Shown here: piece after piece, positions 1 through 64,000 of the stretch
Numbering within the stretch: the first letter of the stretch is position 1
Layout of the letters: the number at the start of each line of letters is the position of its first letter
Assembly: GCA_947497175.1 (NCBI GenBank)
Contig: CANMFM010000002.1
Coordinates: 1 to 64,000 of the forward strand
Reading direction: 5' to 3'
Origin: an uncultured Aquimarina sp.
GTDB lineage: Bacteria; Bacteroidota; Bacteroidia; Flavobacteriales; Flavobacteriaceae
DNA: 64,000 bases
Program-made: the position numbers and the translations under genes
The notes under the pieces: model-generated
Told to the model about the DNA's origin: nothing
The model's database searches: none
Seen by the model: only the letters and a program-made list of their open reading frames with translations

Positions 1-75
<75 letters not shown>

Positions 76-80
76 TTTGA

Positions 81-113
81 AACCCTTCATTATACTAATG
101 AAGGGTTTTTTTT
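81..113 (+). terminator. Rho-independent terminator of the rRNA operon
   Basis: Inverted repeat AACCCTTCAT (81-90) and ATGAAGGGTT (98-107) with a short AT loop, followed by a run of T residues on the plus strand. It lies directly after the 5S rRNA and should end the ribosomal transcript. Confidence 0.9.
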
Positions 114-211
114 ATACCTCAAAATCAAAAACTCCTGTCCTTAGACTTGCCTATAAAACAAGGACACGGTATTTTTATTGAATATTTAGTTATATAAACA
201 TTGTATTCCTA

Positions 212-1069
212 ATGCCGAATAGTACATATAATATGATTATTTATAAGGTAACTTCAGTTAAGGATGAATTAATAGTTCCTGCGGTGTTTAGTATATTGGT
301 ATTTCTACTTCTAGTACTATTCCAGCCTTTTGAGTATAGATCATATTCATTTGCAAGAATTGTTGGAGATTCTTTACTCTCAGCCTTTTTAGTGTTGTTG
401 GCTACGGCAAGTACCAGAATAGTTTTTCCATATCTATTTAGATATCCATTATGGACTAATCAAAATGTTTTTATTTATGAAGTGAAGAATGCTCTTTTGG
501 ATGTTCTGTTATTCTTAATGTTTTCTTTTTTGATCAATATGTTTTTTATAGGTTTTGCTACGATTACTTATTTTGATTGGATAACACGTTCTATCAAATA
601 TGTTCTAATCTTTGAAACATTGCTTATTCCGTTATCTTTATTTTTAAAACATTATTTTCGATCTGATTCAACATTTTCTCAAGAAAATGTATTTCTATTG
701 CCACATCATGATACAGCAAAATTAAAACTTGTATCTACTTCTAACCAAGACTGTATTGAAATCTTTCCTTGTGATTTGATAATGATTAGGAGTTGGGATA
801 ATTATATAGAAGTTTTCTATACTAAAAATGATCAAGTGGTATCATACCTGTTGAGAAATACAATGTATACTGTCAAAACTACGTTAGTTAAATATCCTTT
901 CATAATACAATGTCATCGCTCCTACATGATAAATATTAATAAGGTAAAAAGTTTTACCGGTAATTCCAGAGGATACCAACTTAGAATTGAAGGAATAGTA
1001 GATAAGATTCCTGTATCTAGATCAAGAATTCTCGAATTTAAGAAAATATATGCAAAGAGTACAACTTAA
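212..1069 (+). CDS. Membrane-anchored LytTR-family DNA-binding protein
   Basis: The first 150 or so residues hold about four hydrophobic membrane segments (roughly 20-40, 45-68, 90-118 and 125-147). The last 110 residues form a LytTR DNA-binding domain, recognisable from the segments IMIRSWDNYIEVFY, the CHRSYMININKV motif and the closing IPVSRSR. There is no receiver domain and no kinase, so this is a one-component membrane regulator rather than a classical response regulator. It is monocistronic, downstream of the rRNA operon. Targets cannot be inferred. Residues 1-9 may be longer than the true start, because a second ATG lies at codon 8. Confidence 0.85.
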   Translation: MPNSTYNMIIYKVTSVKDELIVPAVFSILVFLLLVLFQPFEYRSYSFARIVGDSLLSAFLVLLATASTRIVFPYLFRYPLWTNQNVFIYEVKNALLDVLLFLMFSFLINMFFIGFATITYFDWITRSIKYVLIFETLLIPLSLFLKHYFRSDSTFSQENVFLLPHHDTAKLKLVSTSNQDCIEIFPCDLIMIRSWDNYIEVFYTKNDQVVSYLLRNTMYTVKTTLVKYPFIIQCHRSYMININKVKSFTGNSRGYQLRIEGIVDKIPVSRSRILEFKKIYAKSTT

Positions 1070-1233
1070 ATATATTTTCTGGTTATTTTAAAGGTGCTGT
1101 ATATCGGTTATTGGATGATAATCCATACACTTCTTTCCATTTTACCACAATTACTTCCTGGTCACCCCATTTTTATGGGTACTATGATAATTATGTTCTT
1201 GTTTTGTAAAGAGAATTTATAATCTGTTGATTC

Positions 1234-1833
1234 ATGAAAAAAGTAACGTATAGTATCCTGTTCTCAGCTCTTCTAATGGTTTGCGTACAATGTAGGGCCG
1301 TAAAGAATGAGAATTATTTAAGTGCCCCAGATACTTGGAGAGGTGAAGTGTTAAATTTTCCTTTGATTTTTGCAAAGTCATTATCATACAAAGGCGAAGA
1401 GCATATCCGTTTTGCAAAAGGCTGGGGGGATGTTGACGATGATGCATATTTTAGTTATGTTTTTGTATGGATTTTGGAAAAAGATCCACAAATGACCATA
1501 CAAAAACTAGAGACTGATATGGATACTTACTTTACGGGTTTAATGAAGATGGGATTGATTATTAAATTTAGATTTTTTAAAAAATTGCCTAAAACTTTTG
1601 TTTCATTTAGAGAAGATGATACTAGGGATAACTCTTTTAAAGGAACCATTAGCGTATATGATGCCTTTTTCAGGAAAGAGAAAATTCTACTACATTCAAA
1701 AGTATCTATGTCATATTGCAAAAAAATAAAGAAACACTTTGTTTTCTTTCGGTTATCGCCTAAAGAATTTGAACACTCTATGTGGAAGGATCTTGAGAAT
1801 GTAAGTATTAAATTTGACTGTACAACGCAGTAA
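1234..1833 (+). CDS. Hypothetical lipoprotein
   Basis: A 199-residue protein with a signal peptide ending in a possible lipobox (MVCVQC, Cys20), so probably a lipoprotein. I do not recognise the family. The mature part is mixed and rich in aromatic and charged residues, has one weakly hydrophobic stretch near residue 105 and no repeated motif. It stands alone between the LytTR gene and a convergent gene. The overlapping opposite-strand frames are shadows. Confidence 0.65.
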   Translation: MKKVTYSILFSALLMVCVQCRAVKNENYLSAPDTWRGEVLNFPLIFAKSLSYKGEEHIRFAKGWGDVDDDAYFSYVFVWILEKDPQMTIQKLETDMDTYFTGLMKMGLIIKFRFFKKLPKTFVSFREDDTRDNSFKGTISVYDAFFRKEKILLHSKVSMSYCKKIKKHFVFFRLSPKEFEHSMWKDLENVSIKFDCTTQ

Positions 1834-1843
1834 AACATTGGAT

Positions 1844-1880
1844 AAAAAAAAGCGACAACTAAAAAGTTAGATGTCGCTTC
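1844..1880 (-). terminator. Intrinsic terminator for the coiled-coil protein gene
   Basis: Stem AGCGACA (1851-1857) and TGTCGCT (1872-1878). On the minus strand the stem is followed by a T run (complement of the A run at 1844-1850), so it ends transcription of the gene whose stop codon is at 1924. Confidence 0.8.
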
Positions 1881-1923
1881 GAAAAATTCTATTTTGGGGC
1901 TACAAAATAAAATTCATTTTTTA

Positions 1924-2736
1924 TTAGTTTCCGGTGTATCCGGCAAATTGCTGTATCGCAGTTTCGGTAAGTTCTTTAGCTCTGTTTACATAAAAGCTTT
2001 TGGTATCGTCAAGAGATTCGTTTTTTAAATCATTATCGCTTCTTAGATAGTCTTTTTGTGATTCAAATTTTGACTCCTCATTTAGAACGATACTTAATTC
2101 CTGAAGCGCAATTTCTAATTTCTTAAGCGCCTTTTCCGCCTTAGATTTTATTAGGGATTGTTTTTCGAATTCTGCAGCTCTTTTTGCCTCTAATTCAGCC
2201 TTCATTTTATTTTGTAATGCAATCTGCTCTTCCAGTTCTTTTTGTTCGAGCGCTAATTGACGTCTTTTTTCTTCAAGCTCTTTTTGCTTTTGAGAAACTT
2301 CATTCGTTACTTCAGCGATTTCATTCTCATCTTCTATTGAGGCTTCTTCGGCATACATATCGTTTCCAGTATTAGCCTGGCATTGTGTTAATTGCTCCAG
2401 TAATTGAGAACCTAATTCTTTAGCACGCTTAGCAAAAAATCTACTTCGTTCATACGTGTCTTGTTCTAAAGAACTTTGCATATCGACCCTAGCTTGGTAC
2501 GCAGTTTCATTAGCTATTTTACAGCCACATTCACTAGCTAAGTCTTCTACTTTTTGGAAAGACTCAATAGCTTTATCTGCATATTCTTGAGTGTGATAAA
2601 CATTATTTGCTCCATGTGCTTTTTTGCTATGAGAATATGCATAGCTTGCAGCGGTTAAAGCGTCATCATAAAGATTTTGAGCACTTGTTTGATAAGCAAA
2701 ACAAGATAATAATAAGATAAATGCAACATTTTTCAT
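1924..2736 (-). CDS. Secreted coiled-coil protein, unknown function
   Basis: A 270-residue protein with a cleavable signal peptide (about 1-19, ending TSAQ). The N-terminal half is helical and contains a CGC motif near residue 79. The centre, about residues 135-210, is a long charged heptad-rich coiled coil dominated by Glu, Lys, Gln and Leu. No catalytic motif is visible. It is likely periplasmic and may act as a scaffold. It is expressed alone with its own terminator just downstream. I do not recognise a characterised family. Confidence 0.7.
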   Translation of the reverse strand: MKNVAFILLLSCFAYQTSAQNLYDDALTAASYAYSHSKKAHGANNVYHTQEYADKAIESFQKVEDLASECGCKIANETAYQARVDMQSSLEQDTYERSRFFAKRAKELGSQLLEQLTQCQANTGNDMYAEEASIEDENEIAEVTNEVSQKQKELEEKRRQLALEQKELEEQIALQNKMKAELEAKRAAEFEKQSLIKSKAEKALKKLEIALQELSIVLNEESKFESQKDYLRSDNDLKNESLDDTKSFYVNRAKELTETAIQQFAGYTGN

Positions 2737-3026
2737 TGTAAGGGGGCTTTTAAATCACGAAGCAATAATACAATTTTTTTCATGTAATACCCAAAAAAAT
2801 TGTCATTAATCGATAAAAAGCGCATTTTATCTTGATTTTTACGGGTAAACCTTATTTTTTTGGAATAAATGTCCTACCGTTCTGTAAGAATGACTGTATG
2901 TATTACACGAATATTATGGAAACGATATTTCTTAGGTAATATTTTAACAATCACAAATAAATTTTAATTTTATGATTCTGTATTTATACTATGTAAGTTA
3001 ATTATGTATCTTTCGTCCTAATTTTT

Positions 3027-3536
3027 ATGAAAAGATTAATTATATCCTCAATAAATCATAACCTTAATAATGCTGTAGCTTTATTAACATCCATAGACTC
3101 AAAAACGTATTGTGATGCTTCATTAGGGCCGTATTATTCTAGTATTGGTTCACACATACGACATACATTGGATTTTTTTGATTGTATTATCGGTGGGTTA
3201 GATTCTAATGATATTGATTTGACAGCCAGAAAACGTGATGAAACTTTGTCTACAGATAAAAAGGCTGCAATACAACACATATATAATTTACAAGAAACCT
3301 TACTATCCTATATTGATGTGAACACAGATTATCTGATTCATGTAACTGATAATATGGGGCAGGGTAAGGTCACTGTAAATTATACTTTAGAAAGTATTCT
3401 GGCTCATGCCAATAGTCATACGGTACATCATTATGCTACTATAGGTTATATTCTTAATCACTTAGGTATAGAAGTGAAAATTCCAGGATTTGGATATAAT
3501 CCAACAACACCTATTAATAAAAGAGAAGGAATTTAG
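3027..3536 (+). CDS. DinB-family protein (four-helix metal-binding fold)
   Basis: This 169-residue protein has the DinB/YfiT pattern. A histidine pair sits in SHIRHTLDFF (His43, His46) and a second site in SHTVHHYATIGYIL (His134-135). Together these would give the three-histidine metal site of the superfamily. Members include thiol transferases and damage-inducible proteins of unknown role, so no substrate can be assigned. The gene stands alone, convergent with the DUF6095/murQ pair. A possible -7 box (TATCTTTC, 3007-3014) precedes it. Confidence 0.8.
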   Translation: MKRLIISSINHNLNNAVALLTSIDSKTYCDASLGPYYSSIGSHIRHTLDFFDCIIGGLDSNDIDLTARKRDETLSTDKKAAIQHIYNLQETLLSYIDVNTDYLIHVTDNMGQGKVTVNYTLESILAHANSHTVHHYATIGYILNHLGIEVKIPGFGYNPTTPINKREGI

Positions 3537-3575
3537 CGCTTTGAATATATCTGCAGTAGGCACTTAAAGGATCTG

Positions 3576-3809
3576 TTACTTTTTGCCAAATATAGAATCC
3601 ATAATGGTTTTTAGCCCCTTAAAAGCCATAAATATGGCAAATCCGGCGCCCAATATTCCTAAAACAAGGATTGGGATATATAGTGGATGATCCTGGTTTT
3701 TAAAAGCTGAATGGATGATAACCGGGCTAATAAACATAAAAATTAATGCAATAGCCATACGCTGAACTCCTTTTCCTAAGAGTTCTTTATCTGTTCTTTT
3801 AGGCTCCAT
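3576..3809 (-). CDS. DUF6095-family small membrane protein
   Basis: A 77-residue protein beginning MEPKRTDKELLGKG with two transmembrane helices (about 17-34 and 46-66), matching the DUF6095 pattern common in flavobacteria. I placed the start at the ATG at 3809, where homologues begin. An upstream in-frame ATG would add ten unlikely residues. The gene overlaps the 3' end of murQ by 11 bases, so the two are probably translationally coupled. Function is unknown. Confidence 0.75.
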   Translation of the reverse strand: MEPKRTDKELLGKGVQRMAIALIFMFISPVIIHSAFKNQDHPLYIPILVLGILGAGFAIFMAFKGLKTIMDSIFGKK

Positions 3810-4611
3810 AATTATGTATTGCATTACGAACACTACCATGTTTTTCTAATAATGTTGCCGCTTCTTCTCGTTCAATATTTAATTCTTCCATAATCATTCG
3901 CGTGCCACGATCAACCAATTTGTTATTGCTTAGCTGCATATCGACCATTTTATTTCCTTTAACACGACCAAGCTGGATCATGGTAGCTGTTGAAATCATA
4001 TTTAAAATCAGCTTTTGAGCTGTTCCTGCTTTCATACGAGAGCTTCCTGTTACAAATTCGGGGCCAACTACAGTAACGATAGGAAATTGAGCGGTATTTG
4101 CCAGGGGACTCCCTTCGTTGCATGTTATGCATCCTGTAATAATGTTATTGTTATTGCAATATTGCAGTGCTGAAATTACATAAGGAGTAGTTCCTGAAGC
4201 TGCGATACCGATTACAACATCTTTTTCAGAGACGTGATATTCTTGTAAGTCCTGCCATCCAAGATTGATACTATCTTCTGCAAACTCAACTGCTTTGCGA
4301 ATTGCAGCATCACCTCCTGCGATCAATCCAAGTACCAAATCATATGAAACCCCAAAAGTAGGGGGGCATTCACTAGCATCTACAACTCCTAATCGACCAC
4401 TGGTACCAGCGCCAATATAGAAAAGTCTTCCACCATCTTTTAGTTTTTGCACAATTTGAGATACCAATGCCTCTATTTGCGGAATAGATTTTTGTACAGC
4501 ATCTGGAACCGTTTTATCTTCTTTATTGATATTTGTTAGTAACTCATTTATGCTCATTTTTTCTAAATGATCATAGTTTGAGGTTTGTTCTGTAGTTTTA
4601 ATAAAAGACAT
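3799..4611 (-). CDS. murQ: N-acetylmuramic acid 6-phosphate etherase
   Basis: Cleaves the lactyl ether of MurNAc-6-phosphate to give GlcNAc-6-phosphate and D-lactate in peptidoglycan recycling. The 270 residues carry the SIS sugar-phosphate fold with the family motif GAGTSGRLGVVDASECPPT, a following GL(I)AGGD segment and GSSRMKAGTAQK. Length is slightly short of the E. coli enzyme (about 298) but all core motifs are present. It overlaps the downstream DUF6095 gene. No PTS partner such as murP is nearby, so the substrate supply is not visible here. Confidence 0.95.
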   Translation of the reverse strand: MSFIKTTEQTSNYDHLEKMSINELLTNINKEDKTVPDAVQKSIPQIEALVSQIVQKLKDGGRLFYIGAGTSGRLGVVDASECPPTFGVSYDLVLGLIAGGDAAIRKAVEFAEDSINLGWQDLQEYHVSEKDVVIGIAASGTTPYVISALQYCNNNNIITGCITCNEGSPLANTAQFPIVTVVGPEFVTGSSRMKAGTAQKLILNMISTATMIQLGRVKGNKMVDMQLSNNKLVDRGTRMIMEELNIEREEAATLLEKHGSVRNAIHNYGA

Positions 4612-4649
4612 ACTTCAAAAGTACTGATTTTTGATTTCTGAATCACGCA

Positions 4650-5489
4650 CTATTTTCTTTTCCTGAAGTTTTTACTCTCAATAGTGAATTGAACTCTATC
4701 CGCTTCGGCAAGGTTGAAATATCCAAAAGCAAAATTTTCTTGATTCGTAGTATTAATTACATTCCCTCTTAATACTGCTGGTGGAGCAAGAAAAGGGTTT
4801 CCTCCGTCTTGTTCACTTTGCTCTATAAGTAGATTAGCATAGTTATAGTATCGTTCATCGACTCCTAATATTTTGATGGTTACATTTTGTCCTGCCACCA
4901 TGTTTTCATAGAAATAAGAAAACTTAAAAGATTGACCTTGATAAAAACGATCTTCACTTGCAAGAAATAAACTAAAGTCAAAATCGAAAAGATAAAAATC
5001 ATTACGATTTCCATCATCAGTGAAGGTAACGATTAGCTCTGTTTCATCTTCGTCAAAAAGGGTTGCGTCTCCTTGTTCTACATTATCAATGGGAACTGTT
5101 GGTATTAGTTGTGCTGTCGCTATGTATGTTTCTCCTAAATAATTGACAGTTAACTCATATGTTGTATTAAATTCTGGAAGGAAGCCAATGGTTTCGGGAA
5201 TATAAAATCCTGGTTCTCCTGATTCTATAAAATTAACAATAGAATTATTGTTTTTATTAGTAATAAAAACTTCTGCATCACTAACCGTAGGCACATTTCT
5301 ATCAAAATATGGAGCAGATAGTGTAAGTCTGACTCCTCCATCGAGATTTACCGGGATTTCATTAGTGTATAATTCAAACGAAGCATCAATAACCAGCTTG
5401 GGTGGAGCATTCGGAACTTCTATGTCAACTACATCTTCACAACTTGTAAAAATTACAATAGCGATAAGTATGTACACTATGTTTCTCAT
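4650..5489 (-). CDS. DUF4249 lipoprotein, partner of a TonB-dependent receptor
   Basis: A 279-residue lipoprotein with signal peptide and lipobox IFTSC (Cys17), followed by EDVVDIEVPNAPPKLVIDA, which is typical of the DUF4249 family. The domain is beta-rich throughout. Its start lies four bases after the end of the TonB receptor gene at 5494. This receptor-DUF4249 pairing is common in flavobacteria and suggests a surface lipoprotein working with the transporter, although the substrate is unknown. The C-terminus (FRKRK) ends a little earlier than in many members. Confidence 0.85.
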   Translation of the reverse strand: MRNIVYILIAIVIFTSCEDVVDIEVPNAPPKLVIDASFELYTNEIPVNLDGGVRLTLSAPYFDRNVPTVSDAEVFITNKNNNSIVNFIESGEPGFYIPETIGFLPEFNTTYELTVNYLGETYIATAQLIPTVPIDNVEQGDATLFDEDETELIVTFTDDGNRNDFYLFDFDFSLFLASEDRFYQGQSFKFSYFYENMVAGQNVTIKILGVDERYYNYANLLIEQSEQDGGNPFLAPPAVLRGNVINTTNQENFAFGYFNLAEADRVQFTIESKNFRKRK

Positions 5490-5493
5490 TGTT

Positions 5494-7872
5494 TTAGAAT
5501 TTAAAATTATAGGTTACAGCAGGTATAATCCCAAAAATTGAGGTTCTTATGGCTTCATTTACAAAAGTATCTTCATTTCTTGTAAAGGTAATTGAAGCTG
5601 CATTTCTGCGACTATATAGGTTGTAAATGCTAAAAACCCATTCTCCTTTCCACTTTCTATTCTTGTTTTTTCTTGGCGTTAGGGTTGCAGAAACGTCAAT
5701 TCTATGATATGCAGGTAAACGTTCGCTATTTCGTAATCCATCAAATATCGGAACCGATAATCCCCGATACTCAAATTGACCCGATGGATAGTTCGTAGGC
5801 TGTCCGGTCTGGAATATAAAATTGGCTCCAAACTTCCATTTTTTATTTAACTCATAAGATCCATTGAACGATATATCATGAGTTTTATCATACGGTGTAT
5901 TGTACCACTCATTATTGCTAATTCCTGGTTCTAGAGGTGTTCTTCCCGGAGTTCTTTGTTCTGATTTTGATAATGTATATGCCAACCAACCTTTAAGTTT
6001 ACCTTCGTTTTTTCTCAATAATATTTCTAATCCATAGGCTCTTGCTTCACCATTAAGAATGTCTTGTTCTATCGCATTATTTGCAATAAGATCGGCCCCG
6101 TCTATATAATCGATACGATTTTGAATGTCTTTATAAAAAATTTCAGTTTCGAGAGAATATAGATTATCGTTAATGTTTTTGAAATAGCCTAAAGCGTATT
6201 GGTTGAGTAATTGTGGTTTTATGTATTTGCCACTAGGTGCCCATACATCTAATGGAGTAGGGGAGTTTGTATTGGATAAAAGATGAAGGTATTGTGCCAT
6301 TCTGTTATAGCTTGCTTTTATCGAGGTGTTGTCATTAAGTACATATGCTAAAGACACTCTTGGTTCTATATTAGTAAACGTTGCTATTTGATCGCTTCTC
6401 TCAAAATTTTCTACATCTATAGGCTCTGCAGATTCATAAACCTGAAGTTCTTCATTGAATAAAAGAGGAATGTCATTTTGATACCTGTTTAATTCGTCTT
6501 GACCTAATCGTATGAAATTACTTAAACGTAGTCCGTATTGTAAAGTTAAGTTATCAGAAACTTTATGTTCTGCGTCTATATATGCACCAAATTCGTTTGC
6601 ATATTTATCTGTAAGTTTTTCTCTATTGATTCCAGAATCATTGCTATTCGGCTTAATTTCTCCTGGATTAAATTTGAAATAGATATTGTTAATCCCGTAG
6701 TTAAGCTGGAAGTTATTACTTAAGTAATGTTTTAAATCATATTTAAGATTAAAATTTCTTATTCCAGAATCCCATTCGAAACCTACGAACCCTAGTTCTA
6801 ATCCATAAAAATAATCTGAATATATCAAGGATAGGTTAGAGAATAATTTATCTGAAAATAAATGATTCCAACGTAAATTAAGCACAGTGTTACCATAAAT
6901 ATTTTCAAAACTTTCAGAGATGCTAAAAACATCACGTCCAAAATATCCGGAAAGAAAAATATTATTGTTCTCGTTAATTTTATAGTTTAACTTTGTGTTT
7001 AGATCGTAGAAATATGCTGAATTGTCGTTATCAAAAAGTGGCAAAAAAAGATGGGCATATGACGCTCTACCACCTACCAAAAATGCCCCGCGATCTTTTA
7101 CTATAGGACCTTCGGCAAGTACCCTGCTCGACACTGCTCCTATACCTCCATTCATCTTAAATTTTTTACTGTTACCTTCTTTTTGATAGATATCTAATAC
7201 TGAAGAAACTCTTCCTCCATACTTTGCCGGGATCCCTCCTTTATAGAGTTTAATATCTTTTATGGCATCAGGGTTAAATACAGAGAAAAAACCAAAAAGA
7301 TGTGAGGAGTTAAAAATTGTGGCCTCATCAAGTAAAATAAGATTTTGGTCTGCAGCACCGCCACGTACGTTGAATCCGGAAGCTCCCTCCCCAGAACTTG
7401 TTACTCCAGGTAACAACAAAATAGATTTAATCACGTCTGCTTCACCCAAAACTACTGGTATTTGTTTAATAGTGGCAGCCGAAAGCTTGTTAACGCTCAT
7501 TTGTGGCGTTTTTATATTCAGTTTTTCGGCTTTTTCTGTGATGATGACTTCATCAAGCATTTCTGATGACTCAAATAATTGAAAATTTAGTTTTTTATCT
7601 TCAGTAAGGTCAATTTCTTGTATAAGATCCTTGAACCCTAAATAACTTACTTGCAATTTATAATTTCCCTTTGGTAATGTTATAGAATAAAAACCATATT
7701 CATTAGTAACGACTCCTTTTCCTATTTCAGGAAAAATAACATTTACCCCAATTAAAGTTTCGTTGCTTGACTGTTCGGATATAGTTCCACTCAGGGTGAA
7801 TTTTTCTTGACTATACAAAGAATGTTGTGTAATAAGAATGAGTAAGAAACTAATTAAGATATATTTTTTCAA
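5494..7872 (-). CDS. TonB-dependent outer-membrane receptor with carboxypeptidase-like N-terminal domain
   Basis: A 792-residue outer-membrane transporter. It has a signal peptide (1-21), a CarboxypepD_reg-like beta domain (about 23-105, with LIGVNVIFPEIGKGVVTNEYGFY), and a plug domain (about 125-230, with GFNVRGGAADQNLILLDEA). The beta barrel runs to the C-terminal aromatic residue (VTYNFKF), the usual BAM recognition signature. Energy would come from TonB-ExbBD encoded elsewhere. It is the first gene of a pair with the DUF4249 lipoprotein. The substrate cannot be read from sequence: no SusD-like partner and no degradative enzymes are adjacent. Confidence 0.93.
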   Translation of the reverse strand: MKKYILISFLLILITQHSLYSQEKFTLSGTISEQSSNETLIGVNVIFPEIGKGVVTNEYGFYSITLPKGNYKLQVSYLGFKDLIQEIDLTEDKKLNFQLFESSEMLDEVIITEKAEKLNIKTPQMSVNKLSAATIKQIPVVLGEADVIKSILLLPGVTSSGEGASGFNVRGGAADQNLILLDEATIFNSSHLFGFFSVFNPDAIKDIKLYKGGIPAKYGGRVSSVLDIYQKEGNSKKFKMNGGIGAVSSRVLAEGPIVKDRGAFLVGGRASYAHLFLPLFDNDNSAYFYDLNTKLNYKINENNNIFLSGYFGRDVFSISESFENIYGNTVLNLRWNHLFSDKLFSNLSLIYSDYFYGLELGFVGFEWDSGIRNFNLKYDLKHYLSNNFQLNYGINNIYFKFNPGEIKPNSNDSGINREKLTDKYANEFGAYIDAEHKVSDNLTLQYGLRLSNFIRLGQDELNRYQNDIPLLFNEELQVYESAEPIDVENFERSDQIATFTNIEPRVSLAYVLNDNTSIKASYNRMAQYLHLLSNTNSPTPLDVWAPSGKYIKPQLLNQYALGYFKNINDNLYSLETEIFYKDIQNRIDYIDGADLIANNAIEQDILNGEARAYGLEILLRKNEGKLKGWLAYTLSKSEQRTPGRTPLEPGISNNEWYNTPYDKTHDISFNGSYELNKKWKFGANFIFQTGQPTNYPSGQFEYRGLSVPIFDGLRNSERLPAYHRIDVSATLTPRKNKNRKWKGEWVFSIYNLYSRRNAASITFTRNEDTFVNEAIRTSIFGIIPAVTYNFKF

Positions 7873-8089
7873 AAGATATAGATATATGTTTTAATTATGT
7901 GTTGAATAAGACAATAGCATGTGATTATAGTGTAACATTACTGTACTATTGTTTTTAGTTATTTACTACTCTTTTGAATACTCTACAAAACAGAAAATCA
8001 TAAAAGTAAGATTGTAAAGAAAAAAATATGAAACGAGTAAAACAACTAGATCACAGTTAATTTTGAGTTATATTATTCTATAACAGGAG

Positions 8090-8248
8090 TTATGACGCTT
8101 CCCATTGAAAGTTGATGGGAAACCATTCCTCATGTGATATGGTTCTATTATTCGATGAAGATAAAACCCTATTCTTTCTAATGTATACTTTGTTGTTTTC
8201 TGTGAATACATACATAACGTGTAATTTTTCTTTGTTTTTACTGGTCAT
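8090..8248 (-). CDS. Small uncharacterised protein (52 aa), end of the ECF-sigma regulon
   Basis: A short reading frame from ATG at 8248 to TAA at 8090. Its start overlaps the last 11 bases of the barrel-like gene (stop at 8238), the usual layout of a coupled pair. The product starts MTSKNKEKLHVMYVFTENN and ends in FPINFQWEAS. It is soluble, basic in the first half, and has no membrane segment or signal peptide. I do not recognise a family. Coding is inferred from position, coupling and an uninterrupted plausible composition, and it would share the putative sigma-dependent promoter at 8952-8976. Confidence 0.55.
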   Translation of the reverse strand: MTSKNKEKLHVMYVFTENNKVYIRKNRVLSSSNNRTISHEEWFPINFQWEAS

Positions 8249-8927
8249 CTGATATATTTTTTTTGTAACGATTTCTACCTAGATTAAACACTCCGACTTT
8301 TACACCAAGACTTGTGGAAAATCCATTGATACGAACAAATGAATTTGGGGTTAGTACAGCTTTGCTCGATAGACGGTATTTTATTCCGGCTTCTAATTGA
8401 ACGTACCTTGAAATATTATATAAAACATTTACTCCGGGTTCTACTACATATAATGAAGAGAACAGAGAATTCCTTTCTTTTTCTTCTTCTTCAGCCGTAT
8501 CTAATTCAAAATATCCTGCACCAGCTGCACCAGCACCTAATACCACAGGAAAAGAAAGGTTTACTTTGGCTTTGCTAAAAAATATAGGTTCTAAATGAAA
8601 ACCTGCATAAACAGCGCCGAGGTCCGGACCTAATTCTGTACCATCAGACAAAATAATACCCGACAAGTTTTGATCAGAATATAGTCCCTTAACCACAAGT
8701 CCAATTTCAAATTTACGGTTTGCAACATATGCTAATTTCAACCCGGCTATATAGGTGTTTTTCCCTTTAATCTGCCCGTAACCTGTATTGATACCTAAAT
8801 AAACTCCATGTACAATATTTTTTCGATCATTAAATTCTATGTAATTATTATCTTTTGAATCTTGTGCATTGATTGTACATGCACATGAAGCTATAAAAAG
8901 GACTAGTATTTTTTTTAGATGTTTCAT
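8238..8927 (-). CDS. Outer-membrane beta-barrel-like protein
   Basis: A 229-residue protein starting MKHLKKILVLFIASC with a signal peptide ending TINAQ. The mature part alternates Gly and aromatic residues in amphipathic strands (for example GVYLGINTGYGQIKG, and VQLEAGIKYRLSS near the C-terminus), as expected for a small outer-membrane barrel. I chose the ATG at 8927. The longer frame starting at 8978 runs through a promoter motif at 8952-8976. It lies downstream of the DUF4097-type gene but appears to have its own promoter, shared in sequence with the sigma gene. Confidence 0.75.
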   Translation of the reverse strand: MKHLKKILVLFIASCACTINAQDSKDNNYIEFNDRKNIVHGVYLGINTGYGQIKGKNTYIAGLKLAYVANRKFEIGLVVKGLYSDQNLSGIILSDGTELGPDLGAVYAGFHLEPIFFSKAKVNLSFPVVLGAGAAGAGYFELDTAEEEEKERNSLFSSLYVVEPGVNVLYNISRYVQLEAGIKYRLSSKAVLTPNSFVRINGFSTSLGVKVGVFNLGRNRYKKNISDDQ

Positions 8928-8951
8928 GATTGTTGATTGGCTATTATTATT

Positions 8952-8976
8952 GACAACATAGATTAGAAATAGTTGC
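8952..8976 (-). promoter_or_regulatory. Putative ECF-sigma promoter of the barrel gene (GCAAC-N17-GTC)
   Basis: Reading the minus strand: GCAAC at 8976-8972, seventeen bases, then GTC at 8954-8952 followed by AATAATA. The same elements, spacing and flanks occur upstream of the ECF sigma gene at 11237-11261. ECF promoters typically have an AAC-type -35 and a GTC-type -10 element. The expected transcript start is about 15-20 bases before the ATG at 8927. Confidence 0.65.
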
Positions 8977-9030
8977 ATATATTTTTAGTGGTCAAATAGA
9001 TATATTGATTTATGTATTTGAAGAGTTGTC

Positions 9031-10122
9031 TTATTCTGTTAATATGATGATTCCTTTTTTTCCGATAACCTGAAATTGTCCGGAAATTCTTTGGGTTCCG
9101 TATTTGGCATTAATCTTTCTAATTCGCTTTCGTTTATCGATCATATCCGTTTTTACATTGGTAAACGATCTAGGGATTCTTAATAAACCTTGTTCCAGAG
9201 AGGCATTAAAATCAAGAGTAGTTCCTGCGATATTTATATTAAGTTCTGAGGATTCTTGATTGATTTTAATATTTGCATTTGGTTTTTGAAGTTTAGAAAC
9301 ACGAAAATCAGTTACCTCCATAGTAAGATTAATATCTTCTGAAACATTATTTAGGGTCATGTTACTAAACTTTAGTTCTCCGTTGATGTTTCCTATTTTT
9401 TGTATTTCTATTTTATCTTTACTCGACTCTATTTCCAGAGCGGCTACATTTTCAATAGTAATAGTGGTGCCACTACTGGTTATCTTAAGTTCTTCGGATT
9501 CTTCGATGTCTATTTCTCCATTTTTAAATCGTATAGAGCCGTAGGTGATAGACTTTGTTTTCAGTGTTCCAAATTTCATTTCTATATTGGCGTTGTCAAG
9601 ACTTTTGTTTATCCAAACGTCACCATGTTGTTGGTTAACTTTCAATTTACCATTCCATCCATTCATTATAATATCACCAAACTTATTCGTAATATTTATT
9701 TCTGCATTAAGAGGCAAATAAATATCATAATTGATTTGGATATTACCTCTGTCAAAATCAAAAGGATTTGCCTTGTCAAAAAGACGAGAAAACATACTGT
9801 TATTTTTTTCTTCAATTACTGAAGAAATACGAATAAAATCTTCTGTACTATGTATTACAGGTTTGATACGTTTTAAAAGTTCAGTGGCATCTTCTTTCTT
9901 TTTTTTACTTACCTCTATGTTAACAATTATCTGGATTGTTTTTTCTTCCCAGCCGTTAATAAGAATATTTCCGTATTTATTATCTAAATGTAGTTCTCCG
10001 GTATTTGTTAGTGGGTATATTTTTTCTACCCTTTTAGATACTTTTTCTTGTGACCACATACTATAACTTGATAGCAGTAGTATTAGCGTTACTATAATCG
10101 GTTTATAAAATGTAGTCTTCAT
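9031..10122 (-). CDS. DUF4097-type beta-strand repeat envelope protein
   Basis: A 363-residue protein with a signal peptide (1-24, ending SMWSQ) and a mature part of repeated short beta strands (GELHLDNKYGNILINGWEE, then INITNKFGDIIMNGWNG and DVWINK-type segments). This is the right-handed parallel beta architecture of the DUF4097 or 'head GIN' adhesin-like group. It overlaps the upstream anti-sigma-like gene by 20 bases, so it belongs to the sigma operon. It probably acts in the periplasm or at the surface, and may be a sensor or effector of the sigma circuit. The biochemical role is unknown. Confidence 0.75.
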   Translation of the reverse strand: MKTTFYKPIIVTLILLLSSYSMWSQEKVSKRVEKIYPLTNTGELHLDNKYGNILINGWEEKTIQIIVNIEVSKKKKEDATELLKRIKPVIHSTEDFIRISSVIEEKNNSMFSRLFDKANPFDFDRGNIQINYDIYLPLNAEINITNKFGDIIMNGWNGKLKVNQQHGDVWINKSLDNANIEMKFGTLKTKSITYGSIRFKNGEIDIEESEELKITSSGTTITIENVAALEIESSKDKIEIQKIGNINGELKFSNMTLNNVSEDINLTMEVTDFRVSKLQKPNANIKINQESSELNINIAGTTLDFNASLEQGLLRIPRSFTNVKTDMIDKRKRIRKINAKYGTQRISGQFQVIGKKGIIILTE

Positions 10123-10642
10123 TACTATTCATTTTTTTTGAATTATTGACCTGTTTTAGCAGATTTTCAATTAACTCTATCCTTTTCTTATAATTATTTA
10201 TGATGGCTTCCAAGATGTACTCGTTGTTAAGATTTTTTGCCATTTCTAATTTCAAAAGATCATATTCGGTATCTAATTCATCCATAAACGATAAAAACTC
10301 TTTTTTGTCTTCTGGCTGTAATTTTTGATTATTTTTAACTAGTTGTACTTGAAAAGAAACTAAACTTTTGTAGTATCTATCAATATCATGTAATTCATGG
10401 TATACGGCATTATTTTGTTGAGTTTGATTGAAATCATAAACCGTAGAAAACTTATATAGGGAACCCCCACTTATTATAATCAAAATAGTTGCGGCTATTT
10501 TTAGCAAAGGCGATCTCCAAAACCTATGTGATTTAGGCGTATCTATTTGTGACTCTATATGCTCCCATATTTTTGCTCTGTCGGCTTTATGTTCGTCAAA
10601 TAATGGTCTATTATCTTTTATGAATTTTTCTAAATCATCCAT
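10103..10642 (-). CDS. Anti-sigma-factor-like single-span membrane protein
   Basis: A 179-residue protein with a cytoplasmic N-terminal part of about 47 residues (MDDLEKFIKDNRPLFDEH), one transmembrane helix (about 47-65, KIAATILIIISGGSLYKF) and a mainly helical, charged periplasmic part. It starts four bases after the ECF sigma gene ends, the classic position of an anti-sigma factor. It lacks the zinc-binding HxxxCxxC motif of the ZAS family, so the role is inferred from topology and position. The extracytoplasmic helices may receive the stress signal. It overlaps the DUF4097-type gene by 20 bases. Confidence 0.7.
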   Translation of the reverse strand: MDDLEKFIKDNRPLFDEHKADRAKIWEHIESQIDTPKSHRFWRSPLLKIAATILIIISGGSLYKFSTVYDFNQTQQNNAVYHELHDIDRYYKSLVSFQVQLVKNNQKLQPEDKKEFLSFMDELDTEYDLLKLEMAKNLNNEYILEAIINNYKKRIELIENLLKQVNNSKKMNSNEDYIL

Positions 10643-10646
10643 GTTG

Positions 10647-11186
10647 TTATGGGGTGTTTATAATTTTAATAAGTTTTTTCTTTGCTCTATGATATTGTGA
10701 TTTTGAAGTAGAGACAGTAATTTCGAGTATTTCTGCAATTTCAATATGATCATATCCTTCAATTAGATATAGATTAATAATCTGTCGATACCCTATGGGT
10801 AATTTTTTAATTCCCGTTTTTACTTTATGAACATCATATGCTATTACGGGATCATTAATCTCTTCGTGGATATGATATTCATGATGTTCTATAGGAACAA
10901 GAGGGATTCTTTTTCGTTTTAAATGATTTATACTTTTGTTAATTACAATTCTTTTTAACCAGGAACCAAAAGTGCTTTCGTATCTAAAGGATGTTAAATT
11001 TTTAAAGGCATCTACAAAACTATCCTGTACAATATCTTCGGCATCTTCTTTAACGTTTAGAATTCGCATACTCACGTTATACATAGAATCTACATAGAGT
11101 TCGTATAATCGATATTGTGAATTCCTGTCACCAGACTTGCTTTGTTCTACAAGGTCTTTATGTGTGTAAAGAATATTAGTTTTCAA
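10647..11186 (-). CDS. RNA polymerase ECF-type sigma-70 factor
   Basis: A 179-residue alternative sigma factor. Sigma region 2 spans about 20-90 (RLYELYVDSMYNVSMRIL, then DAEDIVQDSFVDAF and a WLKRIVINKSINHLKR segment). Region 4, about 120-175, has the helix-turn-helix HIEIAEILEITVSTSKSQYH. It heads an operon with the anti-sigma-like protein and the DUF4097-type protein. A promoter-like motif 50 bases upstream is repeated before the barrel gene at 8927, which points to autoregulation. The ECF subgroup cannot be assigned by eye. Confidence 0.93.
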   Translation of the reverse strand: MKTNILYTHKDLVEQSKSGDRNSQYRLYELYVDSMYNVSMRILNVKEDAEDIVQDSFVDAFKNLTSFRYESTFGSWLKRIVINKSINHLKRKRIPLVPIEHHEYHIHEEINDPVIAYDVHKVKTGIKKLPIGYRQIINLYLIEGYDHIEIAEILEITVSTSKSQYHRAKKKLIKIINTP

Positions 11187-11236
11187 TAGAGTGTAAGTTT
11201 CTTTAACGATACCTTTCTTTTCTAGTTACTATTATT

Positions 11237-11261
11237 GACAACTTGAATTTAGAAAGGTTGC
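11237..11261 (-). promoter_or_regulatory. Putative autoregulatory ECF-sigma promoter (GCAAC-N17-GTC)
   Basis: Minus strand: GCAAC at 11261-11257, seventeen bases containing TTTCTAA, then GTC at 11239-11237 followed by AATAATA. It matches the copy at 8952-8976 in both boxes, in spacing and in several flanking bases. It predicts a leader of about 40 bases before the sigma gene start at 11186. Confidence 0.65.
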
Positions 11262-11312
11262 ATTTGTTGAAGATTATAGTTGTTTTTTTAATTTAAGATG
11301 AAGTGTTTAAAA

Positions 11313-11353
11313 CAAAAAAAGCCTGTAAATATTTCATTTACAGGCTTTTTATT
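11313..11353 (-). terminator. Intrinsic terminator of icd
   Basis: Stem GCCTGTAAAT (11321-11330) and ATTTACAGGC (11336-11345), with a T run on the minus strand from the A run at 11314-11320. It lies 15 bases after the icd stop codon. The plus strand also has a T run, but no plus-strand gene reads into it. Confidence 0.85.
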
Positions 11354-11368
11354 GAGCTTATTGTTTCT

Positions 11369-13600
<2,232 letters not shown>

Positions 13601-13942
13601 TTATTTTTTTCAGGGTATCTCAATATTCAATTACGACGTAATAGTTTTTGATACCATATTTATCATTATACTATTGTTTAAGAGACTACTTAGTCGTATA
13701 AGTCTTTTATGATCAACAATGTAGATGATGTTTTTTAGCACATCTCTAATACATTGTGTTTTACAATAGTAATATTCGGAGAATTTCCGAGCGCGAAGAT
13801 ACAAATCTAGTGAAGCATATGCAACCTGTATGTTGTTAGTTTTGCGTTAAAGAGACTGAATTGTGTTTTCTTGAAGAATTGAGAATAACGTGTTGTAAAA
13901 TCTAAAATATACGGTTCAATAGTATGAAGTGTCTAAAATTAA

Positions 13943-13981
13943 AAAGCCATATCAAGAATACGAATATTTTGATATGGCTTT
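13943..13981 (-). terminator. Orphan terminator-like hairpin
   Basis: Perfect 13-base arms AAAGCCATATCAA (13943-13955) and TTGATATGGCTTT (13969-13981). On the minus strand the stem is followed by TTTTTAATT, so it resembles an intrinsic terminator. No gene ends just before it: rplS has its own terminator about 550 bases upstream. It could end an unannotated RNA or be a relic. Confidence 0.6.
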
Positions 13982-14513
13982 ATCGGAAATAATTTTTTTA
14001 TGTTAGCTGTTTTACCCGCTATTAAATAAAAACTTTCGTTATTTATAACATATTTTTATTTCCGGATTTTAAGTAGAATTTTAATTTTTATCAAAAAGTT
14101 TGATGTACAATTAAACAGTATTCTACTCAGATGACGTATAAGAGATACTGTTTATAAATTACGATTGTAATTTCACTCTTATAGTCTGATGCCATTTAGA
14201 ATTAAGAAGGTGTCAAAACTTAATTTTTTCTTTTGAATTTCATTTTGAAATGATTTTAAAGTAAAGCCCTCAAAGTTATTTCAAGGATGTACTCAAAAAA
14301 ATAACTTTCGTTTTATATTTATCTTAAATCTTAAGATGGTCTTAAAAGTGTTCAAAGAACGTATCGTGTGAATTACATATTTATGAATCCTTGTGTCATC
14401 ACTTAACTATGCAATTTCTATTTTAAAGATAAGAAAAAACAATAATGTTATCAATGTTTGTTATGATATTAGTTATCAAATGGTTATGAACTGTAGTTAT
14501 TAACTTTTGTTCA

Positions 14514-14543
14514 TAAAAAAAGGTTGCCAATAGCAACCTTTTA
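14514..14543 (-). terminator. Intrinsic terminator of rplS
   Basis: Stem AAGGTTGC and GCAACCTT around 14520-14540 with a long T run on the minus strand (A run at 14514-14521). It lies about 20 bases after the rplS stop codon. Confidence 0.85.
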
Positions 14544-14563
14544 TAATGTGTACGAAAGAGAAA

Positions 14564-14914
14564 TTAGTTTCTTCTTTCCTTAATACGTGCTTTTTTACCG
14601 GTAAGTCCTCTAAAGTAGAATATACGTGCTCTACGAACTTTACCTCTTTTGTTTACTTCTATTTTTTGAAGTGCTGGTAAATTTACTGGGAAAATACGTT
14701 CTACACCAATAGTACCAGACATTTTTCTAATTGTAAACGTTTCTGTAGCTCCGGCACCTCTTCTTTGGATAACAACTCCTCTAAAGAACTGTGTACGTGT
14801 TTTGTTTCCTTCTTTAATTTCGTAATAAACAGTGATTGTATCACCCGCAGAGAATTCAGGCATCTCTTTTTTTGCAACAAACTCGTCTTGTACGAATTTT
14901 ACTAAATCTTCCAT
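14564..14914 (-). CDS. rplS: 50S ribosomal protein L19
   Basis: Ribosomal protein at the 30S-50S interface. The 116 residues show the family signature: a VPEFSAGDT-like motif (here MPEFSAGDTITVYYEIKEG), FRGVVIQRRG, and the C-terminal RGKVRRARIFYFRGLTGKKAR. Length is normal. It follows trmD in the same orientation with a 135-base spacer. The trmD-rplS neighbourhood is widely conserved in bacteria. Confidence 0.97.
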   Translation of the reverse strand: MEDLVKFVQDEFVAKKEMPEFSAGDTITVYYEIKEGNKTRTQFFRGVVIQRRGAGATETFTIRKMSGTIGVERIFPVNLPALQKIEVNKRGKVRRARIFYFRGLTGKKARIKERRN

Positions 14915-15049
14915 GTCTTTGATATAGTTTCTTAGGTTTTATTAAAACAACATTCACGATTTTCGCCAGAGGTTGATCTAATCAGGGTGCAAAAATAACT
15001 ATTATTTGATTATCTGCAACTATTTTTTAAGGTTTTATTGTTCTGAGAC

Positions 15050-15727
15050 TTACTCATCTAACAAATCTGGCCTACGATCTTTTGTTATTTGATATGCTTG
15101 TTCCTCTCTCCATGCCTCTATTTTAGGAAAATTTCCTGAAGTTAATACTTCGGGTACTCTCCATCCCTTGTAATCTGCGGGTCTTGTGTATATTGGAGGT
15201 GCTAATAAATTATCCTGAAAAGAATCTGTCAATGCCGAGGTTTCATTGCCTAACACGCCCGGGATTAATCTTATAATCGCATCACATAATATCAAAGCGC
15301 CTAGCTCACCTCCGGAAAGAACATAATCGCCGACAGATATTTCTTTGGTTACAAAGTGATCTCTAACACGTTGATCAACCCCTTTATAATGACCACAAAG
15401 AATGATTAAGTTACCTTTTAGCGATAATTGGTTCGCGATTCCTTGAGTTAACGTTTCTCCATCGGGGGTCATGTATATAACTTCATCGTAGTCTCTTTCC
15501 GATCTTAATTTAGAAATGCATTTGTCTATGGGTTCAATCATCATTACCATGCCTGCGCCGCCGCCAAATTGATAGTCATCTACTTGCCGGTAGTTATCGG
15601 TAGTATATTCTCGTAAATTGTGCATGTGTACTGATACGAGTCCTTTTTCTATAGATCGCTTCATTATAGAAGCTTCAAAAGGGCTTTTTAAGATGTCAGG
15701 AACTACTGTGATAATGTCTATTCGCAT
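15050..15727 (-). CDS. trmD: tRNA (guanine-37-N1)-methyltransferase
   Basis: Methylates G37 next to the anticodon in tRNAs reading CNN and some GNN codons, using S-adenosylmethionine through a trefoil-knot SPOUT fold. The 225 residues carry the family motifs [11 protein letters not shown], the [13 protein letters not shown] knot segment and [16 protein letters not shown]. Length is typical. It lies upstream of rplS and downstream of a coiled-coil membrane protein gene, all on the minus strand. Confidence 0.97.
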
Positions 15728-15797
15728 TTCTTCGAAAATTCAACTCAATATTGTCTGCAAAGATGCGAAAGAATATATTAAAAATCTAAAATTAAGC

Positions 15798-16415
15798 TTA
15801 TTTAGCACCAGCTTTACGTTGCTTGTTAATCTCGTCTTGAAGTTTACGCATTACTTTTTGCTCACGCTCTAAGGCTCGACGTCTATGATCTTCGAATTCT
15901 GCTTCAGTTTCTGCTAACGTCTTTTTTGCTTGTTGCGTTATTGTATTACTGTTTTTAAACTTGAAGATGAAAAAACCAAGTAGTAAGAGAAGTCCGGCAA
16001 TGATTAGCCACATTATCGTCATATAGGTTGATTTGGTTACTGAAGCACCAAAAAAACTCATACTATCTTTTTCGTTAGTAACCGCCGCCAAATTTTCATT
16101 TGTTTTTGCCAGTGATTCCTCTAATCCGGTTATTGTAGATTCTTGTTTCGCTATTTGAAGATTTGTATCTGTTAATTTTGATTTGAGGGTTCTGATGGAA
16201 TCTAAAGTATTTGCCTTCAACTTATTTACCCAAACTTGCTTTATAACTTTATATTCCTGGTATCTTCCGGATTTTTGTATTACTATATCAAACTGCTCCT
16301 CTATTTTTTGCTGTTTTAAAGCTTGTTCCACGGTTACATTTTCCTCTTGTGCATTAATTGCTTGAGGAAATGATAGTAATACGGTTAAAACGAATAGATA
16401 ATGCGATAATTTCAT
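15798..16415 (-). CDS. Coiled-coil single-span membrane protein next to trmD
   Basis: A 205-residue protein with a signal peptide (1-22, ending AINAQ), an extracytoplasmic coiled coil (about 75-115), a transmembrane helix (about 130-150, MWLIIAGLLLLLGFFIF) and a charged cytoplasmic tail with EFEDHRRRALEREQKVMR ending in basic residues. Homologues are conserved beside trmD in flavobacteria. Some database entries call them tRNA methyltransferases, but I see no methyltransferase motif, and such a name would be carried over from the neighbour. Function is unknown. Confidence 0.75.
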   Translation of the reverse strand: MKLSHYLFVLTVLLSFPQAINAQEENVTVEQALKQQKIEEQFDIVIQKSGRYQEYKVIKQVWVNKLKANTLDSIRTLKSKLTDTNLQIAKQESTITGLEESLAKTNENLAAVTNEKDSMSFFGASVTKSTYMTIMWLIIAGLLLLLGFFIFKFKNSNTITQQAKKTLAETEAEFEDHRRRALEREQKVMRKLQDEINKQRKAGAK

Positions 16416-16780
16416 GAGATAGTATTCTAAATTTTTATAATTGTATGTTCCAAAATTTCACCTGTTTATTGAAGGGTAGGCGAATATGTAAATAACTTTT
16501 CCTGGTTAAAAAATCGTTGAAAGGCTTTTAAAGACCTTCTGTTGTTCTTAATTTCTTCTGTAACGATAATAAATGTACGATATTGTAGGTAATTAGAAAG
16601 TTTTTTTTGTAAGAATTTTTAGTAAAATAGTTTTATAATTAATGTGTTGATTTAAAGCAGGTTGTTTCGATGTGTAGACCGATGTTTTTTAAAAAGACAT
16701 AGGTGAACCTTAATGTATTGAATTTTGAAAATAAAAAAAGCCGTTACTTCAGTAACGGCTTTTGTGATTAATCGCTACTA
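16416..16780. other. Gap between the gap gene and the trmD cluster
   Basis: 365 bases without a credible reading frame. The right part near 16415 is the upstream region of the coiled-coil membrane gene. The left part holds the terminator of the glyceraldehyde-3-phosphate dehydrogenase gene at 16733-16763. I see nothing else that can be supported. Confidence 0.6.
16733..16763 (-). terminator. Intrinsic terminator of the GAPDH gene
   Basis: Stem AAGCCGTTACT and AGTAACGGCTT with a very short loop, flanked by an A run (16733-16739) that becomes a T run on the minus strand. It is placed 18 bases after the stop codon at 16781. Confidence 0.88.
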
Positions 16781-18229
16781 CTAGTAGTAGGTAAAGCGTC
16801 TAACTTTAGCAATATATTTGGATAGTCTTATTACCTGATGACTATACCCATATTCATTATCATACCATACATATAAGATAGCATTTTGACCTTTAGAATC
16901 TACTATTGTGGCATTACTGTCATATATAGATGGAGCAGAAGAACCAACGATGTCACTAGATACGAGTTCATTGTCTAGAGAGTATTTGATCTGCTCTACT
17001 AAGTTTCCTTCTAATGCGTATTTTTTCATTACGGCATTCATGCTTTCTTTCGAGGCCTTTTTTTCTAAATTTAGGTTAAGAATAGCTAATGAACCATTTG
17101 GAACGGGTACTCTAATAGCGTTAGAGGTTAACTTTCCTTCAAAACTAGGAAGTGCTTTTGAAACTGCTTTTCCTGCTCCAGTTTCTGTGATTACCATATT
17201 TAGTGCAGCTGCACGACCTCTTCTGTATTTTTTATGCATATTATCGACCAAATTTTGATCATTTGTATATGCATGTATTGTCTCCAGGTGACCATTTACT
17301 ACACCAAAACTCTCATCTACTGCTTGCAAAATTGGTGTTATTGCATTCGTGGTACATGAAGCTGCAGAGAAGATATTTACTTTATCCGGATCGTGTTCCT
17401 TATGATTTACACCATGTACAATATTAGGTACTCCTTTTCCGGGAGCGGTAAGTAGCACTTTGTCAACACCCTTCGCTGCCAAATGTCTGCTAAGAGCCTC
17501 TTGATCTCTAAAAGCTCCGGTGTTATCGATAACCAAAGCATCGTTTATCCCATAGGTGGTGTAGTCTATTTCTTCAGGGGTATTGGCACTGATAATATTT
17601 ACTGTGGTCCCGTTAATGATAAGAGCACTATTGTTAATGTCAGTTTCAACAGTACCGGCAAAATCACCATGTACAGAATCACTTCTTAGTAAAGAAGCTC
17701 TTTTTTCTAAAACCTCTTGTGTAATAGCCCCTCTTGTTACTATAGCTCTAAGCCTTAACTGGCTTCCTTTACCAGTTATGGTCATAAGTTCGCGAGCAAC
17801 CAAACGACCAATCCGCCCAAAACCATATAATACTACATTTTTTGGTGAGATAGGCTTAACTTTTTTTGCGTCTTTTAATTTATTTTGTACAAAACGATTT
17901 ATAGAGCCATACTCGTCACTTGCTAAATGATATTCGTATGTGAGCTTACCGATATCTAATTTTGACGGCGGTAAATCCATCAATTTTATGGCTTGCGCAA
18001 TTTCTACAGAATCAAAAATCGAAATTGGTTTTTGAACAAACTCTCCTGCGTATTCGTGTAGATTGATAATCTCACTAACATTTTTGTCGATCAACTGATT
18101 TCGGAAAAGGACCAACTCTATAGAGTTGTCATACCATAAATCGCTTACAGTTTTGATAAATGCCACGGTAGCGCGACGTCTATCGGCCTGAAAGGCAAGT
18201 TCTTTTTCATAAACTTCGTTAGAGCTCAT
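16781..18229 (-). CDS. gap: Glyceraldehyde-3-phosphate dehydrogenase, long form
   Basis: Interconverts glyceraldehyde 3-phosphate and 1,3-bisphosphoglycerate with NAD(P). The 482 residues include an N-terminal extension of about 128 residues before the Rossmann motif YGFGRIGRL (Gly136-Gly141). The catalytic cysteine is Cys292 in ASCTTN, and the C-terminal WYDNEYGYSHQ segment is present. This long type occurs in Bacteroidota and some proteobacteria beside the standard roughly 335-residue enzyme. Whether it runs in the glycolytic or gluconeogenic direction cannot be read here. Confidence 0.93.
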   Translation of the reverse strand: MSSNEVYEKELAFQADRRRATVAFIKTVSDLWYDNSIELVLFRNQLIDKNVSEIINLHEYAGEFVQKPISIFDSVEIAQAIKLMDLPPSKLDIGKLTYEYHLASDEYGSINRFVQNKLKDAKKVKPISPKNVVLYGFGRIGRLVARELMTITGKGSQLRLRAIVTRGAITQEVLEKRASLLRSDSVHGDFAGTVETDINNSALIINGTTVNIISANTPEEIDYTTYGINDALVIDNTGAFRDQEALSRHLAAKGVDKVLLTAPGKGVPNIVHGVNHKEHDPDKVNIFSAASCTTNAITPILQAVDESFGVVNGHLETIHAYTNDQNLVDNMHKKYRRGRAAALNMVITETGAGKAVSKALPSFEGKLTSNAIRVPVPNGSLAILNLNLEKKASKESMNAVMKKYALEGNLVEQIKYSLDNELVSSDIVGSSAPSIYDSNATIVDSKGQNAILYVWYDNEYGYSHQVIRLSKYIAKVRRFTYY

Positions 18230-18304
18230 AATTTGTTGTGTTTTTATAGTCTTGAAATTTCGTGCAAAAGTATATATTTCAAACGTTTTCGTGAAACTTT
18301 TTTA

Positions 18305-18341
18305 ATAAAAAACTCCCATTACTTTTTTGAAGTAATGGGAG
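18305..18341 (-). terminator. Intrinsic terminator of the DegP-like protease gene
   Basis: Twelve-base arms CTCCCATTACTT (18313-18324) and AAGTAATGGGAG (18330-18341), with a T run on the minus strand. It lies about 30 bases after the protease stop codon at 18370. Confidence 0.87.
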
Positions 18342-18369
18342 GTGTGATTCTATCTAGTGTTTTGACATG

Positions 18370-19785
18370 TTATTGAAAAACAAATTCTTTTTTTTGTCCG
18401 TTACGGTCTATTAAGCTAATAGTAATGTCTTCGTCTTTATATTTACTATCAATAATTTCTTTAACTTCGAGAACGCTTTTTACTTTTTTGCCATCAATTT
18501 CACTTATAATTAACCCTTCAAGATTATATCTCTGCATTCTAGAGCTTAAAGCTTTGCTAATGACAACTCCATGGTCAAGATTAAATTTCTTTAAATAATC
18601 TTTTGGTGGATTAACAACCTCGACACCAACATCATCTATATTATAACTTTGAATTTCATATTTGGATAGTCTTACCGGAAAAACAAGTTCTTCGTTTTTT
18701 CTAAGTACTCTTACGTTAATGACATCATTAGGTCTCTTGCTGTTTACATAACCGGTTAAATCTGCAAATTTTCTTATAGGTAATCCGTCAATTTCTTTGA
18801 TTACATCTCCTTCTTTTATACCGGCTTTTTTTGCACCACTTTTTTCAGCAACAGATGCAACAAAAACTCCTTGTGATGTAGCAATATTATATTCTTCCAT
18901 TGCTTTTGGATTGATAGTACCACCGGTAATTCCTATAATTCCCCTTTGTACATCACCAAACTCTAGTATATCTTCGACTATTTTACGGGCATTGTTAGAG
19001 GGTACGGCAAACGCATATCCGACATAACTTCCTGTTTGTGAAGTTATTGCTGTGTTAATACCGATCAGCTCACCATTAACGTTCACAAGTGCGCCACCAC
19101 TGTTTCCAGGGTTTATAGCAGCATCCGTCTGTATAAATGATTGTGTGTTATTGTCTCTTTCGTTGAGATCTCTCGATTTTGCGCTGATGATACCAGCTGT
19201 TACCGTAGAGGTAAGATTAAACGGATTCCCCACGGCAAGAACCCATTCTCCGATTTTAGCAGAGTTTGAGTCTCCAAAAGGGATATAAGACAATTTTTCG
19301 TCGGTATCTATTTTGATCAATGCAATATCAGATTGAGGTGCTGTACCAATTACTTCTGCTTTATATGACTTATTATTATTTAATGTCACCTCTAGATCCG
19401 AAGCTCCATCAATAACATGATTATTGGTTACGATATATCCATCTTCAGTGATGATAACTCCAGAACCGGCACCTTGAATTCTTCTTTCTTCTGCTCCTCC
19501 GTTTCTTAAATATTCCATTAGATTTCTAGGGGTTCTGCTAACCCCGTATTGTTTTACGTGTACCACAGCGTTGACTGTTTTTTCTGCGGCTAACGTAAAA
19601 TCTGTTCCTGTGGCAGCAGGGTTGATGTTAGCATTAGTAACGGTGTACGTTGTAGGAAGTACATTCGATTCAGATACGCTCTTGGTAATACCTGTGGGTT
19701 CTGATTCTAAAAATATTTTATACGTTCCTAATGTTAATATTCCTGCTAGAATAGCTACAGTTAATAAACTCAAAAATCTTTTCAT
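18370..19785 (-). CDS. DegP/HtrA-type periplasmic serine protease
   Basis: Envelope quality-control protease. The 471-residue protein has a membrane or signal segment at 1-23, a trypsin-like domain with the triad His123 (TNNHVIDGA), Asp153 (SDIALIKID) and Ser229 (NPGNSGG), then two PDZ domains (about 265-365 and 370-470). This is the DegP/DegQ arrangement. It is monocistronic with a terminator. No sigma-E-type box like the one at 11237 is evident upstream, so I do not link it to the nearby ECF system. Confidence 0.94.
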   Translation of the reverse strand: MKRFLSLLTVAILAGILTLGTYKIFLESEPTGITKSVSESNVLPTTYTVTNANINPAATGTDFTLAAEKTVNAVVHVKQYGVSRTPRNLMEYLRNGGAEERRIQGAGSGVIITEDGYIVTNNHVIDGASDLEVTLNNNKSYKAEVIGTAPQSDIALIKIDTDEKLSYIPFGDSNSAKIGEWVLAVGNPFNLTSTVTAGIISAKSRDLNERDNNTQSFIQTDAAINPGNSGGALVNVNGELIGINTAITSQTGSYVGYAFAVPSNNARKIVEDILEFGDVQRGIIGITGGTINPKAMEEYNIATSQGVFVASVAEKSGAKKAGIKEGDVIKEIDGLPIRKFADLTGYVNSKRPNDVINVRVLRKNEELVFPVRLSKYEIQSYNIDDVGVEVVNPPKDYLKKFNLDHGVVISKALSSRMQRYNLEGLIISEIDGKKVKSVLEVKEIIDSKYKDEDITISLIDRNGQKKEFVFQ

Positions 19786-19949
19786 CTTCGTTTTCTTTTG
19801 TTTAATTTATTTTAGTACTGTGTCAATAGACTATAAATAACTCTTAAAATTACAATTATAGTATACTTTTTTTATGAAATTTAACTCACAATTAACAACG
19901 GTTTTATGTTAACATTCTTTGTACCTTTGCTTGATATAATGAAAGAATA

Positions 19950-20735
19950 ATGACACTCACTTTTTATAAATATCAAGGTACGGGTAACGATTTTGTTGTC
20001 ATTGATAATAGAGAACAAATACTCCCCAAAAATAATACCAAATTATTTTCCAGACTATGTGACAGAAAATTTGGAATTGGAGCAGATGGATTGATGTTGT
20101 TAGAACTTCCTAAAAATCAAGAAGATGATTTTACCATGGTATATTTTAATGCCGATGGAAACGAAAGTTCTATGTGTGGTAATGGAGGTAGATGCCTGGT
20201 GGCTTTTGCTGCTTTTTTAGGCATTGTAAAGCACAAAGCTACTTTTACGGCAATTGACGGAAAGCATCATGCAGAAATTAAAAATGACTTAATTTATCTT
20301 CAAATGCAGGATGTTACAGAAATAGAAAAACACGATTCTCATTTGTTTTTAGATACAGGGTCTCCTCATCATGTTACAATTGTTGAAGATTTATCTGATT
20401 TTGATGTTTTTACAAAAGGTAGAAAAATCAGAAGCGGTGCTCCCTATTTTGAATCTGGTAGTAATGTAAATTTTGTAGAAAAGAAAAATGGAAATCACTT
20501 TGCTGTTAGAACCTACGAAAGAGGGGTTGAGGATGAGACATTATCTTGTGGTACAGGTGTTACGGCGGTTGCTCTTTCAATGCATGCTATAAAGTTAGCT
20601 GACGATCAGCAGATCACTATAGATACACCAGGCGGAGTGCTTAAAGTGACATTTCAGGAAACTGCCAAAGGGTATGAAAATATCTATTTAATAGGGCCGG
20701 CAAAGCAGGTCTTTAAAGGAGAAATTGTATGTTAA
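19950..20735 (+). CDS. dapF: Diaminopimelate epimerase
   Basis: Converts LL- to meso-diaminopimelate for lysine and peptidoglycan synthesis. The 261 residues hold both catalytic cysteines, Cys76 in MCGNGGRC and Cys200 in LSCGTGVTAVAL, and the N-terminal YQGTGNDFVVID motif. It is the first gene of a tight plus-strand run with a GNAT acetyltransferase (7-base overlap) and mltG. A possible -7 box TACCTTTG (19922-19929) precedes the start. Its pathway partner dapA lies at 40870. Confidence 0.97.
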   Translation: MTLTFYKYQGTGNDFVVIDNREQILPKNNTKLFSRLCDRKFGIGADGLMLLELPKNQEDDFTMVYFNADGNESSMCGNGGRCLVAFAAFLGIVKHKATFTAIDGKHHAEIKNDLIYLQMQDVTEIEKHDSHLFLDTGSPHHVTIVEDLSDFDVFTKGRKIRSGAPYFESGSNVNFVEKKNGNHFAVRTYERGVEDETLSCGTGVTAVALSMHAIKLADDQQITIDTPGGVLKVTFQETAKGYENIYLIGPAKQVFKGEIVC

Positions 20736-21256
20736 CGTTGAAAGGTGAACATATATATTTGAGAGCTCTGGAGCCAGAAGATCTTGATTTTATTTACACC
20801 ATTGAAAACGATGAACAAGTTTGGGAAATGAGTGCTACGCAAACTCCTTATTCTAGATTTTTAATCAAACAATACTTAGAAAACGCACATAAAGATATTT
20901 ACGAAGTAAAGCAATTAAGATTAGTGATTTGTTCTATTGATCATGCTGCTTTAGGACTAATCGATTTGTTTGATTTTAATCCGGCTCATCATAGGGCAGG
21001 GGTTGGTATTTTGATCGCAGAAAAAGAACATAGAGGTAAAGGTTATGGTAGAGAAGCTTTGCGACTAATGATAAACTATGGTGCGACTCATCTTCGTTTA
21101 CATCAGCTATATGCCAATATTTCTGAAGATAATGAAACCAGTATTAAATTATTTGAAAATCAAGGGTTCAAAAGAATCGGCGTAAAAAAAGAATGGAACC
21201 TGGTTAATAACATTTATAAAGACGAATTTTTATATCAATTAATATATGTACATTAA
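20729..21256 (+). CDS. GNAT acetyltransferase, RimJ/RimL type
   Basis: A 175-residue acetyltransferase with the RimJ/RimL-like pattern: LRALEPEDLDFIYTIEND at the start, the acetyl-CoA loop IAEKEHRGKGYGREALRLMI (about 94-113) and LYANISEDNETSIKLFENQGF. Such enzymes acetylate N-termini or small amines, and the substrate here is unknown. It overlaps dapF by 7 bases and mltG by 11, so the three are co-translated. The dapF-GNAT-mltG order recurs in flavobacteria, which suggests a link to the envelope. Confidence 0.9.
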   Translation: MLTLKGEHIYLRALEPEDLDFIYTIENDEQVWEMSATQTPYSRFLIKQYLENAHKDIYEVKQLRLVICSIDHAALGLIDLFDFNPAHHRAGVGILIAEKEHRGKGYGREALRLMINYGATHLRLHQLYANISEDNETSIKLFENQGFKRIGVKKEWNLVNNIYKDEFLYQLIYVH

Positions 21257-22289
21257 AAAGATAGTATTAGCAATTGCAGTAATAGGCTTAATAGCCGGTG
21301 GAGTTTTTGCATATTATGTATATCAAGCGGTTTTTTCTCCAAACACAAATTTTGAATCAGAAACGGCTGAATTATATATTCCTACTGAAACCACCTATAC
21401 AGAACTTATAGAATTGATGAGTCCTTTGGTAAAAGATATTTATAGTTTTGATAGAATAGCAAGAAGAAAAGGGTATGTTGATAATATAAAGGCGGGGCGA
21501 TACATTTTAAAAAAAGGAATCAATAATAATGATATTATTAATGTCTTAAGAAGTAAAAATGTCCCCGTAAAGGTTAGTTTCAATAATCAGGAGCGATTAG
21601 AAAACTTAGCCGGAAGAATTGCTACTCAAATTGAAGCTGATAGTATTTCTTTATTACGGGCTTTTCAAGATAAATCTTTTTTAGACGAAAAAAGGTTTAC
21701 CCAAGAAAATGCTTTATCTATGTATATCCCTAATAAGTATGAGTTTTTTTGGAATACATCTGCCGAGCAGTTTAGAGATAGGATGTTTAAGGAGTATAAT
21801 AGATTTTGGAATGAAGATCGAATGGCTAAGTTAAAGCAAATCGGTTTAACCCAAAACCAGGCGACTACAATCGCGTCAATAGTTCAAAAAGAAACTGCAA
21901 AAGTAGATGAGCGGCCTCGAGTGGCTGGGGTGTATATGAATCGGTATAAAAACGGATGGAAATTGGATGCAGATCCTACAGTGATCTATGCGATCAAAAA
22001 TCATCGTAATGACTGGGATACAGTTATTAAAAGAGTTTTGTACAAAGATTTAGAGTTAGATAGTCCTTATAATACGTATAAACATAAAGAGTTGCCTCCT
22101 GGTCCAATTTCCATGCCTGATATCTCATCAATTGATGCGGTTCTTAATTATGAAAATCATGAATATTATTTTTTCGTAGCAGATGTTGAAAATATGGGAT
22201 ATCACAAATTTGCAAAAACATTAAATCAGCATAATCAAAATAAAAAACAGTATGTGAACTGGGTAAATAAACAGGGGATTAAACGATAA
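21246..22289 (+). CDS. mltG: Endolytic murein transglycosylase
   Basis: Inner-membrane lytic transglycosylase that cuts nascent glycan strands. The 347 residues have one N-terminal membrane helix (about 5-24) and the YceG domain. The catalytic glutamate is probably Glu216 in SIVQKETAKVDERP, followed by VAGVYMNR, LDADPTVIYA, SPYNTY and LPPGPI motifs. It is last in the dapF run. Length and motif order are normal. Confidence 0.95.
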   Translation: MYIKKIVLAIAVIGLIAGGVFAYYVYQAVFSPNTNFESETAELYIPTETTYTELIELMSPLVKDIYSFDRIARRKGYVDNIKAGRYILKKGINNNDIINVLRSKNVPVKVSFNNQERLENLAGRIATQIEADSISLLRAFQDKSFLDEKRFTQENALSMYIPNKYEFFWNTSAEQFRDRMFKEYNRFWNEDRMAKLKQIGLTQNQATTIASIVQKETAKVDERPRVAGVYMNRYKNGWKLDADPTVIYAIKNHRNDWDTVIKRVLYKDLELDSPYNTYKHKELPPGPISMPDISSIDAVLNYENHEYYFFVADVENMGYHKFAKTLNQHNQNKKQYVNWVNKQGIKR

Positions 22290-22640
22290 AAACTCATACT
22301 TAATACGCACCTCTAAAAAATCGACAAATAGCATTCCTCTCGACAAATAGCACATAATTTATTAACGAAATCCTAATTTTTCTGTTAATTACGAATTAAT
22401 TACGAGAAACAATTTTACTCGACAAAACTATGTTATTTGACGTTCAAGTGTAATATTTAGATGTTTTTCAGGTAAATTTAACCTTTTTTTCACTTCTTTT
22501 TTTACGTAATTATCTTTAAATCAGTTATTTAATTATTTTAACACTTTGTTCTTAGTAGTTAAAAAAAACATCGTATATTTGCACCGCAAAAATTTAAGTA
22601 GGTGGGAACATTTTTTAATGGCTACTTAGAAATTTTTTAT
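22290..22640. other. Promoter region with short direct repeats upstream of the lysozyme-fold gene
   Basis: 351 bases without a gene. TCGACAAATAGCA occurs at 22321-22333 and again at 22340-22352, a 19-base period. A shorter TCGACAAA follows at 22419-22426. TTAATTACGA is repeated in tandem at 22385-22394 and 22396-22405. A Bacteroidota -7 box TATATTTG lies at 22574-22581, but I see no well-spaced -33 box. The repeats look like operator sites, and the binding protein is unknown. Confidence 0.5.
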
Positions 22641-23285
22641 ATGATAAAAAGGATAATAAGTTTATCTATATTACTTACGATTGGGGGGATACTTTTGTTG
22701 AGTTTTACGACTACTAAAAAACCAGATTTTAGCTCTTATAGCACTTCTGGACTCGACTTGTATTACATAGCACCAAACTTTAACGAAATAGAGGATGACA
22801 ATGTATTTGTTTTTCCTGAGCTTGGTAAATCTTATATTGGATTCAAAGAGGCAGTTGCATTTAAAGAATCCAGAGGAGATTATGGGGTAGTAAACCAGTT
22901 TGGTTATATGGGTAAGTATCAGTTTGGTCAAAGTACTTTAGATTTGATAGGAGTTGGAAATGTGAGTAGAAAAGAATTTCTTGAAAATCCAGAACTTCAG
23001 GAGAAAGCATTTTATGCGTATCTTTCAAGAAATAAGTGGGTTTTACGAAGAGATATTAAGTGGTTTGCCGGTAAAACGATAAACGGGGTTCAGGTTACCG
23101 AGTCAGGAATTCTTGCTGCGGCACATCTCGGCGGTCCAAATGCTGTAAAAAGATATTTGCGAAGCGGTGGTGTAAATGGGTTTTCTGATGCATTTGGAAC
23201 TACAATACGGTATTATATGAAACGATTTGGAGGGTATGATACTTCTTTTGTTGCCCCTAATCGAAAAGCAAAAGTTGTTTTATAG
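22641..23285 (+). CDS. Lysozyme-fold peptidoglycan hydrolase-like protein
   Basis: A 214-residue exported protein with an N-terminal hydrophobic signal or anchor (about 3-22). The core has FKESRGDYGVVNQFGYMGKYQFG, the layout of a lysozyme or soluble transglycosylase active site with Glu76 as likely catalytic acid, then LAAAHLGGPNAVKRYL. Homologues in flavobacteria are often labelled LysM or peptidoglycan-binding, but no LysM repeat is visible. I chose the ATG at 22641; the frame extends 13 codons upstream without a signal-peptide fit. A repeat-bearing promoter region precedes it. Confidence 0.75.
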   Translation: MIKRIISLSILLTIGGILLLSFTTTKKPDFSSYSTSGLDLYYIAPNFNEIEDDNVFVFPELGKSYIGFKEAVAFKESRGDYGVVNQFGYMGKYQFGQSTLDLIGVGNVSRKEFLENPELQEKAFYAYLSRNKWVLRRDIKWFAGKTINGVQVTESGILAAAHLGGPNAVKRYLRSGGVNGFSDAFGTTIRYYMKRFGGYDTSFVAPNRKAKVVL

Positions 23286-23298
23286 CTTTTCTGGCTTT

Positions 23299-24033
23299 CT
23301 AATAATCTCTCTGTATAATATAGATGGTTGGTCTTTTGTGTAGATCAACTTCGTTTTCCTGTTTCCATTCTGTGATAGTTTTGGTGGCTATGTATTCTGT
23401 AGTCAGTGTGATGTCGCAGGCGATACATAACCTTGTATTGTTATTTAGGATAGATTTTAGGTCATCGAACATTTTATCATTTCTGTAGGGAGTTTCAATA
23501 AAAATCTGCGCCTGATTTTTTTCCAATGAAGTTTTTTCTAAATACTTGATCATAGACTTTCTTTCATTTTTGTCAATAGGCAGGTAACCATTAAAACTAA
23601 AATTTTGACCATTCATTCCGCTACTCATCATAGCGAGTAGTATTGACGAAGGGCCTACAAGTGGTGTAACTTGAATTCCTTTTTCGTGAGCTATTCTAAC
23701 GACTTCTGCACCAGGGTCTGCGATTCCAGGGCATCCTGCGTCAGATAATAATCCAACAGACTCCCCGTTTAGACAGGGTGCTAAATATCCCGGGATTTCT
23801 GAGGTATCCGTGTATTTGTTTACTGTGTGTATAATCAGGGAACGTTGAGACTTACTAGGGCTAACCTTTTTGATAAAGCGTCTTACTGGTTTTTCGTTTT
23901 CAACGATGTAGTGATTTACTTGTTCTAAAACTTTTTTAATTGAGATAGGTAAGACTTCTAAAGGGACATCGTCTCCTAATCGTGTTGGGATTAAATATAA
24001 TTTTCCTTTGGGATCTAGGGGTTTAAGCTCCAT
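23299..24033 (-). CDS. RsmI-like SAM-dependent methyltransferase (tetrapyrrole methylase fold)
   Basis: A 244-residue protein of the tetrapyrrole methylase superfamily, nearest in pattern to the 16S rRNA cytidine-1402 2'-O-methyltransferase RsmI. It shows GKLYLIPTRLGD at the start, VGLLSDAGCPGIADPG, the PLVGPSSILLAMMSSG loop and FIETPYRN. The E. coli enzyme is longer (about 286) because of a C-terminal part absent here. Bacteroidota often carry this shorter paralogue beside a true rsmI, so the target is uncertain. It is convergent with the lysozyme-fold gene. Confidence 0.85.
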   Translation of the reverse strand: MELKPLDPKGKLYLIPTRLGDDVPLEVLPISIKKVLEQVNHYIVENEKPVRRFIKKVSPSKSQRSLIIHTVNKYTDTSEIPGYLAPCLNGESVGLLSDAGCPGIADPGAEVVRIAHEKGIQVTPLVGPSSILLAMMSSGMNGQNFSFNGYLPIDKNERKSMIKYLEKTSLEKNQAQIFIETPYRNDKMFDDLKSILNNNTRLCIACDITLTTEYIATKTITEWKQENEVDLHKRPTIYIIQRDY

Positions 24034-24146
24034 AGGTTTGTTTTGTAACCAACTGTTGTTGATTGATTTGTTTTTTAGTAATTCTTAAAGTTGTATATCT
24101 GTGTCAAATCAATTTTAAATATACAAAAACTTTATTTTTGAAAAAG

Positions 24147-24611
24147 CTAGCGTAGTTTATTCAGTTTTATAACGATAGTATCACATGCTTTATTGAGCAT
24201 TTGGAAAACATCTTCAAAACCTTGTTCTCCACCATAATATGGGTCTGGAACATCTAAATTTTCATTTGGGTAAAGTTCGTCTAGGATAAGACTCACTTTA
24301 TTTTTTTCTTGGGTGTTGTTTGTGAGTTTTATAATGTCTTGGTAATTAGAGCTGTCCATAACATAAATAAAATCATAAGTTTTGAAGTCTTCTCTGCTGA
24401 ATTGCGCAGCTCTTTGGTTACTAATGTCTATGCCATGCTTATTTCCTATGTCAATTGATCGTTGATCGGGTTTACTGCCAATGTGATAATTGCTTGTGCC
24501 GCATGAGTTTACTATAAAATCATTTGGATTGAGTTTGTATTTTAAGATGCCTTCGGCCAATGGAGATCTGCAGATATTGCCCAGACAAACCATTAAGATT
24601 TTGGTTTTCAT
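24147..24611 (-). CDS. Low-molecular-weight protein-tyrosine phosphatase
   Basis: A 154-residue phosphatase. The active-site loop CLGNICRS holds nucleophile Cys9 and Arg15, and the general acid Asp123 lies in VPDPYYGG. These are the two diagnostic elements of the LMW-PTP family. Some bacterial members are paired with exopolysaccharide tyrosine kinases, but no such kinase is adjacent. It lies 15 bases downstream of dnaA in the same direction and may be co-transcribed. Confidence 0.95.
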   Translation of the reverse strand: MKTKILMVCLGNICRSPLAEGILKYKLNPNDFIVNSCGTSNYHIGSKPDQRSIDIGNKHGIDISNQRAAQFSREDFKTYDFIYVMDSSNYQDIIKLTNNTQEKNKVSLILDELYPNENLDVPDPYYGGEQGFEDVFQMLNKACDTIVIKLNKLR

Positions 24612-24626
24612 ATTTTATGAAAAAAA

Positions 24627-26054
24627 TTATAAAGTGAGCTTTTTGCCTAAATCCTCTACATATTTTCTGAATTGTTTGTCTGTAGATGATAGGTTATCTA
24701 CTGTCTTACAGGCATGAAGCACGGTTGCGTGATCTCTTTTTCCGATCTGGGTTCCGATACTTGCTAATGAAGCTTTAGTAAGTTTCTTGGCAAAAAACAT
24801 CGCAAGTTGCCTGGCTTGCACGATATGGCGCTTTCTTGTTTTGGACTGAAGCGTTTCTACGTCCATCTGGAAATAATCGCTTACAACCTTCTGGATGTAG
24901 TCTATAGAAACTTCGCGTTTTGTGTTTTTAACATAATTGTCAACTATAGCTTTTGCGAGATCTATAGTAATGTCTTTTTTGTTGAAAGACGAGTGAGCTA
25001 TTAGAGAAATAATTGCTCCCTCTAATTCGCGAATATTAGTTTTGATGTTATTGGCTAGAAATTCTACAATCTCTTCTGGCATTTCTACACCATCTCTATA
25101 TAATTTATTTTTGATGATAGAGACTCTGGTTTCAAAATCGGGTTGATGTAGCTCTGCAGATAATCCCCATTTAAATCTTGAAAGTAACCTTTGTTCTATA
25201 TCCTGCATATCAACAGGAGCTTTGTCACTGGTTAAAATTACTTGTTTTCCATTTTGGTGTAAATGATTGAATATGTGGAAAAATACATCTTGAGTACCCG
25301 CTTTTCCAGATAGTAATTGGATGTCGTCAACAATAAGTACGTCTATAATTTGATAAAAATGAATAAAATCATTTCTATTATTCTTTTTTACAGATTCTAT
25401 GTATTGTTGCGTAAATTTTTCGGCAGAAATATAAAGTACCGTTTTTTCAGGATAATTGTCTTTAATATTAACACCAATAGCATGTGCCAAGTGTGTTTTT
25501 CCTAAACCAACACCACCAAAAATAAGTAATGGATTAAAAGAAGTTCCTCCTGGTTTGTTGGCAACAGCCATACCGGCAGATCGCGCTAATCGATTGGAGT
25601 CCCCTTCTAAAAAATTATCAAAATTATAACTTGGATTAAGCTGAGATTCTATTTTTACATTTCGTATTCCCGGAATAACGAAAGGGTTTTTTAATTCTGG
25701 GTTTTTACTTTTAATTGGTACATCTACCTCCTGAGTGTTAACAGCAGTGCGATTAGCACTTGGTATTTTTTCAGTAAATGGTTTTTTGTTGCCGTAGGTA
25801 TTTTCCATTTTGATTACATAAACCAACTTCGCGTTTTCTCCTAACTCACGTGTTAAAGATACTTTGAGTAGATTTACATAATGCTCTTCAAGCCATTCGT
25901 AAAAAAATTTACTAGGGACTTGAATGCTTAAAGCGCCATCTGTAAGTTTTACAGCTTTGATCGGTTCAAACCATGTTTTAAAAGCTTGCGGAGTAATGTT
26001 GTCTTCTATAAAAGATAAACAATTGTCCCAAACTGATTGCGCGGTTACATTCAT
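24627..26054 (-). CDS. dnaA: Chromosomal replication initiator DnaA
   Basis: AAA+ initiator of chromosome replication. The 475 residues contain domain I (1-85), a variable linker (85-135), the AAA+ core with Walker A GGVGLGKT (180-187) and Walker B VLIVDDIQ (239-246). The C-terminal DnaA-box-binding domain has the signature IGKRDHATVLHACKTV. I found no DnaA-box cluster beside the gene, and neither dnaN nor gyrB follows, so the origin does not appear to be here, as is usual in Bacteroidota. Confidence 0.98.
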   Translation of the reverse strand: MNVTAQSVWDNCLSFIEDNITPQAFKTWFEPIKAVKLTDGALSIQVPSKFFYEWLEEHYVNLLKVSLTRELGENAKLVYVIKMENTYGNKKPFTEKIPSANRTAVNTQEVDVPIKSKNPELKNPFVIPGIRNVKIESQLNPSYNFDNFLEGDSNRLARSAGMAVANKPGGTSFNPLLIFGGVGLGKTHLAHAIGVNIKDNYPEKTVLYISAEKFTQQYIESVKKNNRNDFIHFYQIIDVLIVDDIQLLSGKAGTQDVFFHIFNHLHQNGKQVILTSDKAPVDMQDIEQRLLSRFKWGLSAELHQPDFETRVSIIKNKLYRDGVEMPEEIVEFLANNIKTNIRELEGAIISLIAHSSFNKKDITIDLAKAIVDNYVKNTKREVSIDYIQKVVSDYFQMDVETLQSKTRKRHIVQARQLAMFFAKKLTKASLASIGTQIGKRDHATVLHACKTVDNLSSTDKQFRKYVEDLGKKLTL

Positions 26055-26252
26055 TCCAGTGGTTAGATTTACTATTTTTCTGTTAAGTTACTAAAAGTAA
26101 TTGTTGAAAAACTCCTTACTGTTTTTGCTTGACAAATATGTGAACAAAAAATGTAAAAAAAAAACGATTTCGGTGTTGAATTTTAATTATTTTTTTTGCA
26201 TAATTTATTAATACTACTTTTAACGATTTTAATGTTTTTATATTTTTATCCT

Positions 26253-26657
26253 ATGCTAATTACCTCAGAGACTACATTGAAAGTGAGATATTCAGAAACC
26301 GATCAAATGGGGGTTGTTCACCATGGCAACTATGCACAATACTTAGAGTTAGCGCGTATTGATTGGTTATCCCGATTAGGTATTTCTTATAAATCTATGG
26401 AAACAAATGGTATTATGCTTCCAGTATATGCTTTAGACTTTAAATTTAATAAATCTGCGTTCTTTGATGATGAATTGACTGTTAAAACTTCGCTTAGGAA
26501 AATTCCTACAGCCAGAATCATCTTTGATTATGAGATTTTTAATGAAAATCATGAATTATTAACAACAGCGTCTTCAACTCTGGTTTTTGTTGATAGTGAA
26601 ACAAGAAAACCCATTTCATGTCCTTCTTATTTGATTGAAATAATTAAAAACTATTAA
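26253..26657 (+). CDS. Acyl-CoA thioesterase, YbgC/FadM type (hotdog fold)
   Basis: A 134-residue hotdog thioesterase with the 4-hydroxybenzoyl-CoA thioesterase-like motif VRYSETDQMGVVHHGNYAQYLE, where the Asp in ETDQMG is the catalytic residue. I start at the ATG at 26253 (MLITSETT), which gives the family length; the frame extends upstream with a hydrophobic stretch that homologues lack. The gene is divergent from dnaA. Its stop codon shares the palindrome TTAA (26654-26657) with the stop of the convergent YigZ gene. Confidence 0.88.
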   Translation: MLITSETTLKVRYSETDQMGVVHHGNYAQYLELARIDWLSRLGISYKSMETNGIMLPVYALDFKFNKSAFFDDELTVKTSLRKIPTARIIFDYEIFNENHELLTTASSTLVFVDSETRKPISCPSYLIEIIKNY

Positions 26658-27268
26658 TTTTCTAATCTCTTAATTTTTATTTCATACAACGGGGAAAAAA
26701 CCTCTTTTATTTTATCAGCATTTCTTTTTCTAACTAAAATGTATAGTTTACAGTTCAATTCAAGTTCTTGTTTTGTGATTTTTATGTTGTTTTCTTTGAG
26801 GATACGCATCACTTTATTCATGTCCTTATATTCAAAATGAATAACAAAACCAATGTTGATCGTTTTTTCTACAATTGCTGAAGCTTCGAGTGCTAATTGA
26901 GCCGAGGTGCGATAGGCATTTATAAGACCGCCAACTCCTAATTTTACGCCTCCAAAATATCGTACAACAACGATTAGAATATTGGTAACATCATAGGATT
27001 GTATTTGTCCGTAGATAGGTTGTCCGGCAGAATTCGAGGGTTCTCCGTCATCATTAACACGGTACCGGTATTTTTCTGATCCAATTTGCCATGCGTAGCA
27101 CCAATGTCGCGCAGCGTGGTGTCGCTTTTTTAAGTCCTCAATATATAGTTTAACATCTTCTTCTGAAGTAACCGGAAAGGTATACCCAAAAAACTTACTG
27201 TTTCTATCTTTAAATAGAGTTTCTTCTCCGGGAGATTCTACTGTTTTATATGTGTCTTTTATTTCCAA
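26654..27268 (-). CDS. YigZ/IMPACT-family protein
   Basis: A 204-residue protein of the UPF0029/IMPACT family. Visible motifs are FKDRNSKFFGYTFPV, the HHAARHWCYAW segment, DDGEPSNSAGQPI and VVRYFGGVKLGVGGL, and the C-terminal part resembles an EF-G domain V fold. In eukaryotes IMPACT acts on translation control; the bacterial role is not settled. It is the last gene of a minus-strand run starting with the LEA14-like lipoprotein at 30252. Confidence 0.93.
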   Translation of the reverse strand: MEIKDTYKTVESPGEETLFKDRNSKFFGYTFPVTSEEDVKLYIEDLKKRHHAARHWCYAWQIGSEKYRYRVNDDGEPSNSAGQPIYGQIQSYDVTNILIVVVRYFGGVKLGVGGLINAYRTSAQLALEASAIVEKTINIGFVIHFEYKDMNKVMRILKENNIKITKQELELNCKLYILVRKRNADKIKEVFSPLYEIKIKRLEN

Positions 27269-27278
27269 TCCATCTAAA

Positions 27279-28148
27279 TTATATAGAAAATGCGACTAGA
27301 ATAATACTGATAACAGCTAAAATAATACCTATCCAGTTTTTGAGTATTAATCGTTCTTTAAAAAGTATAATTCCTGCAATGGTAGAGACTAAAAGGATAG
27401 CGACATTATTTATAGTAAATACTGTTGAGCTGTCCATATCGTCGTATCGTAATGCTTTTATTAAAAAATAAATCGAGAAATAATTAGGTACTCCTAATCC
27501 TATTCCTGCCAAGATGTTCTTCAAAGATAATTTTAGAGTGCCTCTAATAGCTTTATAGAGTAATATACAGACGCCAAGGATAGCCGCAAAACCAAAAATT
27601 GAAGCCGAAAAAACGGGAACATCATTTTCTGCTACAAAATTGGTTTCAAAAAATTTAAGACTGGTATCAATGATTCCGCTTCCAATAAAAACCAGTAATG
27701 GAAAAATTAGATTTTCTTTGGTTATAGAAATCCCTTCTGCTGTTTTTATTGAAGTAAGGTATACAGCAAATAGGGCAACAACAATTCCAATTATTTTTAC
27801 TAAACCAGTACTTTCGTGATACACTAGAATTCCAAATACGATAGGGATAACTAAACTCATTTTGGTGGCTACAGCGGCAACTGATAATCCGTTTTTTTGT
27901 GTAGTTACAGCCATTAAGTTGAATACTGATATAAAGATTATACCCAAAGCCATGGCTCCGTAAAACCACCCTTCTTTGGGTACAGAACTAATATCTATTG
28001 GTTCTGAATAGGCAATAATACCTGAGATTGAGGCAACAACATAGTTAACTACTATAGCCTGAAGGGTGTCTACATTGTATTTAGCGAATAGTTTAAAAAT
28101 TACAAAGATCAAGCTTGAAGCTAATATACTTAGGATTAAATAAATCAA
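27279..28148 (-). CDS. EamA/DMT-family transporter
   Basis: A 289-residue inner-membrane protein with about ten transmembrane helices made of two repeated EamA units. The C-terminal repeat ends with STVFTINNVAILLVSTIAGIILFKERL and a last helix rich in isoleucine and valine. The drug/metabolite transporter family exports diverse small molecules, and no substrate can be named. It overlaps the HAD phosphatase by 4 bases and is 10 bases before the YigZ gene. Confidence 0.87.
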   Translation of the reverse strand: MIYLILSILASSLIFVIFKLFAKYNVDTLQAIVVNYVVASISGIIAYSEPIDISSVPKEGWFYGAMALGIIFISVFNLMAVTTQKNGLSVAAVATKMSLVIPIVFGILVYHESTGLVKIIGIVVALFAVYLTSIKTAEGISITKENLIFPLLVFIGSGIIDTSLKFFETNFVAENDVPVFSASIFGFAAILGVCILLYKAIRGTLKLSLKNILAGIGLGVPNYFSIYFLIKALRYDDMDSSTVFTINNVAILLVSTIAGIILFKERLILKNWIGIILAVISIILVAFSI

Positions 28149-28753
28149 AATAAATTGGATTTTAGGGTAAATAAATTCGTAATATCTTCTTTTTTAGGAT
28201 CATTGTTCCAGGTATGAATTCCTAATCTGGATGCCGTATCTGTATTTTCTTTGGTGTCATCAATAAAGAGAGTTTCTTGAGGCTGTATATTATGCTGTTG
28301 TAAAACAAATTCAAAAATATCTGAATTTGGTTTTCTTAATTGAATTTTGTGTGAGAGATAAAAAGCATCAAAGCAAGATTTGAAATCATTGTAAAACGAA
28401 ACATTATTTTTAATCCAATCTATATGCAATTCATTAGTATTGCTAAGCAGAATTAATTTGTAATCATGCTGTGCTCCTAAATTTTGGATAAATTCTAATC
28501 GATGTTTCGGAAAGTCCAGTAAAATCGCATTCCAGGCATTAATGATTTGCTTTTCTGAAGCTTTTGGGTATAATTCTAGAAAAAAACGGATGAAATCTGA
28601 AGTAGAAATTTTCCCGGTTTCATAACGGTTGTACACCTCTTTTGCTTCTTCTAAATCAGGAACTTTTCCTAGCGCAGAGAGTTCTCTGTTTGTTGCGGTT
28701 TTATCTAGATTTATAAAGACATCCCCAAAATCAAAAATTATGGTATTAATCAT
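28145..28753 (-). CDS. HAD-superfamily phosphatase
   Basis: A 202-residue HAD hydrolase of subfamily IA. Motif I is IIFDFGDVFINLD (nucleophile Asp8), motif II lies in LILLSNTN (Ser/Thr), motif III is the Lys in HKIQLRKPNSDIF, and motif IV is TLFIDDTKEN. A helical cap sits between residues 15 and 85. It overlaps ribD by 8 bases, which suggests it could supply the missing dephosphorylation step of riboflavin synthesis, but this is inference from position only. Confidence 0.88.
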   Translation of the reverse strand: MINTIIFDFGDVFINLDKTATNRELSALGKVPDLEEAKEVYNRYETGKISTSDFIRFFLELYPKASEKQIINAWNAILLDFPKHRLEFIQNLGAQHDYKLILLSNTNELHIDWIKNNVSFYNDFKSCFDAFYLSHKIQLRKPNSDIFEFVLQQHNIQPQETLFIDDTKENTDTASRLGIHTWNNDPKKEDITNLFTLKSNLF

Positions 28754-29789
28754 TTCGGTATATTCTTAAGGTGTCATTCATAATTTTTCTTTCAGAAATT
28801 AAATTTCCTTTTAGTGTAGGAGCCTTAATTCCGTCGTCAAATGTAGTACTTCCCTCAAAAATTCGCGCTTCATCCCAAAGATTTTCGTCAACAAAAGATT
28901 GTATCGTATGTGTTCCGCCTTCAATAATAACAGATTGAATTTGATGTTGGTGAAGGATGGTACAAATTTCTTCTGCACTGTTGTCTTTTGTGTTGATCGC
29001 TTCATAAATAAGGTTTTCGGTATTTTCCTTTTTGAATTTTTCTGAAGTTATCACAATAGTCGCTGTAGTTTTGTCTAATATCGACGAATCTTTCGTTATG
29101 TGGCCAGATAGGTCAATTGCAATTCTTATCGGGTTGTTACCTGGCCATGATCTTGTTGTAAGCTTAGGATTGTCTTCGATAATCGTTTTACTGCCAACAA
29201 GAATGGCTTGTTCTTCTGCGCGCCACTTGTGTGTTAACTGTCTGGAACGTGTATTAGTTATCCAAATAGGTGTTCTTTTTTTTCTTGTTTCAGGAGCGAT
29301 AAAACCATCTAAGGTTTGAGCCCATTTTAAAATGATATACGGTCTTTGTTTATTATGAAAAGTAAAAAATCTCTTGTTGAGCTCTAGACATTCTTTTTCT
29401 AATATCCCTACCGTAACATCACAGCCGGCACTCATTAATTTTTTTATTCCTGTGCCAGATACTTCAGAAAAAGTGTCTATGGTGCCTATCACTACTTTTT
29501 TTATTCCTTTATCGATAATTAAATCACTGCAAGGAGGGGTTTTTCCAAAGTGACTACAAGGTTCCAGGCTTACGTAAATTGTTGCCTCTTTTAATAACGC
29601 TTGATTTTTAACTGATGCAATGGCATTTACCTCGGCATGGGGTGCTCCGGCCTGATAATGCCATCCTTCTCCAATAATCTTATTATTGTAAACAATGATA
29701 CTGCCTACCAATGGATTTGGGTACGTAGTGCCCAGGCCATTTTTTGCTAATTGGATGCATCTGTGTATATATTTTTCGTGTATTTTCAA
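28746..29789 (-). CDS. ribD: Bifunctional riboflavin deaminase/reductase
   Basis: Catalyses two successive steps of riboflavin synthesis: deamination of the pyrimidinone and reduction of its ribosyl side chain. The N-terminal cytidine-deaminase-like domain has the zinc site His51 and Glu53 (HAEVNA), Cys78 and Cys87 (EPCSHFGKTPPCSD). The C-terminal reductase domain (about 145-347) has LKWAQTLDGFIAP and VIIEGGTHTIQSF. Length is normal. It is the second gene of a tight run; other rib genes are not in the window. Confidence 0.95.
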   Translation of the reverse strand: MKIHEKYIHRCIQLAKNGLGTTYPNPLVGSIIVYNNKIIGEGWHYQAGAPHAEVNAIASVKNQALLKEATIYVSLEPCSHFGKTPPCSDLIIDKGIKKVVIGTIDTFSEVSGTGIKKLMSAGCDVTVGILEKECLELNKRFFTFHNKQRPYIILKWAQTLDGFIAPETRKKRTPIWITNTRSRQLTHKWRAEEQAILVGSKTIIEDNPKLTTRSWPGNNPIRIAIDLSGHITKDSSILDKTTATIVITSEKFKKENTENLIYEAINTKDNSAEEICTILHQHQIQSVIIEGGTHTIQSFVDENLWDEARIFEGSTTFDDGIKAPTLKGNLISERKIMNDTLRIYRND

Positions 29790-29790
29790 T

Positions 29791-30252
29791 TTATTTTAAA
29801 GATATTCTTTGTTCTTTATTAATTTTATAGGGGTAAGAAAAACTGCCGAAATGATATCTAAGACTTCCTTTGTATTGTATATTGAGAGAATCTGTTTGGA
29901 GCACCTTTAAAAGGCTTCTCAAAATATTGGTTTTATTTTTCTCATAAATTTTGGAGAGCGAAAAAGTACCTTCCAGAGGGATTGCAAATTCGTTTTTAGC
30001 CGGAACATCAAACTCTTTAGACGAAATGGTACCTACATCCATATTGTCGACAAAAATGTGAACATCCTCTATAGATAGTTTACCCTTAGCATAATTCGGG
30101 TTGTTAAAAACAGCATCAGCCTTCACGGTTATGTTACGTAATTCTATGCTTTTAACTTCAAGATTACTAACGTATTTGAATTTCGGTTTTTCAGAAAGGG
30201 TACAGCTTGTAATAAGCGTAAATATTGTTAATAATAATGAAAACTTCTTCAT
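29791..30252 (-). CDS. LEA14-like lipoprotein
   Basis: A 153-residue lipoprotein starting MKKFSLLLTIFTLITSC (lipobox Cys17), with a single LEA type 2 (LEA14/WHy) beta-sandwich: a pattern such as FNNPNYAKGKLSIEDVHIFVDN followed by VPAKNEFAIPLEGTFSL. Starts further upstream would place a charged stretch before the signal peptide, so the ATG at 30252 is preferred. Its stop is one base before ribD starts. The LEA14 domain is often linked to envelope stress proteins; function here is unknown. Confidence 0.78.
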   Translation of the reverse strand: MKKFSLLLTIFTLITSCTLSEKPKFKYVSNLEVKSIELRNITVKADAVFNNPNYAKGKLSIEDVHIFVDNMDVGTISSKEFDVPAKNEFAIPLEGTFSLSKIYEKNKTNILRSLLKVLQTDSLNIQYKGSLRYHFGSFSYPYKINKEQRISLK

Positions 30253-30381
30253 TGATTCCTGGTCAGATTTAACGTATATTTCAATATCCTTTAGAAGTGA
30301 TTTTTTATTCAAAAGTAACAGCGTAAAAATATTCTTATTCTAGTATATATTGATAGAGCAAAAGTAGTATTTAAAAATATA

Positions 30382-30867
30382 ATGGGGACAATAAAAATAA
30401 GGAAGATAAAGCCCGAAGATAATCAGGTAGTAGCTAAGGTAATTAGAGAGGTTTTAGTAGAAATGGGGATTCCAAAGGTGGGAACCGTTTTTGAAGATGA
30501 AGCTCTTGATATGATGTATGAGACATATAACTACTCAAACAGAGCGTATTTTGTTGTAGAAGAAGAGGGTGTGGTTATCGGAGGTGCAGGAATAGCTCCA
30601 TTAGAGCATGGAGACTCTGATACCTGCGAGCTTCAAAAAATGTATTTTTTACCTATTGCCAGGGGTAAAGGAATTGGATTGAGAATGATACATACCTGCC
30701 TTGATTTTGCCAAAGAACAAGGTTTTGTTAAGTGTTATCTGGAGACCATGCCGTATATGAAGGCCGCAAGAAAATTATACAAGAAAGTCGGGTTTAATGA
30801 TTTGGATGGCCCGGTAGGTAATACAGGTCATTATAGTTGTCAAGCATGGATGATAAAAGATTTATAA
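30382..30867 (+). CDS. GNAT-family N-acetyltransferase
   Basis: A 161-residue GNAT protein with the acetyl-CoA loop FLPIARGKGIGLRMIHTCLDFA (about 92-113) and the segment TMPYMKAARKLYKKVGF near the C-terminus. No substrate-specific feature is visible. It is divergent from the LEA14-like gene and only 16 bases upstream of prmC, so the two probably share a transcript. Confidence 0.9.
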   Translation: MGTIKIRKIKPEDNQVVAKVIREVLVEMGIPKVGTVFEDEALDMMYETYNYSNRAYFVVEEEGVVIGGAGIAPLEHGDSDTCELQKMYFLPIARGKGIGLRMIHTCLDFAKEQGFVKCYLETMPYMKAARKLYKKVGFNDLDGPVGNTGHYSCQAWMIKDL

Positions 30868-30883
30868 TAAAAAAAGACTCCAA

Positions 30884-31735
30884 TTGAAGATAAAAGATCT
30901 AAGGGATGACTTTTTGAATTCTCTATCAACAATCTATGATATAGAAGAAGCACGTTCTTTTTTTTATATGCTTTCAGAACATATTGTAGGATTGAGTCGG
31001 GTGGATATTGCCATGCATTTAAACAAAGAACTCTCTGCTTCAGAGATTACCGGTTTTATGAATGCACTTAAGCAATTAAAGAAACAAGAACCTATACAGT
31101 ATATCATAGGTCATACAAGTTTTTATGGGCTTAATTTTGATGTAAATCATCATGTTTTAATCCCAAGACCAGAAACCGAAGAATTGGTAGATTGGATGAT
31201 AAAAAACCTACATAAAACAAAAAGACCTGTTAATATTCTGGACATCGGAACAGGTAGCGGTTGTATAGCGGTTTCTTTGGCAAAAAATCTGTCTCAGGCA
31301 AATGTATATGCAATTGATGTTTCAAAAGAAGCAATTCTTGTGGCTAAAGAGAATGCGAAGAAAAACCAAGTAGTTGTATCGTTTATACAATCAGATATAT
31401 TAAAGACTGAAGATTTACCGATGCACTTTGATGTTATAGTTTCTAACCCGCCATACGTTAGAGAGCTAGAGAAAAAAGAGATGCAGCTAAATGTTTTAAA
31501 TAACGAACCAGCATTGGCACTATTTGTAGCCGATGATAATCCTTTAATCTTTTATAAAAGAATTACCGAATTGGCAAAGAGGAACCTTACCCCTGGAGGT
31601 TCTTTGTATTTTGAGATTAATCAATATCTAGGATTAGAGACAAAGAACATGATTAAAGCCTCAGGCTTTAAATCTGTGATATTGCGTAAGGATGTATATA
31701 ATAATGAGCGAATGATACATGCGTGTGTACACTAA
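30884..31735 (+). CDS. prmC: Peptide chain release factor N5-glutamine methyltransferase
   Basis: Methylates the GGQ glutamine of release factors RF1 and RF2. The 283-residue protein has a helical N-terminal domain (1-70), VLIPRPETEELVDW, the SAM motif DIGTGSGCIAVSLA (about 120-133) and the catalytic NPPY (188-191). The only start that keeps the helical N-terminal domain is the TTG at 30884 (reading MKIKDLRDDF), as no ATG lies before residue 29. It is 12 bases before the LOG-family gene. Confidence 0.95.
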   Translation: MKIKDLRDDFLNSLSTIYDIEEARSFFYMLSEHIVGLSRVDIAMHLNKELSASEITGFMNALKQLKKQEPIQYIIGHTSFYGLNFDVNHHVLIPRPETEELVDWMIKNLHKTKRPVNILDIGTGSGCIAVSLAKNLSQANVYAIDVSKEAILVAKENAKKNQVVVSFIQSDILKTEDLPMHFDVIVSNPPYVRELEKKEMQLNVLNNEPALALFVADDNPLIFYKRITELAKRNLTPGGSLYFEINQYLGLETKNMIKASGFKSVILRKDVYNNERMIHACVH

Positions 31736-31747
31736 AAAACATAAGAA

Positions 31748-32338
31748 ATGAATACTTTAGATTCGATTTGTGTATTTTGTGGTAGTAGTGAAGGTAATGA
31801 TACCAAAGTGATGTCAGAAGCCCTTTTACTTGGAGAGAAACTTGCACAAAAAAATATTACCTTGGTCTATGGTGCTGCCAAAATTGGAATTATGGGGCAA
31901 GTCGCCAAAGGAGCGATGAACTATAAAGGAAATGTGATTGGAGTAATTCCGGAATTTCTGAAGTTGAAAGAGGTTGTGCATCAGGGACTAAATGAATTGA
32001 TTACGACCAGCAATATGCATGAAAGAAAAATGAAAATGCACGAACTTAGCGATGGATTTATCACATTACCTGGTGGTTTCGGGACATTAGAAGAGCTTTT
32101 TGAAATTACGACCTGGGCACAATTAGGGTTACACCAAAAACCGATAGGACTTTTAAATACCAGAGGATTTTATGATAGTCTGTTAGCGCTATTAGAAAAC
32201 ATGGTCAGAAGAGGGTTTTTGAAAATGGAAAATTATGAATTGCTTTTGGTTGATGATGATATAGATCGTTTGTTAGAAAAAATGAAAAACTTTAAACCAG
32301 TTCAGGTACCTAAGTGGTTAAAACTGGATAGAACCTAA
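31748..32338 (+). CDS. LOG-family nucleotide hydrolase (TIGR00730)
   Basis: A 196-residue Rossmann-fold protein with the LOG motif PGGFGTLEE (108-116) and an N-terminal VCVFCGSSEG-like segment (SICVFCGSSEG). Plant homologues are cytokinin riboside 5'-monophosphate phosphoribohydrolases; bacterial members hydrolyse nucleoside monophosphates such as AMP at the N-glycosidic bond. It follows prmC by 12 bases on the same strand. Confidence 0.93.
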   Translation: MNTLDSICVFCGSSEGNDTKVMSEALLLGEKLAQKNITLVYGAAKIGIMGQVAKGAMNYKGNVIGVIPEFLKLKEVVHQGLNELITTSNMHERKMKMHELSDGFITLPGGFGTLEELFEITTWAQLGLHQKPIGLLNTRGFYDSLLALLENMVRRGFLKMENYELLLVDDDIDRLLEKMKNFKPVQVPKWLKLDRT

Positions 32339-32479
32339 ATTGATTTATAAATTACAACACAAGAATTACGACATATGCACAAGGTTTAGTAACTCATCAT
32401 TAAAAGGTAAATATCTTAAATTATTCGTATTAATAGATGACAAGATAACTTGTGTAAATAATTGAAACCTCGATTTTAA

Positions 32480-35160
<2,681 letters not shown>

Positions 35161-35274
35161 GTCAAAACCATAGACTGTAAGACCTTTAATTATTATAATT
35201 TTGCTATATTGTGTACAGGAATATATCACACTAAATTATTTCAGGAAGGCATACTCAGAATTAGTAGAGGTTAA

Positions 35275-35987
35275 TTGCTTGAGTATAAAAAATGGTTAAT
35301 GAATGGAGAAAAACTACTAAAGCTTGTTATTTTCTTTTTAATCGTATCACAGGTACTTGGTTTTGTTTTTAAAAATCTCCTGTTATATAACTATGCCAAT
35401 ACAATACTTCCTGCTTTAATTATTTTGCTTTATTTTATAAGTACCAAAAGAATAAAATTATTTGACATAGTTGTTCTTTTGGCTCTTTTGATTGGTCAGT
35501 GGGTATTTTTTTTTGTGGATTGGGATATTTTAATAAAGTCACAAATAGTAAGGCGAATTACAATTTATATCTTGGTGTTTTATTTTTTGTATGACAACCA
35601 TAAGTCATTTAAGTATAATAGAAGAGATGTATTTACATTAGTATTAGGTAGTTCTTTGTATACTGTAATTTTCATTATGGCTTATCTATCATTAAGAGAA
35701 CAAATGGGAGCGTTGCATGGGATAGGTTTTCTCAACTTACTGTTGATTTATATTTTACTGATTGTAGGCGCAATGCATTACATTAACATACGATCAGAAA
35801 AATCCCTTTGGTTTTTGTATCAATGCTAAACGTTGCGTTCAGCGATTTTATGTTGTTGTTAGATAGATTTTATTTGCACTCATATGAATTGGAGGTCTTA
35901 GTATTGATATGTGAACCTTTGGCGATTGTTTTTTTTGGTAAACTATATGGCGACAAAATCTCTAAAACTCAAATCAGAAGAATTTGA
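35275..35987 (+). pseudogene. YhhN-like membrane protein, copy 2, broken by a single frameshift
   Basis: The first frame (TTG at 35275, or ATG at 35299) ends at a stop at 35829 just after RSEKSLWFLYQC. In the -1 frame the reading continues directly with VSMLNVAFSDFMLLLDRFY and ends at TGA 35985-35987. This aligns with SLFFLIAILNFIVSDACFA of copy 1 without a gap. One base appears to be missing at the T5G run near 35815-35819. The restored product would be about 237 residues. The restored stop overlaps the TTG start of copy 3 by 4 bases, supporting the longer reading. Mutation, sequencing error or frameshifting cannot be separated here. Confidence 0.75.
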
Positions 35988-36709
35988 AGGGTTTTAATAA
36001 TAAAAACTATGATTTGAAAATAGCAAGATTTACATACCACTTATTTTATACGACAGGTTTTCTTACTATGTTGGCAGCTATTTTTGCTCAGGACATACTT
36101 ATCTATTTTAAGCCTTTTGTTATCATTACGTTAGGGTTGTTGTATTTGGCTAATACAGAAAATAAAAATTATGTTGTTTTAACGAGTTTATTCTTGCTCT
36201 TAATTTGTGAAATACTTTTTTTACAAGATTATTTGGGGAATTTCGAGATCTTACATGTTTTACTCTCGATATATTATGCTCTTAATATTGGCTTACTTTG
36301 GAAGAGTTTACAGTTAATTAAGATAAAGCTTAAAAAGATTTTTACACTACAATTGCTTATATCGATGGCTCTAATTATTTATGTATTATATTCTGTAGCG
36401 CAATTAATTCTGCCCAGGGTAGATGATCATCATGTTGTGCTGATCATGCTGATTTTTTTCTTTTCATTATTCATAGGAGTATGCTACTATATTTATTTAA
36501 ATAGTAAAACAATCATTAGTTATTCATTAATGGTGGCGGCGTCATGTTTTTTGATTGTAAATATTTTAGCGGCTTTAAACCGGTTATATGTTTCTATCGA
36601 AGTGTTCTCGATCATAAACAACCTTTTACAGATTTTTGGGCAGTTTTTTCTTGTGAAATTTTTTATTGATCAACATAAATTACTTCCTAATGAAGAGGAT
36701 TATTTTTAA
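35984..36709 (+). CDS. YhhN/TMEM86-like membrane protein, copy 3
   Basis: A 241-residue protein with about eight membrane helices, alignable with copy 1: IYFKPFVIITLGLLY for the first motif, ICEILFLQD where copy 1 has GD, VNILAALNRLYVSIEVFSI where copy 1 has SDACFALNRFYI, and FGQFFLVKFFI at the end. Two of three motif acids are changed, so catalysis by the usual residues is doubtful. The start is TTG at 35984, overlapping the restored stop of copy 2, or TTG at 36014. No ATG lies before residue 30. Confidence 0.6.
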   Translation: MKGFNNKNYDLKIARFTYHLFYTTGFLTMLAAIFAQDILIYFKPFVIITLGLLYLANTENKNYVVLTSLFLLLICEILFLQDYLGNFEILHVLLSIYYALNIGLLWKSLQLIKIKLKKIFTLQLLISMALIIYVLYSVAQLILPRVDDHHVVLIMLIFFFSLFIGVCYYIYLNSKTIISYSLMVAASCFLIVNILAALNRLYVSIEVFSIINNLLQIFGQFFLVKFFIDQHKLLPNEEDYF

Positions 36710-36749
36710 AAGTTAATAGTAGATTTATAGTGTTTAATACTTCGAGTTT

Positions 36750-37454
36750 TTGAAAAAAATAAATTTTACATATTTAATATTCTATTGCGCTTTTGTAATG
36801 GTAATTTATGTAGCTGTTTTTTTGGATAAAGCGTTGTTGATCTACATAAAACCAATAGCGCCTCTTTCTTTAATTTTGTTGTACGTAAAATCGGTTAAAA
36901 AAATTGATCCTTTATTTCCTTTAAGTATGGTTGTAATATCAATTACTGATATTTTTAATTATATCGATTTTATAAAATTTTTTGATCTCATTGCTTTGTT
37001 GATATCCCTATTTTATATTCTTTGCCTTTTTTTATTAAAAGATTTTATTTCTAAAGAAGATGTGAAGCTTAGTAAATTAGTATCTCCACCGGTTATAGTT
37101 AGCATACTTTTTATTACCTATCTGATCTATTCTATTGTTGAGATTGCAATGCCCGAAGTTGGGAACTCTCTAGGATCTATTGTTTTGATTGTTACAAGCT
37201 TACTTTCATTTGTTGCAGTCAGTTTTTTCATCTACGTAGCAGATAGATATGATAAATCAATTTTTTTATTTATTTCGGCTTGTTGTACATTATTTGTAGA
37301 TACAATTTTAGCTATAAACGAGTTGTACTATTATACCAGGGTTTTTACAGTACTTATTAATATTGCAGAAATAGCTGGCCTTTATTTTTTTACCATATTT
37401 TTAGTACGCACAAAGCTAGTCGATGTAGAAACGTTTAAAGAAAACTATTTCTAG
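36750..37454 (+). CDS. YhhN/TMEM86-like membrane protein, copy 4
   Basis: A 234-residue multi-span protein related to the three genes before it: IYIKPIAPLSLILLYVKS, SITDIFNYIDF, and VDTILAINELYYYTRVFTV near the end. It keeps acidic residues at both motif positions (TD and VD) but is the most diverged copy. The TTG at 36750 is the only start that keeps the first membrane helix intact; the first in-frame ATG comes at residue 17. It is separated from the helicase gene by 79 bases. Confidence 0.58.
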   Translation: MKKINFTYLIFYCAFVMVIYVAVFLDKALLIYIKPIAPLSLILLYVKSVKKIDPLFPLSMVVISITDIFNYIDFIKFFDLIALLISLFYILCLFLLKDFISKEDVKLSKLVSPPVIVSILFITYLIYSIVEIAMPEVGNSLGSIVLIVTSLLSFVAVSFFIYVADRYDKSIFLFISACCTLFVDTILAINELYYYTRVFTVLINIAEIAGLYFFTIFLVRTKLVDVETFKENYF

Positions 37455-37533
37455 GGTGAAGTAATGATGATCAATGATCTTGTTTCTTAGCAATGCTTTA
37501 TATTCGCACTAATTTAAATAATCAGATACTCTA

Positions 37534-40257
37534 TTGGAAATTTTATCATTGATCAACTACTTTACTGACTGCTACAGGGCAGACAATAGAGAGTTTAGTA
37601 TCGAGAATTTTTTTTCTTCTAAGTTTGAAAATCAAACGCTTCAAAATCTGGAGGAAGAACTAATTAACGGTAGGTTTAAACATCAATACATACCTGATAA
37701 GCCCGCTGAAGCTATATCTAAAAACCTTCAGTTGTATAAAAGAGATAAACAGTTGTTTTATTGCTCACTTTTTTTGGTCGGCAAACGAAAGCTGTTTAAT
37801 AAAAAAACACAAATAATTTGTGCACCCTTATTTTTTTATCCTTCAGAAATAGTACATCAACTACATGGAGAATATCTTATAAAATTACCGATAGAAGAGC
37901 GGCAAGTTAATTATGGTTTTCTAAAAACGTTGGAGTTTAATACTTCATTTGAGAAATTTCAAGAAGAATTTACGATTTTACTTCATGAAGAAATAGTAGA
38001 TTATCCTTTCATCACCAGAATGCAGCGAATATTTGAAAAACATGTTTCCAATGTTTCTTTTTCCGATGATTTTGCAATGTTTCCTAAGTTGTTAAAGCCA
38101 TCACTGGTAAAAAAATATAGCAAAGAAGGCGGGGATGAAAATTTTGATCGTTTTAAGCTGCTACCTACTTCAGGAGTATTGGTGTCAAGTAGGGCGAGCA
38201 ACATTCAAAATGTGGTTAATGAATTAGAGCAATTATCAAAAGTCTCAGATTTTTCATCTGCAATTCATTCTTATCTCGATAATTATGATCAGCCCAAAAC
38301 AGAAGCATATGTGCCTTTAATCAAGCCGTTTATTCTTAATAAAGCGCAAGAAAAAAGTATTGCGTCTGCAAATGAGATGGGAAAATCTGTGATTATTGGT
38401 CCTCCAGGCACGGGTAAATCATATACAGTTGCTGCGATTGCCATAGATTGTCTTAGTCAAGGAAAGAGTGTTCTTATTGCTACGAGAACCGATGAGGCAT
38501 TACAGGTGATTTCAGATAAACTAAACTCTTTTTCTGTGGGGCGTTATAGAATGAAAGCAGGCGGATCCAGATACAAAATGTCCTTAGTGTCTAGCCTCGA
38601 AAAATTTTTATATCGATTTGATCAATTACCTTTCAGGAGCGAAATTGATAAAAAATTCAATCACTTAGAATTTCTACAAAAGAGGTTGAAGGAGATCGAG
38701 CTTGAGTTTTCAGAAATTGATAAAAAAAGCGAAGCTTTGACTCGTACGATTCTAAAAGAATCAGGTTTTATACGAAGTGTACAGCTTAAATGGTTAGCCT
38801 TATTTAAACAATGGGAACAGCAAGAGTGGGCGTTGATTGATGAATATATGTCTTCTCTTCATAATAGTATTCAAAAGTCAAATAAAAAATTGATGGGGCA
38901 ACTATTGGGTAAAATTAGAAATCGGGTGCTGCATCATTGGGAAGAGCTTCAAAACCTTGTAAATTCTATACGTAATAATGATCTGTCGATGAAAGCCGAT
39001 GAGTTACAGTCGGTTAATTTTAATATCATACTTGATGCCTTACCTATTTGGTTGGTAAAGATTGATCAGGCGGCAGAAATACTTCCTTTAAAAAAAGAAA
39101 TGTTTGATTTGCTGCTTGTTGATGAAGCTACACAATGTGATATGGCTGGGGTTTTACCCCTGATGCAAAGAGCAAAAAAACTTGTGATCACCGGAGATCC
39201 AAAACAATTAAGACATGTTAGTTTTTTATCCAAACAACAAATGTTTTCAATAGCAAGAAAACATAATATTTCCTGGAACGAAAAGTATAATTATAGAAAT
39301 AAAAGCCTTCTTGATTTTGTGTTAGAGCATACCACATCTTCAAAGCAAGTAACGCTTCTAAATGAGCATTATAGATCGTTACCAGATATTATTCGCTTTA
39401 GCAATCTAGAGTTTTACGAAAACTCATTGTTAGTCATGAATGATCTTCCAAAATATAAAAACCAAAAATCTGTTTTTATTCATGAAGTAAAAGGCAAAAG
39501 AAATGATAAAGGAATTAATGAGGAAGAAGGAGCGCTAATTCTTAAGTATATAAAGAATCTTATTTTGCAAGAAGAAGGTGTTCAGAAAAAACAAGCAACT
39601 AGTTTAGGAGTAATTTCTCCATTTAAAGATCAAGTTATATATTTGGGTAAATTGATTCGAAAAGAAATTTCTTTGAATCAGCTTCGCAAACATAATATCC
39701 GCCTTGGTACTCCATATTCTTTTCAGGGAGATGAAAGAGATATTGTTCTTATTTCGATGGCTATAGATAATGATTCGCATCATAGCGCGTTACATTATCT
39801 AAATAGAACAGATGTTTTTAATGTTATGATAACCCGAGCCAGAAACGTACAGGAAGTCTTTTTGTCTGCGACTATTAAAAACCTAAAGCTCGATTCACTA
39901 TTGCGTAAATATTTAGAAAAATCTTTAGATAATTATAAGCCCGTCACTCAAAAAAATCAATTAGATATATTTACAAAACAAGTATGTGATTTTTTGGATG
40001 GTATTGATTTAGGGATTAATTACTATGTAGGATATCAGCTATCTGGATTAATAATAGATATTTTAATAGAAAAAAACGGACACTATCTGGGAATCGATTT
40101 AATTGGATATCCAGGTGATTTTGAAGCTTCATTTTCTATAGAACGTTATAAGGTTTTATACCGTGTTGGAATTCAGGTTATTCCTCTAAGTTATGTTACC
40201 TGGTATTTTGATGAAAAAATAAAAGAACGAATGTTAGAGCGGTTGGATACTTTATGA
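37534..40257 (+). CDS. SF1 (DNA2/NAM7-like) helicase with C-terminal nuclease-like region
   Basis: A 907-residue protein. Residues 1-270 are an unrecognised N-terminal part. The helicase core has Walker A GPPGTGKS (289-296), a helical insert with coiled-coil character (about 360-500), the Walker B-type VDEATQCD (529-536), GDPKQLRH (554-561), PYSFQGDERD (727-736) and the arginine finger segment NVMITRAR (763-770). The last 90 residues resemble Vsr or MTES_1575-type endonuclease folds: a strand with Asp842 (IIDILIE), GIDLIGYPGDF with Asp855, then a helix and VIPLSYVTWYF. The start is TTG at 37534. Such fusions often belong to defence systems, but no defence partner is adjacent. Confidence 0.8.
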   Translation: MEILSLINYFTDCYRADNREFSIENFFSSKFENQTLQNLEEELINGRFKHQYIPDKPAEAISKNLQLYKRDKQLFYCSLFLVGKRKLFNKKTQIICAPLFFYPSEIVHQLHGEYLIKLPIEERQVNYGFLKTLEFNTSFEKFQEEFTILLHEEIVDYPFITRMQRIFEKHVSNVSFSDDFAMFPKLLKPSLVKKYSKEGGDENFDRFKLLPTSGVLVSSRASNIQNVVNELEQLSKVSDFSSAIHSYLDNYDQPKTEAYVPLIKPFILNKAQEKSIASANEMGKSVIIGPPGTGKSYTVAAIAIDCLSQGKSVLIATRTDEALQVISDKLNSFSVGRYRMKAGGSRYKMSLVSSLEKFLYRFDQLPFRSEIDKKFNHLEFLQKRLKEIELEFSEIDKKSEALTRTILKESGFIRSVQLKWLALFKQWEQQEWALIDEYMSSLHNSIQKSNKKLMGQLLGKIRNRVLHHWEELQNLVNSIRNNDLSMKADELQSVNFNIILDALPIWLVKIDQAAEILPLKKEMFDLLLVDEATQCDMAGVLPLMQRAKKLVITGDPKQLRHVSFLSKQQMFSIARKHNISWNEKYNYRNKSLLDFVLEHTTSSKQVTLLNEHYRSLPDIIRFSNLEFYENSLLVMNDLPKYKNQKSVFIHEVKGKRNDKGINEEEGALILKYIKNLILQEEGVQKKQATSLGVISPFKDQVIYLGKLIRKEISLNQLRKHNIRLGTPYSFQGDERDIVLISMAIDNDSHHSALHYLNRTDVFNVMITRARNVQEVFLSATIKNLKLDSLLRKYLEKSLDNYKPVTQKNQLDIFTKQVCDFLDGIDLGINYYVGYQLSGLIIDILIEKNGHYLGIDLIGYPGDFEASFSIERYKVLYRVGIQVIPLSYVTWYFDEKIKERMLERLDTL

Positions 40258-40346
40258 AGAAATGATTTTTCGGTTTTCTTGAAGTAAACGAAGTGATTTT
40301 AAATTGTAAAATAGCTACATTTGTGGCTTCTTAATCTTTTTTATAA

Positions 40347-40868
40347 ATGATTTTAAAGGGTCTTAAAAGAAATGCGATAAAAAAAAGTATTGAAACTCAT
40401 TTGAAGAAGAGAAACACTTCATCTACAGGTATTTCGAGCCTCAAAACCCTTGCGGTGCTGGTGGATGCTTCCAATTCGATCAATATAGGGGCTATAGTAA
40501 AGCTGGCTAATGAATTGCAAGTTAATCCCGAAGATTTGAAAGTAGTAGGATATAAAGAAGACAAAGATATAGAAGATGACAAGGATGCTGCATATTATAA
40601 TGATAAAAGCTTTGCTGTTAATGGTTCTGTTAAAAACAGAGCTTTACAGGATTTTATGAATAAAGAGTATGATGTGTTGATCACTTTTTATGAAGAAAAT
40701 AAATTAGAGTTGAATTATGTTGCGGCAGTTTCAAAAGCAAAACTGAAAATTGGTTTTGCCGAGGTAGATAATCGAATTAATGATTTAATTATTGGGTCTA
40801 CAACAAACGACACCAATCTTTTTATATCAGAACTAAAGAAATATTTAAAAATTTTACAGGTAATATAG
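40347..40868 (+). CDS. DUF6913-family protein
   Basis: A 173-residue soluble protein of the DUF6913 family, found beside dapA in flavobacteria. The N-terminal 35 residues are basic and helical (LKRNAIKKSIETHLKKR), followed by an alternating alpha/beta part with VLVDASNSINIGAIVKLAN and YDVLITFYEENKLELNYVAA. It ends one base before dapA starts. A possible -7 box TACATTTG lies at 40316-40323. No function is established. Confidence 0.75.
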   Translation: MILKGLKRNAIKKSIETHLKKRNTSSTGISSLKTLAVLVDASNSINIGAIVKLANELQVNPEDLKVVGYKEDKDIEDDKDAAYYNDKSFAVNGSVKNRALQDFMNKEYDVLITFYEENKLELNYVAAVSKAKLKIGFAEVDNRINDLIIGSTTNDTNLFISELKKYLKILQVI

Positions 40869-40869
40869 T

Positions 40870-41745
40870 ATGAGTGGGTTTCTTAGAGGAACAGGGGTAG
40901 CGCTGGCAACCCCATTTAATAAAGACGGTTCTATAGATTTTGAAGGAGTTACATCATTGGTTAATTATTGTATCGAAGGAAATATAGAATATCTTGTCGT
41001 GTTGGGAACAACTGCAGAATCAGTTGCACTTTCTAAAGAAGAAAAAAAAGCGCTGGTACAACATATTGTTGAAGTAAACAAGAAAAGACTTCCAATAGTA
41101 ATCGGTATTGGAGGAAACAATACGGCCGCAATTCTGGAAGAGCTTACCGAGATAACCGTATCAGACTTTGATGCTGTGCTCTCTGTAGTTCCTATGTACA
41201 ACAAACCAACTCAAGACGGGATATATCAGCATTATAAAGTTATAAATGATAATTCTCCACTACCAATTCTATTATATAATGTGCCCTCTCGTACAGGGAG
41301 TAACATGACTGCAGAAACAACATTGCGCCTTTCGCAATTGGATAAGATTATAGGCATCAAAGAAGCGGTAGGGGATTTTACTCAGGTACTAAAGATTATA
41401 AAAGATAGACCTGATGATTTTTTGGTTATTTCTGGAGATGATACCTTAGCACTACCGACAGTGACGGCAGGAGGTGATGGGGTGATAAGTGTTATAGGTC
41501 AAGGTTTTCCAAAAGAATTTTCTGAAATGATTAGACAGGGATTATCAGGTCGTACCCAACAAGCGTATGATATGCTATATAAACTTATACCCGTTATAGA
41601 TTATGCCTTTGAAGAAGGTAATCCTGCGGGGATAAAAAATATTTTAAAAACAAAAGGTGTATGTGATGATTATGTTCGCTTGCCTTTACTACCAGCTACG
41701 CAAAATTTAGCAAAAAAAATAAAAGCGTTTCTTGAAAATTATTAA
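40870..41745 (+). CDS. dapA: 4-hydroxy-tetrahydrodipicolinate synthase
   Basis: Condenses pyruvate with aspartate semialdehyde, the first step committed to lysine and diaminopimelate. The 291-residue TIM barrel has the GTTAES motif (46-51), Tyr136 in LLYNVPSRTG and the Schiff-base Lys164 in IIGIKEA. All catalytic residues are present. It is placed with the DUF6913 gene just upstream and a potassium channel downstream. dapF lies at 19950. Confidence 0.97.
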   Translation: MSGFLRGTGVALATPFNKDGSIDFEGVTSLVNYCIEGNIEYLVVLGTTAESVALSKEEKKALVQHIVEVNKKRLPIVIGIGGNNTAAILEELTEITVSDFDAVLSVVPMYNKPTQDGIYQHYKVINDNSPLPILLYNVPSRTGSNMTAETTLRLSQLDKIIGIKEAVGDFTQVLKIIKDRPDDFLVISGDDTLALPTVTAGGDGVISVIGQGFPKEFSEMIRQGLSGRTQQAYDMLYKLIPVIDYAFEEGNPAGIKNILKTKGVCDDYVRLPLLPATQNLAKKIKAFLENY

Positions 41746-41757
41746 TTTTCAAATCCA

Positions 41758-42684
41758 ATGGCTAAAACAATAAAGGATCCTGGAATAGGCAAATCGTCAA
41801 ACAGACATGCTAAACGTTTTATTAATACAGATGGATCGTTTAACATTAAGCACGTTAACAGACCAAGTTCTTTATCAGAAAGCTACAACTATTTAATTAG
41901 TATTAGTTGGTGGAAATTCTTCTTATGGGTGGTATTGGGGTATATTGTGATTAATGCTTTATTTGCTATAATTTATATAATTTTAGGGATATCTGATATT
42001 ACAGCTCCTACAGGTAATATTTTTGAGGATTTTCTCAACGCATTCTTTTTTTCTGCACAGACTATTACTACAGTTGGATATGGGGCAATGGCACCAAAAG
42101 GTTTGTTATTCGGTATTATATCTTCATTTGAAGCTCTAGTGGGTTTGCTTAGCTTCTCTTTTATAACGGGATTGCTCTATGGTCGATTTTCTAAACCAAA
42201 AGCGAATATAAAATTTAGTAATAGCATTATTTTGTTAGAACATAAAGGGGTAGACTCTATAATGTTTAGATTAATGAGCGGGAGTACAAACGTAATGATT
42301 CGGCCTAAAATTGAAGCAACACTTGCATTATCTCAAAAAGGAGAAAATAAAAAGTATACAAATAATTTTTACAGTCTTAAATTCGAACGTAATTCAATTA
42401 CATATCTTCCTACAACATGGACGGTTGTTCATCCGATAGATGATAAAAGTCCATTAAAGAAGTTTGATCGTGAAGAATTATCGAGATTAAATGCAGAAAT
42501 ATTAATACTTGTGAGTTATTATGATGAATCCTTTAATCAAGAGGTTTATCAGGTTCATTCTTATATTCTAAAAAATCTAAAAAGAGATCATAGTTTTACT
42601 CCTGCATTTTATTATAACGATCACGGGTATACAGTTCTTGATCATGACAGATTAGATAAAACACATACTAATAATCCGAATTAA
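41758..42684 (+). CDS. Inward-rectifier-type potassium channel (KirBac)
   Basis: A 308-residue channel with the Kir layout: an amphipathic N-terminal slide helix (ISISWWKFFLW), outer helix (about 53-77), pore helix and selectivity filter TVGYG (105-109), inner helix (about 116-141), then a roughly 165-residue cytoplasmic immunoglobulin-like domain beginning FSKPKANIKFSNSI. It would conduct potassium in response to a cytoplasmic ligand. It is 12 bases after dapA but functionally unrelated to it. Confidence 0.93.
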   Translation: MAKTIKDPGIGKSSNRHAKRFINTDGSFNIKHVNRPSSLSESYNYLISISWWKFFLWVVLGYIVINALFAIIYIILGISDITAPTGNIFEDFLNAFFFSAQTITTVGYGAMAPKGLLFGIISSFEALVGLLSFSFITGLLYGRFSKPKANIKFSNSIILLEHKGVDSIMFRLMSGSTNVMIRPKIEATLALSQKGENKKYTNNFYSLKFERNSITYLPTTWTVVHPIDDKSPLKKFDREELSRLNAEILILVSYYDESFNQEVYQVHSYILKNLKRDHSFTPAFYYNDHGYTVLDHDRLDKTHTNNPN

Positions 42685-42853
42685 TCGTAAACAGAAGGGT
42701 ATTTTTGTACGTTCTGCAACATCTCCTTAGTTGTATAGTTATTAAAGTAAATCTAAATCAAGAAATTTTCAATGTTTGATATAGTTTTTAATGCATTTTA
42801 TCTATTTATTAAAAAATAATAGATAATAGCAGCTGAATTGATGAATTAAAGTT

Positions 42854-42883
42854 TTTGTAATACCGCAGAAATATCTATTTTTG
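42854..42883 (+). promoter_or_regulatory. Bacteroidota-type promoter for bamD
   Basis: TTTG at 42854-42857 (-33 element), 18 bases, then TATTTTTG at 42876-42883 (-7 element, TAnnTTTG consensus). The start codon of bamD follows 18 bases later, which predicts a short leader of about 12 bases. Confidence 0.65.
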
Positions 42884-42901
42884 CACGATGTTTTTTAAGC
42901 T

Positions 42902-43693
42902 ATGAAGAGATTATTGTTTTTACTTATTTTTGTGTTAACCTTTGGATCGTGTAGTGAGTACCAAAAAGTACTTCGTAACGATGATGTTTCTCCCAAATAT
43001 AAAATGGCCGAAGAGTTATATAAAGCAGGTAAGTATAAAAAAGCGTTAAGACTTTTTGAGCAAATTGTTCCTTTATATAGAGGTAAACCGCAGGCTGAAC
43101 GGGTAATGTATTATTATTCAGACACCTATTATCAATTAGAAGATTATTATTTAGCGGGTTATCAATTCGAGAGATTTGCTAAATCATTTCCTAAGAGTGA
43201 TAAAGTAGAGGAGGCATCATTTAAAAGTGCAAAAAGTTATTACTATTTGTCTCCAAGATATAGTTTGGATCAGACTGAGACTACCACAGCAATAGAAAAA
43301 TTACAGGCGTTTATCAATACATATCAGGAAAGTGAAAACTTAGCCGAAGCAAATACTTTAGTAGCTGAACTTAGAGAGAAAAAAGAAAGAAAAGCTTACG
43401 AAATAGCTAAGCAGTATCATCATAGAGAAAATTATAAAGTAGCAATTTCTGCTTTTGATAATTATTTGGTAGACTATCCAGGTTCACCTTTTAAAGAAAA
43501 AGTGCTATATTACAGATTAGAGTCAGAATATCTTTTAGCGATAGGCAGCTATGAAGATTTGATAAAAGAACGTTTAGGAATTGCTCAGGGGTATTATGAT
43601 AATTATAAAAAATATTATAAGTCTGGTGAGTATACCGAAAAAGCAGAAGAAATAGCTGAAGATATAAAGTCACGACTAGAACAATTTAAATAG
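42902..43693 (+). CDS. bamD: Outer membrane assembly lipoprotein BamD
   Basis: Lipoprotein subunit of the BAM complex that inserts barrels into the outer membrane. The 263 residues have a lipobox TFGSC (Cys17) and five TPR-like helical hairpins (for example AEELYKAGKYKKALRLFEQ, YYLAGYQFERFAKSFPKSD, YKVAISAFDNYLVDYPGSP). It heads the run bamD, RNA polymerase omega, coaBC, DUF4835, recN, a conserved flavobacterial order. A promoter lies at 42854-42883. Confidence 0.95.
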   Translation: MKRLLFLLIFVLTFGSCSEYQKVLRNDDVSPKYKMAEELYKAGKYKKALRLFEQIVPLYRGKPQAERVMYYYSDTYYQLEDYYLAGYQFERFAKSFPKSDKVEEASFKSAKSYYYLSPRYSLDQTETTTAIEKLQAFINTYQESENLAEANTLVAELREKKERKAYEIAKQYHHRENYKVAISAFDNYLVDYPGSPFKEKVLYYRLESEYLLAIGSYEDLIKERLGIAQGYYDNYKKYYKSGEYTEKAEEIAEDIKSRLEQFK

Positions 43694-43708
43694 AAAATTA
43701 AGTAGAAG

Positions 43709-44041
43709 ATGGATTTGAAAAAAAGTAATGCTCCCGTAAATACTACTACGATCGATAAAAATCGTATTGATCAACCAACAGATAATATTTATGAGGCGAT
43801 TTCTATAATATCAAAAAGAGCAACTCAAATTAATACAGATATTAAAAAAGAACTTCTTGAGAAATTAGATGAGTTTGCAACATATAATGATAGTTTAGAA
43901 GAAATCTTTGAAAATAAAGAGCAGATAGAGGTTTCTAAATTCTATGAAAGATTACCAAAACCACACGCACTGGCAGTGCAAGAATGGTTAGAGGATAAAA
44001 TCTACCATAGAAATACAAAGACAGACACAGAATCTTTATAA
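43709..44041 (+). CDS. rpoZ: DNA-directed RNA polymerase omega subunit
   Basis: A 110-residue protein of the RpoZ/Rpb6 fold as found in Bacteroidota, recognised from NIYEAISIISKRATQIN and the helical tail with LEEIFENKEQIEVSKFYERLPKPHAL. Omega helps assemble the beta' subunit. Position between bamD and coaBC, with 4-15 base spacers, is the conserved one in the phylum. The sequence is distant from E. coli omega, hence the slightly reduced confidence. Confidence 0.85.
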   Translation: MDLKKSNAPVNTTTIDKNRIDQPTDNIYEAISIISKRATQINTDIKKELLEKLDEFATYNDSLEEIFENKEQIEVSKFYERLPKPHALAVQEWLEDKIYHRNTKTDTESL

Positions 44042-44045
44042 ATTT

Positions 44046-45257
44046 ATGTCTGTTTTAAGCGGTAAAAAAATTTTAATAGGTGTCACCGCTGGTATTGCCG
44101 CATACAAGGTTGCTGGTTTAGTGCGTCTTTTTATTAAAGCAGGAGCTCAGGTAAAGGTAGTTATGACTCCTGCGGCAAAAGATTTTATAACACCGCTTAC
44201 GCTATCAACACTATCCAAAAATGAAGTGCATTCTTCTTTTTACAATGATGATGATAAGAATGCTGTATGGAATAATCACGTAGATCTTGGTTTGTGGGCT
44301 GATCTTATGATTATAGCACCTGCAACCGCAAATACGCTTTCCAAAATGGCAACAGGAACTAGTGATAATTTATTGCTTGCAACGTATCTGTCTGCCAAAT
44401 GTCCCGTTTATTTCGCACCAGCAATGGATTTGGATATGTATAAACATCCTTCTACACACAAAACGTTTACAAAATTACAAGAGTTTGGTAATATCATGAT
44501 TCCTTCAGAATCAGGTGAGTTGGCAAGTGGTTTAGTCGGGCAAGGTAGAATGGCAGAGCCAGAGACAATTGTTGATTTTATCGAAAAAGATATTGTTAGC
44601 AACCTACCGCTCAGAGGTCAAAAAGTACTAATAACTGCTGGTCCTACTTACGAAGCTATTGATCCTGTAAGGTTTATAGGTAACCACTCTAGTGGTAGAA
44701 TGGGTATAGAGTTAGCTACTGTGGCTGCAAATCTGGGAGCTCAGGTACATCTCATTTTAGGTCCGTCATCATTACAGGTGGAGCATAACTTCATTAATGT
44801 AATTAATGTTGTGAGTGCAGAAGAAATGTTTCAGGCAGTGGTATCTAATTATGACCACTGTGATATTGCAATAGCCTCAGCAGCGGTTGCTGATTATCGA
44901 CCTAAGCATGTGTCTGATCAAAAAATTAAGAAAGCAGATACCGCTTTTTCTATAGAATTAGAGCGAACAAACGATATCCTTAAATGGATGGGGACTGAAA
45001 AAAAGAATCAATTCTTGGTTGGTTTTGCATTAGAAACAGAAAATGAAGAAGAGAATGCAAAAAAGAAATTGAAAAAGAAAAACTTAGATTTAATAGTTCT
45101 CAATTCTCTCAATGATAAAGGTGCAGGCTTCAAAGGAAAAACGAATAAAGTGAGCTTAATTAATCATAAATTTGAGATTAAAGCGTTTCCTTTAAAAACC
45201 AAGGCAGAAGTTGCTAAAGATATATTCGATGAAATTAATGCGCTTAAAAATGAATAG
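44046..45257 (+). CDS. coaBC: Bifunctional phosphopantothenoylcysteine synthetase/decarboxylase
   Basis: Two steps of coenzyme A synthesis. The N-terminal flavoprotein decarboxylase (CoaC, about 1-185) has GVTAGIAAYK, NHVDLGLWADL with the catalytic His, and APAMDLDMY. The C-terminal synthetase (CoaB, about 186-403) has LITAGPTYEAIDPVRFIGNHSSGRMG and ASAAVADYRP. The 403-residue length is typical. It overlaps the DUF4835 gene by 8 bases. coaE lies at 50950. Confidence 0.97.
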   Translation: MSVLSGKKILIGVTAGIAAYKVAGLVRLFIKAGAQVKVVMTPAAKDFITPLTLSTLSKNEVHSSFYNDDDKNAVWNNHVDLGLWADLMIIAPATANTLSKMATGTSDNLLLATYLSAKCPVYFAPAMDLDMYKHPSTHKTFTKLQEFGNIMIPSESGELASGLVGQGRMAEPETIVDFIEKDIVSNLPLRGQKVLITAGPTYEAIDPVRFIGNHSSGRMGIELATVAANLGAQVHLILGPSSLQVEHNFINVINVVSAEEMFQAVVSNYDHCDIAIASAAVADYRPKHVSDQKIKKADTAFSIELERTNDILKWMGTEKKNQFLVGFALETENEEENAKKKLKKKNLDLIVLNSLNDKGAGFKGKTNKVSLINHKFEIKAFPLKTKAEVAKDIFDEINALKNE

Positions 45258-46134
45258 ATTCTTCTTTGTTATACTACTTATTTTCAGTTTTAATCTTTCT
45301 GCACAAGAGTTTAATGCTCAAGTCGTAGTTAATGCAGAGCAAACAGGAAATCCTAATCTGCAAGTGTTTAAGACATTAGAGCGTTCTTTGAAGGAGTTTA
45401 TTAATAATACAAAATGGACAGATATAGATTATCGAACAGAAGAACGAATCAACTGTAGCTTTTTTATTACCATTGTAAGTTATACTAATGATTCTTTTTC
45501 TGCAACTGTTCAAGCGCAAGCTTCTCGTCCGGTATATGGTTCTAATTATGAAACTACAATCTTTAATATAAATGATAAAGACTTTAATTTTAACTATTTA
45601 GAATTTCAGCCATTAAACTATAACCCTAATAATTTTGAATCTAATTTGATTTCTGTTGTTGCGTTTTATTTATATACGATTTTGGGTATAGATGCTGATA
45701 CCTTTGAGCTAAACAGTGGTACAAAATATTATGAAGAAGCTAAAAATATTGTCGGAAACGCGCAAGGTAATACGTCTTCTGGATGGATAAGGGCTTCAGA
45801 TCCAAATAGGTATAGACTTAATGATGATTTGCTTTCTGGTGCCTATGATGGCTACAGAACGGCCATGTATACCTATCATAGAGAAGGGTTAGATGTTATG
45901 AATAATAACCTGAAAAAAGGAAAAGAAGTCATAACTGAGACGATAAAAACACTTCAGCAAATGAATAACGCAAGACCAAACTCATATTTGATGCGCGTGT
46001 TTTTTGATGCCAAAGCAGATGAGATATCCAGCGCACTTTCTGGAGGGCCGTCAGTCGATATAGCAGAAACAATACAAATACTTAATAGAATAGCACCCAC
46101 ATATTCTGATAACTGGAAAAACATAAAATTTTAG
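45250..46134 (+). CDS. DUF4835-family protein
   Basis: A 294-residue exported protein with a signal peptide (1-18, MNRFFFVILLIFSF, ending LSAQ). The DUF4835 domain includes FNAQVVVNAEQTGNPNLQVF, a SRPVYGSNYETTIFNIND stretch and FVFDAKADE-like MRVFFDAKADEISSAL near the C-terminus. I start at the ATG at 45250, which overlaps the coaBC stop as ATGAATAG. An upstream in-frame ATG would put a long charged stretch ahead of the signal peptide. The function is unknown; its place between coaBC and recN is conserved. Confidence 0.88.
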   Translation: MNRFFFVILLIFSFNLSAQEFNAQVVVNAEQTGNPNLQVFKTLERSLKEFINNTKWTDIDYRTEERINCSFFITIVSYTNDSFSATVQAQASRPVYGSNYETTIFNINDKDFNFNYLEFQPLNYNPNNFESNLISVVAFYLYTILGIDADTFELNSGTKYYEEAKNIVGNAQGNTSSGWIRASDPNRYRLNDDLLSGAYDGYRTAMYTYHREGLDVMNNNLKKGKEVITETIKTLQQMNNARPNSYLMRVFFDAKADEISSALSGGPSVDIAETIQILNRIAPTYSDNWKNIKF

Positions 46135-46213
46135 AAAACTCTTTTTTAAAACAGATTAATTCTTCTTAAAACTATAGTATCTTTACTTTTTAAACTATAA
46201 AAATTTCTGTCCG

Positions 46214-47869
46214 TTGCTTAGAGGTCTTTCTATAAAAAACTTCGCCTTAATAGAACAATTGCGCGTCTCTTTTGATTCTGGTTTAATAACTATTACTGGA
46301 GAGACAGGAGCTGGAAAATCATTATTATTGGGAGCCTTAGGTTTGTTGCTTGGAAAAAGAGCAGATCTTAGTAGTGTAAAAGATAGTTCTCAAAAATGTA
46401 TTATCGAAGGTGTTTTTGATATAAAACACTACAATCTTACTACTCTTTTTGAAGACGAAGGGCTTGATTACGAAAACGAGACAATTATTAGACGAGAGAT
46501 TCTACCTTCTGGAAAATCAAGAGCTTTTGTAAATGATACGCCAGTTACCTTGCAATCATTGGCGGTACTAGGGGCTAAACTAATTGATATTCATAGCCAG
46601 CATCAAACGCTGGAAGTTACAACCCATGATTTTCAGTTCGAAGTTCTGGACGCACTGGCAGAAACTCACAGAGAAATAGAGTCATATAAACGCGGACTTA
46701 GATTACTGAAGGAGAAAGAAAAAGAAGTCAATGTTTTGATTGCTAATCAAGAAGATTTTAATAAAGAATATGACTATAACGCTTTTTTATTAAAAGAATT
46801 AGAGGAAGCAAAGCCTAAAGCTGGTGAACTGCCAGAGTTGGAAGAAAAATATGAAAAGCTTAATAATATTGAGGAGATACAAGAGAGACTATCTGGGGCA
46901 TTGGCTGTTATATCTTCGGAAGAAGTAGGAGTTTCTGATCAATTAAATACAATAAAAGTAAATCTTTCTAAAATTGAGTCGTATTCTGGGGTGCTTAAAG
47001 AGCTTTCTGATCGAATCCAAAGTATATATATCGAGTTGGATGATGTGTATCTATCTTTGCAAAATGAATTAGATAAACTTGAGGCTGATCCTGAGCAATT
47101 AGAGCAGTTGAGTAAACGTATAGAGCTTTTGCATAATCTACAAGTTAAACATTCGGTTTCTACACTAGAAGAACTTATAGAAATTACAGAAACACTTCGA
47201 GAGAAAGTGTCTAAGACAGAATCGCTTACTGATGATATTAATGAATTAAAAAAAGAAATATCAAAAATTAAGGTTCAATTAGATGATGTAGCCGTAAAGA
47301 TCCATCAAAAGAGGAGTAAAGCTCTCCCAAAATTAATAGACGAATTAGAGGAAATATTAAAATCCTTAGGGATGCCCAATGCTTCATTTAATGCCTCTCT
47401 GGATTTGCAAGAGCACTACCTGCCAAACGGAAAAGAAGTGTTATCATTTTTGTTTTCAGCAAATAAAGGAGGTTCTTATGGAGAATTAAAAAAAGTAGCT
47501 TCAGGAGGAGAGCTCTCAAGGATCATGATTGCTATAAAAGCTATTCTTTCCAGATACAGTCAGCTACCAACGATTATTTTTGATGAGATAGATACTGGAG
47601 TCTCTGGAGAAGTAGCACAAAAAATGGCAGATTTGATGATGAATATGAGTAAAAACCTACAAGTTTTTAGTATCACCCATTTACCCCAAATAGCCGCTAA
47701 TGGTCAAAGTCATTATAAAGTATACAAAGAAGACGTACATAATACTACTGTTACTCAGCTTAAACTATTGAATACAGAAGAAAGAATACATGAGATTGCA
47801 GAAATGATAGGCGGTAAAAACATCTCTGATTCGGCGCTAACTCATGCAAAGTCTTTATTACATAATTAA
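46214..47869 (+). CDS. recN: DNA repair protein RecN
   Basis: SMC-like ATPase in double-strand break repair. The 551 residues have the N-terminal Walker A GETGAGKS (29-36), a coiled-coil arm (about 150-360), the signature SGGELSR, and Walker B IIFDEIDTGVSGEV followed by ITHLPQIAA. The start is TTG at 46214 (MLRGLSIKNFALIE), as the homologous N-terminus requires. It lies 79 bases after the DUF4835 gene. Confidence 0.97.
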   Translation: MLRGLSIKNFALIEQLRVSFDSGLITITGETGAGKSLLLGALGLLLGKRADLSSVKDSSQKCIIEGVFDIKHYNLTTLFEDEGLDYENETIIRREILPSGKSRAFVNDTPVTLQSLAVLGAKLIDIHSQHQTLEVTTHDFQFEVLDALAETHREIESYKRGLRLLKEKEKEVNVLIANQEDFNKEYDYNAFLLKELEEAKPKAGELPELEEKYEKLNNIEEIQERLSGALAVISSEEVGVSDQLNTIKVNLSKIESYSGVLKELSDRIQSIYIELDDVYLSLQNELDKLEADPEQLEQLSKRIELLHNLQVKHSVSTLEELIEITETLREKVSKTESLTDDINELKKEISKIKVQLDDVAVKIHQKRSKALPKLIDELEEILKSLGMPNASFNASLDLQEHYLPNGKEVLSFLFSANKGGSYGELKKVASGGELSRIMIAIKAILSRYSQLPTIIFDEIDTGVSGEVAQKMADLMMNMSKNLQVFSITHLPQIAANGQSHYKVYKEDVHNTTVTQLKLLNTEERIHEIAEMIGGKNISDSALTHAKSLLHN

Positions 47870-47955
47870 AAACTAAAATGTATTTTGATAGGCTTCTGTT
47901 TGGGTCGTTTTGTTATCTTTACGGCTTGTATAATCATCTTTAATTTAGAATTAAA

Positions 47956-48774
47956 ATGTCACACAATTTATTAAAAGGTAAAAGAGGAATTATTTTTGGT
48001 GCACTTGATGAAAATTCAATCGCCTGGAAAACTGCAGAGCGTGTTTTCGAAGAAGGAGGAAGTTTCGTACTTACCAACGCTCCGGTTGCTATGCGCATGG
48101 GAGCGATTAATACTCTAGCCGAAAAAACTAATTCTCAGGTGATACCTGCAGATGCCACTTCTTTAGAGGACCTGGAAAATCTTGTAGAAAAATCTATGGA
48201 GATCTTAGGAGGTAAACTAGATTTTGTCTTACACTCTATAGGAATGTCGGTAAATGTTAGAAAAGGACGTCATTATACAAATCTTAATTATGATTGGAGT
48301 CAAAAAGGATGGGATGTATCCGCACTTTCTTTTCATAAAACAATGCAAACACTATATAAAAAAGAAGCCATGAACGAATGGGGGAGTATAGTAGCATTAA
48401 CCTATATGGCTGCGCAACGCGTATTTCCTGATTATAACGATATGGCTGATAACAAGGCCTATTTAGAATCTATAGCACGTAGTTTCGGGTATTTCTTTGG
48501 TACAGATCATAAAGTTAGAGTCAATACCATCTCTCAATCACCAACGCCAACTACAGCAGGAAAAGGAGTAAAAGGCTTTGATGGGTTTATAGAATACGCA
48601 GATAAAATGTCTCCATTAGGCAATGCTACGGCTTCAGAATGCGCAGATTATACAATCACTCTATTCTCTGATTTAACTAAAAAAGTTACCCTTCAAAATT
48701 TGTATCATGATGGTGGTTTTTCCAATGTTGGAGTAAGCCAAATGGTGATGGATAAATTTGTGGATGAAGAATAG
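47956..48774 (+). CDS. fabI: Enoyl-[acyl-carrier-protein] reductase (NADH)
   Basis: Last reduction of each fatty-acid elongation cycle. The 272-residue short-chain dehydrogenase fold has the variant nucleotide-binding start GKRGIIFGALDENSIAW, LHSIGMS, and the catalytic pair Tyr and Lys in PDYNDMADNK (Y-x6-K), the FabI spacing. The Thr-Pro loop SPTPTTAGKGVKGF is also present. It is followed by an intrinsic terminator at 48805-48838. Confidence 0.95.
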   Translation: MSHNLLKGKRGIIFGALDENSIAWKTAERVFEEGGSFVLTNAPVAMRMGAINTLAEKTNSQVIPADATSLEDLENLVEKSMEILGGKLDFVLHSIGMSVNVRKGRHYTNLNYDWSQKGWDVSALSFHKTMQTLYKKEAMNEWGSIVALTYMAAQRVFPDYNDMADNKAYLESIARSFGYFFGTDHKVRVNTISQSPTPTTAGKGVKGFDGFIEYADKMSPLGNATASECADYTITLFSDLTKKVTLQNLYHDGGFSNVGVSQMVMDKFVDEE

Positions 48775-48804
48775 GTAGTATTAAAATTGCATACTATAGT
48801 ATAC

Positions 48805-48838
48805 AAAATCCCATACTGAATTGGTTATGGGATTTTTT
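48805..48838 (+). terminator. Intrinsic terminator of fabI
   Basis: Arms AAAATCCCATA (48805-48815) and TATGGGATTTT (48826-48836), followed by T residues. A promoter for the next gene begins inside this hairpin, at 48821. Confidence 0.8.
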
Positions 48839-48852
48839 GTTGATTACCTTTG
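48821..48852 (+). promoter_or_regulatory. Bacteroidota-type promoter for the glycosyltransferase gene
   Basis: TTGG at 48821-48824, 20 bases, then TACCTTTG at 48845-48852 (TAnnTTTG). The -33 box lies within the fabI terminator hairpin. The expected transcript start is at or just before the first ATG (48857), so the message would be leaderless or nearly so. Confidence 0.6.
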
Positions 48853-48856
48853 TTAT

Positions 48857-49861
48857 ATGGAAATGTATTTTTCTTTTATTGTACCAGTATATAATAGGCC
48901 TAACGAGATTGATGAATTGTTAAAAAGTATGGTGTCTATGAGATATGCTAAACCTTATGAGATCGTAATTATCGAGGATGGATCATCAGAAACATCAGAG
49001 CATGTTATTATGGCTTATCAAGATAAGCTGCCCCTAAGTTATTACCAAAAAATCAATACAGGACCGGGGGATTCGCGTAATTATGGAATGCGCATGGCAA
49101 AAGGTAACTATTTTATCATTCTTGATAGTGATGTGATATTGCCAAAAAATTACTTGGTTCAAGTAGAAGGTTTTTTATCTAAAACATTTGTGCATTGTTT
49201 TGGCGGCCCTGATGATGCTCATCCAAGCTTTACACATCTTCAAAAAGCGATAAGTTACAGCATGACATCCTATCTTACCACTGGTGGTATTCGAGGGCGT
49301 AAGAGTGCTTTAGGACGGTTTCAACCGCGTAGTTTTAATATGGGTCTGTCTAAAGAAGCTTTTCTGGTTTCAGAAGGCTTTGGTGATATACATCCGGGTG
49401 AAGACCCTGATCTTACTATACGATTATGGAAATTAGGATATGATACAGCACTAATACCTAATGCTAAAGTGTTCCATAAAAGAAGAATTTCATGGAAAAA
49501 ATTTTATACCCAGGTTCATAAATTTGGGTTAGTACGTCCAATTTTAAATCTATGGCATCCCGAAACAGCAAAACTCACCTATTGGTTTCCTAGTTTGTTT
49601 CTTGTTTATATACCATTTTCACTGATTTTAACAATCTTTGGTTACTGGTATTTTATTGCTTTTTTAGGTATATATTTGGTGTGTATTGTTTTGGGAGCAA
49701 CCTTTGCTTTTAAAAGTATTTCAATAGGAATACAGTCTGTTGTGGCGGTTTTGATACAATTTTATGGATATGGTAAGGGATTCTTAAAATCTTATTATTA
49801 TATTCATTTATTGAAAAAAGTCCCAGAAAAGCAATTTAAAACATTGTTTTTTTCAAAGTAA
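48857..49861 (+). CDS. Family 2 glycosyltransferase
   Basis: A roughly 334-residue membrane-associated GT-A transferase: SFIVPVYNRPNEIDELL, IEDGSS, the DSDV metal-binding motif in IILDSDVILP, the acceptor region GFGDIHPGEDPDLTIR, and two to three C-terminal membrane helices (about 250-305). I start at the ATG at 48857 (or 48863) because the earlier in-frame ATG at 48827 lies inside the fabI terminator. It probably builds a surface or lipid-linked glycan; the acceptor is unknown. Confidence 0.88.
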   Translation: MEMYFSFIVPVYNRPNEIDELLKSMVSMRYAKPYEIVIIEDGSSETSEHVIMAYQDKLPLSYYQKINTGPGDSRNYGMRMAKGNYFIILDSDVILPKNYLVQVEGFLSKTFVHCFGGPDDAHPSFTHLQKAISYSMTSYLTTGGIRGRKSALGRFQPRSFNMGLSKEAFLVSEGFGDIHPGEDPDLTIRLWKLGYDTALIPNAKVFHKRRISWKKFYTQVHKFGLVRPILNLWHPETAKLTYWFPSLFLVYIPFSLILTIFGYWYFIAFLGIYLVCIVLGATFAFKSISIGIQSVVAVLIQFYGYGKGFLKSYYYIHLLKKVPEKQFKTLFFSK

Positions 49862-49869
49862 TTCGAGAT

Positions 49870-50832
49870 ATGTCAAGTACTAGAAAAAAAAATAGTTTTT
49901 CTTTCAAGAGAAATAATGTCAAAACCTTTTTGTTTTTCCTAATATTCACTTCAATTCTATGGCTTTTGATTCAATTTTCTAAAAATTATACTCAAGAAGT
50001 TGAGGTGGATATTAGATATACGAATCTTCCGGAAGGAAAGATTTTTAATGAAGAAAGTGACCGAATATTAAGAATGGTGCTCAATGGAAATGGCTTTAGA
50101 TTGATGAGTCATAACTGGAAAAAACCTACATTGTATTTAAATGTAGAAGATGCAGTATCAAGTAGTACAGATGAGTATTTTTTTTATGTAAATAAAGAGT
50201 CCGCTATATTGAAGAAAAAATTGGATTTTGAAGGAAAAGTATTGTCCATACCTAAAGATACGTTACGACTAAAACTTGATGTTAATTTAGAAAAAAAAGT
50301 ACCGGTTCATACGCAACATAAAATTCAGTATACCGTGGGATATGGAAGTGATAAAGGCTTGGTGATTTCTCCGGATTCCGTGCTTCTAAGTGGTCCTTCA
50401 AAAATTGTGGATACAATACAATTTGTGAATACCGAGGATTTGAGCCTGGAAAGTCTTAATGTTGATTATTCAACAAAGTTAAGTATTGCTACAGAACAAT
50501 TGCCTGCTACAGTTAATGTTATACCGCAAAAAGTAAAAGCTGATATTTTGGTGAGTAAATTTACCGAAGGAAATCAAAACATTCCAATTACAGTAAACAA
50601 TGTTCCCGAAGGAACAGAAATTAAGATTTTTCCTAAAGAAATAATGGTCGTATACAGAGTAGGTTTAGATGCTTATAATGAAATTAGTTCTAGAGATTTT
50701 ATGGTTGTTGCAGATTATGCTAAAGCATCTGCAGAGAGTTCATTTATGACATTAGAGCTAATAAAAAGGCCCAAATCAATTCATGATGTTCGATTACAAG
50801 AGAAACAAGTGCAATTTGTCGTTTTAGAATAA
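49870..50832 (+). CDS. YbbR-like domain protein
   Basis: A 320-residue protein with a basic N-terminus, one membrane helix (about 19-38, FLFFLIFTSILWLLIQF) and an extracytoplasmic part made of YbbR-like beta repeats (RYTNLPEGKIF, VSPDSVLLSGPSKIVD-type and NIPITVNNVPEGTEIKIFPKEI segments). In firmicutes YbbR proteins (CdaR) control the diadenylate cyclase, but no cyclase gene is adjacent here. It lies 8 bases after the glycosyltransferase and upstream of coaE. Confidence 0.85.
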   Translation: MSSTRKKNSFSFKRNNVKTFLFFLIFTSILWLLIQFSKNYTQEVEVDIRYTNLPEGKIFNEESDRILRMVLNGNGFRLMSHNWKKPTLYLNVEDAVSSSTDEYFFYVNKESAILKKKLDFEGKVLSIPKDTLRLKLDVNLEKKVPVHTQHKIQYTVGYGSDKGLVISPDSVLLSGPSKIVDTIQFVNTEDLSLESLNVDYSTKLSIATEQLPATVNVIPQKVKADILVSKFTEGNQNIPITVNNVPEGTEIKIFPKEIMVVYRVGLDAYNEISSRDFMVVADYAKASAESSFMTLELIKRPKSIHDVRLQEKQVQFVVLE

Positions 50833-50949
50833 TAGTTATTGTGTAGGTATAGCCTATGCACATAGAAGATTCATTGCAGAGTAACCGTATTTTGAACCAT
50901 GGTGATGCTTAACGATAAAACTTGATAATGTTAAATAGTATTTGAAAAA

Positions 50950-51561
50950 ATGAAAATAGTTGGGTTAACAGGAGGAATTGGGAGTGGTAAATCTACAGTA
51001 GCTAACATGTTTCAAGATCTTGGTATAGCAGTTTATATAGCAGATAACGAAGCTAAGAAGTTAATGAATGAAGACGAAATCGTTAAACAAAAAATTATAG
51101 AGTTGCTAGGATCTGATGCGTATGTTGATGATCAATTAAACAGACCTTATATTGCGTCTATAGTATTTAATGATTCGTCAAAACTCGAGCAATTAAATGC
51201 GATTGTTCATCCGGCGGTAGCAAAGCATTTTGATATTTGGAAAAATAGTCAAGACGGTAATTATGTCATCAAAGAAGTAGCCATACTTTTTGAAAATGGT
51301 GGGCATAAACACTGCGACTTTACTATTCTTGTCTCAGCACCCCTCGAAGAACGAATTAAACGAGTATTAAAAAGGGATGAAACTACTAGAGAACAAATAC
51401 GTTCAAGGGTTAATAATCAGTGGGATGATGTTCAGAAAATACCACTTGCTGATTTTGTTATAAATAATATGGATTTAGAACAAACTAAAAACCAAGTCTG
51501 TGAAATTCATAAAAAAATATCTTCTCAAAGCAGTTCTGGTGCTAATCTTTCATTTTGTTAA
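50950..51561 (+). CDS. coaE: Dephospho-CoA kinase
   Basis: Last step of coenzyme A synthesis. The 203-residue P-loop kinase has Walker A GGIGSGKST (8-16), YIADNEAKKLM with the catalytic Asp, the HPAV motif in IVHPAVAKHF, and RVLKRDETTREQIRSRVNNQ. Length is typical. The order YbbR, coaE, histidine kinase, response regulator is frequently conserved in flavobacteria. Confidence 0.96.
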   Translation: MKIVGLTGGIGSGKSTVANMFQDLGIAVYIADNEAKKLMNEDEIVKQKIIELLGSDAYVDDQLNRPYIASIVFNDSSKLEQLNAIVHPAVAKHFDIWKNSQDGNYVIKEVAILFENGGHKHCDFTILVSAPLEERIKRVLKRDETTREQIRSRVNNQWDDVQKIPLADFVINNMDLEQTKNQVCEIHKKISSQSSSGANLSFC

Positions 51562-51612
51562 CATTTGGTTAAACCGTAAAGTAGCTAAATGTTAAAGTCT
51601 TACTTTTGACCT

Positions 51613-53178
51613 ATGAATAAACGGTTATTCGTATTACTGATAATCCTAATGAGTTTGTCATTAATCGGGATTATTTTCGTTCAGGGATATTGGATTAACA
51701 ATACAGTTGAGAATAATGAAGAGCAGTTTTCTTTTAACGCTAAGCAAATTCTCATATCTGTTTCTAACAGGGTACAGTATAGAGAATTTGAAGAAATGTT
51801 TTTCCCCTTTAGGGAAATTCTTGACAGTATTGAAGAACCTGATAATAAAACAATACGTCAACTCTTAAATATTAGTATTGATAATACGACAAGATCATTT
51901 GCGTATGCTAATGGCATTTTGGAAGAAGATTATAAGTTGTTTTCATCGTTCATCAACTTTAATATTGATACGGTTAAATTAAGGAATATATTAAATCGAA
52001 ATATTGATGTTACAACCCAAAACGGTCAAAATAACGATACAAAACAAAATTCTAAATCAAAATTAGAGCGAATAAAAGGTTTAACAGACCTGCAGCGTAA
52101 AGATTATGAGATAGTGATAGGGCAAATTGCTAGTTTTATTCCGATACATCGAAGAGTTAAAAAGGAAGAAATCGAGTATTTATTAAAAAAAGAACTTGAA
52201 GAAAGAGATATAAAGGTTGGTTTTGAGTATGCGATATACAGTAATGCTTTAGCAACAAAAGTACGATCAGATGATTTTAGTTTAGATCACCCTGCAACTT
52301 ATGCAATACCACTTTTTGTTGATGATGAAGGTATAAGTAAATATCAGTTGCTGGTTAACTTTACAGGAAAAAAACAATATGTACTCTCTACGATCAAGGG
52401 GATGGCCATATTATCTATAATATTTACGTTAATTATCGTAGTTGCATACTCAAGTGCTCTGTCTCAGTTAATGCAACAACGTCAAATATCTCAGATTAAA
52501 ACGGATTTTATTAATAATATGACTCATGAACTTAAGACTCCGATAGCAACAATCAACTTAGCATTGGACTCTATTAAAAATCCGAAAATAAGCGGAGACC
52601 CTGAGAAAGTGCAGCGCTACATGAAAATGATACGTGAAGAAAATAAAAGAATGCATGCTCAAGTCGAAAATGTACTTAGAATATCTCAGTTAGAGAAAAA
52701 TGAGCTTAATATAAAGAAAGAGAGACAAAAATTACACGATATAATTGAAGACGCAGTAACTCATGTTTCGTTAATTGTTGAAAATAGAGAAGGATATATA
52801 AAAACGCATTTAGGAGCTCTTAAGTCATCGGTGTTAGCCAATGATAGTCATATGACCAATGTGGTAGTGAATATTTTGGATAATGCAATTAAATATTCTG
52901 AAGCTGAGCCTAAAATTGATGTATACACTGAAAATATAAAAAATAGTATAGTTCTTAAAATTCGAGACCAAGGAATAGGAATGAGTAAAGTAGCTCAAAA
53001 AAAGATTTTCGAAAAGTTCTTTAGAGAGCACACAGGTGATCTTCATAACGTAAAAGGACACGGATTGGGACTAACCTATGTAAAAAGAATTATTGATGAC
53101 CACCATGGTCAAATTTGGGTGGAGAGCGAAAGGGGAAAAGGCTCCACATTTATAATTAAATTACCGTTAATATCTTAA
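51613..53178 (+). CDS. Sensor histidine kinase, RprX-like
   Basis: A 521-residue membrane kinase. A membrane helix (8-27) and a second (about 262-284) flank a roughly 230-residue periplasmic sensor region with charged, coiled-coil-like parts. The cytoplasmic HisKA domain has the phosphoacceptor His305 in NNMTHELKTPIATI, and the HATPase_c domain has NILDNAIKYS, DQGIGM and GLGLTYVKRI. It is 3 bases upstream of its response regulator. The pair resembles RprXY of Bacteroides; the stimulus is unknown. Confidence 0.94.
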   Translation: MNKRLFVLLIILMSLSLIGIIFVQGYWINNTVENNEEQFSFNAKQILISVSNRVQYREFEEMFFPFREILDSIEEPDNKTIRQLLNISIDNTTRSFAYANGILEEDYKLFSSFINFNIDTVKLRNILNRNIDVTTQNGQNNDTKQNSKSKLERIKGLTDLQRKDYEIVIGQIASFIPIHRRVKKEEIEYLLKKELEERDIKVGFEYAIYSNALATKVRSDDFSLDHPATYAIPLFVDDEGISKYQLLVNFTGKKQYVLSTIKGMAILSIIFTLIIVVAYSSALSQLMQQRQISQIKTDFINNMTHELKTPIATINLALDSIKNPKISGDPEKVQRYMKMIREENKRMHAQVENVLRISQLEKNELNIKKERQKLHDIIEDAVTHVSLIVENREGYIKTHLGALKSSVLANDSHMTNVVVNILDNAIKYSEAEPKIDVYTENIKNSIVLKIRDQGIGMSKVAQKKIFEKFFREHTGDLHNVKGHGLGLTYVKRIIDDHHGQIWVESERGKGSTFIIKLPLIS

Positions 53179-53181
53179 AAT

Positions 53182-53895
53182 ATGGAAACAGAAAACAAAA
53201 AGATTTTGCTTGTAGAAGATGATCCAAACTTTGGAACAGTTTTAAAGGATTATCTAGTAATGAATGATTATGATGTTGTGCATGCTAAAAATGGTATGGA
53301 AGGCTTCGAAAAATTCAAAAAGGATGATTATGATATGTGTATTCTTGATGTAATGATGCCTTATAAAGATGGTTTTACATTAGCCAAAGAAATTAGAGAT
53401 AAAAATGAAGAGATACCTATCATTTTCTTAACGGCTAAAGCCATGAAAGAGGATGTGTTAAAAGGATATAAAGTCGGAGCAGATGATTATCTTAACAAAC
53501 CTTTTGATAGCGAGGTATTGTTAATGAAGATACAAGCGATAATGCAACGTAAAAACACGGATTCTGTGGCAGATAGTAAACAGTTTGAATTCAAAATCGG
53601 AGGTTTTCATTTGAATTCTAAACTTCGTTTCTTAACATATAAAGAAGAAGAGCCTATAAAACTTTCTCCAAAAGAAAATGAACTATTGCGTTTATTAGCG
53701 CTGCATTTAAATGATTTGATGCCTAGAGAATTAGCTTTAACAAAAATATGGAGAGATGATAATTATTTTACTTCTCGTAGTATGGATGTTTATATTGCTA
53801 AACTAAGAAAGTACCTGAAAAAAGATGAAAATGTTGAAATCCTTAATATTCATGGAGAAGGATTTAGATTGGTGGTTCGAGGAGAAGAAGCATAG
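53182..53895 (+). CDS. OmpR-family response regulator, RprY-like
   Basis: A 237-residue regulator. The receiver domain (about 6-120) has the acidic pair Glu12, Asp13, Asp14, the phosphoacceptor Asp56 in CILDVMMP and a conserved Lys in FLTAKA. The C-terminal winged helix (about 135-235) shows ELLRLLALHLNDLMPRE and SRSMDVYIAKLRKYL. It follows the histidine kinase by 3 bases. A hairpin terminator follows at 53923-53963. Confidence 0.95.
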   Translation: METENKKILLVEDDPNFGTVLKDYLVMNDYDVVHAKNGMEGFEKFKKDDYDMCILDVMMPYKDGFTLAKEIRDKNEEIPIIFLTAKAMKEDVLKGYKVGADDYLNKPFDSEVLLMKIQAIMQRKNTDSVADSKQFEFKIGGFHLNSKLRFLTYKEEEPIKLSPKENELLRLLALHLNDLMPRELALTKIWRDDNYFTSRSMDVYIAKLRKYLKKDENVEILNIHGEGFRLVVRGEEA

Positions 53896-53922
53896 AAAAT
53901 AAATAACGGTAACAGAGCACCT

Positions 53923-53963
53923 AAAAAAAAGGTCATTGTAATTAATTATAATGATCTTTTTTT
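53923..53963. terminator. Bidirectional terminator between the response regulator and miaA
   Basis: Arms GGTCATTGTAATTA and TAATTATAATGATCT flanked by an A run on the left and a T run on the right, so it can work on either strand. It lies between convergent genes. The miaA stop codon (53946) sits inside the hairpin. Confidence 0.8.
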
Positions 53964-54851
53964 GATGTGCGATACGACCAAATCGAGATTGTCTTCAAAA
54001 TCAAACCATTTAATTTCAGGATCTTTTCTAAACCAGGTAAGCTGCCTTTTAGCAAAGCGCCTTGTGTTTTTTTTGATTTCTGACACAGCAAAGTCTAAAT
54101 CCCAGATATGGTCTAAATAATTGAATATTTCTTTGTATCCTACAGTGTTTAAAGCATTTAATGACTTGTACTTATATAACGATTTTACTTCATCGAGCAA
54201 ACCATCTTCAAGCATAATTTCGACTCTTTGATTTATTCTGTTGTAGATGATTTCTCTTTCGGCCGTTATCCCTATTTTGATAGTATTGAAAGGTCTTGTT
54301 TTCTTTGTTTTAGTTAAGAACGAAGAGTAAGGCTTCCCACTACTGATGGATACCTCCAGTGCGCGCATTACTCTATGTGTATTACGGATATCTACTTTTT
54401 GATAGTAGACAGGATCCAACTCTTTTAATTGCTTTTGTAGACTTTCAATACCATTCACTATGCATTCTTTTTGTAGCCTTTGTCTTATTTCGATATCAAT
54501 TTCCGGAAAACTATCTAAACCTTTAGTTACAGCATCAATATACAAGCCAGATCCACCTACCAAAATCATGTATTTATTGTGAGTACATAGGTCGTTTATT
54601 TTTTTCAGTGCTTCTTTTTCAAATTCACCCACAGTATATATATCATGTATACTTTTATGTTGTATAAAATGGTGTTTTGCTTGCTTCAGTTCGTCGACAG
54701 ACGGTACTGCAGTGCCAATACTCATTTCTTTATAAAATTGCCTGCTGTCTGCAGAAATAATTTCGCAGTCTAGATATTTGGCAAGCTTGATGCTCAGGCT
54801 GGTCTTGCCAATTGCAGTTGGACCGGTAATAACGATAAGGTTTTTATTCAT
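53946..54851 (-). CDS. miaA: tRNA dimethylallyltransferase
   Basis: Adds a dimethylallyl group to A37 of tRNAs reading UNN codons. The 301 residues (from the ATG at 54851, MNKNLIVITGPTAIGKTSLS) hold the P-loop, SADSRQFYKEM, the LVGGSGLYIDAVTKGLD segment, RDIRNTHRVMRALE-like VDIRNTHRVMRALE and RQLTWFRK. A longer frame upstream was rejected, since it would reach well into the channel gene. It overlaps that gene by 8 bases. Confidence 0.96.
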   Translation of the reverse strand: MNKNLIVITGPTAIGKTSLSIKLAKYLDCEIISADSRQFYKEMSIGTAVPSVDELKQAKHHFIQHKSIHDIYTVGEFEKEALKKINDLCTHNKYMILVGGSGLYIDAVTKGLDSFPEIDIEIRQRLQKECIVNGIESLQKQLKELDPVYYQKVDIRNTHRVMRALEVSISSGKPYSSFLTKTKKTRPFNTIKIGITAEREIIYNRINQRVEIMLEDGLLDEVKSLYKYKSLNALNTVGYKEIFNYLDHIWDLDFAVSEIKKNTRRFAKRQLTWFRKDPEIKWFDFEDNLDLVVSHIKKRSL

Positions 54852-55680
54852 TTTGTAAATCTTCTCCGCATTTATGGCAAAATTTTGCACCATCCCTATG
54901 GTCTGAAGTGTTGCAATTAGAGCATACTTGTGTATTAAGGTTCACTTTTTTAGATTTTTGCCCTTGCGAATATTCTGCAGATACAATTCCGGTAGGTACT
55001 GCAATAATACCATACCCAACAATCATAATCAAGGCGGCTATAAGTTGTCCCAGCGGAGTAGCTGGTGCGATATCTCCATACCCAACTGTGGTCATAGTAA
55101 CAATACACCAATATACACTAATAGGTATACTTTTGAAACCACTTTCTTCGCCTTCAATTAAATACATAACAGTGCCCATGATGATACATAAAACGAGAAC
55201 AGCAAAAAGAAAAACTAATATTTTGGCGCCGCTATCTCGTATTGCTCTAGCTAATCTATTAGACTCACCAATGTACCGCGAAATTTTTAATATTCTAAAG
55301 ACTCTCAACAATCTTAAGGCTCTAACGGCAAGTAAGGCGCTGGTTCCTGTTACAAAAAATGATAAATATAGAGGTAACGTTGATAAAAGATCAATAATAC
55401 CATAGAAACTAAAGATATATTTTGATGGTGTTTTGATCGAAACAATTCTGGCAACATACTCAAATGTAAAAAAGATGGTAATGATCCACTCTCCATAATA
55501 CAAAAAATTATAAGTAATATCTGATAATCCTTTTACACTTTCTAACATTACAAATATGATACTTAAGACGATCAGGATCAGTAAAATGACATCAAATAAC
55601 TTCCCCATGGGAGTATCGGCTTCGTAAATAATATCGTGTAAGTGGTCTTTCCAGGTTTTATGTGATGAAGAATTATTCAA
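54844..55680 (-). CDS. Voltage-gated-type potassium channel with C-terminal zinc ribbon
   Basis: A 278-residue six-helix channel. S1-S3 lie at about 30-110. The S4 segment has regularly spaced arginines (Arg120, 123, 126, 129 in RALRLLRVFRILK). The pore filter is TVGYGD (198-203), and S6 ends near 235. Unusually, the short C-terminal tail carries two CxxC pairs (Cys253, Cys256, Cys268, Cys271, with FCHKCGEDL), a zinc-ribbon. The ribbon may tune gating or assembly; this is inference. It overlaps miaA by 8 bases. Confidence 0.9.
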   Translation of the reverse strand: MNNSSSHKTWKDHLHDIIYEADTPMGKLFDVILLILIVLSIIFVMLESVKGLSDITYNFLYYGEWIITIFFTFEYVARIVSIKTPSKYIFSFYGIIDLLSTLPLYLSFFVTGTSALLAVRALRLLRVFRILKISRYIGESNRLARAIRDSGAKILVFLFAVLVLCIIMGTVMYLIEGEESGFKSIPISVYWCIVTMTTVGYGDIAPATPLGQLIAALIMIVGYGIIAVPTGIVSAEYSQGQKSKKVNLNTQVCSNCNTSDHRDGAKFCHKCGEDLQNE

Positions 55681-55720
55681 GTGTTATTGAGAATTTGATT
55701 AAAAATACTAAAACTTAGAG

Positions 55721-57091
55721 TTAAACTTTAGAAATAGGGGCAATCTTTAACTTTTTATTCTTTCGGGTATAGCTTTGTATAATATGTTGTACATCTCTAT
55801 TATGCTCCATAGGGGTGATGATCGATCGCAAAATGTCTATATTATTTAGTTGATGGTTTAAATTGAAAAATCCAAATCCCTTGAACCGTCCTTCTTCAAT
55901 TAATATCACACTGTGTTCATCTACGTCTCTACCACGATCAATAATCACCATATCTTTACTGTCAAAAGAATGGTTATGAATTAATTGTAGAACACGCGCA
56001 TTATAGCTTTGAGGAGTTTCTTGGTCAATGCAGGCACCAAAACATTGCTTTATAGTATGATTAAAACAATTGCTTTTACTGGTGTCTAATCCAGTGAGTT
56101 TTTGACAAAGATTGTATTCTTCTGTCCATCGATGCACAAATGATTTAGCCTGTTGTCGATTAGAAAATGTGGTTATCATGGCTTTGCGGTGATCCACTTT
56201 GGCTACTTTCAAATTTATATAACCATTCTGATCGGTAAACTGATATAAAGCCTGATCAAATTTTGTTCTTCGTAATGCTCTGTTGTATTTTGGTTTATTA
56301 CGTTTTATTTCCTCACTTTCTTTTAATAAAGCCACAAGTTCGCTTCCAGTAATCTCGTAGGATACCCTTTCGACTTCTTCTTGTATTTTTCTCGATTTTC
56401 GATTATCATTTGTAAAATGTTGATTCAGGCGTTTTTTGATGTTTTTGCTTTTTCCAATATAAATAATTGTTCCGTCCTCTCGGTGCATATAATATATTCC
56501 AGTCGCAATCGGAGCCTGTTCTACTAATTTTAATAATTTATCATCGATTTGTTTTTTAGTATCAATCCTAACAGCTTCTGTTATGATGCTTTTGTTTAAG
56601 TCTTTAGTTAGTAATAGCTTAAAAAGCTTCACGGTTGCCAGTGCATCACCATTTGCACGATGCCGGTCAGATAATGGGATACCAAGGCCTCTAACCAATT
56701 TTCCTAAACTATAAGAATCTTGATCCGGGATTAGCTTTTTTGAGAGTTCGACAGTGCATAAAGATTGTCTTTCATAGTCAAATCCAAGGCGTGAAAACTC
56801 TGTTCTTAAAATTCTATAATCGAAGCTTGCATTATGAGCTACAACAACACATTCTGTAGTTATTTCAACAATTCTTTTGGCAACTTCATAAAATTTTGGT
56901 GCATTACGTAACATTTGATTGTTTATACCCGTAAGATTTGCTACGAATGGTTGTATTGGCCTTTCAGGATTAACTAAACTGATAAATTGGTCCACGACCT
57001 GGTGTCCGTCGAATTTATATATAGCAATTTCGGTAATTCCTTCTTCATTGTATTTTCCTCCTGTAGTTTCTATATCTAAAATTGCATACAT
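55721..57091 (-). CDS. DnaQ-like exonuclease fused to a UvrC-type GIY-YIG nuclease
   Basis: A 456-residue protein. Residues 1-165 are a DEDDh exonuclease like the DNA polymerase III epsilon chain: LDIETTGG (Asp6, Glu8), AHNASFDYRIL and HRANGDALAT (His144, Asp149). Residues 195-275 are a GIY-YIG domain: GIYYMHREDGTIIYIGKSKN, followed by QHF and a Glu in SEEIKRNKP. The remainder is a UvrC-like homology region of unknown role. Similar fusions exist in other bacteria, resembling the Cho nuclease with an exonuclease. Likely a DNA repair enzyme. Confidence 0.92.
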   Translation of the reverse strand: MYAILDIETTGGKYNEEGITEIAIYKFDGHQVVDQFISLVNPERPIQPFVANLTGINNQMLRNAPKFYEVAKRIVEITTECVVVAHNASFDYRILRTEFSRLGFDYERQSLCTVELSKKLIPDQDSYSLGKLVRGLGIPLSDRHRANGDALATVKLFKLLLTKDLNKSIITEAVRIDTKKQIDDKLLKLVEQAPIATGIYYMHREDGTIIYIGKSKNIKKRLNQHFTNDNRKSRKIQEEVERVSYEITGSELVALLKESEEIKRNKPKYNRALRRTKFDQALYQFTDQNGYINLKVAKVDHRKAMITTFSNRQQAKSFVHRWTEEYNLCQKLTGLDTSKSNCFNHTIKQCFGACIDQETPQSYNARVLQLIHNHSFDSKDMVIIDRGRDVDEHSVILIEEGRFKGFGFFNLNHQLNNIDILRSIITPMEHNRDVQHIIQSYTRKNKKLKIAPISKV

Positions 57092-57162
57092 ATTTGTTTG
57101 TTGTTTGAAGTTTGAGGTCTCTGGCTGTTAAGGTGGTAACCCCATAACTTTGAACGTTAAAC

Positions 57163-57819
57163 TTAATTTCTGGCCCCAAAGATAGAACTTCCTATTCTAA
57201 CCATTGTACTAGCACAATCTATTGCTATCCTGTAATCTCCACTCATTCCGATCGAAAGCGTTTTTAACTCAGGATACTTTGTTGTGTTGTCATCAAAGAA
57301 GGCCTTGATTTTTTCAAACTCTGCTTTTATTTGATTTTGATTGTTAGTAAAAGTTGCCATGCCCATTAATCCTTGAATATGAACATTGGTTAACTTCTTT
57401 ACTTCATCAGAATCCAGTAAGGCGATTGCATCTTCCTCTTTGAGCCCGAATTTACTTTCTTCTTGTGCAATTTTGATCTGAAGCAAACAGTTAATTGTTC
57501 TCTCATGCTTTTTTGCTTGCTTGTCAATTTCCTTAAGTAATTTTAAGCTGTCTACAGCATGAATAAGGTCTACAAAATGCGCCATATACTTTACTTTATT
57601 GGTTTGTACATGGCCAATCATATGCCAGCTAATATCCTTTGGCATAGTTTCCCATTTTTGAACCATCTCTTGTATTTTGTTCTCACCAAAAACGCGCTGC
57701 CCCGCAGCATAGGCTTTCATGATTTCGGAAACCGGTTTTGTTTTGGATACAGCTACCAATGTAACATCTTTAGGAAGTGATGCTTTGATAGTTTGTAGAT
57801 TTCTTTCAATATCGATCAT
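57163..57819 (-). CDS. Pyridoxal phosphate homeostasis protein (YggS family)
   Basis: A 218-residue PLP-binding TIM barrel. The PLP lysine sits in VTLVAVSKTKP, followed by FGENKIQEMVQKWE, WHMIGHVQTNK and the phosphate-binding SIGMSGDYRIAIDCASTMVRIGSSIFG. It binds PLP without a known reaction and balances the vitamin B6 pool. The start could also be three codons upstream at 57828; I prefer MIDIERN. It lies between the exonuclease fusion and a DUF1015 gene. Confidence 0.93.
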   Translation of the reverse strand: MIDIERNLQTIKASLPKDVTLVAVSKTKPVSEIMKAYAAGQRVFGENKIQEMVQKWETMPKDISWHMIGHVQTNKVKYMAHFVDLIHAVDSLKLLKEIDKQAKKHERTINCLLQIKIAQEESKFGLKEEDAIALLDSDEVKKLTNVHIQGLMGMATFTNNQNQIKAEFEKIKAFFDDNTTKYPELKTLSIGMSGDYRIAIDCASTMVRIGSSIFGARN

Positions 57820-57930
57820 AAGGTGCAAAGATATCTAAAAAAACATTTTTTAGTTTTAAAAACTTCGAAGGTATTAAGAAACATTGTTTTTTCCTTCTGA
57901 AAGTAAGCGAAGTGCAAAAATATTGTGGTT

Positions 57931-59169
57931 TTAAAACTCATAGACAGTAACCCCACTTCTTAATTTAGGTTCTATATATGTGCTTTTTGGAGGCATGGTT
58001 AATCCCTGATCTGCAATTTTTTTCATTTGCTCCACAGAAGCAGGGAATAATCCAAAACCAACCTGAAATTCATTGTTGTCAATTTTACTTTTTACAAAAA
58101 CAATATCATTTTTACCATGCGAGTATTCAATCCTGTTATCAGTGCGCAAATCATGAATTCCTAATATTGGTTTTAATACTGTTTTGTATAAGATCTGAGC
58201 ATCTAATTCTTCTAAGGCATCGGTAAACTCATATATCGTTTTTCTGAGATATAAAGAATAGAATTCTCCATCCAGATACATGCTGAAATGATGAGGTTTT
58301 GAAGGTTTGTAAACTTCAATTCCTCTATTTTCGATTCTAAACCATTCATCCAATTGTATTAAAAATTCTTCTTTAGAAAGACCATTAAGGTCTTTTATCA
58401 ACCTGTTAAATTCATAAATTCTTAAATCGGATTCAGGAATTAAATAACTCATAAAGAAGTTATAAGGTTCGTGCCCATTATGGTTTGGGTTATTTTCTTT
58501 AAGATCTTTTGCCAAAAGATACGATGATGCGCAACGATGATGGCCATCTGCAATGTATATTGTATTTATTTCGGAAAAAGCTTCTTGTATCTTCGCAATG
58601 GATTTTTGATCTTCAACTTTCCATAAATAGTGAGTGTCTCGATACGTAGTGGTGAATTCATATTCTGCCCTGTTTTTAGTCGTACTCGAAACAATCTTTT
58701 CTATTAATTCATTATCTGGATAAGTGAGTAGCACAGGCTCGGCATTAAATCCTACAGTTTTGAGATATTCTTTAAAAGTGTTTTCTCGATGTTGTAGTGT
58801 GTCTTCGTGTTTTCTGATACTATTATTTTCATAATCTTCAGCACTTGCAGCTGCAATAATACCACAAAAAGATTCTTGTTCTCGATTTACGATTTTATAT
58901 ATATAATAACATGGAGCGTCATCTTGAATGAAAATTTCATCTTCCTTAAATTCCAGATACCTATTACGGACTAATTTATAACGCTCTTCGCCCGATATTT
59001 CTTTTTGATACTTATACCCGGGATTTACAATATGCAAAAATGAATAGGGGTTATAGTCCATTCTCGAATCGCGCTCATTTGGGGTGTAACTCTGATATGA
59101 TCTAGAGGCAACCAGACTAACTTTGTCTCTGGTAGGGCGAATTGCTTTAAATGGACGTATAATGGCCAA
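57931..59169 (-). CDS. DUF1015-family protein (HipA-like nucleotide pocket proposed)
   Basis: A 412-residue protein of the DUF1015 family, found widely in bacteria and archaea. Recognisable parts are the opening PFKAIRPTRDKVSLV, the DYNPYSFLHIVNP segment, HRENTFKEYLKTVGF, and the highly conserved IYIADGHHRCASSYLLA near residue 205. The biochemical role is not established. It is 2 bases downstream of the YcxB-like gene, so they are likely co-transcribed. Confidence 0.9.
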   Translation of the reverse strand: MAIIRPFKAIRPTRDKVSLVASRSYQSYTPNERDSRMDYNPYSFLHIVNPGYKYQKEISGEERYKLVRNRYLEFKEDEIFIQDDAPCYYIYKIVNREQESFCGIIAAASAEDYENNSIRKHEDTLQHRENTFKEYLKTVGFNAEPVLLTYPDNELIEKIVSSTTKNRAEYEFTTTYRDTHYLWKVEDQKSIAKIQEAFSEINTIYIADGHHRCASSYLLAKDLKENNPNHNGHEPYNFFMSYLIPESDLRIYEFNRLIKDLNGLSKEEFLIQLDEWFRIENRGIEVYKPSKPHHFSMYLDGEFYSLYLRKTIYEFTDALEELDAQILYKTVLKPILGIHDLRTDNRIEYSHGKNDIVFVKSKIDNNEFQVGFGLFPASVEQMKKIADQGLTMPPKSTYIEPKLRSGVTVYEF

Positions 59170-59171
59170 TA

Positions 59172-59648
59172 TTAATTTTTTTTAGGTGTCTTAATATACT
59201 TTACAAATTGTTTTCTTTCTGCTTCATCAAAAAATATATGTTTTGGAACATAAATAAAATTATATTTTGCCAGATATAATAACCAGAATGTTTTGCTTTC
59301 TTTGACTTTGATGATTCTGGAATATGGAATTTTATTTTCAGTGCCGCTTGCATCTGTAATAAAGAAATGATCTTCATTAAAAGAAAGAGTGCGTTCTAAA
59401 AATAAATTATCATTGTCTTTGCTGAAGATACGATATCGTAATATGAATATACTTACTACAGGCCAAATACATCCAAAAATGATCAAAAAATAGCCAGTAG
59501 CTCTTATACTGCTATCATCGCTTAAAAGATTAAGGATTGCCAGCACAAAAATAATGGCATACAACCACCAAACCTTTATTAATTTACTTTTCAAAGCAAG
59601 TCTAAAATATTCTTTAGCCGTTAATTGATAAGGTTTGGAAAGTATCAT
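59172..59648 (-). CDS. YcxB-like membrane protein
   Basis: A 158-residue protein with two membrane helices (about 28-45 and 52-72) followed by a YcxB-like C-terminal domain with FNEDHFFITDASGTENKIPYSRIIKVKES and FIYVPKHIFFD. I place the start at the ATG at 59648 (MILSKPYQLTAKEYF), as upstream residues are charged and not conserved in pattern. Function is unknown. It precedes the DUF1015 gene by 2 bases. Confidence 0.75.
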   Translation of the reverse strand: MILSKPYQLTAKEYFRLALKSKLIKVWWLYAIIFVLAILNLLSDDSSIRATGYFLIIFGCIWPVVSIFILRYRIFSKDNDNLFLERTLSFNEDHFFITDASGTENKIPYSRIIKVKESKTFWLLYLAKYNFIYVPKHIFFDEAERKQFVKYIKTPKKN

Positions 59649-59742
59649 TGCTCTATTTTTTTTAGATATGTCCTTTTTGATTTGTACAGATATAACTACC
59701 AAACGCCTTTTAATCCAATAGTTCTGTTTACTAAACCAAGTA

Positions 59743-60633
59743 TTATGAACTAAACTGCTTTGCTACCTTTTCTGCTTTTCTGTTTTCAGAATAATCATAG
59801 AATCCTTCACCACTTTTAACTCCTAATTTTCCGGCCATAACCATATTTACTAATAAAGGACAAGGAGCATATTTTGGATTTTTGAAACCCTCGTACATTA
59901 CACGAAGAATAGAGAGGCAAACGTCCAGACCAATAAAATCGGCCAATTGTAATGGGCCCATTGGGTGTGCCATTCCTAGCTTCATGACAGTGTCAATTTC
60001 AGTTACACCGGCAACACCATTATACAACGTTTCTATAGATTCATTAATCATCGGCATTAATATTCTATTGGCAACAAATCCTGGATAATCATTAACCTCT
60101 ACGGGTACTTTACCTAAGGTTTTAGACATTTCCATAATAGTACGGGTAACTTCATCAGAAGTGTTATATCCTCTAATGATTTCTACAAGTTTCATAATGG
60201 GTACCGGGTTCATGAAATGCATCCCGATAACCATTTCTGGTCTATCAGTCACAGCAGCTATTTGTGTAATCGATATGGAAGATGTGTTACTTGCCAATAT
60301 GGTATCTTCTGGACAAGCTTGGTTTAGTTCTTTAAAAATTTTTAATTTAAGATCTATATTTTCAGTAGCGGCTTCAACGACAAGCCCAGCATATTCAACA
60401 CCTTCTTTGATATTTGTATATGTAGATATATTAGCAAGGGTTTCTTCTTTGTCGTTTTCAGAGATTTTTTCTTTGGCAATCATCCTGTCCAAATTCTTGG
60501 TGATTGTAGCCATACCCTTATCTAGCGCTTGTTGCGAAATATCGATAAGTTGTACCTTAAATCCTTTCTGAGCAAAAGTATGAGCAATACCATTACCCAT
60601 GGTTCCTGCACCAATAACTGCTATATTTTTCAT
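59743..60633 (-). CDS. 3-hydroxyacyl-CoA (3-hydroxybutyryl-CoA) dehydrogenase
   Basis: NAD-dependent oxidation of 3-hydroxyacyl-CoA, used in fatty-acid or butanoate metabolism. The 296 residues have the Rossmann motif GAGTMGNGIAHTFA (7-20), SNTSSISIT, HFMNPVPIMKLVEII with the catalytic His, and a C-terminal dimer domain with YPGFVANRILMPMINE and the segment GMAHPMGPLQLADFIGLD. Length fits the single-function enzyme. The exact chain-length preference is unknown. Confidence 0.95.
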   Translation of the reverse strand: MKNIAVIGAGTMGNGIAHTFAQKGFKVQLIDISQQALDKGMATITKNLDRMIAKEKISENDKEETLANISTYTNIKEGVEYAGLVVEAATENIDLKLKIFKELNQACPEDTILASNTSSISITQIAAVTDRPEMVIGMHFMNPVPIMKLVEIIRGYNTSDEVTRTIMEMSKTLGKVPVEVNDYPGFVANRILMPMINESIETLYNGVAGVTEIDTVMKLGMAHPMGPLQLADFIGLDVCLSILRVMYEGFKNPKYAPCPLLVNMVMAGKLGVKSGEGFYDYSENRKAEKVAKQFSS

Positions 60634-60650
60634 TGCGTTTATTATTTAAT

Positions 60651-60677
60651 TTTTAGTAGTTAGGTTTTAGTAGTTAG
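60651..60677. repeat. Tandem 13-base repeat at the end of the four-helix-bundle gene
   Basis: TTTTAGTAGTTAG occurs at 60651-60663 and 60665-60677 with one base between. It overlaps the 3' end of the four-helix-bundle gene, including the stop codon, so it may be a duplication junction. Confidence 0.6.
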
Positions 60678-61079
60678 CCTATTTTTAATTCGTTTTTGAA
60701 GGCTAGTAATCATTTTTGAAAATTCAGCTAATTTTAATCTAGCGATTTTATCCTCTTCGTCTGAAATATATTTTCTTCTCAGTGCAATAGTAGAACAGAC
60801 TACACATTCTCTGGTTGAATCTAAGGCAATTTGCAAGTATCTATTAAACTGAGCATCAGAGGCTCCTGCTCCCTCAGAAATATTCAATGCAATCGAATTT
60901 GCAGCTCTGATGTATTGGGAGGATAAAATATACTGTTCTTTTTTAGGAAAATTTTCACAAGTGTTATAAACATGATCAACAAAGTCTAATGATTTTTGAT
61001 ATACAATTAAATCTTCAAAATTAAATTTTACTACTTCTATTTGTTTATTACCTTTCACAAGCTTTTGCAATATTAACAA
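60660..61079 (-). CDS. Four-helix-bundle protein (S23/23S rRNA-intervening-sequence type)
   Basis: A 139-residue helical protein with the S23 pattern: FEDLIVYQKSLDFVDHVY, FPKKEQYILSSQYIRAANSIALNISEGAG, and FNRYLQIALDSTRECVV. The family was first seen encoded inside 23S rRNA insertions, but copies also occur elsewhere, as here between an acyl-CoA dehydrogenase and an oxidoreductase gene. The stop codon lies in a tandem repeat of TTTTAGTAGTTAG (60651-60663 and 60665-60677). The function is unknown. The ATG at 61079 gives a longer N-terminus than usual. Confidence 0.85.
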   Translation of the reverse strand: MLILQKLVKGNKQIEVVKFNFEDLIVYQKSLDFVDHVYNTCENFPKKEQYILSSQYIRAANSIALNISEGAGASDAQFNRYLQIALDSTRECVVCSTIALRRKYISDEEDKIARLKLAEFSKMITSLQKRIKNRLTTKT

Positions 61080-61119
61080 TATATAATTCTAATTACTCTT
61101 TTCTAGCATCTACCTACTA

Positions 61120-62079
61120 TTAAAAACATTCGATGACCTTAAGGGCTACTTCTAGTGCTTTTTTTCCGTGTTCTAATGAAACAATAGGAGTAGTGTTGTT
61201 TTTTATTGCTGCGGCAAAAGTGTCTAATTCATCTAAAATTGCATTATTAGACGGTACCTCTGGGTTATCAAAATAGATTTGTTTTTTTACTCCCTCTGCG
61301 TTTTGCAAGATCATGGCAAAATCATCGGGTTGTTCGGGAGCATCTTTCATTTTAACAACTTCGCATTTTTTCTCAAAGAAATCTACTGATATGTAAGCAT
61401 CGCGTTGGAAGAAACGTGATTTTCTCATGTTTTTTAAAGAGATTCTGCTAGCAGTAAGATTGGCCACGCATCCGTTTTCAAATTCAATTCTTGCATTGGC
61501 AATATCTGGAGTTTCACTAATTACAGAAACACCACTAGCGCTGATATGTTTTACGTCAGAATGTACTACACTTAAGATGGCGTCTATATCATGGATCATA
61601 AGATCCAAAACCACAGGTACGTCTGTTCCTCTGGGGTTAAACTCGGCAAGCCTGTGTGCTTCTATAAACATAGGATTGTCGATTTTATCTGCTACAGCGG
61701 TATATGCAGGGTTAAAACGCTCTACATGACCTACCTGACCTTTTACATTATTGGCTTTTGCCAATTCGATTAGTTGTTCTGCTTCAGCAACAGTATTGGT
61801 AATTGGTTTCTCGATGAAAACATGTTTTCCTGCTTCTATAGCCTGTTTGGCGACTTCAAAATGAGCAAAAGTAGGGGTAACGATATCTACGACATCTACG
61901 GCATTGATTAATTCTTCAATCGAATTGAATAGGGTATATCCAAACTCTTCTGCGATAACTTTGGCCTGTGCAGAGCTTGCATCATAGAATCCTATAAGAT
62001 CATAATTTTCAGATTGTTCAAGAAGACGTAAATGGATTTTACCAAGGTGTCCCGCACCGAGTACTCCGGCTTTGAGCAT
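61120..62079 (-). CDS. Gfo/Idh/MocA-family oxidoreductase
   Basis: A 319-residue NAD(P)-dependent oxidoreductase: the Rossmann motif GVLGAGHLGKIH, DIVTPTFAHFEVA, HVFIEKPITNT with the conserved EKP, and a C-terminal beta-sheet domain with HRLAEFNPRGTDVPVVLDLMIHDIDAI. Members act on sugars, inositols or nucleotide sugars, or on biliverdin-like compounds; the substrate is not readable. The gene is followed by the four-helix-bundle gene. Confidence 0.92.
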   Translation of the reverse strand: MLKAGVLGAGHLGKIHLRLLEQSENYDLIGFYDASSAQAKVIAEEFGYTLFNSIEELINAVDVVDIVTPTFAHFEVAKQAIEAGKHVFIEKPITNTVAEAEQLIELAKANNVKGQVGHVERFNPAYTAVADKIDNPMFIEAHRLAEFNPRGTDVPVVLDLMIHDIDAILSVVHSDVKHISASGVSVISETPDIANARIEFENGCVANLTASRISLKNMRKSRFFQRDAYISVDFFEKKCEVVKMKDAPEQPDDFAMILQNAEGVKKQIYFDNPEVPSNNAILDELDTFAAAIKNNTTPIVSLEHGKKALEVALKVIECF

Positions 62080-62239
62080 AATTCAAGATTTTACACAAAA
62101 ATAGTATTATTTATAAATTAAGTGATACTCCATTTTGAAAATCATAACATTAATTTTTAAATGTTTCAAAATAGTTAGCAGAACTTATCCCGCTGTAGCA
62201 TGGGATCTTAGCAAAATTTTAATTCTAAAGACTAAAATC

Positions 62240-62272
62240 TTTGTTAATCTTTAAAATCTTTATGTAATTTTA
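62240..62272 (+). promoter_or_regulatory. Possible Bacteroidota promoter for pcm
   Basis: TTTG at 62240-62243, 21 bases, then TAATTTTA at 62265-62272, an imperfect TAnnTTTG box ending in A instead of G. The GTG start of pcm lies 27 bases downstream. Confidence 0.4.
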
Positions 62273-62298
62273 GCCGGCTAAATAACTCCTCAGAAACA

Positions 62299-62940
62299 GT
62301 GAAAGATACGCTAAGACATGCCGGAAAACGAAAACAATTGGTTGATATTTTAATTCATAAAGGAATAAAAGATACTGCTGTTTTGGCAGCCGTTGGAAAA
62401 ATACCCAGGCATTTGTTTATGGATTCTGGTTTTGAAGATCATGCTTATCAGGATAAAGCATTTCCTATTGCTGCTGATCAGACTATTTCGCAACCCTATA
62501 CGGTAGCTTTCCAGAGTGAATTGTTACGCGTTAAAAGAGGGGATAAGATACTAGAGATTGGTACGGGGTCAGGCTATCAAACCGCCGTTTTGTGCGAATT
62601 AGGAGCCAAGGTATATAGCATAGAGCGTCAAAAAGAGTTGTTTAAAAAGACAAAATTATTTTTATCCAAGTTGGGATATAGGCCTAAACACCTTTCTTTT
62701 GGTGATGGCTATAAAGGATTGGCCGAACATGCTTTGTATGATTCTATAATCGTAACAGCTGGTGCGCCGTATGTTCCGAAACCCTTATTAAGTCAATTAC
62801 AGATAGGCGGAAGATTAGTAATACCAGTAGGTGATGATCCACAAATTATGACCTTGTTTATTCGTAAAAGCGAAAAAGAATTCGAAAAACAAGAGTTTGG
62901 CGAATTTAGGTTTGTGCCATTGTTGGAAGATAAGAATTGA
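62299..62940 (+). CDS. pcm: Protein-L-isoaspartate O-methyltransferase
   Basis: Repairs isoaspartyl damage in ageing proteins with S-adenosylmethionine. The 213 residues have the family elements KIPRHLFM, the AFPIAADQTISQPYTVAF motif, the SAM site LEIGTGSGYQTAVL and the VTAGAPYVPKPLLSQL segment. The start is GTG at 62299 (KDTLRHAGKRKQL), which fits the usual N-terminus. It is divergent from the Gfo/Idh/MocA gene. Confidence 0.95.
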   Translation: MKDTLRHAGKRKQLVDILIHKGIKDTAVLAAVGKIPRHLFMDSGFEDHAYQDKAFPIAADQTISQPYTVAFQSELLRVKRGDKILEIGTGSGYQTAVLCELGAKVYSIERQKELFKKTKLFLSKLGYRPKHLSFGDGYKGLAEHALYDSIIVTAGAPYVPKPLLSQLQIGGRLVIPVGDDPQIMTLFIRKSEKEFEKQEFGEFRFVPLLEDKN

Positions 62941-63109
62941 GAATTATTAAAGATCGGTACTAAAATTGCTGTAAAACCAAGTATATATAAACAAAAATAA
63001 GCTCTATTTTTGTGCAGAATATCTATTGTGTGAATTTTGAAGATTAAGAGTATCGTTTAGTTAGCACGTAAGAACACACAGTATATTTTTTTAAAATCAA
63101 TTTAAATTA

Positions 63110-64000
63110 ATGAATTATTTAAAGAAGTTATCACGGTTTATTTTTCCTTATCGAAAGTATGCCGTCTTAAATATTATATGTAATGTTTTCTATGCCTTGT
63201 TTAGTACGTTGTCTATGGTCTCTTTAATGCCCATGATCAATGTATTGTTTGGTGAGAGTAAAAAGGTAACTATAAAACCTACGTATGAAGGAATCAATAA
63301 AATGAAACCCTATCTGGAAGATTCCTTAAATTATTTTGTAACGTCGGTATCTATTAATGATGGTCCTCAGAAAGCTTTGATGTATATGATCATTTTGATT
63401 ATCAGCTTATTTCTTCTCAAAAATTTATTTGGTTATCTGGCTGTTTTTTTTGTTACTTATCTTAGAAACGGTGTTTTAAAAGATTTAAGAGATAATATAT
63501 ACGATAAGGTAATTAATCTGCCAATTTCTTATTATTCTGAAAAAAGAAAAGGAGACATCATCGCCAGGATTTCTGGTGACGTTAACGAGGTTCAGGTATC
63601 CCTATTATCTGTCTTGGAGCTTATCGTTAGAGAGCCACTGACGATCGTTTTTGCTATCATTACGATGTTTATTATAAGTGCAAAACTTACAATATTTGTG
63701 TTTTTGTTTATTCCTATTGCAGGTTTTATCATTTCACTTATTGGTAAGAGATTGAAAAAACACTCACAAAAAGTACAAGAAGAGCAAGGGTTGTTTTTAT
63801 CCACTCTTGAAGAAACTTTAGGCGGATTAAGAGTCATCAAAGGATTTAATTCTGAATCCTACTTTAATAAAAAATTTCAGGATTCTACCAATAGATTTTT
63901 TCGTTTCTCGAATAGTCTTGGGCATCGGCAAAATTTGGCTTCTCCAACTAGTGAGTTTTTAGGTATTGTTACTATTGCTGCTTTACTCTGGTATGGAGGC
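63110..64000 (+). CDS. ABC transporter permease/ATPase, MsbA-like (truncated by the window)
   Basis: An open frame from ATG at 63110 runs in phase to the last base, giving 297 residues without a stop. The start is MNYLKKLSRFIFPYRKYAV. Membrane helices lie near 17-45, 90-120, 170-190 and 195-215. Between them is the signature of exporter half-transporters, NLPISYYSEKRKGDIIARISGDV, and LLSTLEETLGGLRVIKGFNSE-like text follows. The nucleotide-binding domain lies beyond the window. Probably a lipid or multidrug exporter; no exact substrate can be given. Confidence 0.92.
   Translation, partial: MNYLKKLSRFIFPYRKYAVLNIICNVFYALFSTLSMVSLMPMINVLFGESKKVTIKPTYEGINKMKPYLEDSLNYFVTSVSINDGPQKALMYMIILIISLFLLKNLFGYLAVFFVTYLRNGVLKDLRDNIYDKVINLPISYYSEKRKGDIIARISGDVNEVQVSLLSVLELIVREPLTIVFAIITMFIISAKLTIFVFLFIPIAGFIISLIGKRLKKHSQKVQEEQGLFLSTLEETLGGLRVIKGFNSESYFNKKFQDSTNRFFRFSNSLGHRQNLASPTSEFLGIVTIAALLWYGG

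What the first reader, a model, noticed from the sequence alone, without database searches (positions are those of the whole stretch)
37534..40257. SF1 helicase with a C-terminal nuclease-like region, a defence-like architecture
The helicase motifs are complete (289-296, 529-536, 554-561, 727-736, 763-770) and the last 90 residues show the strand-acid, strand-acid pattern of Vsr or MTES_1575-like nucleases, with Asp842 and Asp855. Such fusions are frequent among predicted antiviral proteins, but this one sits beside a membrane array and not in a known defence cassette. A combined membrane-plus-nuclease system is possible.
Basis: partly seen in the sequence, partly recalled or inferred. Interest (0 to 1): 0.5.

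Follow-up and report, generated by a model that had tools for sequence, protein, structure and literature searches.

The report
Stand-alone helicase fused to nuclease-like domain
A single bacterial gene encodes a motor protein of the UPF1 kind with a DNA-repair-nuclease-like tail; it comes and goes between housekeeping genes, is not linked to its membrane-protein neighbours, and may be a one-gene phage defence, which is untested.

Summary
ORF 37534-40257 (907 aa) is an intact UPF1-like SF1 helicase; residues 805-907 fold as a Vsr/PD-(D/E)XK domain (pLDDT 82; structural Z 11.5 to NGO0050, 8.5 to Vsr). It is a compact relative of giant DUF4011-helicase-MTES_1575 proteins. In 40 of 40 aligned members Asp842, Asp855, Gly858, Gly861, Arg877 and Trp890 are invariant, but the third acid is Ile/Val and no His is conserved. 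The fold is well supported, catalysis is not. The domain is under purifying selection.

The 'membrane-plus-nuclease system' is not supported: YhhN genes lie at 45 of 48 genus loci, the helicase is intact in 7 and a relic in 4, and one intact copy has no YhhN beside it. The closest relative has lost it. Elsewhere its neighbours vary; no defence island was recognised at the 18 loci scanned. Best reading: a solitary, acquired, repeatedly lost nucleic-acid-processing gene, perhaps single-gene defence (about 0.5). New variant of a known kind.

The parts
37534..40257 (+). Helicase / Vsr-like fusion gene, 907 aa
37534..38328 (+). N-terminal region, residues 1-265; residues 73-176 (37750-38061) resemble the end of DUF4011 and the stretch after it in giant relatives; Cys13, Gly83 (39 of 40 each) and Pro98 (40 of 40)
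   Evidence: hhalign prob 94.4, E 8.5e-8; unrelated-profile control E 0.49; DUF4011 confirmed in 8 giant relatives; AlphaFold model of low confidence, pLDDT 65; conservation
38329..39873 (+). UPF1-like SF1 helicase core, residues 266-780, with a poorly conserved insert at about 350-500
38398..38421 (+). Motif I (Walker A), residues 289-296
   Evidence: G289, G292, G294, K295 in 40 of 40
39118..39141 (+). Motif II (Walker B), residues 529-536
   Evidence: D530, E531 in 40 of 40
39193..39216 (+). Motif III, residues 554-561
   Evidence: D555, Q558 in 40 of 40
39712..39741 (+). Motif V, residues 727-736
   Evidence: G732 in 40 of 40, R735 in 39 of 40
39820..39843 (+). Motif VI, residues 763-770
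   Evidence: T767 in 39 of 40, R768 in 40 of 40
39946..40254 (+). Vsr-like (PD-(D/E)XK fold) domain, residues 805-907; Asp842 = 40057-40059, Asp855 = 40096-40098, Arg877 = 40162-40164, Trp890 = 40201-40203
   Evidence: dN/dS 0.035-0.142 in 11 pairs

Best explanation
A solitary gene for a compact DUF4011-like / UPF1-type SF1 helicase / Vsr-like protein, most simply acquired once at this spot in an ancestor of a sub-clade of the host genus, inherited vertically and lost several times. Most likely mechanism: the helicase core moves along single-stranded nucleic acid and feeds it to the C-terminal Vsr-like domain, which cuts (or at least grips) it with metal bound by Asp842 and Asp855, with Arg877 standing in for a missing active-site residue; the N-terminal domain recognises a feature of invading nucleic acid. 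The likeliest benefit is defence against phages or other mobile DNA, carried by one gene without fixed partners. Shown: domains, fold prediction, invariant residues, selection, presence and loss pattern, absence of a fixed partner at the loci viewed. Inferred: direction of movement, cleavage, the role of Arg877, recognition, and defence.
For: Helicase core and its relatives. PADLOC matches, in a library that holds only defence proteins, are best to PDC-S37, MkoC, MkoA and Hhe; in NCBIfam the two best are ProA (137.5 bits) and Hhe (106.9), then TIGR00376, IGHMBP2 family (91.9), and PLuB (90.6), all far below their cut-offs. Vsr fold and homology to MTES_1575. Both acids invariant in 40 of 40 and the domain under purifying selection, so the tail does something. 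Patchy spread: 25 of 66 genomes of the genus, own included, but 5 of 394, 6 of 394 and 3 of 394 other genomes in order, class and phylum samples, plus four full-length relatives in records named Thermoanaerobaculia, Colwellia, Hahella and Verrucomicrobiales. Repeated loss: relics in 4 genomes and a deletion in the closest relative. No fixed partner seen.
Against: No defence island recognised: of 100 neighbour proteins scanned (18 loci), 9 matches to PADLOC at E 1e-10 or better, spread over 6 models; no control set was run. In the clade of the window the gene tree broadly follows the tree of the flanking genes, so recent transfer is not seen there. The third acid is gone and the His is not conserved, so the tail may not cut. 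The nearest solved helicases are RNA/DNA surveillance proteins. No phage or expression data.
Confidence: 0.5

Rival explanations
1. Accessory nucleic-acid repair or RNA-surveillance protein of the UPF1/SEN1/SMUBP-2 kind, kept in some lineages for housekeeping reasons (stalled forks, R-loops, RNA turnover), with no role against phages.
For: Closest solved relatives are eukaryotic RNA/DNA surveillance helicases; housekeeping-looking neighbours; vertical descent at a fixed site within the genus. A DUF4011 gene is a flanking core gene found in every P. aeruginosa isolate (PMC10250203, passages read), so DUF4011 proteins need not be defence genes.
Against: Patchy presence, decay and loss in close relatives, and at least three chromosomal settings within one genus, which a general repair gene would not need.
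Confidence: 0.3
2. The Vsr-like tail is a dead nuclease kept as an RNA or DNA gripping domain, as proposed for the FASTKD4 RAP domain; the protein is a helicase with a binding tail. (Not exclusive of the other readings.)
For: Third acid replaced by Ile/Val in 40 of 40 and no conserved His in the stretch after Asp855; the model matches FASTKD4 RAP at Z 8.0 and T. gondii mitoribosomal chains at Z 9.4-9.5. FASTKD4 keeps Asp523 but has Asn at the place of Vsr His69, and mutating Asp523 did not alter MT-ND3 stability (PMC11879112, passages read). Some giant MTES_1575 relatives have also lost site residues (L065, L073).
Against: Both acids are invariant across very different bacteria, which a pure binding domain would not obviously require.
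Confidence: 0.35
3. Combined membrane-plus-nuclease system with the YhhN-like genes.
For: Adjacency and same strand in the window and a YhhN-like gene at 6 of 7 loci with an intact helicase.
Against: YhhN-like genes are present at 39 of 41 genus loci without an intact helicase; G011 has the helicase with no YhhN between ligA and it; relatives viewed outside the genus have other neighbours.
Confidence: 0.02

Closest known systems
Giant DUF4011 - SF1 helicase - MTES_1575 REase proteins (Vsr-type REase domain described in PMC3710099, passages read; NCBIfam lists Hhe, NF042953, as a DUF4011 anti-phage protein)
   Same: Same order of parts. Eight giant relatives (open frames 1529-2234 aa) carry DUF4011 and MTES_1575 above the curated cut-offs; the window family matches their profiles at E 8.5e-8 (N-terminal part) and 2.4e-9 (tail).
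   Different: About 905 aa; no DUF3320 among the families matched in 18 members; the N-terminal match covers only about the last 60 residues of DUF4011 and about 40 beyond; altered active site; NF042953 score 106.9 against a cut-off of 2000.
MTES_1575 helicase cousins of similar length (L028, L079-L083; ORFs of 838-1013 aa)
   Same: Helicase core plus MTES_1575 tail: 5 of 6 over the Pfam cut-off, L079 at 37.7 against 38.2. Best PADLOC model is MkoC for 3 and PDC-S37 for 2 of the 5 scanned. L079 and L080 begin with a similar short N-terminal motif (by eye).
   Different: The 4 tails viewed (L028, L079, L080, L081) keep D ... E-x-D-G and a His; the window family has D ... D-L-[IV]-G-x-x-G.
CoCoNuT type III-B CnuH (PMC11090510, passages read)
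   Same: UPF1-like SF1 helicase fused directly to a Vsr-like effector, predicted there to act on RNA.
   Different: CnuH is encoded with McrB/McrC homologues; none was recognised beside this family.
PDC-S37 and Mokosh MkoA / MkoC (PADLOC models)
   Same: 143, 104 and 131 bits.
   Different: Best stretches lie in the helicase region (and, for PDC-S37, run into the tail) of longer models.
Vsr, I-Bth0305I and NGO0050
   Same: Fold: Z 8.5, 10.3 and 11.5 over 87-90 residues.
   Different: 14-18% identity; the helicase fusion; no conserved His.

Membership tests
UPF1-like SF1 helicases | Helicase motifs I, II, III, V, VI | tested here: met
UPF1-like SF1 helicases | 5'-3' movement on single-stranded nucleic acid | not testable with these tools
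   needs biochemistry
Vsr / PD-(D/E)XK fold | alpha-beta-beta-beta-alpha-beta core | tested here: met
   predicted model
MTES_1575 REase (PF18741) | Curated score cut-off | tested here: not met
   19 bits against 38.2 for the window piece
MTES_1575 REase (PF18741) | First two acids of the site (D ... E) | tested here: met
   D842 and D855 (Asp for Glu) in 40 of 40, aligned
MTES_1575 REase (PF18741) | Third acid of E-x-D-G (12 of 13 relatives viewed have the whole D ... E-x-D set) and His (11 of 13; by eye) | tested here: not met
   Ile/Val at 857 in 40 of 40; no conserved His
DUF4011 (PF13195) | Curated score cut-off / match over the domain | tested here: inconclusive
   no match in the window protein at E <= 1; 2 of 18 members at E <= 0.01, best 8.6e-4; profile match to the end of the domain and beyond
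Hhe (NF042953) | Family score cut-off; model of 1797 positions | tested here: not met
   106.9 bits against 2000; 907 aa
PDC-S37 (PADLOC) | Match over most of the 1550-position model | tested here: inconclusive
   two stretches pass, only the best is shown: 928-1274 of 1550
Mokosh | Match over most of MkoA or MkoC | tested here: inconclusive
   MkoA 578-1068 of 1112; MkoC two stretches, best 669-969 of 1136
CoCoNuT type III-B | McrB/McrC homologues in the locus | tested here: not met
   six near neighbours in the window have no McrB/C match; no McrB/C model among the 6 matched by 100 neighbour proteins elsewhere
Anti-phage defence protein | Protects cells from phage | not testable with these tools
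   needs plating tests

The most novel reading that the evidence does not exclude
A stand-alone antiviral protein of one gene whose Vsr-fold nuclease has a rebuilt active site: Asp842 and Asp855 kept, the E-x-D-G...H part replaced by the invariant D-L-[IV]-G-x-x-G with Arg877 and Trp890, so that its chemistry or substrate (for example RNA fed by the UPF1-type motor) differs from Vsr-like nucleases described so far. A bolder version, also not excluded, is that the gene promotes its own spread into gaps between genes, as free-standing homing endonuclease genes do (such genes: PMC3943268, passages read).
Probability: 0.25. Interest if true: 0.55.

Novelty: new variant of a known kind. Interest (0 to 1): 0.36.

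Why it matters
If it is a one-gene defence, it would be a small version of the giant DUF4011-helicase-MTES_1575 proteins, convenient for structure and biochemistry, and its setting among ordinary genes means that searches based on defence islands would miss it. The fixed change of the Vsr-type active site in all 40 members offers a direct test of whether a nuclease fold without its third acid and His still cuts.

Tried and rejected
Link with the YhhN array: rejected by the 48-locus survey.

Defence hotspot at ligA-DUF6913: apart from a 207-208 aa gene in G047 and G008, the only other insertion noted there (L115, G038) holds two proteins with Por_Secre_tail domains (which I read as type IX secretion cargo) and no PADLOC match at E <= 0.1.

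Three-gene AAA+ / helicase / 2OG-oxygenase system in the 13 genomes of clade B1: in G042 and G041 the AAA+ and oxygenase genes overlap by 1 and 4 bases without the helicase, and in G034 they overlap as called, so the helicase is an insert there (or was cleanly lost) and not a needed partner. My script printed a wrong gap for G042 and G041 because it picked another ORF; the figures given are from its ORF list.

Mutual exclusion of clade A (7) and clade B (18) copies among 66 genomes: chance alone gives P = 0.09, without allowing for shared ancestry, so no claim is made.

N-terminal fold: the model is poor (pLDDT 65) and gave no useful match (best Foldseek E 0.51). The DUF4011 likeness rests on hhalign, with Pfam in 2 of 18 whole proteins at E <= 0.01 and 1 of 5 N-terminal pieces at 0.061.

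PDB sequence searches with the C-terminal profiles gave nothing with 5 rows and, with 15 rows, 13 matches at E <= 10 that I take as spurious (best: designed TIM barrels, E 2.2e-4). A viral-contig scan gave two matches: one giant helicase relative and one short stretch. Phage records gave 5 partial matches. One plasmid record holds a near full-length member (Persicobacter, 31% identity, 99% covered), not followed. No paper naming this family turned up in the ten paper searches, which looked for related names and not for this family as such; that is not proof that none exists.

Full report
Observation. The ORF at 37534-40257 is real, open and 907 aa long. Pfam finds AAA_11 and AAA_12, and the closest solved structures are SEN1, UPF1, SMUBP-2 and a '5'-3' RNA helicase-like protein'. 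The C-terminal claim was checked in four ways. (a) Pfam MTES_1575: 5 of 5 pieces at E <= 1, best 1.2e-5; the window's own piece 1.5e-3, 19 bits, below the 38.2 cut-off. (b) Profile-profile comparison with 13 MTES_1575-type domains: E 2.4e-9, probability 96; comparisons with unrelated profiles gave E 0.49 and 0.68. (c) An AlphaFold model from five family members, no canonical MTES_1575 sequence among them: pLDDT 82, pTM 0.69, with helices, three strands, a helix, a strand and helices. (d) Structural comparison: Foldseek's best match is I-Bth0305I at E 2e-3, probability 1.0, with none at 1e-3 or better; VIA gives Z 11.5 for NGO0050, 10.3 for I-Bth0305I and 8.5 for Vsr. Asp842 and Asp855 fall in neighbouring strands of the model.

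Active site. Of the 13 MTES_1575-type relatives laid out, 12 carry D ... E-x-D-G and 11 also the His (counted by eye; L065 has lost the first two acids and the His, L073 the His). In the window family the stretch is D842 ... D855-L-[IV]-G-x-x-G, with six fewer residues where the cousins carry the His. Over 40 intact members, residues 842, 855, 856, 858, 861, 877 and 890 are the same in all 40, and 857 is Ile (24) or Val (16); no His is conserved in the following stretch. The two metal-binding acids are thus kept and the other canonical residues are not. Nei-Gojobori dN/dS of the domain is 0.035-0.142 in 11 pairs, against 0.022-0.089 for the helicase core in the 9 pairs and 0.054-0.114 for the N-terminal part in the 10 pairs that could be computed (synonymous change is near saturation in several pairs). 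The domain is constrained, but whether it cuts cannot be decided here. FASTKD4 is a precedent for a Vsr-like fold that keeps the Asp, has Asn for His69, and is thought to bind RNA without cutting (PMC11879112, passages read).

N-terminal region. Residues 73-176 match a stretch upstream of the helicase in nine giant relatives (hhalign E 8.5e-8, probability 94). In eight of these, all that were tested, Pfam DUF4011 is present above its cut-off; judged on L064, the match covers about the last 60 residues of DUF4011 and about 40 beyond it. The model of residues 1-269 is poor. The same eight carry MTES_1575 above its cut-off. The whole protein thus has the parts in the same order as those giants, at about half their length. 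The MTES_1575 domain was described in giant SF-I helicase proteins in PMC3710099 (passages read).

Distribution. Full-length members, own genome included: 26 of 140 in the first set of relatives and 25 of 66 in the genus. Leaving out the own genome: 5 of 394 in the order sample, 6 of 394 in the class sample (one cut by a contig end) and 3 of 394 in the phylum sample. G295 is counted in both class and phylum, and G133 in both and the order sample. Forty of the copies were aligned: 26, 4, 3 and 7.

The locus. Names such as ligA, dapA and recN are my reading of the translations; YhhN, DUF6913 and the potassium channel are from Pfam. In 48 genus loci examined between ligA and DUF6913 (38, and the window), an intact helicase is present in 7, tblastn relics in 4 (G061, G036, G044, G046), and nothing by tblastn in 37. 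Four of the 48 pieces do not reach ligA, so they are read less fully. YhhN-like genes lie at 45 of 48; the exceptions are G011 (which has the helicase), G038 and G013. In the closest relative, G017, the DNA alignment stops at window position 37460 and resumes at 40156, within the last 102 bases of the helicase: the gene seems to have been deleted there. The tree of clade-A helicases broadly agrees, by eye, with the tree of ligA plus DUF6913 (the node that groups the window with G024 has support 0.42). One gain at this spot, vertical descent and repeated loss is the simplest account; no formal test of it was run.

Other settings. In clade B1 (13 genomes) the gene lies between an AAA+ gene and a 2OG-Fe oxygenase gene; in the five junctions inspected it starts 9-30 bases after the first and overlaps the second by 4 bases. 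In G042 and G041 the two genes overlap without it, and in G034 they overlap as called. Twenty further loci, from this genus and elsewhere, show varied neighbours. Some neighbours recur among close relatives, for example a helix-turn-helix gene in L038 and L044 and an ABM-type gene in L045 and a similar one in L138, but by eye none recurs across lineages, and several look plainly housekeeping (gltX- and glyS-like, SDR, ribosomal protein L9-like; my reading). Of 118 nearest neighbours, 100, from 18 loci, were scanned against PADLOC: 9 matches at E <= 1e-10, to HTH_VI (3), mad3 (2, best 1.3e-25), ZorB, mad8, AriA and LmuA (1 each). I did not trace each one, and no control set was run. Neighbours of clade B1 and of the other clade-A loci were not scanned against PADLOC.

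Function. The likeness to defence-related helicases lies mainly in the helicase core, which many proteins share, so it is weak evidence for defence. Patchy presence and frequent loss fit defence or another conditional benefit. Housekeeping-looking settings and the lack of a recognised defence island argue against a standard island gene. I put single-gene defence at about one half and an accessory repair or RNA-surveillance role at about 0.3. Whether the tail cuts is a separate question, at roughly 0.65 for yes.

Verdict. It is a compact variant of a known kind with an unusual, fixed change of the active site.

Noticed in passing
window 34474-37454: Tandem array of four YhhN-like membrane protein genes between ligA and the helicase. 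Only the first reaches the Pfam YhhN model; they are diverged paralogues of about 25-41% identity in the parts that align, and their number at this locus varies from 0 to 4 across the genus.
   Followed up: partly
window 35275-35994: The second YhhN-like ORF is 184 aa, while most of its relatives are 231-250 aa; homology continues in the same frame to about 35994, so it seems cut by an early stop.
   Followed up: partly
L046:6826-12364 and 12 similar loci; versions without helicase in L127, L128, L129: A helicase of the same family lies between an AAA+ gene and a 2OG-Fe oxygenase gene that overlap where it is absent; the five junctions inspected keep a 4-base overlap with the oxygenase gene.
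   Followed up: partly
L115:3942-8440: In G038 the ligA-DUF6913 interval holds two proteins with Por_Secre_tail domains in place of the YhhN genes.
   Followed up: partly
L134:9730-10125: A short gene that looks TerB-like by eye lies 4 bases upstream of the helicase in G786.
   Followed up: no
C-terminal model, residues 812-903: Structural match Z 5.7 to residues 1123-1272 of solved Upx (9wuf), a weak link to a protein that I recall as an anti-phage system.
   Followed up: no
L036:6989-7615, L037:10334-10957: In G047 and G008 a 207-208 aa gene (weak SPOR match in L036) lies on the other strand between the helicase and DUF6913.
   Followed up: no
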